Of a stretch of 35,688 bases of DNA, positions 1-35,688 are shown one piece after another. Source of the stretch: Prevotella sp. (GTDB taxonomy: Bacteria > Bacteroidota > Bacteroidia > Bacteroidales > Bacteroidaceae); NCBI GenBank assembly GCA_017623155.1, contig JAGAPR010000042.1, positions 1 through 35,688 of the forward strand, in the 5' to 3' direction. Both the position numbers and the translations under genes were made by a program. The notes under the pieces were generated by a model. That model did not search any database. It saw only the letters and a list, made by a program, of their open reading frames with translations, and was not told where the DNA came from. Numbering within the stretch: the first letter of the stretch is position 1; each line of letters opens with the position of its first letter.

Positions 1-28
1 CACCGTTTTTCATTGCCTCAAAAACGGT

Positions 29-141
29 CTTGTTTTCCAATTAGGCCGTAATTGCATTCCAATTACGGCCTAATTGCACTCCCGTTAGGCCGTAAATGCA
101 GTGCAATTACGGCCTTATTGCAAGGCAAAAATGTACGAAAA
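29..141. repeat. Four-unit palindromic repeat array, copy A
   Basis: Four 17-base units start at 38, 60, 82 and 104, so the period is exactly 22 bp with 5-base spacers. Unit 1 is CAATTAGGCCGTAATTG, with arms CAATTA/TAATTG around a 5-base core GGCCG. Unit 2 is the same unit reverse complemented. Units 3 and 4 are degenerate (one forward, one reverse). The whole 113-base stretch matches 32586-32698 at about 100 positions with no length difference, including flanks such as CTTGTTTTC on the left. I see no transposase, so this is an intergenic repeat and not an insertion sequence. Confidence 0.9.
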
Positions 142-452
142 CAAGAAAAGACGGGTACGCGATTGTTTATAAATACTAAACAAACGTCTTTTTAGTTAAA
201 TATTTTAAGTTAACAAAACCTACTTCGCGAAAATATTTTGTCACAGGTTTTTACTTCTAATTCACATATTTTTAGTTAAACGCGATATCGAAATCTTAAA
301 AACAAAATAAAGAAAGAAGAATATTCAAATGAGTGGTGAAGAATGAATAATGAAGAACATACGAAGCCGTGATTTGACCGGCAAGCTCCGGAAAACAATC
401 GGCCTTATTCCAAAAAAACACACAAACGCTACTCTGTCTGCGCTAAAAATAT

Positions 453-460
453 TAACTTTG
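453..460 (+). promoter_or_regulatory. Putative typA promoter -7 element (TAACTTTG)
   Basis: TAACTTTG fits the Bacteroidetes sigma-ABfr -7 consensus TAnnTTTG and lies 25 bases upstream of the typA ATG. No clear TTTG/TTG -33 element is visible at the expected 19-21 base spacing, so the assignment rests on the -7 element and position. Confidence 0.6.
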
Positions 461-485
461 CACCCGATTTTTAAGGTATAACAAA

Positions 486-2291
486 ATGCAAGACATCAGA
501 AACATCGCCATCATCGCACACGTAGACCATGGCAAAACCACACTTGTGGATAAGATGATGCTGGCCGGCAACCTGTTTCGCGAGGGACAGGACCTCAGCG
601 GACAAGTATTGGACAGCAACGACCTCGAACGTGAGCGAGGCATAACGATACTCTCGAAAAACGTATCCATCGACTGGAAAGGGGTGAAGATAAACATCAT
701 CGACACTCCGGGACACTCCGACTTCGGCGGCGAGGTGGAGCGGGTGCTAAACATGGCCGACGGATGTCTGTTGCTCGTCGACGCTTTCGAGGGCCCGATG
801 CCGCAGACAAGATTTGTGCTGCAAAAGGCCTTGCAGATAGGATTGAAACCGATTGTGGTGGTCAACAAGGTCGACAAGCCCAACTGCCGCCCCGAAGAGG
901 TGTACGAGATGGTGTTCGACCTGATGTTCTCGCTCAATGCCACTGAAGACCAGCTCGACTTCCCCGTGGTATACGGCTCGGCAAAAAACGGATGGATGAG
1001 TGCCGACTACAACGCTCCCACCACCGACATCACATATCTGCTCGACAAGATTATCGAGGTTATCCCCGCCCCGAAAGTTATCGAGGGCACACCGCAGATG
1101 CTGATAACGAGTCTCGACTATTCGAGTTACACCGGTCGTATCGCCGTGGGACGCGTGCACCGCGGACACCTCACCGAGGGCATGAACATCATAATCTCGC
1201 ACCGCGACGGCTCTACCGAGCGCACGAGAATAAAGGAACTGCACACGTTTGAGGGCATGGGACACGCCAAGACACACGAAGTGCAGAGCGGAGACATCTG
1301 TGCCATCATCGGATTGGAACGCTTTGAAATCGGCGACACCATCTGCGACGCAGAAAATCCGGAACCGCTGCCGCCGATAGCAATCGACGAACCGACGATG
1401 AGCATGCTCTTCACCATCAACGACTCGCCTTTCTTCGGACGCGAGGGCAAGTTTGTGACAAGCCGACATATCAACGACCGACTGGCCAAAGAGCTCGAAA
1501 AGAACCTCGCCCTGCGCGTGGCTCCGTTCGAAGACAGCACCGACAAGTGGGTTGTAAGCGGCCGTGGCGTGCTGCATCTATCCGTGCTCATCGAGACGAT
1601 GCGCCGCGAAGGATACGAGCTTCAGGTGGGACAGCCGCAGGTTATATACAAGGAGATAAACGGACAACGCTGCGAGCCTATCGAGGAACTGACCATCAAC
1701 GTGCCCGAGGAGTTTGCCAGCAAGATGATAGACATGGTGACCCGCCGCAAGGGTGAAATGGTATCGATGGAGAGTCAGGCCGACCGCGTGAACATCGAGT
1801 TCGACATTCCGTCGCGAGGCATCATCGGACTGCGCACCAATGTGCTCACAGCCAGTCAGGGCGAAGCCATCATGGCCCACAGGTTTAAGGAATACCAGCC
1901 GTACAAGGGCGACATCTCGCGCCGCATGAACGGTAGCATGATAGCCTTGGAAACGGGCACGGCCTACGCTTATTCAATCGACAAGCTGCAAGACCGCGGC
2001 AAGTTCTTCATCGACCCGGGCGAGGAAGTGTATGCGGGAGAAGTCGTAGGCGAGCACGTTCACGACAACGATCTCGTCATCAACGTGGCAAAGGCAAAGC
2101 AACTTACCAACACCCGGGCCAGCGGAAGCGACGACAAGGCACGCATAGTGCCGCGCACCGTGCTCTCGCTCGAAGAGGCGTTGGAATATATCAAGGCTGA
2201 CGAACTCGTGGAGGTGACACCGAAGAGCATGCGCATGCGCAAGGTGATACTCGACCATAACGAACGTAAGAAAGCCAACAAGGAAGCATAA
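486..2291 (+). CDS. typA: Ribosome-associated GTPase TypA/BipA
   Basis: This 601-residue protein is a translational GTPase that binds the ribosome and is linked in other bacteria to 50S assembly and stress or low-temperature growth. All GTP-binding motifs are visible: G1 AHVDHGKTT (residues 11-19), switch I ERGITI (50-55), G3 DTPGHSD (73-79), G4 NKVDK (127-131) and a G5-like GSAKNGW near 165. EF-G-like domains follow, with the BipA-type segment [12 protein letters not shown] and the C-terminal domain with [12 protein letters not shown]-like sequence (here [13 protein letters not shown]). Length is the family norm of about 600. The ATG at 486 follows a good promoter element and puts the N-terminus right at [16 protein letters not shown], as in homologues. 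It is a single-gene unit ending at a perfect hairpin terminator shared with the convergent luxS. Confidence 0.97.
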
Positions 2292-2330
2292 CGCCATATT
2301 ATCGGCGGCCGCTTGCGGCCGGAATGAAAC

Positions 2331-2372
2331 AAAAACGAGGCCGTGTCAGAATGCAGACACGGCCTCGTTTTT
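2331..2372. terminator. Bidirectional intrinsic terminator between typA and luxS
   Basis: A perfect 17-bp stem (2331-2347 with 2356-2372) around an 8-base loop. It starts with A5 and ends with T5, so it can act on both the typA transcript (+) and the mtnN-luxS transcript (-). A smaller GGCCGC/GCGGCC hairpin lies just before it at about 2307-2320. Confidence 0.9.
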
Positions 2373-2401
2373 ATATATGTATAGATATGTCCGACGTGCG
2401 C

Positions 2402-2878
2402 TTACGGATATACGAGATTGGACTCCGATATGCTTTCAAGCACCTCCGTGAGGTATTTGCGCGCCTCATAACGTGCCATAGGCAGGTCGTGCAGCAGCCA
2501 GTTGCCGCAATCGCGGGGCGCGGCACCGGGAATGTCGCCGTCGAATTCGGCCACGAAACGGAATGTCCGGCGCATCAAGTCCACTATATCGCGACTTTCG
2601 TAGTCGCCGCGCAGCAGCAGATAATTGCCCGTAAGGCATCCCATCGGTCCCCAATACACTATCCTGTCTTTCCATTCGGCATCGTTTCGCAGGTATGTTG
2701 CCGCCAGATGCTCTATCGTGTGCAGCGCGCCGGGGTGCAAAGCCGGCTCACGGTTTGGCTCTTTCATGCGGATGTCGAACGTCGTGACCGTGTCACCGCC
2801 CACCTCATCCTTGCGCGACACGTATATTCCGCGCAGCAGTTTGTCGTGGTCTATCGTAAAACTGGGTATCTTGTTCAT
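2402..2878 (-). CDS. luxS: S-ribosylhomocysteine lyase LuxS
   Basis: LuxS cleaves S-ribosylhomocysteine to homocysteine and DPD, the precursor of autoinducer 2, in the cytoplasm as a metal-dependent homodimer. In the 158-residue form the zinc ligands are visible as H53 and H57 (HTIEH) and C124 (RDCGNW), and the catalytic cysteine as C81 (GPMGCLTGNY). These correspond to the known LuxS active site. I chose the ATG at 2878, giving MNKIPSFTIDH, which matches the family N-terminus; an in-frame ATG at 2911 would add 11 residues and overlap mtnN. The gene starts 29 bases after mtnN stops on the same strand, so the two enzymes of this pathway form an operon, ending at the 2331-2372 terminator. Confidence 0.97.
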   Translation of the reverse strand: MNKIPSFTIDHDKLLRGIYVSRKDEVGGDTVTTFDIRMKEPNREPALHPGALHTIEHLAATYLRNDAEWKDRIVYWGPMGCLTGNYLLLRGDYESRDIVDLMRRTFRFVAEFDGDIPGAAPRDCGNWLLHDLPMARYEARKYLTEVLESISESNLVYP

Positions 2879-2907
2879 AATATATAAAATGTTTGTTCGG
2901 ATTGTTT

Positions 2908-3591
2908 TCAAATGCTTTCGATAAACGCTTTCGTCACGTTAAACGAACTGTCGGCCGCCGTTTCCCAAAAATTGAAGTACTGTCCGGCCTTATGGTCACT
3001 CAGCGGAATGTCACTGATGATGCGAAAACTGATGAAAGGCACGCCGCATTGGTGGCACGCCTGCGCGATGGCAGCCGACTCCATGTCTACGGCGGCGGCC
3101 TCGGGGAAATGGCTTATGATGTCTCTCATCTTCTCGCGAGAGTCGACAAACCAGTCGCCGGTGACGGTGAGACCGGTCGTTATCTTCGTTCCACAGTCGA
3201 GCGCGAGCGCCTTTCGCAACATCTCGGGGTCGGCATCGAAACGCGCCGGCATGCCCGGTATCTGCCCGTAAGCCTGCTCCTCGCCGCAGTAAACGTCGTG
3301 GTAGCATGTCTGTGAGGCCGCCACCACCTCGCCGACACTGAGTGTCACGGCCGCGCCTCCCGCCACTCCGGTGGATATCACGGCATCGGGAGCGAAACCG
3401 GACAGCAGTTCCGCCGCTCCGATGGCGGCGTTGACCTTGCCTATTCCGCACTGATGCAATATCAGTTCGTTGCCTCCCGTCGTTCCCACGGAGTAGCTCC
3501 GCCCTGCCACTTCAACGTCTTTCGCGCCGTCGAGCAACGCTTTTATGCGCCTGAACTCCTTGTCCATCGCTATTATTATTCCTATTTTCAT
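2908..3591 (-). CDS. mtnN: 5'-methylthioadenosine/S-adenosylhomocysteine nucleosidase
   Basis: This enzyme removes adenine from S-adenosylhomocysteine and methylthioadenosine; with SAH it makes the S-ribosylhomocysteine used by LuxS. The 227-residue protein begins MKIGIIIAMDKEF with the family catalytic glutamate at E12, has a GTGG-like strand turn region (VGTTGGNE), the substrate-binding segment VDMESAAIAQ, and the SD of FRIISDIPLSD as the likely catalytic aspartate. An ATG-free extension up to 3618 exists but would include the -7 promoter element at 3616-3623, so 3591 is the start. First gene of the mtnN-luxS operon; divergent from the yfhO-like gene. Confidence 0.95.
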   Translation of the reverse strand: MKIGIIIAMDKEFRRIKALLDGAKDVEVAGRSYSVGTTGGNELILHQCGIGKVNAAIGAAELLSGFAPDAVISTGVAGGAAVTLSVGEVVAASQTCYHDVYCGEEQAYGQIPGMPARFDADPEMLRKALALDCGTKITTGLTVTGDWFVDSREKMRDIISHFPEAAAVDMESAAIAQACHQCGVPFISFRIISDIPLSDHKAGQYFNFWETAADSSFNVTKAFIESI

Positions 3592-3615
3592 CTGTATGTA
3601 AATCGTTTGTCGCCA

Positions 3616-3623
3616 CAAAGTTA
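3616..3623 (-). promoter_or_regulatory. Putative mtnN-luxS promoter -7 element (TAACTTTG)
   Basis: Read on the minus strand the sequence is TAACTTTG, a TAnnTTTG match 24 bases upstream of the mtnN ATG. It overlaps the upstream alternative start and therefore helps decide the mtnN start. Confidence 0.65.
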
Positions 3624-3669
3624 CTCAATAATTATGAATTAGTGATTATGAATTATGGATTAAAATGCT

Positions 3670-3677
3670 TACCTTTG
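3670..3677 (+). promoter_or_regulatory. Putative promoter -7 element of the YfhO-family gene (TACCTTTG)
   Basis: TACCTTTG lies 38 bases upstream of the ATG at 3716, divergent from the mtnN promoter 46 bases away. The sequence between is AT-rich with repeated ATTATGAATTA-like blocks (about 3630-3660). Confidence 0.65.
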
Positions 3678-3715
3678 CGGTCGTAATAACGATAATGACA
3701 TAAAACAAAATACAA

Positions 3716-6202
3716 ATGAACACATTTAAGAAGTGCCTGCCCGATGTGTTGGCAGTGCTTTTATTCGCGGTTTTGGCGTTCGCTTATTTCTTTCCGGCCG
3801 ATATGGAGGGGCGCATATTATTCCGTCATGACTCGTCGGCCGGACGCGGCCTCGGACAGGAGCAGATAGAGTATCGCAAGCGCACGGGGGAGATGACACG
3901 ATGGACCAACTCCGGTTTTTGCGGCATGCCGACCTATCAGATTGCTCCGTCTTACGACAGTTCGAACATTATAAAGGCCGCCGAGAAAGCCTATCACCTG
4001 TGGCTTCCGGAAAACGTATGGTATGTTTTCGCATATCTTTTGGGCTTTTATATATTGCTGCGCGCCTTTGACTTCAAGCAGCATCTTGCCGCACTCGGCT
4101 CTATAATATGGGCTTTCAGCAGCTATTTCTTCATCATAATCGCTGCCGGACACATCTGGAAAGTGATGGCGCTGGCTTATCTTCCGCCCATGATTGGCGG
4201 TATCGTATTAGCATACAGGGGCAAGTATCTGTGGGGACTGCTCGTGACTGCGATATTCTGCGCACTCGAGATAAATGCCAACCACGTGCAGATGACGTAT
4301 TATTACATGTTTATCATCCTGTTCATGGTCATTGCATACGCCGTGGAAGCCGCCCGTTCAAAGGATTACATGCACTTTGCCAAAGCCACGGCTGTGTGTC
4401 TTCTCGCGGCGTTGATAGGCGTAAGCATCAATATTTCCAACCTTTACCACACATGGGAGTACAGCAAGGAGTCGATGCGAGGCAAGAGTGAGCTGACAAA
4501 AGCGAACGCTGCCAACCAGACAGACAGCGGTCTTGAACGCGACTACATCACCCAATGGAGCTACGGCGTGGACGAAACGTGGACGTTGCTCGTGCCGAAC
4601 ACCAAGGGAGGAGCATCGGTTCCGATGTCAAGAAGCGAGACGGCCATGAAGCACGCCGACCCGAACTACTCGTTCGTTTACCAACAGATAGGCCAATACT
4701 GGGGCGAGCAACCGGGCACAAGCGGTCCTGTCTATGTGGGCGCATTTGTGCTTATGCTGTTCGTTCTCGGCCTGTTCATCGTTAAAGGTCCACTGAAATG
4801 GGCACTGTTTGCCGCCACCGTGCTGTCGATACTGCTCTCGTGGGGACACAATTTCATGCCGTTCACCGACTTTTTCATCGACTATATGCCGATGTATTCG
4901 AAGTTCCGCACGGTGGCTTCGATACTCGTGATAGCCGAGTTCACCATTCCCCTGCTCGCCATGCTTGCCTTGAAGCGCATTGTCGACGAGCCGGAAATAC
5001 TCACAAAGAAGATAAAATACGTATATGCGAGCTTCGCTTTGACGGGCGGCGTGGCCTTACTGTTCGCCATCATGCCATCGGTGTTCTTCCCTGAATACAT
5101 ATCCTCATCAGAAATGAAAGCCTTGGGGCAGTTCCCACAGGAACAGTTGCAACCGCTGTTGGCCAATCTCACCGAGATGCGCAAGGCTGTTTTCACTGCA
5201 GATTGCTGGCGCTCGTTCGCCATTATCGTAGTAGGCACGCTGCTGTTGCTTCTCTATAAGGCCAAAAAGCTGAAAGCCGGATACATGATTACGGCCATCC
5301 TCGTGCTTTGTCTTGCCGACATGTGGCAGGTGAACAAGCGCTATCTCAACGACGGAATGTTCGTGGAGCGCAGCGTGAGAGACATTCCCGCGGAGCCGAA
5401 CGCCACCGAGGCCCGGATAATGGAAGACAAATCGCTGTATTACAGGGTGCTCAACCTCGCGTCGAACACATTTAACGAGAACGAGACCTCATACTTCCTG
5501 AAGAGCGTGGGCGGCTATCATCCGGCCAAATTGCGCCGCTATCAGGAGATGGTGGAACGTTATATCGCTCCCGAGATGCAAGCTGTATTCGGCGCGGTTG
5601 CCGATGCCGGGGGCGACATGAGCAAGGTTAACGGTGACAGTATATATCCGGTGCTGAACATGGTAAACGCCAAATACTTCATTCTACCGCTCCAATCTGG
5701 ACAGACGGCACCGGTATTAAACCCGTATGCATACGGCAACGCGTGGTTTGTAGACCGTGTCGACTATGTGGCCGATGCCAACAAGGAGATTGACGCGGTG
5801 GGGAAAACCGACCTGCGGCACGTGGCCGTGGCCGACGCCAAGTTTAAAGAGGCAATAGGAGAAAGCGCGGCGCAAGACAGCACGAGCACAGTGACACTCA
5901 CATCATACGATGCCAACAAGCTCACTTACGACGTATCGTCGGCCAAGGGCGGTGTAATCGTGTTCTCGGATATCTATTATCCCGGCTGGACGGCGACCGT
6001 TGACGGGACAGAAGTGCCCGTGGGACGAGCAAACTACATGCTGCGCGCCATCAACGTGAAGCCCGGAGCACACAAGGTAGAGCTGTCGTTCTTCCCCAAA
6101 ACTGTTGATACCACCGAGACAATAGCCTACGTCGGATACGCGCTTATAGCCGTTATCATTGTGCTGTTGGCTTTGTTAAAAGGCAGAAAGGTTAAAAATT
6201 AA
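3716..6202 (+). CDS. YfhO-family polytopic membrane protein
   Basis: An 828-residue integral membrane protein of the YfhO family (Pfam 'bacterial membrane protein YfhO'). The family resembles lipid-linked-sugar dependent glycosyltransferases; a YfhO protein in Gram-positive bacteria is needed for teichoic acid glycosylation, but the substrate in Bacteroidetes is not known. Visible features are an N-terminal TM helix (about 10-28), a large first extracytoplasmic loop with the acidic and polar segment FRHDSSAGRGLGQEQ, many hydrophobic helices from about 95 to 550, then a soluble C-terminal domain with the family hallmark YYPGW (754-758) followed by TVDG, and a last TM helix before the Lys/Arg-rich tail. 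It is a single-gene unit between a divergent promoter and a strong terminator. Confidence 0.88.
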   Translation: MNTFKKCLPDVLAVLLFAVLAFAYFFPADMEGRILFRHDSSAGRGLGQEQIEYRKRTGEMTRWTNSGFCGMPTYQIAPSYDSSNIIKAAEKAYHLWLPENVWYVFAYLLGFYILLRAFDFKQHLAALGSIIWAFSSYFFIIIAAGHIWKVMALAYLPPMIGGIVLAYRGKYLWGLLVTAIFCALEINANHVQMTYYYMFIILFMVIAYAVEAARSKDYMHFAKATAVCLLAALIGVSINISNLYHTWEYSKESMRGKSELTKANAANQTDSGLERDYITQWSYGVDETWTLLVPNTKGGASVPMSRSETAMKHADPNYSFVYQQIGQYWGEQPGTSGPVYVGAFVLMLFVLGLFIVKGPLKWALFAATVLSILLSWGHNFMPFTDFFIDYMPMYSKFRTVASILVIAEFTIPLLAMLALKRIVDEPEILTKKIKYVYASFALTGGVALLFAIMPSVFFPEYISSSEMKALGQFPQEQLQPLLANLTEMRKAVFTADCWRSFAIIVVGTLLLLLYKAKKLKAGYMITAILVLCLADMWQVNKRYLNDGMFVERSVRDIPAEPNATEARIMEDKSLYYRVLNLASNTFNENETSYFLKSVGGYHPAKLRRYQEMVERYIAPEMQAVFGAVADAGGDMSKVNGDSIYPVLNMVNAKYFILPLQSGQTAPVLNPYAYGNAWFVDRVDYVADANKEIDAVGKTDLRHVAVADAKFKEAIGESAAQDSTSTVTLTSYDANKLTYDVSSAKGGVIVFSDIYYPGWTATVDGTEVPVGRANYMLRAINVKPGAHKVELSFFPKTVDTTETIAYVGYALIAVIIVLLALLKGRKVKN

Positions 6203-6256
6203 AAAGGTAAAAAGGCTGTGCTCCGGGTAACCCCGTGCCGGCGCGGCCTTTCAAAT

Positions 6257-6301
6257 AAAAATCCGGCGATGGCATTTCAATCGTGCCATCGCCGGATTTT
6301 T
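6257..6301. terminator. Bidirectional intrinsic terminator between the YfhO gene and fucP
   Basis: A perfect 18-bp stem (6257-6274 with 6284-6301), A5 at one end and T5 at the other, with a 9-base loop. It serves the convergent YfhO (+) and fucP (-) genes. Confidence 0.92.
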
Positions 6302-6315
6302 GTCTATTCAAAACA

Positions 6316-7653
6316 TCACGCGTTGTAATCGTGTGTGATATTATGCCGCACGTATGCCCTGTGTCCGTATGTGGCGATGACGGCAAAGCAGACAAGCGGA
6401 ATGAAGAACGACAAGTTTGTGGACGGAAGTCCTATTATAGAAACATGCGAGTCGATGATAAGTGCCTGCAAAGGCGGGAACACCGAGCCGCCGAGGATTG
6501 ACATGATGAGTCCCGCGCCGCCGAATTTCACATTCTCGCCAAGTCCGCGCAGTGCTATGCCGTATATCGTGGGGAACATCAGCGACATGCAGGCACTCAC
6601 AGCCACGAGGCAGTATACGCCGTTGCGATCGGTGAAAAAAATGGCTCCCAACACGGCCGAGACGGCCAACACAGCCAATACGGACAACAGTCTTCCCGGC
6701 TGGATATATTTCAAGAACCATGTGCACACAAAGCGGCTGCACGTGAACATCACCATCGCCGCGATATTGTATTTCTGCGAAAGCATCTCGGCGGCATGCT
6801 CGCTCATTCCTTCAGCCATGAACACTCGCGTGCCGTACTGGATGATAAACGTCCAACATGTAACCTGAGCACCCACATAGAAGAACTGTGCCACAACCCC
6901 CTCGCGATAATTTTTGATGCGGGCCAGTTCGCCGAGTGCCGTTTTCAGACTCTTCTTCGAACGCTCGTCGCCGTGCTTCGGCATCTTGGTGAGTCGTATG
7001 AGCAACAACAGCACGATAATCACCGCACCGATGTATACATACGGCAGTATCAAAACGCTGAGATCATGGTCTTTCACAAGATTGAATTGTGTATCGGAAA
7101 GCTCATGACGAGCCGTAGAATCAAGCGGACTCATGCGCGCCTGCACATACTGCATGGCCACAAACATGCCGGCAAGCGCGCCTATCGGGTTGAAAGCTTG
7201 GGCAAGGTTCAGGCGCTGAGTGGCCGTTTCCTCACTGCCCATACAATATATATACGGATTGCAACTGGTTTCGAGAAATGACAATCCGCATGTCATGATA
7301 AAATAAGCGAGCAGGAAAGGGAAATACACTCCGATGGCTTGCGCGGGCATAAAGAGCAATGCTCCGGTGGCGTAAAGCGACAGCCCCACGAGCACTCCGG
7401 CCTTGAAAGAGTAACGTTGAATGAACATCGCGGCGGGAAATGCCATCACGAAATAACCCAAATAGAACGCCACCTGCACCATTGCGCCCTCGGTCACACT
7501 CATGCGGAATATCTTGGAGAAAGCTTTTACCATCGGCGCCGTGATATCATTGGCAAATCCCCACAGGGCGAAACACGATGTAATCATGATGAACGGGAGC
7601 AGAAAACTCACACCGTCTTTGGTCAATAAATCATTGTTTTTTGCATTATTCAT
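6316..7653 (-). CDS. fucP: L-fucose:H+ symporter (FucP type, MFS)
   Basis: A 445-residue, twelve-helix major facilitator of the FucP family, which imports L-fucose with protons across the inner membrane. Family landmarks are visible: GFANDIT in helix 1 with D36 at the place of the proton-coupling Asp46 of E. coli FucP, and LSFLETSCNPY with E128 at the place of Glu135, followed by the typical RLNLAQAFNPIG segment. Length agrees with the family (about 440). It is divergent from fkp, whose product phosphorylates and activates fucose, so fucose is the most likely substrate; a related sugar (galactose, glucose) remains possible in this family. A promoter element lies 25 bases upstream. No fucose-degradation gene (fucI, fucK, fucA) is next to it. 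Confidence 0.87.
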   Translation of the reverse strand: MNNAKNNDLLTKDGVSFLLPFIMITSCFALWGFANDITAPMVKAFSKIFRMSVTEGAMVQVAFYLGYFVMAFPAAMFIQRYSFKAGVLVGLSLYATGALLFMPAQAIGVYFPFLLAYFIMTCGLSFLETSCNPYIYCMGSEETATQRLNLAQAFNPIGALAGMFVAMQYVQARMSPLDSTARHELSDTQFNLVKDHDLSVLILPYVYIGAVIIVLLLLIRLTKMPKHGDERSKKSLKTALGELARIKNYREGVVAQFFYVGAQVTCWTFIIQYGTRVFMAEGMSEHAAEMLSQKYNIAAMVMFTCSRFVCTWFLKYIQPGRLLSVLAVLAVSAVLGAIFFTDRNGVYCLVAVSACMSLMFPTIYGIALRGLGENVKFGGAGLIMSILGGSVFPPLQALIIDSHVSIIGLPSTNLSFFIPLVCFAVIATYGHRAYVRHNITHDYNA

Positions 7654-7678
7654 TTTCAGAGAAACTTGTTATTCGCGG

Positions 7679-7686
7679 CAAATTTA
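7679..7686 (-). promoter_or_regulatory. Putative fucP promoter -7 element (TAAATTTG)
   Basis: TAAATTTG on the minus strand, 25 bases upstream of the fucP ATG. The rest of the fucP-fkp divergent space (7654-7914) holds simple GAAGAGTGAAAAGTGA-like sequence near 7755 and no operator I can name. Confidence 0.65.
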
Positions 7687-7884
7687 CTAAGAAAATGTCG
7701 TAAATCATTACCATTTACAATGTTTTTTAGTTCAATGTACAGAATTAAACGATGAGTGAAGAGTGAAAAGTGAGAATGAAGAGGTTTGATTACCACCATA
7801 TAATGTTATCGGCTTAACTCCTTAACTTCGCAACTTCTCAAAATAATTACCACTCATTTATTTTGTTATCTGCCTGTTTTGCGC

Positions 7885-7892
7885 TATCTTTG
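7885..7892 (+). promoter_or_regulatory. Putative fkp promoter -7 element (TATCTTTG)
   Basis: TATCTTTG lies 22 bases before the ATG at 7915. Because the element is inside the longer TTG-started frame that begins at 7879, it argues that translation starts at 7915. Confidence 0.7.
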
Positions 7893-7914
7893 CCGTCATA
7901 ATTGTATACAAATT

Positions 7915-10641
7915 ATGAAAAAGTTATTATCACTTCCGCCCAATCTGGTGGGCAGTTTTCATGACATAACGGGATTTTCCCGCAACGAATATTTCTGTAC
8001 AAACGACCCCGTAGGACACAAACTCGGAAGCGGCGGAGGCACCACTTGGCTGCTCGAGCAATGCCATGAGGCAGAAAATACAACGCAAGATTTTGCCACG
8101 TGGCTTGCCGCCGAACGCCGGATACTGCTCCATGCTGGCGGACAAAGCCGCCGACTGCCGTCGTATGCGCCATCAGGAAAGATACTGACTCCTGTTCCCG
8201 TGTTCCGCTGGGAGCGCGGACAGCGACTGTCGCAGACTCTCCTCGACCTGCAACTACCGCTATATGAGCGTCTTATGCGCCTCGCTCCGAACAATATTCA
8301 CACCATGATTGTGAGTGGAGACGTGTATATCCGCGCCGCCGAACAGTTGCCGCCGGTGCCGGATGCCGACGTGGTGTGCTACGGACTGTGGCTCGACTCG
8401 TCGATAGCGAAAGACCACGGAGTGTTTGTCAGCGACCGTAAATCACCCTCGGTGCTCAAACGGATGCTGCAAAAGCCGAACATATCGGAACTTAACGAGC
8501 TGCTGCAAACAAGTTTTTACCTTACGGACATCGGCGTGTGGATGCTCAGCGACCGCGCCGTAAAACTGCTCATGAAACGCTCGGGAAGCGGAAAAAACAT
8601 TGCCGAATACGACCTGTACTCCGATTTCGGGCGCGCACTCGGCACCGACCCGCAGGTAAATGACGACGAACTGCGCGCGCTGAGCGTGGCCATTCTGCCG
8701 CTTCCCGGAGGCGAGTTTTATCATTACGGCACAAGCGGAGAGATGATTTCATCAACCCTTGCCATTCAAAACATAGTCAACGACCAGCGCGAGATAATGC
8801 ACAACGGCCGCAAGCCACACCCCTCGATATTCATACAGAACTCACGTACAGACATCAAGATAACGGAAGACAACCGCAACCTGTGGATAGAAAACAGCCA
8901 TGTGGCCGCAGGATGGACACTGAGCCACGACAATATCGTCACCGGCGTGCCGGAAAACGAGTGGCAGATAGCTCTCGAACCGGGCAGATGCGTCGATGTC
9001 GTGCCCGTCGGCGAGAACGAATGGGTGCTCCGGCCCTACATGATAGACGACAAGTTTGCCGGTGCTTTGCAGCAGACACCGATGTTCCCCGTGTTCGACA
9101 ACATCAATGATATGGGTCGCGCGCTACAAGCCATGCTCGGCGGCGAGACCGATACCGACGGTGCCCGACTGATGAGCGCGGAGCAAATATCTACCGAAGC
9201 AAACCTCGTCAGGCTCGTGGAACAGCGCCGCCGCTTCCGACGCGACTGCTGGAGCGAACTGGCCGACAACCATGAGCACAGCGTTTTCTACCAACTCGAC
9301 CTCAACGATGCCGCCCGTTGCTTCGCGGAAAACGACATACCGTTGCCGGCCGCGATGCCCGACACGACTCCGCTGATGAAGAAAATCAGCGATGCGATGT
9401 TCCGTTCGGAGGTAAACCGCCTTGCCGGCAAGGAACATTCAGATGATGAGAACCGTGCATTCGGCCTGCTCCGCGAGGGACTCACCGCCACAGTGCTCGC
9501 CCGGAAACAACAGCCGCGCATGTCGGTATACAGCGACCAGATAGTGTGGGGACGCAGTCCGGTGCGGATAGACATCGCCGGCGGCTGGACTGACACGCCG
9601 CCATTCTGCCTCATGGAGGGCGGAAACGTGATAAACCTTGCCATTGAGCTCAACGGGCAACCGCCTTTACAGACCTACGTACGCCCCTGCCGCGAGCATC
9701 ATATCGTGCTCCGCAGCATCGACCTCGGAGCGATGGAGGTGATAGAGACATACGAACAACTGGCCGACTTCAGCCATGTGGGCAGCCCGTTCTCCATTCC
9801 CAAGGCCGCGCTTGTGCTCGCTGGGTTCCAGCCCGGATACAGTGTCGAACGCTATCCGTCGTTGCGCGCACAACTCGAAGAGTTCGGTTGCGGAATAGAA
9901 CTGACACTGCTGTCGGCCATTCCCGCCGGAAGCGGACTCGGCACAAGCAGCATTCTCGCCGCCACAGTGCTCGGAGCCGTGAGCGACTTCTGTTCGTTGG
10001 CATGGGACAAGGCGGAAATTGGCAAGCGGACACTCGTGCTCGAGCAACTACTCACCACCGGAGGAGGATGGCAAGACCAGTTTGGCGGAGTGTTGCACGG
10101 CGTGAAACTGTTGCAGACCGGGCGCGGATTTGAACAAGACCCGCTCGTGCGCTGGTTGCCGGACGACATATACACACAACCGGAATATGCCCGCTGCCAC
10201 CTATTATATTATACTGGCATCACCCGGACGGCCAAGAATATCCTGTCGGAGATAGTGCGCCGCATGTTCCTCAACCAAGGAGAACAACTCCGCCTGCTGC
10301 GCGAAATGAAAGCACACACCATGGACATGTACGAGGCCATACAACGACAGGACTTCAACAGAGCCGGACTGCTCGTGCGGAAAACATGGCTACAGAACCA
10401 AGCGCTCGACAGCGGCACCAATCCCGATGCCGTGAAAGCCATAACAAACCTTGTAGACGACCTGTGCCTCGGCTACAAACTGCCCGGCGCCGGCGGCGGC
10501 GGATACCTCTACATGGTGGCCAAAGACCCTGAAGCGGCCGCCCGCATCAAGCAGACAATAAACGCAAACCGTATCAATCCGAACGCCCGCTTTGTGGATA
10601 TGTCGCTCAGCAGGAAAGGATTGCAGGTGAGTCGAAGCTGA
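7915..10641 (+). CDS. fkp: Bifunctional L-fucokinase / L-fucose-1-phosphate guanylyltransferase
   Basis: Fkp converts free L-fucose to fucose-1-phosphate (ATP) and then to GDP-L-fucose (GTP), feeding fucosylation of capsule and surface glycoproteins in Bacteroides. In the 908-residue form the N-terminal half is the guanylyltransferase, with a glycine-rich GSGGGTTW (38-45) and the nucleotide-binding HAGGQSRRLPS...SGK segment (73-89). The C-terminal half is a GHMP kinase: VRIDIAGGWTDTPP (about 548-561), the ATP loop PAGSGLGTSS (about 669-678) and PGAGGGGYLY (about 856-866). Length is close to the 949 residues of B. fragilis Fkp. Start at 7915 is chosen because the promoter lies downstream of the longer TTG alternative at 7879. 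Divergent from fucP, so import and activation of fucose are paired. Confidence 0.95.
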   Translation: MKKLLSLPPNLVGSFHDITGFSRNEYFCTNDPVGHKLGSGGGTTWLLEQCHEAENTTQDFATWLAAERRILLHAGGQSRRLPSYAPSGKILTPVPVFRWERGQRLSQTLLDLQLPLYERLMRLAPNNIHTMIVSGDVYIRAAEQLPPVPDADVVCYGLWLDSSIAKDHGVFVSDRKSPSVLKRMLQKPNISELNELLQTSFYLTDIGVWMLSDRAVKLLMKRSGSGKNIAEYDLYSDFGRALGTDPQVNDDELRALSVAILPLPGGEFYHYGTSGEMISSTLAIQNIVNDQREIMHNGRKPHPSIFIQNSRTDIKITEDNRNLWIENSHVAAGWTLSHDNIVTGVPENEWQIALEPGRCVDVVPVGENEWVLRPYMIDDKFAGALQQTPMFPVFDNINDMGRALQAMLGGETDTDGARLMSAEQISTEANLVRLVEQRRRFRRDCWSELADNHEHSVFYQLDLNDAARCFAENDIPLPAAMPDTTPLMKKISDAMFRSEVNRLAGKEHSDDENRAFGLLREGLTATVLARKQQPRMSVYSDQIVWGRSPVRIDIAGGWTDTPPFCLMEGGNVINLAIELNGQPPLQTYVRPCREHHIVLRSIDLGAMEVIETYEQLADFSHVGSPFSIPKAALVLAGFQPGYSVERYPSLRAQLEEFGCGIELTLLSAIPAGSGLGTSSILAATVLGAVSDFCSLAWDKAEIGKRTLVLEQLLTTGGGWQDQFGGVLHGVKLLQTGRGFEQDPLVRWLPDDIYTQPEYARCHLLYYTGITRTAKNILSEIVRRMFLNQGEQLRLLREMKAHTMDMYEAIQRQDFNRAGLLVRKTWLQNQALDSGTNPDAVKAITNLVDDLCLGYKLPGAGGGGYLYMVAKDPEAAARIKQTINANRINPNARFVDMSLSRKGLQVSRS

Positions 10642-10664
10642 CGTTCGGGCTTCGGCACAACGTT

Positions 10665-10705
10665 ACCCGGGCCAAGTAACGCCACTACTTGCCCCGGGTA
10701 TTTTT
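10665..10705 (+). terminator. Intrinsic terminator of fkp
   Basis: A 14-bp stem with one mismatch (10665-10678 with 10686-10699, ACCCGGG/CCCGGGT at the base) and a short loop, followed at once by T5 (10701-10705). It lies 24 bases after the fkp stop. Confidence 0.85.
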
Positions 10706-10706
10706 A

Positions 10707-10811
10707 TTACAATTGTTTTGTAATCCTGTTACAAATACTTTGTAATCGGATTACAAGAGCTTTGTAATCCGATTACAAGAGCTTTGTACTGATGTTACAA
10801 GGCCGTTGTAA
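10707..10811. repeat. TTGTAA/TTACAA palindrome array (11-bp arm period)
   Basis: Four 17-base palindromes start at 10718, 10740, 10762 and 10784, a period of exactly 22 bp with 5-base spacers: TTGTAA and TTACAA arms around cores TCCTG, TCGGA, TCCGA and a degenerate TGATG. An in-phase half site TTACAA precedes (10707) and an in-phase TTGTAA follows (10806). Counting arms, ten hexamers in alternating orientation are spaced every 11 bp; one (10784) has a single changed base. Geometry is the same as in the arrays at 38-120 and 32595-32677, although the arm sequence differs. Confidence 0.9.
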
Positions 10812-11087
10812 AAACCACAACATGCATGGTACCGGTTTTTACTTGACAGTTTCTGAGTTAAATACTATATTACTTTACAATGATTAATGTTATCCTACTA
10901 AACTTGTCATTTGCTCCCGGTACATTCTGTGCAAACATAGACATCACGCAAATTCCCGATTTGTTAATCTTAGTTTAAACCAAGAAGAAATAATGTTATG
11001 TTTAAAAAAAAAGACCCGTACATATCCGCAATATGTTAAATATACGTTAAAATTACAAAGAAAGAAACGTTAATGAAACAAAATTTA

Positions 11088-11095
11088 TACATTTG
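11088..11095 (+). promoter_or_regulatory. Putative promoter -7 element of the CHASE2/caspase operon (TACATTTG)
   Basis: TACATTTG lies 26 bases upstream of the ATG at 11122. It is the only good TAnnTTTG match I see immediately before this six-gene run, so it may drive the whole operon. Confidence 0.6.
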
Positions 11096-11121
11096 CAGTA
11101 ACACGAAAAGTACTCTATAAA

Positions 11122-12366
11122 ATGTATCACAAAAATAAACGTAGATTAACAAGCACCATGACATATATTGTCAGGCGGATTAAATCATGGCAGAGAAATA
11201 CCCACTTCCTTTGCTGGGATCATGTGTTTGTATGTCTCATGATATATATAATAGGTGGATTGTTGGCTTTCGCCTCGATAAACTTCTCGATATTCAGTCC
11301 CATGAAGCGCGCTCTTGAAGATTTCTCAATGACCGATGTTTACTATGAAATACAGCGTGGCGGCGAACTTGACATGAATTCGGACATCGTGCTCGTCGAC
11401 ATGACGCGCCAACGAATGCGGGGAGACATCGCCCGAACGATACACGAGATAAACAAATGCCGGCCGAAAGTTCTTGTGATAGACATCATTTTCGAGCGCG
11501 AGGGCGACGACACGATGGGAAACATCGATCTCATCAACGCCATTAACGAAAGGCGCGAAAATACCGTATTGTCATGTAAGCTGACCGGTTACGACCCGTC
11601 GGAAAGTTCGTTCAGAAACAGGGTTTGCTCGTTTTTCAGTGCTTTTGACGATTATAACTGGGCCTACGGCAATGTGGTACAGACTCATTCGGGTGGTTGC
11701 ATCAGGCGTTACTCTCTCTCACAGAAATTCACCGGCGAGCCCATCTATTCGCTTCCGTACAAAGCAGCCTGCATGTATTCAGGCGTCAAGCCATCGGCCG
11801 AAGAGCCTAACGAGCGCATCATCGTCTACGGCAACACCGATTTCCCCGTCGTGCAATACGACGAAGTGGCACAAAACTCCTCCATGCTCAAAGACAAAAT
11901 AGTCATTCTCGGCACCATTTCCTCCGAGGAAGACTCTCACGTCACCCCTATCGGCAAAATGGCGGGCATGAAAATACAGGCTTATTCCATACAATCTTAT
12001 CTCGAACACCGCACTATCAATCAGATGAGCCTTGGCATGAGCCTGTTCATCGCCTTTCTGCTCTGCTATCTGTCGGCATGGGTCGGCTACATGATTTCAC
12101 GAACACCGCCACCGGCTTGTCTGTATACCCAGAAATTTTATTACTGCGCCATGGCGGCATTGCTCGCATGGATTTCTTTCATCTGCTTTGTGAAATTCGG
12201 CTATAACGTAAACCTCCTCTACCCATTGCTCGGTATGGCACTTGTCGAAGAGGCCCGCCTGCACTACAAATGGATAGTGGCCACATTCCAGTCAAGCTCC
12301 CGATGGCGATTTGCCGACAGGTCTATATATAAAATGGTAACGAAAAAGAAAGATGAAGATGAATAG
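11122..12366 (+). CDS. CHASE2-type membrane sensor protein without output domain
   Basis: A 414-residue inner membrane protein. One TM helix (about 35-55) is followed by an extracytoplasmic domain of about 245 residues that resembles CHASE2 sensory domains: DIVLVDMTRQ near the start, a KVLVIDIIFE strand, and the closing LKDKIVILGTISSEEDSHVTP region. Two or three more TM helices follow (about 302-327, 339-361 and possibly 368-385), then a short basic cytoplasmic tail ending KKKDEDE. CHASE2 usually precedes a kinase, cyclase or diguanylate cyclase domain; here none is present. First gene of the operon, overlapping the caspase gene by 14 bases. The ligand is unknown. The domain call is by pattern and I am fairly, not fully, sure. 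Confidence 0.72.
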   Translation: MYHKNKRRLTSTMTYIVRRIKSWQRNTHFLCWDHVFVCLMIYIIGGLLAFASINFSIFSPMKRALEDFSMTDVYYEIQRGGELDMNSDIVLVDMTRQRMRGDIARTIHEINKCRPKVLVIDIIFEREGDDTMGNIDLINAINERRENTVLSCKLTGYDPSESSFRNRVCSFFSAFDDYNWAYGNVVQTHSGGCIRRYSLSQKFTGEPIYSLPYKAACMYSGVKPSAEEPNERIIVYGNTDFPVVQYDEVAQNSSMLKDKIVILGTISSEEDSHVTPIGKMAGMKIQAYSIQSYLEHRTINQMSLGMSLFIAFLLCYLSAWVGYMISRTPPPACLYTQKFYYCAMAALLAWISFICFVKFGYNVNLLYPLLGMALVEEARLHYKWIVATFQSSSRWRFADRSIYKMVTKKKDEDE

Positions 12367-13945
12367 GATTTTTACTTTCGTTTTTATGATATTCCTCAAT
12401 GCTGTCGCCGTGATGGCGGCAGACAATGCCGACGACTGGCTCAAGAAAGGCGACGAGTTGTATGATGCCGGACGGTATAAGGAAGCGGCGGAACTTTATT
12501 TGCGAGCCGCCGAAGCGGGCAATGCTGAGGCCCAGTTTAAAACCGGTTACGCATGTTACAACGGCGAAGGCACGGCCAAAGACTATGCGTCGGCGGCCAT
12601 GTGGTTCAAGCGTGCCGCACGAAACGGTTTCGCAAAGGCCGAATACAACCTCGCTTATTGCTACATGAACGGCCGCGGAGTGCCACGGGACTACACAAAG
12701 GCCGAACAGCTCTTGAAGCAATCGGCCGGCAAGGGACTGCGCGAGGCGTGCCTTACGCTTGCCGAGTGTTATGCCGAAGGTATACTCGTGGAGCAGGATA
12801 AGGATGAGAGCGAGCGATGGAAAGCGAAAGCCGAAGGCCGAAAAGAAGAGCCCAAGCCCGTGGTAATAGTAAAACAGGAAGAGAAAAAGACACCGGCGGC
12901 CGCCACACGACCGGCCCAGCCCGTGGTGAAGATACTCTACCCCGAAGACCAGTCGATGTTTCACACCGATGTGGTAAAGCTGAAATATCAGCTCATTGCC
13001 GGCGGAGCAGAAGCTGAAACGGATGTCAACGTGTATGTGGACGGAGTGAAACAGCCGAAGACCCGTGCCGTGAGACAGGCAGGAATGATAGATGTCAACG
13101 TTCCGTCGCACGACTGCACGGTAATGATATACGCCACAAACAACAACGGAAACAGCGAGCCGGCGACTATAAGACTTATCCGCGAGAACGTGGCGCAGGC
13201 CGAACTTCCGAAACTTTTCGCCGTGGCCGTGGGCGTGGGAGAATACAACAACGACAAATTGCCAAATCTGAAGCTCACATGCAAGGATGCCGGCGACTTC
13301 GCCACGGCCGTTGCCGCGAAAAAAGGACTGCCGTTTGCCGACGTGCAAGTGAAACTGTTGCGCGACAGCGAAGCCACAAGAGCCGACATTTTCGAGGCAA
13401 TGGAGTGGCTCGCACAGGAGGCATCGCCCGGCGATGTGTGCATATTCTTTTTTGCAGGACACGGCTTTCGCGACCAGAAAGACCGCTTCTTTTTCATGCC
13501 TTACCATGCAAGTCCCGACAAATTGTACGACTGTTTCAGCGCATCCGACTTCCGGATGGCTGCCGAAGAGATTAACTGCAAGTTGCTGATATTCGTAGAC
13601 GCCTGCTATTCCGGCGGCTTGTTCGAAGGCAGTCGCTCGGCTGCCGCCACGCATTTCGTCGAGCAATTGCGTCGCGCAAAGAACGGAATGCTCCTCTATG
13701 CGTCCAGCGCATCAGACACAAAATCAAACGAAGACCCCGCATGGGGCAACGGAGCTTTCACCAAAGCACTCGTGGAAGCATTCGGAGGTGCCGCCCGCAG
13801 AGACGGCGACGAGGGCTTGTCGACACAGGAATTGGAGATGTATCTGTATCGGCAAGTACGTAAAACAACCGATTTCAGGCAGACACCGATATTCATAAAC
13901 CCCGGTGGAATGGAACACTTTAATATTTTTACTTATGAGAATTAA
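12353..13945 (+). CDS. Exported Sel1-repeat caspase-family protease
   Basis: A 530-residue protein. The N-terminus (MKMNRIF then a hydrophobic core, likely cut after AVMA at about 22) is a signal peptide. Residues about 30-160 are Sel1/TPR-like repeats (ACYNGEGTAKDYASAAMWF, CYMNGRGVPRDYTKAEQLL). A Lys/Glu/Pro/Ala-rich linker and an Ig-like beta segment (about 190-280) follow. Residues about 287-525 are a caspase-like (peptidase C14) domain with the catalytic pair in FFAGHG (H370) and DACYSGG (C418). Both catalytic residues are present, so activity is plausible. Overlap with the CHASE2 gene (14 bases) and with the next gene (11 bases) suggests translational coupling. An ATG two codons downstream (12359) is an equally possible start. 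The substrate is unknown. Confidence 0.9.
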   Translation: MKMNRIFTFVFMIFLNAVAVMAADNADDWLKKGDELYDAGRYKEAAELYLRAAEAGNAEAQFKTGYACYNGEGTAKDYASAAMWFKRAARNGFAKAEYNLAYCYMNGRGVPRDYTKAEQLLKQSAGKGLREACLTLAECYAEGILVEQDKDESERWKAKAEGRKEEPKPVVIVKQEEKKTPAAATRPAQPVVKILYPEDQSMFHTDVVKLKYQLIAGGAEAETDVNVYVDGVKQPKTRAVRQAGMIDVNVPSHDCTVMIYATNNNGNSEPATIRLIRENVAQAELPKLFAVAVGVGEYNNDKLPNLKLTCKDAGDFATAVAAKKGLPFADVQVKLLRDSEATRADIFEAMEWLAQEASPGDVCIFFFAGHGFRDQKDRFFFMPYHASPDKLYDCFSASDFRMAAEEINCKLLIFVDACYSGGLFEGSRSAAATHFVEQLRRAKNGMLLYASSASDTKSNEDPAWGNGAFTKALVEAFGGAARRDGDEGLSTQELEMYLYRQVRKTTDFRQTPIFINPGGMEHFNIFTYEN

Positions 13946-14843
13946 ACTGTTTTTAATGCTGATGATACTGCCGTTGATCACCGTCTCGGCACAGCAATAC
14001 ACAGTATATTCGGTTGCCGGCGACGTGTTTGTGAAAGAAAACGGCCGCGAAGTGCGGCTTAAACCGCGCAAGACGATAACCGCCGGCACCGTGTTAAGGA
14101 TAGAAAATGAAAGTGCCGTGACCGTTCTTGACGAGCGAAACAGCAAGATGTTCTCGATGACCGAGACCGGGACAAGCACTGCCGGAAAGCTGATAGCCGG
14201 AAAGAAAAGCAGCGCCAAGAACCTGTCGAAGCAATACATGGGCTATCTCGTAAAGCAACTCTTCGCCTCGGGAAGCAAGCAGATGTCTCACCCCGACACC
14301 TACATGCAATCCACAGCCACGGCATACCGCTCGGAAGCATTCGACTCTTTGATGCTCAGAAGCGTGGCGGCGGCCATCGCCGAATGTGCAACGGGAAACG
14401 GGAACGCGGAGAAAGCGTTTGCAGTAAGCGGCAAACAGCCGTCTTCCGACCTTGATGTCAGCTTTGAACTCGTGTCGTGCGACACGGGAGAAACGCTCGG
14501 ACGCGATGTGGAAGGAAACACAGGATGCTATGTAAGAGTACGAAACGGAACAGACGAACTGCTTTACGTGAACGTACTTAATATAGACGCCTCGGGCAAC
14601 AAGTATCTCGTGCTGCCGGTAGACTCGGCCTCCTCATGCTCGCATCTGCTCGTACCGCCGATGAGTACGGTGGCTTTCAAGTCGGAACCGATGATATTCG
14701 GCGATACGGCATCGGAAGAATCGTTCCTCCTTGTAGCCACGGAAGAACCGGTGGATTTCAGTATTCTGATGAGTCCCATAAAGCCGTCGGAGGGCAGCCG
14801 CATGCGCACGGGACTGTTCGGCCGGCGTTTCAGTGTCAAATAA
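13935..14843 (+). CDS. Exported FecR-like / DUF4384-like protein
   Basis: A 302-residue exported protein with a signal peptide (MRIKLFLMLMILPLITVSA, cut before QQYTV). The next 70 residues (YSVAGDVFVKENGREVRLKP ... TAGTVLRIENESAVTVLDE) resemble the beta-rich FecR-type domain. The C-terminal third (YVNVLNIDASGNKYLVLPVD ... SFLLVATEEPVDFSIL) resembles DUF4384, a domain often found with caspase-like proteases. The start at 13935 is chosen because it begins the signal peptide and overlaps the caspase gene stop by 11 bases; an ATG 30 bases upstream adds ten non-signal residues. It may bind or regulate the protease encoded just before it; that is inference from context. Confidence 0.68.
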   Translation: MRIKLFLMLMILPLITVSAQQYTVYSVAGDVFVKENGREVRLKPRKTITAGTVLRIENESAVTVLDERNSKMFSMTETGTSTAGKLIAGKKSSAKNLSKQYMGYLVKQLFASGSKQMSHPDTYMQSTATAYRSEAFDSLMLRSVAAAIAECATGNGNAEKAFAVSGKQPSSDLDVSFELVSCDTGETLGRDVEGNTGCYVRVRNGTDELLYVNVLNIDASGNKYLVLPVDSASSCSHLLVPPMSTVAFKSEPMIFGDTASEESFLLVATEEPVDFSILMSPIKPSEGSRMRTGLFGRRFSVK

Positions 14844-14859
14844 ACAATGCGATAAAGAG

Positions 14860-15513
14860 ATGAAAAGACTGATAACTAAAATCTTTCCGATAGCGGTTTT
14901 GATGATGATGCCGTGCATTTCGGCATCGGGAACCGACAAAGTCGATGCCGACAGGATACTGTTCGAGTTACTGTCGGACAGCCATGTTGTGGAAAACTGG
15001 CACGAGCCGCTCGCCATTAACGACCGTTCACTGCGCAAAACGGCTGAAGATGGGCTTTTTCTTGTAGAAGGAAAGGCTTTTCAAGTAAACTCATTGCGCT
15101 CCGACTTCTATGTCGTCAAGGAAAAAAGCGGTTGGAAACCGGTTGAAGACAAGCGCTATCCTATGGAAACAGCCGTCAATCTTCTGCTGAACAGGATAGA
15201 GAACAACAAACACGGATTGATGATAACCCATCATCAGTATGGCGGAAAAAATCCCCGCGTGATGCTTCAGATGCAGGTGCTTTATGACTTATTGGCCCGC
15301 AACATGAAAATCTATTGCAGCGTGACGAGCATAAACGCGTCTGAAATGCAGGCCGTTCTCGTGTTTCACAACGAAAAAAGAAATTTCATACACATGCTTC
15401 GCGTGACAATACCGACAGACAAACTGTTCAAGTCAGACAGCATGCTGACGGCCGATATGTATACAAATATACCGCAAGATAACATTAAATCAATATTCAA
15501 GGATAAGAAATAA
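14860..15513 (+). CDS. Exported protein of unknown family
   Basis: I do not recognise this 217-residue protein. It has a signal peptide (MKRLITKIFPIAVLMMMPCISA, then SGTDKVDAD). The mature part is mixed alpha/beta with no cysteine cluster or repeat that I can name; two segments look like core strands (AFQVNSLRSDFYVVKE, MQAVLVFHNEKRNFIHMLRV). ATG 14860 is chosen over 14833 because it starts the signal peptide. It begins 16 bases after the DUF4384-like gene and ends 6 bases before the NTF2-like gene, so it belongs to the same operon and, like its neighbours, acts in the envelope. Confidence 0.75.
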   Translation: MKRLITKIFPIAVLMMMPCISASGTDKVDADRILFELLSDSHVVENWHEPLAINDRSLRKTAEDGLFLVEGKAFQVNSLRSDFYVVKEKSGWKPVEDKRYPMETAVNLLLNRIENNKHGLMITHHQYGGKNPRVMLQMQVLYDLLARNMKIYCSVTSINASEMQAVLVFHNEKRNFIHMLRVTIPTDKLFKSDSMLTADMYTNIPQDNIKSIFKDKK

Positions 15514-15519
15514 GCTGAA

Positions 15520-16515
15520 ATGAACTGTTTAAAGACAAGACGATTTGGTGCCTTAATCATGGCATTTACAGTATGGCTGTGCACAGCCGCAGGCGAGACC
15601 TCATTCAAAATCATTGAGGGAATGGGCGACACGGAACTGAAAAAGGTGATGGAAACGAATGTGAGCAGCATGATAAACGCATTCAGAACGGCCGCCGACG
15701 AGCAATCGAAAAGCGTGAAACTGTCGAAAGACAACTTCACATCCGATGCTGTCGACGAGATAAAGGAGATGTGGAAAAGTAGCGCGATGAGCTGTCCGCC
15801 GATGAACATTATGAGCCGTTGCCTCAAAACGAGCACCGGATGGCAGATAAGAGGCATCCCTGTGGATATGGTGGAAGCCGACGAAAGCGAGGCAAGACAG
15901 GAGTTGACAATAGATTTTCTGCCGTCGGGCAAAATCAGCGGCGTGCATATCGCCATCGCCATGCACAGGTATGAACAGATAATGGCAGAGAAAGAATCGG
16001 AGTTAGACTACGCAAGACGACAGGTGATAATAAACTTTGTGGAAAACTTCCGCACCGCATACAACCGCAAAGACATAAAGATGCTCAACAGCGTTTTCAG
16101 CGACAAAGCATTGATTATTACGGGAAAGGTGATTACGGAAAAGCCCAATTCGGATGTAGAGCGCATGACACTGGCAAACAACAAGGTGGTATACATCAAC
16201 CAGACAAAGCAGGAATATCTCAGAAAGCTGGCCGGAGTGTTCAAAATAACCAAATACATCAACGTGAAGTTTGATGACATAGAGGTGGTGCAACATCCCA
16301 AATTCGACGATGTTTACGGCGTTACACTGAAACAGTACTGGCACACCGACCGCTACTCCGACGAGGGTTATCTATTCCTTCTCGTGGATTTCAGAGACAC
16401 CGACAACCCGCAGATACAGGTAAGAACGTGGCAACCGTATAAAGACAAGCACGGCCAAGTGATCACACAGAAAAAAGACGTGTTCCATCTCGGCTCGTTC
16501 CGTATCGTGAGATAA
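15520..16515 (+). CDS. Exported protein with C-terminal NTF2-like domain
   Basis: A 331-residue exported protein. The signal peptide is MNCLKTRRFGALIMAFTVWL to about residue 24. Residues 25-160 are an alpha/beta region unlike anything I can name. Residues about 165-331 look like an NTF2/SnoaL fold: a long helix with VENFRTAYNRKDIKMLNSVF (the common 'Y..KD...L..vFs' pattern), then strands with DVYGVTLKQYWHTDRYSDEG, GYLFLLVDFRD and IQVRTWQP. NTF2-like domains are ligand-binding or enzymatic cups; no catalytic residues can be assigned. Fifth gene of the operon, 6 bases after the previous stop. Confidence 0.7.
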   Translation: MNCLKTRRFGALIMAFTVWLCTAAGETSFKIIEGMGDTELKKVMETNVSSMINAFRTAADEQSKSVKLSKDNFTSDAVDEIKEMWKSSAMSCPPMNIMSRCLKTSTGWQIRGIPVDMVEADESEARQELTIDFLPSGKISGVHIAIAMHRYEQIMAEKESELDYARRQVIINFVENFRTAYNRKDIKMLNSVFSDKALIITGKVITEKPNSDVERMTLANNKVVYINQTKQEYLRKLAGVFKITKYINVKFDDIEVVQHPKFDDVYGVTLKQYWHTDRYSDEGYLFLLVDFRDTDNPQIQVRTWQPYKDKHGQVITQKKDVFHLGSFRIVR

Positions 16516-16550
16516 GAACGAAACAGAATTAACAATACAATAAATATACT

Positions 16551-17915
16551 ATGCAGAAAAGAAATCTTATCGCCGCACTGCTGCTGATAGTGTGCAGCAC
16601 GGCATTTTCTCAGAAAAAACTGGAAGTGGAAGACAAGACACAAAGCACCGATGTCTATTCGAGCGAAGGCAACGAGGCGGCGGTGATGATACGCTGCGAC
16701 CGGTCGATACCTCTCACTTTCGCCTCTTCGATGGACAAAAGCGCCGACCCGTTCCGTACGGAATTGCAAGGCTCCGACTCAGTGTACTACATTGCTTTCC
16801 CCACCGGCAACCGCTATCGCGGCCGTGTGCTCACGATTATGTCACCGGGATACGAGCAAAAAGAGATCTCGCTCGATTTAAATCCGAAAGCATTGCTCAC
16901 CTTTGCCCTATCCGATCCCGACGCAATTGTGGGCAAGGGATGTTATGTGGAACATCGGAACAAGGCACAATTGGAAATAAAGAATTCTAACTACGAGCAG
17001 GCAAAAGACCTGTTTGAGGAGGCCGTGATGTGCTCAGACGTGGATACAGCCGAGAACAATGCCAACCGCCGGATGGTCGACTCGCTGATATATTACAGAA
17101 GCATGGGCGAAAACGCCTTTAAACTGCTCGACTATAAGACTGCCGGCGACTACTACGAAAAAGCGATGATGCTCAACCCGTATGACAACTACGCCTCAAA
17201 CAGATTTTCCGTATGTCAGAAAAACTATAAAGACGAGTGCGGAATGATATATAACAGAGCCGAGTTCTGTTTCAACGAGAAAGATTATGTGAAAGCGCGC
17301 GAACTGTATCAGCAGGTTGTCGACAAGGAATGCGACAACATGCTGATGGCATCAGACAGGATAAACATCATCGATGCCTACATGACGGCAAAGAAAAACC
17401 ATTCGCGGGTTATCACATACGAGTACAGAAAAGACACTCCCGTGGGATTATCTTACGGTAAATACAACATGCACAAGGTAGGCGGTTTCATACAGTTCGA
17501 CTTCAACAACACCGTATTCGATGCCATGAGAAGCGAGTGTAAGTATGGCGACACAAAATTCCCCGAGTTTAACACAGCATTCGGATGGACCTTGAAAATT
17601 GTCAATCCGGTATGGATCTATTTCGGACCGGGCTTCACAGGAAAGATGTACTACGGCACATACATGGAAGACAACTACCCCGGATATAAAGATGACAAGA
17701 TAGAAGACCAGACGGGAATGGATGAGAAAGAGATAAAAGAGGCCAACAAGAAATCCAATTTCGCTTTCGCCATATCTCCGGTAGTGGGTGTTTGCGCCAA
17801 ATACAGCTACTTCGCCGTGCGCCTGACATATCAGTATCGCTGGTCGATAAAATCCGAACTCGACGATTTTATGGGCAAGAGCAGAATTTCGTTCGGTGTC
17901 GGTGTGGCGTTCTGA
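16551..17915 (+). CDS. Exported TPR protein with beta-barrel-like C-terminus
   Basis: A 454-residue exported protein (signal peptide MQKRNLIAALLLIVCSTAFS, cut before QKK). Residues 25-125 form a beta-rich region that may be PEGA- or Ig-like. Residues about 139-280 contain TPR-like helices (YEQAKDLFEEAVMC, AGDYYEKAMMLNPYDNYA, DYVKARELYQQVV). Residues about 305-454 alternate polar and aromatic residues in a way typical of outer membrane strands (WTLKIVNPVWIYFGPGFTGK, YFAVRLTYQYRWSI) and end with a C-terminal phenylalanine, the usual end of outer membrane barrels. It could anchor the operon products at the outer membrane; that is inference. Last gene of the run, 35 bases after the NTF2-like gene, followed by a long hairpin. 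Confidence 0.72.
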   Translation: MQKRNLIAALLLIVCSTAFSQKKLEVEDKTQSTDVYSSEGNEAAVMIRCDRSIPLTFASSMDKSADPFRTELQGSDSVYYIAFPTGNRYRGRVLTIMSPGYEQKEISLDLNPKALLTFALSDPDAIVGKGCYVEHRNKAQLEIKNSNYEQAKDLFEEAVMCSDVDTAENNANRRMVDSLIYYRSMGENAFKLLDYKTAGDYYEKAMMLNPYDNYASNRFSVCQKNYKDECGMIYNRAEFCFNEKDYVKARELYQQVVDKECDNMLMASDRINIIDAYMTAKKNHSRVITYEYRKDTPVGLSYGKYNMHKVGGFIQFDFNNTVFDAMRSECKYGDTKFPEFNTAFGWTLKIVNPVWIYFGPGFTGKMYYGTYMEDNYPGYKDDKIEDQTGMDEKEIKEANKKSNFAFAISPVVGVCAKYSYFAVRLTYQYRWSIKSELDDFMGKSRISFGVGVAF

Positions 17916-17922
17916 CACTTTC

Positions 17923-18022
17923 AAAAGTAAAAAGGTAAAAAAGTAAAAAGGTAAAAAAACAGTGCAGCGTGTTTCTAAGCACAGTCTTTTTTACCTTTTT
18001 ACTTTTCTACCTTTTTACCTTT
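17923..18022. terminator. Long AT-rich inverted repeat, probable terminator of the CHASE2/caspase operon
   Basis: Arms 17923-17958 and 17987-18022 pair at 34 of 36 positions around a 28-base loop. The arms are themselves tandem copies of AAAAGTAAAAAGGTAAAA-type sequence. The stem is almost all A-T with GG/CC pairs, unlike the GC-rich terminators elsewhere in the window. It starts 7 bases after the operon's last stop codon. Confidence 0.7.
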
Positions 18023-18094
18023 AACCGACTCTACAAATTGCATGTCTTGCGCAATAAAACAACGTGAAAATATCACCGAATGATAATTTTTCCG

Positions 18095-18102
18095 TATTTT
18101 TG
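18095..18102 (+). promoter_or_regulatory. Putative promoter -7 element of the GSCFA gene (TATTTTTG)
   Basis: TATTTTTG lies 63 bases upstream of the ATG at 18166; it is the best TAnnTTTG match between the long inverted repeat and the gene. Confidence 0.5.
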
Positions 18103-18165
18103 CGTGTCGTAACGTGACGTTGTAGCAATACAGGCGCATGGTTACCGTATCATAAAGACAAGAAT

Positions 18166-18972
18166 ATGGAGTTGATGACAATAGTGGACGTACCGTCACC
18201 CGGGTTTGAGATAGAGCCGCAAGAAGAGATGCTTTTCATCGGGTCGTGCTTTGCCGACAACATCGGCCGCCGGTTTGTGGAAGAAAAATTCCGCGCGGTG
18301 GTAAATCCATACGGCGTGATGTACAATCCGGCAAGCATACTGCACACCGTGGAACGATGCGGCGAGAAGCCGAGAACGGCATTTTTCACTCTCGGAACAA
18401 ATCATGTATACCGGCTGAAATCCACGGGGGAGATTGTGGACAACTGCCGCAAGCGCCCGCAAAATCTGTTCAGCGAGGAAGAACTCACTGTGGATGAGTG
18501 CACCGATTATCTGTGCAAGGCTGTGGATATCCTCGCCCGCCGCAATCCGGATATACGGGTGGTGCTAACGGTAAGCCCCATCCGATATGCCAAATACGGC
18601 TATCACGGCAGCCGACTCTCCAAAGCCGTACTGCTGCTCGCGGCTGAGCGCATGGTGAAGCGATATGCCTACTGTACGTATTTCCCGGCCTACGAGATTA
18701 TGAACGACGAGTTGCGCGACTACCGTTTCTACTCGCCCGACATGCTGCACCCCTCGCCTCAGGCGGTGGAATACATCTGGCAGCGGCTTCACGACGTATA
18801 TCTGAGTGACAACGCACGGCGGTTTGTCAGAGAATGGAAACCCATAAAAGACGCCCTCGGGCATCGGCCTTTCAACCCCGACTCGTCCGAATATCGTGCG
18901 TTCATGGATAAAACTATGTTAAAAATAGCCGAGTTGTCCGAAAAATATCCGAACTTTGCGGTTGATATGTGA
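18166..18972 (+). CDS. GSCFA domain protein (SGNH hydrolase-like)
   Basis: A 268-residue cytoplasmic-looking protein (no signal peptide). The eponymous motif is present as IGSCFADNIG (residues 25-34), and the segment DMLHPS (192-197) sits where SGNH-fold hydrolases carry their catalytic Asp-x-x-His. Length and motif placement match the GSCFA family, whose enzymatic role is not established. It is 40 bases upstream of murF-alr on the same strand and probably shares its transcript, which points weakly towards a cell-envelope role. Confidence 0.85.
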   Translation: MELMTIVDVPSPGFEIEPQEEMLFIGSCFADNIGRRFVEEKFRAVVNPYGVMYNPASILHTVERCGEKPRTAFFTLGTNHVYRLKSTGEIVDNCRKRPQNLFSEEELTVDECTDYLCKAVDILARRNPDIRVVLTVSPIRYAKYGYHGSRLSKAVLLLAAERMVKRYAYCTYFPAYEIMNDELRDYRFYSPDMLHPSPQAVEYIWQRLHDVYLSDNARRFVREWKPIKDALGHRPFNPDSSEYRAFMDKTMLKIAELSEKYPNFAVDM

Positions 18973-19012
18973 AGTAATCGCATGTAGATAAACATGACAA
19001 AAAGCAAATAAG

Positions 19013-21502
19013 ATGAAATACAGCATAGAGCAAGTTATCACGCTCATCGGAGCGTGGCGCATAGGAAACAGTGAGGCAAGCATCAGATGGATACTGACAG
19101 ACAGCCGTTCGCTGTGTTTTCCGGAAGAGACTCTGTTTTTTGCTTTGCGCTCCGAACGCAATGACGGACATAACTATATAGCCGAACTTTATCGCCGCGG
19201 GGTGCGCAACTTCGTGGTGAAGCATGTGCCGGAAAATGCCGGCAGCGAATATGCAGACGCCAATTTTCTGAAAGTAGTGAGCCCGCTCGCGGCGTTGCAA
19301 CGCCTCGCCGAGCGGCACAGAGACGAATTCGACATCCCGATAGTGGGCATAACAGGCTCTAACGGCAAGACGATGGTCAAGGAATGGCTGAGCCAGCTGC
19401 TCTCGCCGCAGATGATTGTCACCCGCTCTCCGAAATCTTATAATTCACAGATAGGCGTGCCGCTATCGGTATGGTTGCTGAACGAGAACACCGAAGTGGG
19501 TCTCTTCGAGGCGGGAATAAGCGAACCGGGCGAGATGAACGCCCTGCGCGACATCATACAACCCACCATCGGAGTAATAACCTCGCTCGGTGCGGCACAT
19601 CAGGAAAACTTCCGCTCGATGGACGAGAAGTGCGCCGAGAAAATCAGTTTGTTTCACGATGCCAAGGTTATTGTGTACGATTCTGACGATGCCGTGATAA
19701 GCCGCAACATCCGCCGGGCTGACTTAAAGGGCGAACGCATCGGGTGGAGCACGTCTGACGGCAGTGCCCCGATGTATTTCAAGGACATCATTGTGACACG
19801 CGACGATGCCGATGCCGCCCCATCGGTGTGCGTGCACTATATGTATAAAGGTGTGGCCGGCGAATATCACCTGCCGTTTATCGACGAGGCATCGGTGAAA
19901 TGCTCTTTCGCCTGTGCCTGTGTGGCACTGTATCTCGGCGTAGAGCCCGACGCGCTCGACAGCCGCATGAGCCGCCTCGAGCCTGTGGCCATGCGCTTGG
20001 AAGTGAAAGAGGGCAGCCGCGGATGCACGCTGATAAACGACTCTTACAACTCTGACGTGAACTCGCTCGACATAGCTCTCGACTTCATGAACCGCCGCCC
20101 TGACCATGACGGGCGTAAACGCACACTGATATTGAGCGACATCCATCAAAGCGGCGAACGCCCGGAAGTGCTGTATAAAGAAGTATCGGAACTGGCAGAA
20201 AAGCGCGGCGTGTGCAAGTTTATAGGCATCGGACAGGACATTTCTTCGTGCGCGGCATATATAAAAATGCCCGAAAAGCACTTCTTCGCCAACACGGCGC
20301 AATTCATCGGGAGCGATGTTTTCCGCTCGTTGCACGATGAGGTAATACTGATAAAAGGCTCGCGGATGTTCGAGTTCGACCGTATCACCGAGTTGCTTGA
20401 GCTGAAAGTGCACGAGACCATACTCGAAGTAAATCTCAATGCAGTGGTTGACAATCTGAATTTCTACCGCTCTTTCATGCACCCCGACACGAAACTGGTG
20501 TGCATGGTCAAGGCCGACGCTTACGGAACGGGAGCCGTTGAGGTGGCAAAGACCTTGCAGGACCATCGTGTAGACTATCTTGCCGTGGCCGTGGCCGACG
20601 AGGGCGTGACGCTGAGAAAGAACGGGATAACGAGCAACATAATGATCATGAACCCCGAAATGACGGCGTTCAAGACCATGTTTGACTACGACCTCGAACC
20701 GGAAGTGTACAGTTTCAGACTGATGGACGCACTCATCAAGGCAGCCGAACGCGAGGGTATAACAAGCTATCCTGTACACATAAAACTCGACACCGGCATG
20801 CACCGTCTCGGATTTGACCCCGAAAAAGACATAGACGAAGTGATTGACAGGCTCAAAAAGCAAACAGCCATCATACCGCGCTCGGTATTCTCGCACTTCG
20901 TGGGAGCCGACAGCGACGGCTTCGACGACTTCTCCAAGCGTCAGTTCACACTGTTCACGCAGGCCGCCGACCGCCTGCAAGCCGCTTTCGACCATAAGAT
21001 TTTGCGGCACATTGACAACTCGGCGGGCATCGAGCACTTCCCCGAAAGACAGCTCGACATGTGCCGTCTCGGCCTCGGACTGTACGGAATAGACAGTCGC
21101 GACAACAGGATTTTAAACACCGTAAGCACACTTAAAACCACGATATTGCAGCTTCGGCACGTGCCGAAGAACGAGACGGTGGGTTACAGCCGTAAAGGCG
21201 TGCTCGAACGAGACAGCGTCATCGCCGCCATACCTATCGGATATGCCGACGGACTCAACCGACGGCTCGGCAACGGCAGATGTTATTGTCTGGTGAACGG
21301 CAGCAAGGCACCGTATGTGGGCAACATCTGCATGGACGTGGCGATGATAGACGTGACGGGAATAGAATGCAACGAGGGCGACACGGTAGAGATTTTCGGC
21401 GACAATCTGCCCGTGACCGTACTGTCCGACGCGCTCGGTACAATACCGTATGAAGTGCTGACAAGCGTGAGCAACCGCGTTAAGAGAGTATATTTCTACT
21501 GA
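19013..21502 (+). CDS. Bifunctional MurF ligase / alanine racemase
   Basis: An 829-residue fusion of two peptidoglycan precursor enzymes. Residues 1-450 are MurF, which adds D-Ala-D-Ala to UDP-MurNAc-tripeptide using ATP: P-loop GITGSNGKT (112-120), a LFEAGISEPGEM acidic segment, and a NDSYNSDVNS region typical of Mur ligases. Residues about 460-829 are a PLP-dependent alanine racemase, which makes the D-alanine: MVKADAYGTG with the PLP lysine at K500, KLDTGMHRLGF, and IPIGYADGLNRRLGNG. The linker between them is short (LELKVHETILEVNLNAV). This fusion is known in Bacteroidetes, so it is a lineage trait. It keeps supply and use of D-alanine in one polypeptide. Transcription is likely from the GSCFA promoter. 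Confidence 0.95.
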   Translation: MKYSIEQVITLIGAWRIGNSEASIRWILTDSRSLCFPEETLFFALRSERNDGHNYIAELYRRGVRNFVVKHVPENAGSEYADANFLKVVSPLAALQRLAERHRDEFDIPIVGITGSNGKTMVKEWLSQLLSPQMIVTRSPKSYNSQIGVPLSVWLLNENTEVGLFEAGISEPGEMNALRDIIQPTIGVITSLGAAHQENFRSMDEKCAEKISLFHDAKVIVYDSDDAVISRNIRRADLKGERIGWSTSDGSAPMYFKDIIVTRDDADAAPSVCVHYMYKGVAGEYHLPFIDEASVKCSFACACVALYLGVEPDALDSRMSRLEPVAMRLEVKEGSRGCTLINDSYNSDVNSLDIALDFMNRRPDHDGRKRTLILSDIHQSGERPEVLYKEVSELAEKRGVCKFIGIGQDISSCAAYIKMPEKHFFANTAQFIGSDVFRSLHDEVILIKGSRMFEFDRITELLELKVHETILEVNLNAVVDNLNFYRSFMHPDTKLVCMVKADAYGTGAVEVAKTLQDHRVDYLAVAVADEGVTLRKNGITSNIMIMNPEMTAFKTMFDYDLEPEVYSFRLMDALIKAAEREGITSYPVHIKLDTGMHRLGFDPEKDIDEVIDRLKKQTAIIPRSVFSHFVGADSDGFDDFSKRQFTLFTQAADRLQAAFDHKILRHIDNSAGIEHFPERQLDMCRLGLGLYGIDSRDNRILNTVSTLKTTILQLRHVPKNETVGYSRKGVLERDSVIAAIPIGYADGLNRRLGNGRCYCLVNGSKAPYVGNICMDVAMIDVTGIECNEGDTVEIFGDNLPVTVLSDALGTIPYEVLTSVSNRVKRVYFY

Positions 21503-21592
21503 TATACCTTTCCGATATGCCTGTCGCGACAATAGAACACGTATTAATGTAAAAATTAAAACATATATTATACATATATCAAAAAAATTACA

Positions 21593-21600
21593 TATCTTTG
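21593..21600 (+). promoter_or_regulatory. Putative promoter -7 element of the MFS transporter gene (TATCTTTG)
   Basis: TATCTTTG lies 38 bases upstream of the ATG at 21639 in a very AT-rich stretch. No terminator is obvious between the murF-alr stop and this site. Confidence 0.7.
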
Positions 21601-21638
21601 CAAGAGTATTAAATTAAAAACCTAAAATAAACAAAAAA

Positions 21639-23093
21639 ATGAGTCCTGTACAAACTACTAAAATGACAAACTGGCGTTGGTGGATTTGCGGATTGCTGTT
21701 CGTTGCGACAACAGTCAACTACCTCGACCGTCAGGTGCTGTCGCTGACAGCAAAAGAATTTATCTATCCCGATTTCCATTGGACAGATGAAGACTATGGT
21801 AACATCACAGCTTACTTCTCCATCTTCTATGCTATCTGCATGCTCTTCGCAGGCAAATTCGTAGATTGGATGGGAACAAAGAAAGGATATCTTTGGGCTA
21901 TCGGCGTGTGGAGTTTCGGAGCCTGTCTCCATGCCGGTACGGCAATAGCCACTCAATACATTCACGGACTTGAGAATCTCGACGCCATGCGTGCCCTTGA
22001 AGACGGTAGCTCGGCTGCCCTTGCTGTCGCTTCCACCGGCGTATGGCTCTTCCTCGTATGCCGCGCGATACTCGGTCTCGGTGAGGCCGGCAACTTCCCG
22101 GCAGCCATCAAGGTAACGGCTGAGTATTTCCCGAAGAAAGACCGCGCATACGCAACGTCTATCTTCAATGCCGGTGCATCTGTCGGTGCTTTGGCTGCTC
22201 CGCTGATGATTCCGCCATTGGCAAAATTTTTCGGATGGGAGATGGCTTTCATCATCATCGGTCTTCTCGGCTTTATATGGATGGGCTTCTTCGTTAAGTG
22301 GTACGACAAACCCGAAAAATCATCGAAAGTAAACGAGGCCGAATTGGTATATATACATCAAGACGATGATGCCGAGAACGTGAAAAAAGAGGCAGACACG
22401 AAAGAAGAGAAGCAGATACCATTCCTCCAGTGCTTTAAATATAAACAGACATGGTCGTTCATCGTGGGCAAGTTCTTTACCGACGGTGTATGGTGGTTCT
22501 TCCTTTTCTGGGCTCCGGGATATTTCCAAGACGTTTATGGCTACAAGGCATCGTCCGGTACGGGTATGCTGCTCATCATGACATTGTATGCCATCGTGAC
22601 ATTCCTCTCGATTTATATTTGCAAACTGCCGACATACTTCGTCGACAAGAAAGGCATGAACCCGTATGCAGGCCGCATGTTGGCCATGATGCTCATCGCG
22701 TTTATTCCGTTGGTATGTGTCGCAGCACAGCCGATGGGTGAGTATTCGGCATGGTGGCCCGCAATAATCATCGGTCTTGTGGGTGCAGGACATCAGGCAT
22801 GGTCGGCCAACATATTCTCTACCGTGGGCGATATGTTCCCGAAGAGTGCCATCGCGACAGTCACCGGTATCGGCGGTATGGCCGGCGGTGTAGGCTCGTT
22901 CCTCATCAATAAAGGTTCCGGACAGCTCTTCACATTTGCCGAGGAGCAGGGCGAGGCATTCACATTCCTCGGTTTTGAGGGCAAGCCCGCAGGCTATATG
23001 ATTGTTTTCTGCATCTGTGCCGTAGCTTATTTGTTGGCTTGGTGCATCATGAAAGCACTCGTACCGAAGTACAAGCCTATCATCGTAGACTGA
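21639..23093 (+). CDS. MFS transporter of the anion:cation symporter (hexuronate) type
   Basis: A 484-residue twelve-helix inner membrane transporter. The helix 1 motif NYLDRQVLS (residues 27-35) and the following DFHWTDEDYGNI are typical of the ACS family that includes the hexuronate transporter ExuT. The central loop (about 225-265) is long and charged (EAELVYIHQDDDAENVKKE). A galacturonate or glucuronate substrate is likely by family but unproved: no uxaC, uxuA or related gene is in the window. Its codon use is unlike the neighbours: many C/T-ending pyrimidine codons (GGT, CTC, ATC) and few of the GGC/CTG-rich runs around it, which suggests high expression. Single gene with its own promoter and terminator. 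Confidence 0.82.
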   Translation: MSPVQTTKMTNWRWWICGLLFVATTVNYLDRQVLSLTAKEFIYPDFHWTDEDYGNITAYFSIFYAICMLFAGKFVDWMGTKKGYLWAIGVWSFGACLHAGTAIATQYIHGLENLDAMRALEDGSSAALAVASTGVWLFLVCRAILGLGEAGNFPAAIKVTAEYFPKKDRAYATSIFNAGASVGALAAPLMIPPLAKFFGWEMAFIIIGLLGFIWMGFFVKWYDKPEKSSKVNEAELVYIHQDDDAENVKKEADTKEEKQIPFLQCFKYKQTWSFIVGKFFTDGVWWFFLFWAPGYFQDVYGYKASSGTGMLLIMTLYAIVTFLSIYICKLPTYFVDKKGMNPYAGRMLAMMLIAFIPLVCVAAQPMGEYSAWWPAIIIGLVGAGHQAWSANIFSTVGDMFPKSAIATVTGIGGMAGGVGSFLINKGSGQLFTFAEEQGEAFTFLGFEGKPAGYMIVFCICAVAYLLAWCIMKALVPKYKPIIVD

Positions 23094-23111
23094 TATTCAT
23101 GACGATATAAA

Positions 23112-23146
23112 CAATAAAAGGTGGGGAAAATCCTCACCTTTTATTG
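23112..23146. terminator. Bidirectional intrinsic terminator after the MFS transporter
   Basis: A 15-bp stem (23112-23126 with 23132-23146) with one G-U wobble and a 5-base loop. The arms carry AATAAAA and TTTTATT, so it can stop both the transporter (+) and the nitroreductase (-) transcripts. Confidence 0.88.
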
Positions 23147-23174
23147 TTTGTATCAATATGTTCATAATTGCTTT

Positions 23175-23912
23175 TCATAGAAATCCCTGCCTTTTGAGAG
23201 CCTCAATCATTCCCTCCGACATTGCTTCGTTGTCTTTCTTGGTATAGCGTATGTCGGTGAATATCTGTGCGAGCGTCTCTTTGTTGTTTATCTCGCAGAA
23301 GTGGCGGTTCTCTTCCAAAGCCTCTTTCGCGGCATAATACCGGTCTATGTCCTGCGGAGTGTAGTCGTTATAAGCCTCTTGATGCACAAACGACTCGACA
23401 GGAAGACGATCGGTCAACGGCGGATTTTCGTCCGGCCATCCGAGTGTTATTGTGGCGATGGGCATCACGAGTTTTGGCAATCGTAGAGCGTCGATAATCA
23501 TCTGCGGCATATATACGGTGGTTCCGAGATAGCAAAGACCGAGCCCGGCGTCTTCGGCGAGGTTGCAAAATGTCTGTGTGTAGAGCAATGCGTCTATCGA
23601 AGCATTTATAAACGACAGGAAATTGTCGTATCCCGGCTCCGCCTTACGGTTGCGACACCATGTGCTCGTGCGGTTGTAGTCGGCGCATATCGTGAGCACC
23701 ACGGGAGCATCCGTCACCATCGGCTGGTTAAAATGCGCCGGCGCGAGCCGTTCCTTGCCCTCTTTCGAGCGCGTCACCACAACGCTGTAAAGTTGCAGGT
23801 TGCCCATTGTCTGCGTACGGCCGGCTTCGGTCAGCAACCTGTTAAGCAGTTCTTCACTCACATCTTTGCTCGAGTATTTGCGTATACTCCGCCTTGTGTT
23901 TATCGTATCCAT
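23175..23912 (-). CDS. Nitroreductase family protein (FMN-dependent)
   Basis: A 245-residue cytoplasmic flavoenzyme of the nitroreductase superfamily. The N-terminal MDTINTRRSIRKYS carries the Arg-rich FMN phosphate-binding motif; TMGNLQLYSVVVTRS is the second flavin-contact segment, and EDAGLGLCYLGTT the usual glycine-rich segment. The long C-terminal part (HQEAYNDYTPQDIDRYYAAKE ...) resembles NfsA-like members that take NADPH. The physiological substrate cannot be read from sequence. It stands alone: its own promoter element is upstream at 23960-23967 and a terminator separates it from the efflux operon. Confidence 0.88.
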   Translation of the reverse strand: MDTINTRRSIRKYSSKDVSEELLNRLLTEAGRTQTMGNLQLYSVVVTRSKEGKERLAPAHFNQPMVTDAPVVLTICADYNRTSTWCRNRKAEPGYDNFLSFINASIDALLYTQTFCNLAEDAGLGLCYLGTTVYMPQMIIDALRLPKLVMPIATITLGWPDENPPLTDRLPVESFVHQEAYNDYTPQDIDRYYAAKEALEENRHFCEINNKETLAQIFTDIRYTKKDNEAMSEGMIEALKRQGFL

Positions 23913-23959
23913 ATCATGATTGTTTTTTATTTGTTACTTTATGATTGTCATTCAGAGTG

Positions 23960-23967
23960 CAAATATA
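23960..23967 (-). promoter_or_regulatory. Putative nitroreductase promoter -7 element (TATATTTG)
   Basis: TATATTTG on the minus strand, 47 bases upstream of the ATG at 23912, immediately downstream (in transcription sense) of the efflux operon terminator. Confidence 0.6.
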
Positions 23968-23971
23968 CGCA

Positions 23972-24006
23972 AAAATCACCTAAACGGTATTCGTTTAAGT
24001 GATTTT
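23972..24006 (-). terminator. Intrinsic terminator of the RND efflux operon
   Basis: A 15-bp stem with one mismatch (23972-23986 with 23992-24006), 5-base loop, AAAATCAC/GTGATTTT at the base. On the minus strand it ends in a T-rich run. It lies 62 bases after the stop of the outer membrane channel gene. Confidence 0.75.
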
Positions 24007-24068
24007 ATGGTTTTGTTTCCGTGGTCGATATCAAGCCATAAAGGTCTTCACGATGCCCGATACGCCCG

Positions 24069-25253
24069 TTACAATTCCACGGCATGCAGTTCGGCGTACG
24101 ACTTCTGATAGTCGCGCTCGGCTTCCAGTGCCCTGTCTGTGGCGTCATAGCAGAGGCCGATGCCCGCAAGATACTCCTGTATCGATATCTGTCCGGCGTC
24201 AAGGGCCTTTTTCAGCAACGCACTGTTGTCTGCCTTTTTTACAGCCGAGCGATATTCTTCCGCAGTTTTTTTGAGTCCCGCCGTGCGCAGAAAAAGTGCC
24301 TCGAGATTGTCGTATAACTGTTGTTTCGCGTCTGTCGCCTTTGCTTCCGAGGCCCGAACGGCCGCTTTTGCCTGCCGCACTTTGTTCTTGTTCGACCATA
24401 ACGGCACCGAGATGCCCACGGTGACACCTTGATAGTGCTCGCCTTTGACAAACTCTCCCTGATATCCCAACGAGAAAGACGGCAGCCGCATGGCTTTGTT
24501 CAGTGCCAATTCTTTTTTGCCAACCTCTATCTCCTGCCTCACATAAGCCAGTGCGGGACTCTTCGTCTCTGCCGAAGCGTACCATTGGTTAAAGTCTTTC
24601 GGAATATCGACAAGTTCAAACTCACATTCGGAAAGCGTTATACTCTTTCCGCCGTTGAGTCTTGTCAGTTGCTTCACGGCCACCTCCCGCCCGGCATTTA
24701 TCCGTGTAAGTTCGGCGTTGGCAGCCGCCAAATCGAGCAAAGCACTGTTGTAGTCAAGCATGTTTCCGTTTCCGTTGTCGAGACTTTTCTTCCGTGCCGC
24801 AGCTATCTCGCCCGCCCGTTCCGCTCTTACGGCAAGTTCCCTGACCATCGCATTATAGTAAATAATGTCCAAGCAGCACAGTTTGGCTTCGAGAAGAATA
24901 TTCATCCGCTCCGTTTTATATTGCCATTCGGCGAGCAGGTCTTTCCTGTCTGCCACTTTGCTCTTTAAGCCCGATATAGTGGCAATGTCGAAAGTTTGCG
25001 ATATGCTGACATCCTTTCTTGTACCGATAGCCCCCGGACCTCCCCAAAGATATCCGAAACCGATCTCCGGGTCGGGCAGTGTCATGTCGGTATGATTGCC
25101 CGCTTTCTGTGCTTTCATGCTCTCTTCACCGGCTTTCAGCGTGGCGTTGTTTTGCTCTATGGCGGCCAATATGTCGGCGATTGCGCTCTGTGCGTGTATT
25201 GTCGTGACGGTCGTCACCGCCATTATCATAATAAAGAGTCTCTTCATATCCAT
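24069..25253 (-). CDS. TolC-family outer membrane efflux channel (CzcC/CusC type)
   Basis: The outer membrane component of the tripartite pump: a TolC-family protein of about 395 residues. The signal peptide is MKRLFIMIMAVTTVTTIHAQ. The mature protein has the two long helical hairpin repeats of the family, with PDPEIGFGYLWGGPGAIG before the first and LPSFSLGYQGEF before the second. Three starts are possible: ATG 25286 (overlaps the pump gene by 17 bases), 25253 and 25247. I prefer 25253 because the extra residues of the longest form (MTITCRQQKDD) are charged and would precede the signal peptide. Last gene of the operon, followed by a terminator. Confidence 0.87.
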   Translation of the reverse strand: MDMKRLFIMIMAVTTVTTIHAQSAIADILAAIEQNNATLKAGEESMKAQKAGNHTDMTLPDPEIGFGYLWGGPGAIGTRKDVSISQTFDIATISGLKSKVADRKDLLAEWQYKTERMNILLEAKLCCLDIIYYNAMVRELAVRAERAGEIAAARKKSLDNGNGNMLDYNSALLDLAAANAELTRINAGREVAVKQLTRLNGGKSITLSECEFELVDIPKDFNQWYASAETKSPALAYVRQEIEVGKKELALNKAMRLPSFSLGYQGEFVKGEHYQGVTVGISVPLWSNKNKVRQAKAAVRASEAKATDAKQQLYDNLEALFLRTAGLKKTAEEYRSAVKKADNSALLKKALDAGQISIQEYLAGIGLCYDATDRALEAERDYQKSYAELHAVEL

Positions 25254-25269
25254 ATCGTCTTTCTGTTGT

Positions 25270-28200
25270 CTACACGTTATCGTCATGCACTGTTTTATTT
25301 TTCTGCTCTCTGTTTGTCATGATATACATTATGGGAATGATAAATCCGTTGAGCAGTGTCGACGTGAACAGTCCGCCGAGAATAACCTTCGCCATCGGAC
25401 TCTGTATTTCGTTGCCCGGCAGGTCACCGCCAATCACAAGCGGAATAAGTGCCAACGCCGATGTCAGTGCGGTCATTATAATGGGATTAAGGCGGTCGGC
25501 CGAACCTTTCATCACGCTGTCCGTCACGCTCATGCCGCCTGCCCGCAGGTCGTTATATCGCGCTATCAACAGCATTCCGTTTCGTGTGGCGATACCGAAG
25601 AGCGATATAAATCCGATGATTGCGGGAATGCTGATAATGCCGTCGGTCATTTTCACGGCCAACACGCCGCCTATCAGCGAGAGGGGCAGATTTAGGAGTA
25701 TCACTATTGATTGTTTTACATTCCTGAATTGATTGAAGAGCAGCAGGAAAATGACTATTATCGAGATGAGCGAAGTGACAAGAAGCGTGCGCGACGCTGC
25801 CTGTTCGCTCTCGAATTGGCCGCCGTATTCGATGTGATACCCTTCCGGCAACACGATATTATCGCCTATCTCCCGTTTTATGTCATTCACAACCCCGATG
25901 AGATCGCGACCCGACACGTTTGCCGATATCACAATCTTACGCGCCACGTTCTCCCTGTTTATCGTGCTCGGCCCCATGACCGATGTCACTTCGGCGATAT
26001 TTGCGAGCGGCACTTTCACGCCGTTTGCACTCACGGTGATGTCTTTTATGCGCTCGGCCGTGGCTCTGCCGTCGTCGTTTATCTTCAATACGAGGTCTAC
26101 CGTCCGGTTGCCCTCATACACGGCAGACACTTTTTCACCGGCCAACAGTGTGTTTATCACAGTCGAGAACTCGGGCATTGTGATGCCGTATTTTGCCATT
26201 GCGTCTCTATTCGGCGTTATTTTCAACTGCGGGCACTCCACCTGTTGCTCCACGTTGAGGTCTTTTATTCCCTCTATATTGCCGATGGCTTCTTTTATTT
26301 CGTTGCCTGTCGCATACATTTTATTAAGGTCCGTGCCGAACAGTTTGATTGCTATTCCGGCCTGTGTGCCCGAGAGCATCGCGTCGATGCGGTGGGTTAT
26401 CGGTGCGCCGACCTCTATATTCACTCCCGGTATTACTTTCATCTTATTGCGTATTTCGTCGAGCACTTCGTCTTTCGAACGCTTGTCGAGCACGAACGGA
26501 GCCTCTATCTCGGAAACGTTTGAGCCGAGTGCGTGCTCGTCGAGCTCGGCACGGCCGGTCTTTCGGCCCACGGTCTGTATCTCCGGAACGGACAACAGGA
26601 TGCGTTCGGCCTTGCGTCCTATTTTATCCGACTCGTCCAATGATATGCCGGGCATGGCGCTGATGTTTATCGTGAACGAGCCTTCGTTGAACGGTGGCAG
26701 GAAGCTGCGTCCCAACCCGGCGAAGACTATGAGTGTCGCCACTATTGCCGCAGCGGTGAACAGCAGCACTTTTTTCCTGTTTGCGAGCGCACCGGCAAGT
26801 GCCTTGGAGTATATCGTTTTCAGTTTGAGTGCCACTATCGGCTCTTTATCGGCCTGTTTGTCACCACTCTTGCCGGCCAACAGATAACTGCACAGCACCG
26901 GTGTGAGCGTGAGAGCGACGAGAGTGGAGGCAAACAGTGATGTAATGAACGCGATGCCCAACGGCGCAAGCATCCTGCCTTCCATTCCGGTGAGGAAAAA
27001 CAACGGCACAAAACTGACGATGATTATAAGCGTTGAATTAAGGATCGGCATGCGCACTTCTTTCGAAGCCTCGAATATCACGCGCAATATCGGGCGGCGT
27101 TCGGCCGGAGAAAGGCTTCTGTTGTGCTTCAATCTACGGTATACATTCTCCACATCCACTATCGCGTCGTCCACGAGTGAGCCTATCGCTATTGCCATTC
27201 CGCCGAGACTCATCGTGTTGATTGTCAGTCCGAGCATGTTGAGAGTGAGTATGGAGATGACGAGCGACAGCGGTATCGTGACGAGAGAGATCACGGTTGT
27301 GCGGATGTTCATGAGAAAGACGAACAGCACTATAACCACAAACAGGCCGCCCTCGTACAGCGACTTCTTCACGTTATCTATCGAACTGTTTATAAACCGT
27401 TCCTGCCTGTAAATGTCGGTAGACATCTTTACGTCGCCGGGGAGTGTCTTTTGTAGTTCGGCAAGTGCCTTGTCGATGTTTTCCGTCAGCTCTATCGTCC
27501 CCGTGTCGGGTTGCTTCGTCACCGTTATCATCACCGCGGGCTTCGTGTCATGCGATGCCGTTCCTATCTTGGGACTGCTGTTCCCCACCTTCACCTCGGC
27601 GATATTGTCAAGGCGCACGGTGCTTCCGGCACTTGTTCTCACGGCCGTTTTGCCCATTTCATCAATGTCGTTTGTCGATATCGCGCCTCTTATTATATAC
27701 TCATTGCCATACTCATTCACGATACCTCCGGCAGCGTTGCGGTTCATATCCTGCACGGCCGAGTACACTTCTGCCGGCTCCACGCCGTAGTGCCGCATCC
27801 GTTCGGTGCTCAGCAGTATCTGATACTCCTTTATCTCTCCGCCCGACACCGTCACCTGTGCCACTCCGCCTGTGGCCAGTATGCGCGGCCTTATCGTCAT
27901 GTCGGCTATCGTACGCAACTCTTGCTGCGACGTGGTGTCGGCCGTCAGGGCCACAAACATCACTTCGCCGAGTATCGACGATTGCGGTCCGAGTGTGGGA
28001 CTGTTCACATTCGGCGGCAAAACGTCTTTCATCTCAGCCATCTTCTCGGATACTATCTGGCGTGCCCGGTATATGTCGGTGCCCCAATCAAACTCCACCC
28101 ATACGACAGAGAAGCCCGTTGTCGACGACGAACGCACCCGGCGCACGCCGGTGGCTCCGTTCACCGCCGTCTCCACCGGGAATGTGACAAGGCGCTCCAC

Positions 28201-28380
28201 CTCTTCGGGTGCCATGCCGCCGGCTTCCGTCATCACAACCACTATCGGTGCGTTGAGGTCGGGAAACACGTCTACCTCCATGTTTTCGGCCGTATAAACG
28301 CCTGCTATCATCAGTATGACGGCCGCGACGACAACCGCTATCCGGTTGTCGAGCGATAATCTTATCATCCTGTTTAACAT
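25270..28380 (-). CDS. Heavy-metal type RND efflux pump (CusA/CzcA family)
   Basis: The inner membrane proton-driven pump, 1036 residues, typical of the HME-RND family. Two repeats of one TM plus a large periplasmic loop plus five TMs are visible. The proton-relay helix reads AIAIGSLVDDAIVDVENVY with D404, D405, D409 and E411. D404 and E411 align with D408 and E415 of CzcA, but the position of CzcA D402 is alanine (A398), as in CusA. The porter domain has THRIDAMLSGTQAGIAIKLFG, closer to CzcA, and lacks the RIDM methionine of CusA. The metal is therefore not decided by sequence. The 28407 alternative starts with TTG; ATG 28380, 23 bases after the adaptor stop, gives the usual MLNRMIRLSLDNR N-terminus. 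Confidence 0.92.
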   Translation of the reverse strand: MLNRMIRLSLDNRIAVVVAAVILMIAGVYTAENMEVDVFPDLNAPIVVVMTEAGGMAPEEVERLVTFPVETAVNGATGVRRVRSSSTTGFSVVWVEFDWGTDIYRARQIVSEKMAEMKDVLPPNVNSPTLGPQSSILGEVMFVALTADTTSQQELRTIADMTIRPRILATGGVAQVTVSGGEIKEYQILLSTERMRHYGVEPAEVYSAVQDMNRNAAGGIVNEYGNEYIIRGAISTNDIDEMGKTAVRTSAGSTVRLDNIAEVKVGNSSPKIGTASHDTKPAVMITVTKQPDTGTIELTENIDKALAELQKTLPGDVKMSTDIYRQERFINSSIDNVKKSLYEGGLFVVIVLFVFLMNIRTTVISLVTIPLSLVISILTLNMLGLTINTMSLGGMAIAIGSLVDDAIVDVENVYRRLKHNRSLSPAERRPILRVIFEASKEVRMPILNSTLIIIVSFVPLFFLTGMEGRMLAPLGIAFITSLFASTLVALTLTPVLCSYLLAGKSGDKQADKEPIVALKLKTIYSKALAGALANRKKVLLFTAAAIVATLIVFAGLGRSFLPPFNEGSFTINISAMPGISLDESDKIGRKAERILLSVPEIQTVGRKTGRAELDEHALGSNVSEIEAPFVLDKRSKDEVLDEIRNKMKVIPGVNIEVGAPITHRIDAMLSGTQAGIAIKLFGTDLNKMYATGNEIKEAIGNIEGIKDLNVEQQVECPQLKITPNRDAMAKYGITMPEFSTVINTLLAGEKVSAVYEGNRTVDLVLKINDDGRATAERIKDITVSANGVKVPLANIAEVTSVMGPSTINRENVARKIVISANVSGRDLIGVVNDIKREIGDNIVLPEGYHIEYGGQFESEQAASRTLLVTSLISIIVIFLLLFNQFRNVKQSIVILLNLPLSLIGGVLAVKMTDGIISIPAIIGFISLFGIATRNGMLLIARYNDLRAGGMSVTDSVMKGSADRLNPIIMTALTSALALIPLVIGGDLPGNEIQSPMAKVILGGLFTSTLLNGFIIPIMYIMTNREQKNKTVHDDNV

Positions 28381-28403
28381 GTCGTGCTTTTGTCTTGAGG
28401 TTA

Positions 28404-29549
28404 TCAATGGTTATGACTGTGCAGGGGTATCGAGGTCGATGCGGCCGCCATCTTCACGCTGTAAGTGCCTGCCGTCACCACCTTGTCGCCCGGTTTCAGC
28501 CCTTTCGTTATCTCAATGCGCCTGCCGTCGCTCATGCCGACACTCACCTCCTGCTTTCTGAAAACATCTTTTCCGGTCTGTATATACACGTATTTCAGGC
28601 CCTGTCCCTCTTCCGTGACGGCCGACAGGGGCACGCTTATGATGTTATCGCGCACTTTCGACAACAGGTATACATCGGCGTATGAGCCCGACACGAAACT
28701 GCCCACGTTGTCAAACTCAAAGATTACGGGTATGAAAGCGCTGTTTGCCGTCGCCGTCTTTCCGTACGACAGCAACCGCCCGTTAAGTGTTTCGAGACTG
28801 TGTGCGACCTCATCATACGACAGTTTGAAGTTCGCGCCCGTTATATCGTGCAGGCAGGCGAAATACTTTTCGGGCACATCGGCTTTCAGTGTCAGCCGCC
28901 TGTTCTGTGTCACCACGGCTATCGGCTGTCCCACACTGACATATTCTCCGTTGCCTGCCGACAGACTTTTGATGTATCCCGATATGGGAGAAGTCACCGA
29001 CACGCCATTTGCCGTGATGTGTCCGGCTGTTCCCCGATACGTGGCTTCGGCCGTTTCGTATGCCAGTCGTATTTGTTCATATTCTCTTTCCGATATTATC
29101 TTGTCGCCAACAAGGTGCTCCGCTCTTTCCTTTTCGCGCTTCGCGGCTTCGTAAGCGGCTTTTGCTTTCACCGACGGGTCGCCGTCTTGCAGTGTCTTCG
29201 CCGATATTCCGGCTACGGTCTCTCCTGCCCTCACGGCCGTTCCTTCCGCTACCCGGGCCGTGGCGAAAGTGACAATACCGCTTGCCGTGGCGGCTATCGT
29301 GCGCTCATCGCCCTGTGCCGCCACGATTTGCCCGCCCGTCTTGATGGCAAATCGAAATTCGGCCGGCCGCACGGTCTCTGTTTTCAACCCCGCAGCTTCG
29401 GCCTGTTCGTGCGTGAGAACAATCTCTCCCGCATGTTTCTCCTTGTCTGTCTCTTCCCCGTGCGGGTTGTTTTCGTCGTGTCCCGGATGGCAGCCGCCGG
29501 CGAGCATGCCGCACAGTGCCATTACCGATAAAAATATACTGTGTCTCAT
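28404..29549 (-). CDS. RND efflux periplasmic adaptor lipoprotein (CzcB type)
   Basis: The membrane fusion protein linking pump and channel, 381 residues. The N-terminus MRHSIFLSVMALCGMLAGGC is a lipoprotein signal with C20 as the lipidated residue. Right after it comes a His/Asp/Glu-rich stretch (HPGHDENNPHGEETDKEKHA), a likely metal-binding tail as in other heavy-metal adaptors. The order of barrel-sandwich hybrid (about 70-110 and 165-205), helical hairpin (KAKAAYEAAKREKERAEHL) and beta domains fits the family. The C-terminus ends in SIPLHSHNH. ATG 29549 is chosen over 29582 because the promoter element 29569-29576 lies between them. First gene of the efflux operon. Confidence 0.9.
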   Translation of the reverse strand: MRHSIFLSVMALCGMLAGGCHPGHDENNPHGEETDKEKHAGEIVLTHEQAEAAGLKTETVRPAEFRFAIKTGGQIVAAQGDERTIAATASGIVTFATARVAEGTAVRAGETVAGISAKTLQDGDPSVKAKAAYEAAKREKERAEHLVGDKIISEREYEQIRLAYETAEATYRGTAGHITANGVSVTSPISGYIKSLSAGNGEYVSVGQPIAVVTQNRRLTLKADVPEKYFACLHDITGANFKLSYDEVAHSLETLNGRLLSYGKTATANSAFIPVIFEFDNVGSFVSGSYADVYLLSKVRDNIISVPLSAVTEEGQGLKYVYIQTGKDVFRKQEVSVGMSDGRRIEITKGLKPGDKVVTAGTYSVKMAAASTSIPLHSHNH

Positions 29550-29568
29550 TGTCTTATTGTTTTGAATG

Positions 29569-29576
29569 CAAAAATA
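29569..29576 (-). promoter_or_regulatory. Putative efflux operon promoter -7 element (TATTTTTG)
   Basis: TATTTTTG on the minus strand, 19 bases upstream of the adaptor ATG. It suggests that the operon has its own promoter in the 61-base space after the outer membrane receptor gene. Confidence 0.6.
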
Positions 29577-29587
29577 AGACAATTGTT

Positions 29588-29604
29588 TTGCAACCGGATT
29601 GCAA
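29588..29604. promoter_or_regulatory. Candidate operator TTGCAA-N5-TTGCAA at the efflux promoter
   Basis: A 17-base site with two self-palindromic TTGCAA arms 11 bp apart around the core CCGGA, placed just upstream of the efflux -7 element. It has the same geometry as the array at 10707-10811 and differs from that array's unit at 10740 at three positions, two of which keep the arms complementary. The left flank AATTGTTTTG is also shared. It may be an operator for a metal-responsive or global regulator, or an isolated repeat unit. Confidence 0.4.
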
Positions 29605-29610
29605 ATAATT

Positions 29611-32136
29611 CTATTTACTCTTCACATCATCGTTCGTCACGCTGCGCTCCGCCTTTTTCACGCTTGCCTTGAGCTCTCCTATCCTGAAGTTCACGCTCAC
29701 GCCGTAGCTCAGCATCTGCTGGCGGCCGCGGTTGCTGCTGGTGAAGTTCGGGGCCTCCTCGGTGTAGTAGTCGATGGTGCGGTATTTCTTGAAGAAGTTG
29801 CTGGCGAACGCCGATACCGTCAGACGCTTCTTCATGAACGACTTGTTGATGCTCAGGTTGTAGCTCGACCAGCGCGTGCCATTGCCCTGAAGCATCACCC
29901 ACGGCGTCTGGTAGTAGCCGTTGAGGCTTATGCGCCAGTCCTTCGGCAGCGACTGCTGTATGCCGGCATTAGTGCTCATCGACCATCCGTGGTTGCGCAG
30001 GCTGCCGCCGTCTTCGAGGTGTGCGTAGCGGCTGTAGATGTTCGAGTAGATGCGCGTCGTGGACGTGGCGTTCCAGTTGACATACAGGTTGACGTTCATG
30101 TCTCTCACCTTTCCTATGTTCCTGTACGTGCTGTACATCACCTCCTTGCCCGTGGGGTTCTGCAGTCCCTTGTCTGCGAGCGTCAGGTCAGACACTAATT
30201 CCGTGACGCCCTCTATGCTGTTGTTTGTCATGGAGCATCCCACGCTGACGTTGATGTTCAGCTTCGAGGTGAAGTTGCTGTAGCTGAGGTTCATCGAGTG
30301 CGTCTTCTCCGATGTCAGTTCCGGGTTTCCCTGCTGTATGTATGTAGGGTTGCTGTCGTCGAGATAAGGATTGAGATACCAGATGCCCGGGCGGTATATG
30401 CGCATGTTGTAGCCGAGCCGGATGTTCGACATGTCCGTCAGCTTGTAGCCTATGCTTGCCGACGGCACGAAGTCGTTGAAGTCCTTGCTGAAGTCCGAGC
30501 CGCGGCCGAGCAGGTATTCAACCTTCTGCATCGTATGTTCGAAGCGCAGCCCGAGCCGCCCCGATATCTTCTTGTATTTCAGTCCGTAGCCCGTGTATGC
30601 GGCGAGAATGTTGTTGAGGTGCTTGTAGTGCGAGCTGTGGTCGGTGTCGTAGGCGAATTCGCTGCCGGCCGTCTCCTGCTGCCATCTGTCGTTCTCCGAT
30701 GTGTTGTTTCTCATTATATACTTCACTCCGGCCTCCACCGTGTGCATCTTGCCTATCGGCGTGGTGTAGTCTGCTTGGAAAGTGTGCTCCGTGGTGTTCT
30801 GACTGCCCTCGGTGCGCTGGTTTTTCATGGCGTCCACAAATTCCTGCCAGCGGCTGTCCGCCGCCCGCTTGACGGTGTATGTGTTGTGCGAGTCGCTCGT
30901 CTGCGGCTGCGTGCTCAGCCTGTACGAGAATGTCAGCATGCGGTCTTTCACCTTGAAGAGCCGCTGGTAGTCGATGCCGCCGTTGATGTAGAACCGCGAG
31001 CTGCCGTTATTTCTCACCATGCCGCTGTGATAAAGTTCGTCTGTCGTGCCCGGCCGCATGCCGGAAATCTCTCCGGTGCCGGTGTTGTTGCCGTCGTATC
31101 CCCACAGGCCGAACTCCGCCGTGACAAGGCGCAGGGTGTCTATCTCGTAGCTCGCTTCAAAGTTTCCGGAGTGCGAGTCGCCCTTGTTCTTGTTCGTTGC
31201 CCTGCCCGTCTGGTCGGCCGAAGCATCCGTTATGTCGCCTTTCATCAGCCGCACGTTCTCAGAGCAGCTCTCCGGGCTGTCGTTGTGGTTGTAGTTGTAG
31301 CGTGCGCTGACGGTCAGCTTGCCGCTCTTCACCGTGCCGAAAGCTCCGCCGCCCGCGCCGTTGCTCTTCGCTTCGGCCCGCAGCGTGACGGTATACCCCT
31401 CGAGTCCGCTTCCCGTGGTGATGATGTTCAGTATTCCGCCGACGCCCTCCGCGTCGTATTTCGGTCCGGGATTCGTTATCACCTCGATGCTCTTCACCGA
31501 GTTTGCCGGCAGACTCTTGAGCACATCCGTCGGGTTGTCGCTCATCATCTTGTTCGGTTTGCCGTTGACGTAGACCTTGAACGAGCTCTTGCCGTTCACC
31601 TTGATGTTGTCCTCTCCGTCCACCGTCACCAGCGGCACCTTGCGCAGCATCTCGAGCACCGTGTTCGATTTCGAGTCGGGGTCGTCTTCGATGCTGTACG
31701 CAATCTTGTCTATGTCGGCCTTGACGAGCGGCTTTTGCGATGTTATCACCACCTGCTGCAACTCGTTTCCGCCATCGCTTGTGATTAGCGTGCCGAGGTC
31801 GATGCTCCTGTCTGTCGGCTTCACGGTGAAATCTCGCGTCACCGTCTTGCGCCCCACCGAACTTATGGCGATGGTCATGTCGCCCGTGGCGACTGTTTTC
31901 AGACTGAAACGACCGGCCTTGTCCGTGACTCCCATTTTAATGACTTTCTCGTCGTTACCTTTTTTTGTAATCCTTATCGTGGCGTATGGCTCGCCTTCGG
32001 ATGTGAGCGAATCTTTGAGCACACCGCGCACCTCCACTGTCTTTTGTCCTTGTGCCGTGGCGCATATCGCCGGCATCAGCATTGCCACAACAACGAGCAC
32101 GACACGCATCGCCATACTGTTTACAATTCTTTTCAT
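29611..32136 (-). CDS. Outer membrane beta-barrel receptor (TonB-dependent receptor-like)
   Basis: An 841-residue outer membrane protein. The signal peptide ends at about residue 29 (ICATAQ). A carboxypeptidase-regulatory-like beta domain follows (about 33-118, VEVRGVLKDSLTSEGEPYAT), then a plug domain (about 125-235, with KVYVNGKPNKMM and EVITNPGPKYDAEGVGGILNI), then a long barrel of the 'outer membrane beta-barrel 3' type. A clear TonB box is not visible, so active transport is uncertain; a role as a SusC-independent receptor is possible. Substrate unknown. The promoter at 32160-32167 sits next to a C8 tract. The efflux operon follows on the same strand after 61 bases and could receive read-through, since I see no terminator between them. 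Confidence 0.88.
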   Translation of the reverse strand: MKRIVNSMAMRVVLVVVAMLMPAICATAQGQKTVEVRGVLKDSLTSEGEPYATIRITKKGNDEKVIKMGVTDKAGRFSLKTVATGDMTIAISSVGRKTVTRDFTVKPTDRSIDLGTLITSDGGNELQQVVITSQKPLVKADIDKIAYSIEDDPDSKSNTVLEMLRKVPLVTVDGEDNIKVNGKSSFKVYVNGKPNKMMSDNPTDVLKSLPANSVKSIEVITNPGPKYDAEGVGGILNIITTGSGLEGYTVTLRAEAKSNGAGGGAFGTVKSGKLTVSARYNYNHNDSPESCSENVRLMKGDITDASADQTGRATNKNKGDSHSGNFEASYEIDTLRLVTAEFGLWGYDGNNTGTGEISGMRPGTTDELYHSGMVRNNGSSRFYINGGIDYQRLFKVKDRMLTFSYRLSTQPQTSDSHNTYTVKRAADSRWQEFVDAMKNQRTEGSQNTTEHTFQADYTTPIGKMHTVEAGVKYIMRNNTSENDRWQQETAGSEFAYDTDHSSHYKHLNNILAAYTGYGLKYKKISGRLGLRFEHTMQKVEYLLGRGSDFSKDFNDFVPSASIGYKLTDMSNIRLGYNMRIYRPGIWYLNPYLDDSNPTYIQQGNPELTSEKTHSMNLSYSNFTSKLNINVSVGCSMTNNSIEGVTELVSDLTLADKGLQNPTGKEVMYSTYRNIGKVRDMNVNLYVNWNATSTTRIYSNIYSRYAHLEDGGSLRNHGWSMSTNAGIQQSLPKDWRISLNGYYQTPWVMLQGNGTRWSSYNLSINKSFMKKRLTVSAFASNFFKKYRTIDYYTEEAPNFTSSNRGRQQMLSYGVSVNFRIGELKASVKKAERSVTNDDVKSK

Positions 32137-32159
32137 ACTCTTTCCTTTTTTTATCAGTG

Positions 32160-32167
32160 CAAAGGTA
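32160..32167 (-). promoter_or_regulatory. Putative receptor promoter -7 element (TACCTTTG)
   Basis: TACCTTTG on the minus strand, 23 bases upstream of the receptor ATG. The expected -33 region falls at about 32188-32191, right beside the C8 tract. Confidence 0.7.
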
Positions 32168-32191
32168 ATAAATTCAGTATATACTTTTTTA

Positions 32192-32199
32192 CCCCCCCC
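32192..32199. repeat. C8 homopolymer at the receptor promoter
   Basis: Eight consecutive C (G8 on the transcribed-sense minus strand), preceded by T6-A. It abuts the expected -33 position of the outer membrane receptor promoter and is the only C/G run of this length that I noticed in the window. Confidence 0.85.
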
Positions 32200-32449
32200 G
32201 ATTTTAAATTACGTTAACTTTATTATATTCTTATTAATCAATACAATGCTCTATACACGCATTTTCTTGATGCACTCGTACTAAAAGACGTAATATTTGA
32301 CAAAACAGATGCAAAACGCATTAAACATTAATAAATATTAACACACGCAAAAGGTAAAGGGGCTCTTCTCCTCCCCCTCTTGGGGAGACGGAAGGTTCTT
32401 GAATTGCTGTTAAAAATGTTAATATTTTGTGGACATTTTTTCGAATAAG

Positions 32450-32530
32450 TGCTCTGAGAATCGATTTAAATTCACAAAAAAATATTTTGGCGAAAAAAAC
32501 GCATTCTCAGAGCATTTTGCGCAAAATGCT
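32450..32530. repeat. Inverted repeat joined to a 20-base perfect palindrome
   Basis: TGCTCTGAGAAT (32450-32461) and ATTCTCAGAGCA (32503-32514) are perfect 12-base arms around 41 bases. The right arm overlaps by four bases a perfect palindrome, AGCATTTTGCGCAAAATGCT (32511-32530). The two structures are mutually exclusive as hairpins. No gene is attached to it directly. Confidence 0.8.
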
Positions 32531-32585
32531 GTCTGTCAGCCTTTTATCTGCAAAATCTGCCATCCCGGCCTCTCCTGCAACCCTT

Positions 32586-32698
32586 CTTGTTTTCCAATTA
32601 GGCCGTAATTGCATTCCAATTAGGCCGTAATTGGACGCTCGTTAGGCCGTAAATGCAATGCAATTACGGCCTTATTGCAACGCAAAAACACCCGAAAA
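32586..32698. repeat. Four-unit palindromic repeat array, copy B
   Basis: Second copy of the element at 29-141. Units start at 32595, 32617, 32639 and 32661, again every 22 bp. Units 1 and 2 are both CAATTAGGCCGTAATTG in forward orientation, whereas in copy A unit 2 is inverted. Units 3 and 4 match copy A in sequence and orientation with few changes. The spacers after units 2 to 4 differ more than the units. Confidence 0.9.
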
Positions 32699-32877
32699 TC
32701 ATGTCCAACCCCGAATAATTGCAGCCCGACCCCGAAATAATGACACACAAATGTCAATTTAAATTCTCGGCTTTTTCTAAACGGTGACTTCAAGTCGCAC
32801 TTTTTGTGTTTAACAATTATCCCACAGCTTTTACATTTATTAAGAGTCTTCACCTCGGCCTCCCCAAGGGGAAGAGA

Positions 32878-34515
32878 TTAAGAGAAGCCTTTTTTACCTT
32901 TAAAAGCTCTCGAAGCCATTGTCCTCACGGCACTCTCTGAAATTCCCAATTGTTCGGAGATTTGTTTGTTCGTCAGACCGGCTTTTTTCATTATCATCTG
33001 CGTCAGTTTGTATTCGGAGACTTGTCCATGCTTGCTGCTTATGTCTTTTATAAATTCGGGGTTTACGATGCCGTAGTATGCTATGAGGCAATCCATACTC
33101 TCTTTCGTCCAGTTTTCAACCTTAGTTCCGCTTTTTATTTGGTTGTATATCTCCATTCCCTTGTGTTTTCGATCTTCCTCTCTTTGCTGCATCTTTGCGG
33201 CCGTCATCTTCTGTTTCTCTTCTATTTTCTTTAGCTTTGCATCGAACCGTCTTATCTCCTTGTCTTTCTCTCTGCTTTCTTCTTTTATGGCTTTTACCTC
33301 TTTCTTGTGCTTTTCTGCCTGCTTCTCCATGCTGCGCCTTGTTCTTTCGGCCTGTGCTTTTATCTTGTTTATAGACTTGATATATTTATATCTTTTTATG
33401 CCGTATGCTGTGCATACCGCCGCGATGATAAGTGTAAGTAGTGCGGCAACGATAATAGAGATGCTTCTTGCTTTGTTCACCTCTTTTATTTCCTTGTGCT
33501 CGTGGTCTGCCACAATCTGTATTTCCTTGATACTGTCCTGTGCCCGTATATCTTCTATGCTGTCGTTGAGTTTCACAACCCTCTGTGAGAGTATGCTTGC
33601 CTCTTTATGCTCTCCCATCAATTCTTTGGTTTTGGCCAATTCGTATAGGACGAAAACCTCCCAGTCTGCACTTTTACAATATTTCAACGCTTCATTGAGG
33701 TATCTTTCAGACAGCTTATAGTCTTTTCTGTCCCTTGCTAATTTTGCCAATACTTGATATGCATTGTTTGTCGGTCGATATTCAATAGATTTGCAGATAT
33801 ATTCTCTTGACTTTGCTGTATCTGTTGTTTCAATGTTTAAAGCAGCATTAAGATATATAGATGCTTTTTGATCATTGGGAGCTTTATCTAAATAGGAAAA
33901 ACTTTTGTTCGCGTAATAGAGGCAGCTGTCCCGTTGACCGAGATTGGAGTATATGCCGGATAAGTTTAGGAAACATTGTGTTAGAACTTCTTTGTCATTA
34001 GCCCATTGACCATAGTATATGGCTTTAAGTCCATATTTGCATGCGTTTGGGTAGTCGTTATTGTCAGCATTGATGACTGCTATATTGTTATAAATTCTCA
34101 TTTTAAGATAGTTATCATCTGTCTTCTCAGCAATATATTCAGCTTTTTTTAGATATGTTATAGCATCTTTGTTATTACTAATTCTTGCTTTGAGATAATA
34201 TGAGAGAGCCAGTTTACGCTTATCCATATTCTCAGAAAAGTATGAAATGCTATAATCAATAAGACTGTCGTTTATGTTTGGCTTTTGTTTGCGGAATTGC
34301 AAATGATATTTTAATAAAGAGTAATAAGCCCGTTCTTTTCCTTCTTTTATATTATATGAATCTTCTATATTTTTCATAATTTTACATGCAGAATCCGTTT
34401 GGTCGTTTTCTGTTAGTGAGTCTACCGTTTCGAGCATGGTATAGCATGAGTTGTTCTTGCATCCGATGATGAAGAAAAATATAGCCGGCAGTATCAGAAA
34501 AAGTATTTTCCTCAT
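32878..34515 (-). CDS. Membrane-spanning TPR sensor with C-terminal helix-turn-helix
   Basis: A 545-residue regulator. The N-terminus MRKILFLILPAIFFFIIGC is a lipoprotein-like signal (C19). Residues about 30-330 are TPR-like helical repeats (NIAVINADNNDYPNACKYGL, LSGIYSNLGQRDSCLYYANK). A single TM helix follows at about 350-372, then a long charged coiled coil (about 378-460, KAQAERTRRSMEKQAEKHKK) and a C-terminal helix-turn-helix (about 508-540, LTNKQISEQLGISESAVRTM) like LuxR or sigma region 4. TPRs would be outside and the DNA-binding domain inside. ATG 34515 is chosen over 34578 because the promoter element 34540-34547 is between them and the signal sequence starts there. Divergent from two small exported-protein genes, which are its likely targets. 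The lower GC content and different codon use compared with the efflux genes is visible in the first half. Confidence 0.82.
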   Translation of the reverse strand: MRKILFLILPAIFFFIIGCKNNSCYTMLETVDSLTENDQTDSACKIMKNIEDSYNIKEGKERAYYSLLKYHLQFRKQKPNINDSLIDYSISYFSENMDKRKLALSYYLKARISNNKDAITYLKKAEYIAEKTDDNYLKMRIYNNIAVINADNNDYPNACKYGLKAIYYGQWANDKEVLTQCFLNLSGIYSNLGQRDSCLYYANKSFSYLDKAPNDQKASIYLNAALNIETTDTAKSREYICKSIEYRPTNNAYQVLAKLARDRKDYKLSERYLNEALKYCKSADWEVFVLYELAKTKELMGEHKEASILSQRVVKLNDSIEDIRAQDSIKEIQIVADHEHKEIKEVNKARSISIIVAALLTLIIAAVCTAYGIKRYKYIKSINKIKAQAERTRRSMEKQAEKHKKEVKAIKEESREKDKEIRRFDAKLKKIEEKQKMTAAKMQQREEDRKHKGMEIYNQIKSGTKVENWTKESMDCLIAYYGIVNPEFIKDISSKHGQVSEYKLTQMIMKKAGLTNKQISEQLGISESAVRTMASRAFKGKKGFS

Positions 34516-34539
34516 TGTCCTTTTTATTGATTTACGGTG

Positions 34540-34547
34540 CAAATTTA
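34540..34547 (-). promoter_or_regulatory. Putative promoter -7 element of the TPR regulator gene (TAAATTTG)
   Basis: TAAATTTG on the minus strand, 24 bases upstream of the ATG at 34515; it rules against the longer start at 34578. Confidence 0.65.
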
Positions 34548-34697
34548 TACTTTTTTGCTGAACAGGAAAAATGTTCAAAAAACGAAACGTTACAATTTAA
34601 GGGGTATTTTAACACAAGCTTTTTGTTATATTGCTGATAATTAAGGTGTTATAGAGTTACAGAATGCAACAGTGTTAAAAAAGTTTTTTGAAAAAAG

Positions 34698-34729
34698 TTT
34701 GGAGAAAAGAAACGCAATCTCTAATTTTG
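34698..34729 (+). promoter_or_regulatory. Complete Bacteroidetes promoter (TTTG-N20-TAATTTTG)
   Basis: TTTG at 34698-34701 and TAATTTTG at 34722-34729 are separated by 20 bases, the expected -33/-7 spacing. The -7 element ends 52 bases before the ATG at 34782. This is the best full promoter match I found in the window. It would transcribe the two small exported-protein genes, divergent from the TPR regulator. Confidence 0.8.
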
Positions 34730-34781
34730 CTATCGCCAAAAGGCAAAATTAAAGTAAAATTAACGAATAATAAAGTAAAGT

Positions 34782-35162
34782 ATGAAAAAGATTTTTGTTA
34801 TTGCTTTTGCGGGCATTTTCGTGCTGCCCAAGTTATGTGATTATGCTTCAATGGAAGCAAAAATAGAAAAGAGTTATAATGAAATTAGTATAACGAAAGG
34901 TAAAAACGAATTTCATTCCGATTCTGTTTCTATGGACTATGACATTCCTTCCGGAACGATTGTAATATCTTCGGTAGCAGAGAATGAAAAGGAAGTGGCA
35001 ATAGAAATATACAAGGACGGCACCAAGGTGTATGAAGACCGTGACAATATCGCCGGAGGCAGCTCGTTGAACTATACCATGACGGAAGAGGAGAACGGCG
35101 AATACGACGTACATGTAACAGTGGATGGAGAAGAAAGCCTCAATGAGACAATCATGAAATAA
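34782..35162 (+). CDS. Small exported protein, possibly DUF3244-like
   Basis: A 126-residue protein with an N-terminal signal peptide (MKKIFVIAFAGIFVLPKLCD). The mature part is acidic and beta-rich: TIVISSVAENEKEVAIEIYKD, then GTKVYEDRDN, and ending GEYDVHVTVDGEESLNETI. The alternation and the closing GEY-x-V motif resemble the small Ig-like DUF3244 proteins of Bacteroidales, which have no established function; the match is by eye and modest. Transcribed from a complete promoter, divergent from the TPR regulator, and followed after 52 bases by a small lipoprotein gene. Confidence 0.75.
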   Translation: MKKIFVIAFAGIFVLPKLCDYASMEAKIEKSYNEISITKGKNEFHSDSVSMDYDIPSGTIVISSVAENEKEVAIEIYKDGTKVYEDRDNIAGGSSLNYTMTEEENGEYDVHVTVDGEESLNETIMK

Positions 35163-35214
35163 CCTCGGGCGGAGTACATCAACTCCGATTAATTATTAAC
35201 TTAATAAAGTAACA

Positions 35215-35406
35215 ATGAAAACATTAAAATTTGGAACAATATGCCTTGCGGTGACATTCGCCGCGGCATTTTTCTCCTCCTGCGCTCAGGAAGAACGCAA
35301 CGAGATGCCTGAAAGCAAAACGACCGTGGCGGAACTTACGACACGGCTGAAAGCCTACAATACAAGCATCGGTGTGACGGTGCCGGCGAACAGGCCTACC
35401 TGTTAA
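35215..35406 (+). CDS. 63-residue putative lipoprotein
   Basis: MKTLKFGTICLAVTFAAAFFSSC is a lipoprotein signal peptide with the lipobox FSSC (C23). The mature peptide would have only about 41 residues, rich in Glu and Thr (AQEERNEMPESKTTVAELTT), and ends NRPTC with a terminal cysteine. No coding continuation is visible in any frame after the TAA, so the gene is either genuinely short or the remnant of a longer one. I do not recognise the family. It sits 52 bases after the small exported-protein gene on the same strand, with no promoter element seen between. Confidence 0.7.
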   Translation: MKTLKFGTICLAVTFAAAFFSSCAQEERNEMPESKTTVAELTTRLKAYNTSIGVTVPANRPTC

Positions 35407-35453
35407 TTTACTATAAATAAATTGTTTAATAAGAAACATGTCATAATTATTTG

Positions 35454-35461
35454 TATATTTG
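35454..35461 (+). promoter_or_regulatory. Putative promoter -7 element of the last gene (TATATTTG)
   Basis: TATATTTG lies 35 bases upstream of the ATG at 35497, in an AT-rich space, suggesting the last gene is transcribed separately from the two small genes. Confidence 0.55.
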
Positions 35462-35496
35462 TAAAAATTTTATTTTAAACTTATAACCGTATCATT

Positions 35497-35688
35497 ATGA
35501 AAAAAGTATTTATCAACATATTTATTATCAGCTGTATAGCCGCATGCCCGAGTTTTGCGCAACTCAAAGTAAACACTAACGGCAATGTATCCGTCAAAAG
35601 TATTACCGGAACACCGTTATCCCCGCTATGTATCGGGAGCAACGGAGATACTATCTTCAATATTCACTCTGTGAACTTGTCCAAAAAC
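35497..35688 (+). CDS. Exported protein, 5' part only (runs off the window)
   Basis: The 64 codons visible stay open to the window end. The N-terminus MKKVFINIFIISCIAACPSFA is a signal peptide, followed by QLKVNTNGNVSVKS, a pattern seen at the start of large secreted or tail-fibre-like Bacteroidetes proteins. Too little is present for a family call. Its position next to the TPR regulator and two small exported proteins suggests it may be part of the same locus. Confidence 0.7.
   Translation, partial: MKKVFINIFIISCIAACPSFAQLKVNTNGNVSVKSITGTPLSPLCIGSNGDTIFNIHSVNLSKN

Follow-up and report, generated by a model that had tools for sequence, protein, structure and literature searches.

Bacterial caspases are discussed mostly as cytoplasmic proteases of cell death and defence, and the locus described here raises the question of what such a protease might do when it carries an export signal and is encoded beside a CHASE2 membrane protein. 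The locus lies in the window, by which we mean the whole stretch of DNA analysed (35,688 nucleotides). This is an entire contig (JAGAPR010000042.1) of a draft Prevotella sp. assembly (GCA_017623155.1) of 104 contigs and 83.8 % completeness, and the named genomes closest to it are recorded as Prevotella, one having come from sheep rumen. An earlier note on this DNA had described six same-strand genes, with overlaps of 14 and 11 bases and gaps of 16, 6 and 35 bases, and had given signal peptides to the products of all but the first. The ORF listing bears out this arrangement, and on inspection of the sequences the products of genes 2–6 all begin with a signal-peptide-like stretch, the weakest being that of gene 5, where no 19-residue window exceeded the threshold used. 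For both genes 3 and 4 an ATG start was chosen inside a longer GTG ORF. The genes (products P1–P6) and their main features are as follows.

11122..12366, + strand: P1, CHASE2 membrane protein of 414 aa (ORF listing and Pfam)
11323..12027, + strand: extracytoplasmic CHASE2 domain of P1 (Pfam CHASE2)
12353..13945, + strand: P2, exported Sel1-repeat/caspase protein (ORF listing and Pfam)
13217..13894, + strand: caspase (C14) domain of P2 (Pfam)
13460..13462, + strand: His370 codon of P2, expected catalytic His (AGHG, invariant among three caspases aligned)
13604..13606, + strand: Cys418 codon of P2, expected catalytic Cys (DACYSG, Cys invariant among three caspases aligned)
13935..14843, + strand: P3, exported partner with a retention-like N-domain and an Ig-like C-domain (ORF, model and fold look-up)
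13989..14216, + strand: retention-module-like N-domain of P3 (residues 19–94)
14316..14330, + strand: conserved linker motif of P3 (residues 128–132, ending in Arg132)
14860..15513, + strand: P4, exported, opening the putative added cassette (ORF and cassette homologues)
15520..16515, + strand: P5, exported, weak NTF2-type signal, putative added cassette (Pfam and homologues)
16551..17915, + strand: P6, exported TPR protein with a possible C-terminal barrel, putative added cassette (Pfam)

The first two genes are what they had been taken to be. P1 matches CHASE2 (PF05226) over residues 68–302 with 66.9 bits against a cut-off of 26.3, and its structure model (pLDDT 92.2, pTM 0.86) predicts transmembrane helices at residues 32–54, 304–326, 332–359 and 366–391, one before the CHASE2 domain and three after it. 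R100, D121, G264 and D271 are invariant across 47 aligned CHASE2 proteins. P1 has no cytoplasmic output domain of the kinase or cyclase kind, since Pfam finds no second domain in it and 23 residues follow the last helix (391 of 414). The ligands of CHASE2 are described as not known in the relevant part of PMC5192318. P2 combines a Sel1 match of 76.6 bits with a Peptidase_C14 domain (67.0 bits against a cut-off of 21.4) in which H370 and C418, the predicted catalytic pair, are both present, and a signal peptide is recognized by rule of thumb.

The third gene required a different description. The FecR-like and DUF4384-like regions read into it earlier do not hold up: FecR (PF04773) is absent among the Pfam families matched by 15 members of the P3 family at E ≤0.1, and DUF4384 (PF14326) scores 12.4 bits in P3 against a cut-off of 27. 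By a fold look-up, the N-domain of this 302 aa protein appears instead to have a retention-like fold, on a model of middling confidence (mean pLDDT 65.9) in which the helix before the Arg motif is poorly predicted. P3 falls below the cut-off for the LapA retention module NF033682 (16.8 against 50 bits), and four of the 15 family members match that family at E ≤0.1, the best at 4e-05. In three sister loci (L056, L061 and L063) the retention-like domain forms the N-terminus of a protein of 637–654 residues with a transglutaminase-like C-H-D stretch, recognized by eye; Pfam Transglut_core was sub-threshold in L061 (17.4 against 23 bits) and absent in the sister-locus proteins of L056, L111 and L122.

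To see which of the six genes belong together, named genomes were scanned with an alignment of the caspase region, which gave seven relatives. The order CHASE2–C14–P3 is kept in all seven (for CHASE2 in L106 and for gene 3 in L102, as shown by six-frame search and tblastn), and genes 4–6 are present in only two of them (L104 and L105), in the six-gene order of the window. In L102 and L103 the core occupies the same chromosomal site as in the window, with an fkp-like gene upstream and GSCFA and then murF–alr downstream (in L102 murF–alr has the opposite orientation); no more than about 10 bases separate the third gene from GSCFA, and genes 4–6 are missing between them. On the CHASE2 tree the window, L102 and L103 form one supported group, and L104 and L052 (on the same contig as L105) fall outside it, so that one loss of genes 4–6 in L102/L103 is the simplest reading. 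The earlier note had joined all six genes into one envelope system. Of this, the exported caspase with its CHASE2 sensor and an exported partner stands in seven of seven relatives, and the six genes as an obligate unit do not: among these relatives the caspase occurs without genes 4–6 (L102 and L103), and not without genes 1 and 3. The interpretation given in the note is partly supported; genes 1–3 are probably the functional core, and genes 4–6 a separately added cassette.

The link between CHASE2 and an exported protease extends well beyond these relatives. CHASE2 proteins of the P1 type are patchily distributed, with 57 genes in 51 of 301 family genomes, and their neighbours were counted by profiles on the same strand, within 8 kb or to the end of the stretch (often about 7 kb). 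On that scale a partner protein accompanies 42 of the 57, a CHAT protease 19, a C14 protease 20, either protease 39, and partner and protease together 28; CHAT and C14 are never found together. No clan-CD protease is in reach of the remaining 18, four of which (L071, L123, L132 and L145) lie at contig ends. Of the 15 loci in which no partner was matched, five (L134, L138, L140, L141 and L146) have beside CHASE2 a gene of cluster c7, and in a profile comparison the N-domain of this cluster resembles that of the partner (probability 89 %). Among 151 sampled family genomes, 49 carry C14 and 38 carry CHAT, at 86 and 58 listed places respectively, and from this density of about one listed place per genome the chance of finding C14 or CHAT in a 17-kb stretch is estimated at <1 %, a rough control, if a fairer one than the gene-5-anchored stretches considered below. 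On a CHASE2 tree of 60 rows, a quick one with open forks in which loci without a protease were uncounted, the protease type changes between CHAT and C14 at least five times, which indicates that receptor and partner combine with either clan-CD protease. TPR-CHAT proteases are of the Craspase/HetF type; the CHASE2-linked CHATs differ in that nearly all of them carry a signal peptide, judged by rule of thumb (in 18 of 20 rows, compared with 25 of 26 C14 rows), and in that they sit with CHASE2 and P3-like genes. The signal peptide was considered as a mark of CHASE2-linked proteases and dropped, as most unlinked proteases have one too (22 of 26 CHAT rows and 23 of 31 C14 rows). In one locus (L135:9404-10795) the C14-like protein beside CHASE2 also matches the Autotransporter beta-domain with 28.3 bits, which suggests a surface-anchored variant.

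The partner proteins share a short motif in the linker that follows the N-domain. An Arg occupies one alignment column in 40 of 48 partner proteins, and Gly29 and Arg132 are the sole invariant columns among 22 diverse ones. Independently of any alignment, the pattern small-small-x-x-Arg occurs within 60 residues after the N-domain in 38/48 (mean of 10.4 and maximum of 21 in 1000 shuffles) and [GA][ASVT][VI]xR in 20/48 (shuffle mean 0.5, maximum 4), excesses that are inflated because the choice of patterns was guided by the data themselves and the sequences share ancestry. A strict pattern drawn from the distant set alone was found in 3/48 partners (shuffle mean 0.2, maximum 2), and in an alignment-based control, for which short tails were realigned, no real column exceeded 27/48 (Arg) and shuffles reached 28 (Asp). 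In the distant set, from other families of the phylum, a comparable ...V-x-R stretch was counted by eye in 16 of 18 partners. When the partners are grouped by the protease at their locus, the Arg is kept by every CHAT-linked partner that received a call (18 of 18), by 13 of 16 C14-linked ones and by nine of 14 with no protease in the vicinity. Orthocaspases cleave after basic residues, as stated in the relevant part of PMC6426788. That the motif is retained where no protease is near weakens its interpretation as a mere caspase site.

This layout recalls a known system. In Lap-type adhesins a retention domain is followed by a targeting helix, a DP motif and then the LapG cut at [T/A/P]AAG, in the account given in the relevant part of PMC13090378, and LapA is cut after residue 108 according to a passage of PMC3032545. 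The core resembles LapD–LapG–LapA (and DvhD–DvhG) in having an inner-membrane receptor with a periplasmic domain and a periplasmic cysteine protease, and P3 appears to share with the adhesin a retention-like beta domain that leads through a helix into a flexible stretch bearing a short conserved motif; a DP lies shortly upstream of the Arg motif in five of 48 stretches. The differences are equally plain. The receptor is CHASE2 and has no c-di-GMP domain (by Pfam P1 matches CHASE2 alone, without GGDEF or EAL); the protease is C14 or CHAT and not the transglutaminase-like LapG type; P3 has a signal peptide and lacks adhesin repeats, and its motif ends in Arg and not in [T/A/P]AAG. By family, no Lap components were identified in the module.

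The composition and order of the core, its export signals and catalytic residues, the co-occurrence of its genes, the exchange of proteases and the conservation of the motif are observed, and our working hypothesis, to which we give a probability of about 0.4, is that genes 1–3 form a Lap-like relay whose receptor and protease families are unrelated to those of LapD and LapG. P1 would be a receptor in the inner membrane, with its CHASE2 domain in the periplasm and no output domain in the cytoplasm. It would sense a periplasmic signal through CHASE2 and would keep P3, the protease or both in an inactive complex; the signal would alter this complex, so that P2 is controlled through P3. P2 would be the output protease, with TPR-CHAT standing in for it in related loci, and it would cut P3 at or near the Arg132 motif, or another envelope protein. 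The three-gene set may in this way pass signals by proteolysis outside the cytoplasm. In a narrower version, which would amount to a new class of envelope signalling, the output-less CHASE2 governs an exported protease, caspase or CHAT, and this protease cleaves the retention-module-type partner behind the conserved Arg, so that a caspase-family protease takes the role of LapG; this version we consider rather doubtful. Exported clan-CD proteases are common without CHASE2, which counts against the relay, as do the 18 CHASE2 genes with no such protease in reach and the middling confidence of the P3 model.

The strongest competitor keeps the receptor and the partner and gives the motif another task. 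CHASE2 and the retention-like partner would be an older sensor pair, the Arg motif a putative docking peptide on CHASE2, and the recruited protease would cut other envelope proteins and not P3. Proteins of about 400 residues with CHASE2, no output domain and an adjoining partner occur in several other families of the phylum, and among the 19 phylum loci displayed C14 is present in four (L266, L272, L273 and L282) and CHAT in none; most other CHASE2 matches of the phylum search lie in open frames of about 720–760 residues. The protease-less pair is widespread and keeps the motif, and the CHASE2–partner pair looks older than the protease link. In L268:7633-9885 CHASE2 and the partner domain are fused in one protein of 750 residues that retains the Arg motif. 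The fusion counts for docking as it does for the relay, and the conservation of the motif whichever protease is present also favours docking. A further parallel is found in Burkholderiales, where, in the relevant section of PMC5192318, CHASE2 histidine kinases adjoin LysM-FecR genes. Since most of the loci in which partners from these other families keep the motif have no clan-CD protease within about 8 kb, the motif may serve for docking and not mark a cut site. The invariable Arg of the CHAT-linked partners speaks against docking, as does the layout of P3, which is the one found around the cut site of Lap adhesins. As the Arg motif outlives the protease link, the relay is weakened and docking on CHASE2 fits nearly as well; we regard docking as a tentative but serious possibility.

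A relay of three genes leaves P4–P6 to be accounted for. P5 carries a weak NTF2-type signal (Pfam Cds6_C NTF2-like, E 0.014), and P6 has TPRs above cut-off (Pfam TPR_2, 40 bits) and, plausibly, a C-terminal barrel. Gene-5 homologues occur in 94 of 301 family genomes; among the 30 gene-5 loci listed, gene-4 and gene-6 homologues both flank gene 5 in 19 (including the window and G295), and the other 11 have a gene-4-like gene nearby and no gene-6 match. Twenty gene-5-anchored stretches (313,877 bases) contained no CHASE2, partner, CHAT or C14, but they were hand-picked, mainly from the top-scoring gene-5 matches, and are not a neutral control because lower-scoring gene-5-type matches do adjoin C14 or CHASE2. 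Twelve further stretches, nine of them chosen since tables showed such neighbours, held gene-5-type domains mostly in proteins of 610–640 residues. In L290–L293 these domains adjoin C14 genes or lie within about 1.4 kb of them, without CHASE2; in L300 C14 is 6.2 kb away; in L294–L298 CHASE2 is encoded on the same strand at a distance of 6.6–15.5 kb; and the stretches of L299 and L301 contain no C14 and no CHASE2. The proximity to C14 in L290–L293 implies that the gene-5 family may have a caspase tie of its own, and the acquisition of the cassette may not have been accidental; in our reading P4–P6 form an added envelope cassette that perhaps serves as a local target or adaptor of caspases.

These neighbourhoods, together with the identical six genes and order in the window, L104 and L105, are what can be said for one six-gene envelope system in which P4–P6 work with the caspase and were lost in some relatives. 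That reading is nevertheless improbable, given that L102 and L103 have the core, minus genes 4–6, at the chromosomal site that it occupies in the window, and that other genomes have homologues of genes 4–6 as a group with no CHASE2 or caspase. As separate observations, a Sel1/TPR-type protein lies upstream of the cassette in L207, L208, L210 and L212 (L207_03 by Pfam, the rest by eye), and in L221 (G000:C3) the operon of gene-4 and gene-5 relatives also encodes a protein matching Tubulin_2 (158.5 bits) and an FGE-sulfatase/PEGA protein; in L215 their operon encodes a protein that by eye resembles the Tubulin_2 protein of L221. The two loci point to an envelope gene set with a tubulin-like member.

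A defence or programmed-death system, in which phage or damage triggers the caspase to kill the cell, would be in keeping with the match of P2 to the PADLOC caspase model (49.7 bits, E 8e-14) and with the bacterial caspases of conflict systems, some with CHASE2, that are described in the relevant part of PMC8195603. All of the proteins but the receptor look exported, however, no NTPase, TIR or nuclease was found by Pfam among the six, and P2 scores below the cut-off of the EACC1-caspase family (NCBIfam NF047832, 93.3 against 140 bits). PADLOC, moreover, gives nothing for the other five proteins at E up to 1, and its PtuA model matches the Sel1 part of P2 weakly (E 0.022); such a system seems unlikely here. 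Mere clustering of envelope genes that act separately could draw on the patchiness of the module (CHASE2 in 51 of 301 family genomes) and is very hard to reconcile with the tight overlaps, the phylum-wide pairing, the gene fusion, the mutual exclusion of CHAT and C14 and the high co-occurrence.

Parts of the proposed relay have precedents. CHASE2–caspase fusions are already known (PMC3501461, PMC8195603), as are CHASE2 kinases with LysM-FecR genes (PMC5192318), so far as the sections consulted describe them. The Burkholderiales operon (BiofilmReg, PMC5192318) resembles the core in that CHASE2 adjoins an exported, FecR-annotated partner; the output there, in the section concerned, is a cytoplasmic kinase and response regulator, whereas here an exported protease is the neighbour and P1 has no cytoplasmic domain. 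The caspase–CHASE2 link is common to the window, the metacaspase–CHASE2 fusion of Trichodesmium (PMC3501461) and EACC2-caspase–CHASE2 (PMC8195603), as the relevant parts of these papers present them, but the Trichodesmium caspase is placed in the cytoplasm by the authors in that part of the text, and here the caspase is encoded on its own as an exported protein, accompanied by a third partner. The section of PMC3501461 on metacaspase operons mentions signalling, protein-interaction and surface genes and no CHASE2–partner–protease set, and in the open-licence literature we found no description of a CHASE2–partner–exported protease module. In the Bacteroidota of gut and rumen, the module would provide caspases with a definite envelope function open to experiment, based on a caspase that is exported, that is swapped for CHAT beside a like receptor, and that has a candidate substrate with a conserved site; CHASE2, for its part, gains in P3 an experimentally accessible partner.

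The operon is preceded, between the fkp-like gene and P1, by a 22-base-period array of the palindrome TTGTAATCnGATTACAA (window 10706–10788). The genome from which the window derives contains 25 forward matches to TTGTAATCnGATTACAA with ≤2 mismatches, compared with one for a reversed-pattern control, and TTGTAATCnGATTACAA-type matches cluster as similar arrays on its contigs C11, C20, C42, C62, C83, C89 and C102. Two more 22-base-period arrays, with a unit near-identical to TTGTAATCnGATTACAA, lie near both ends of the contig, at 35–122 and 32592–32679 of the window.
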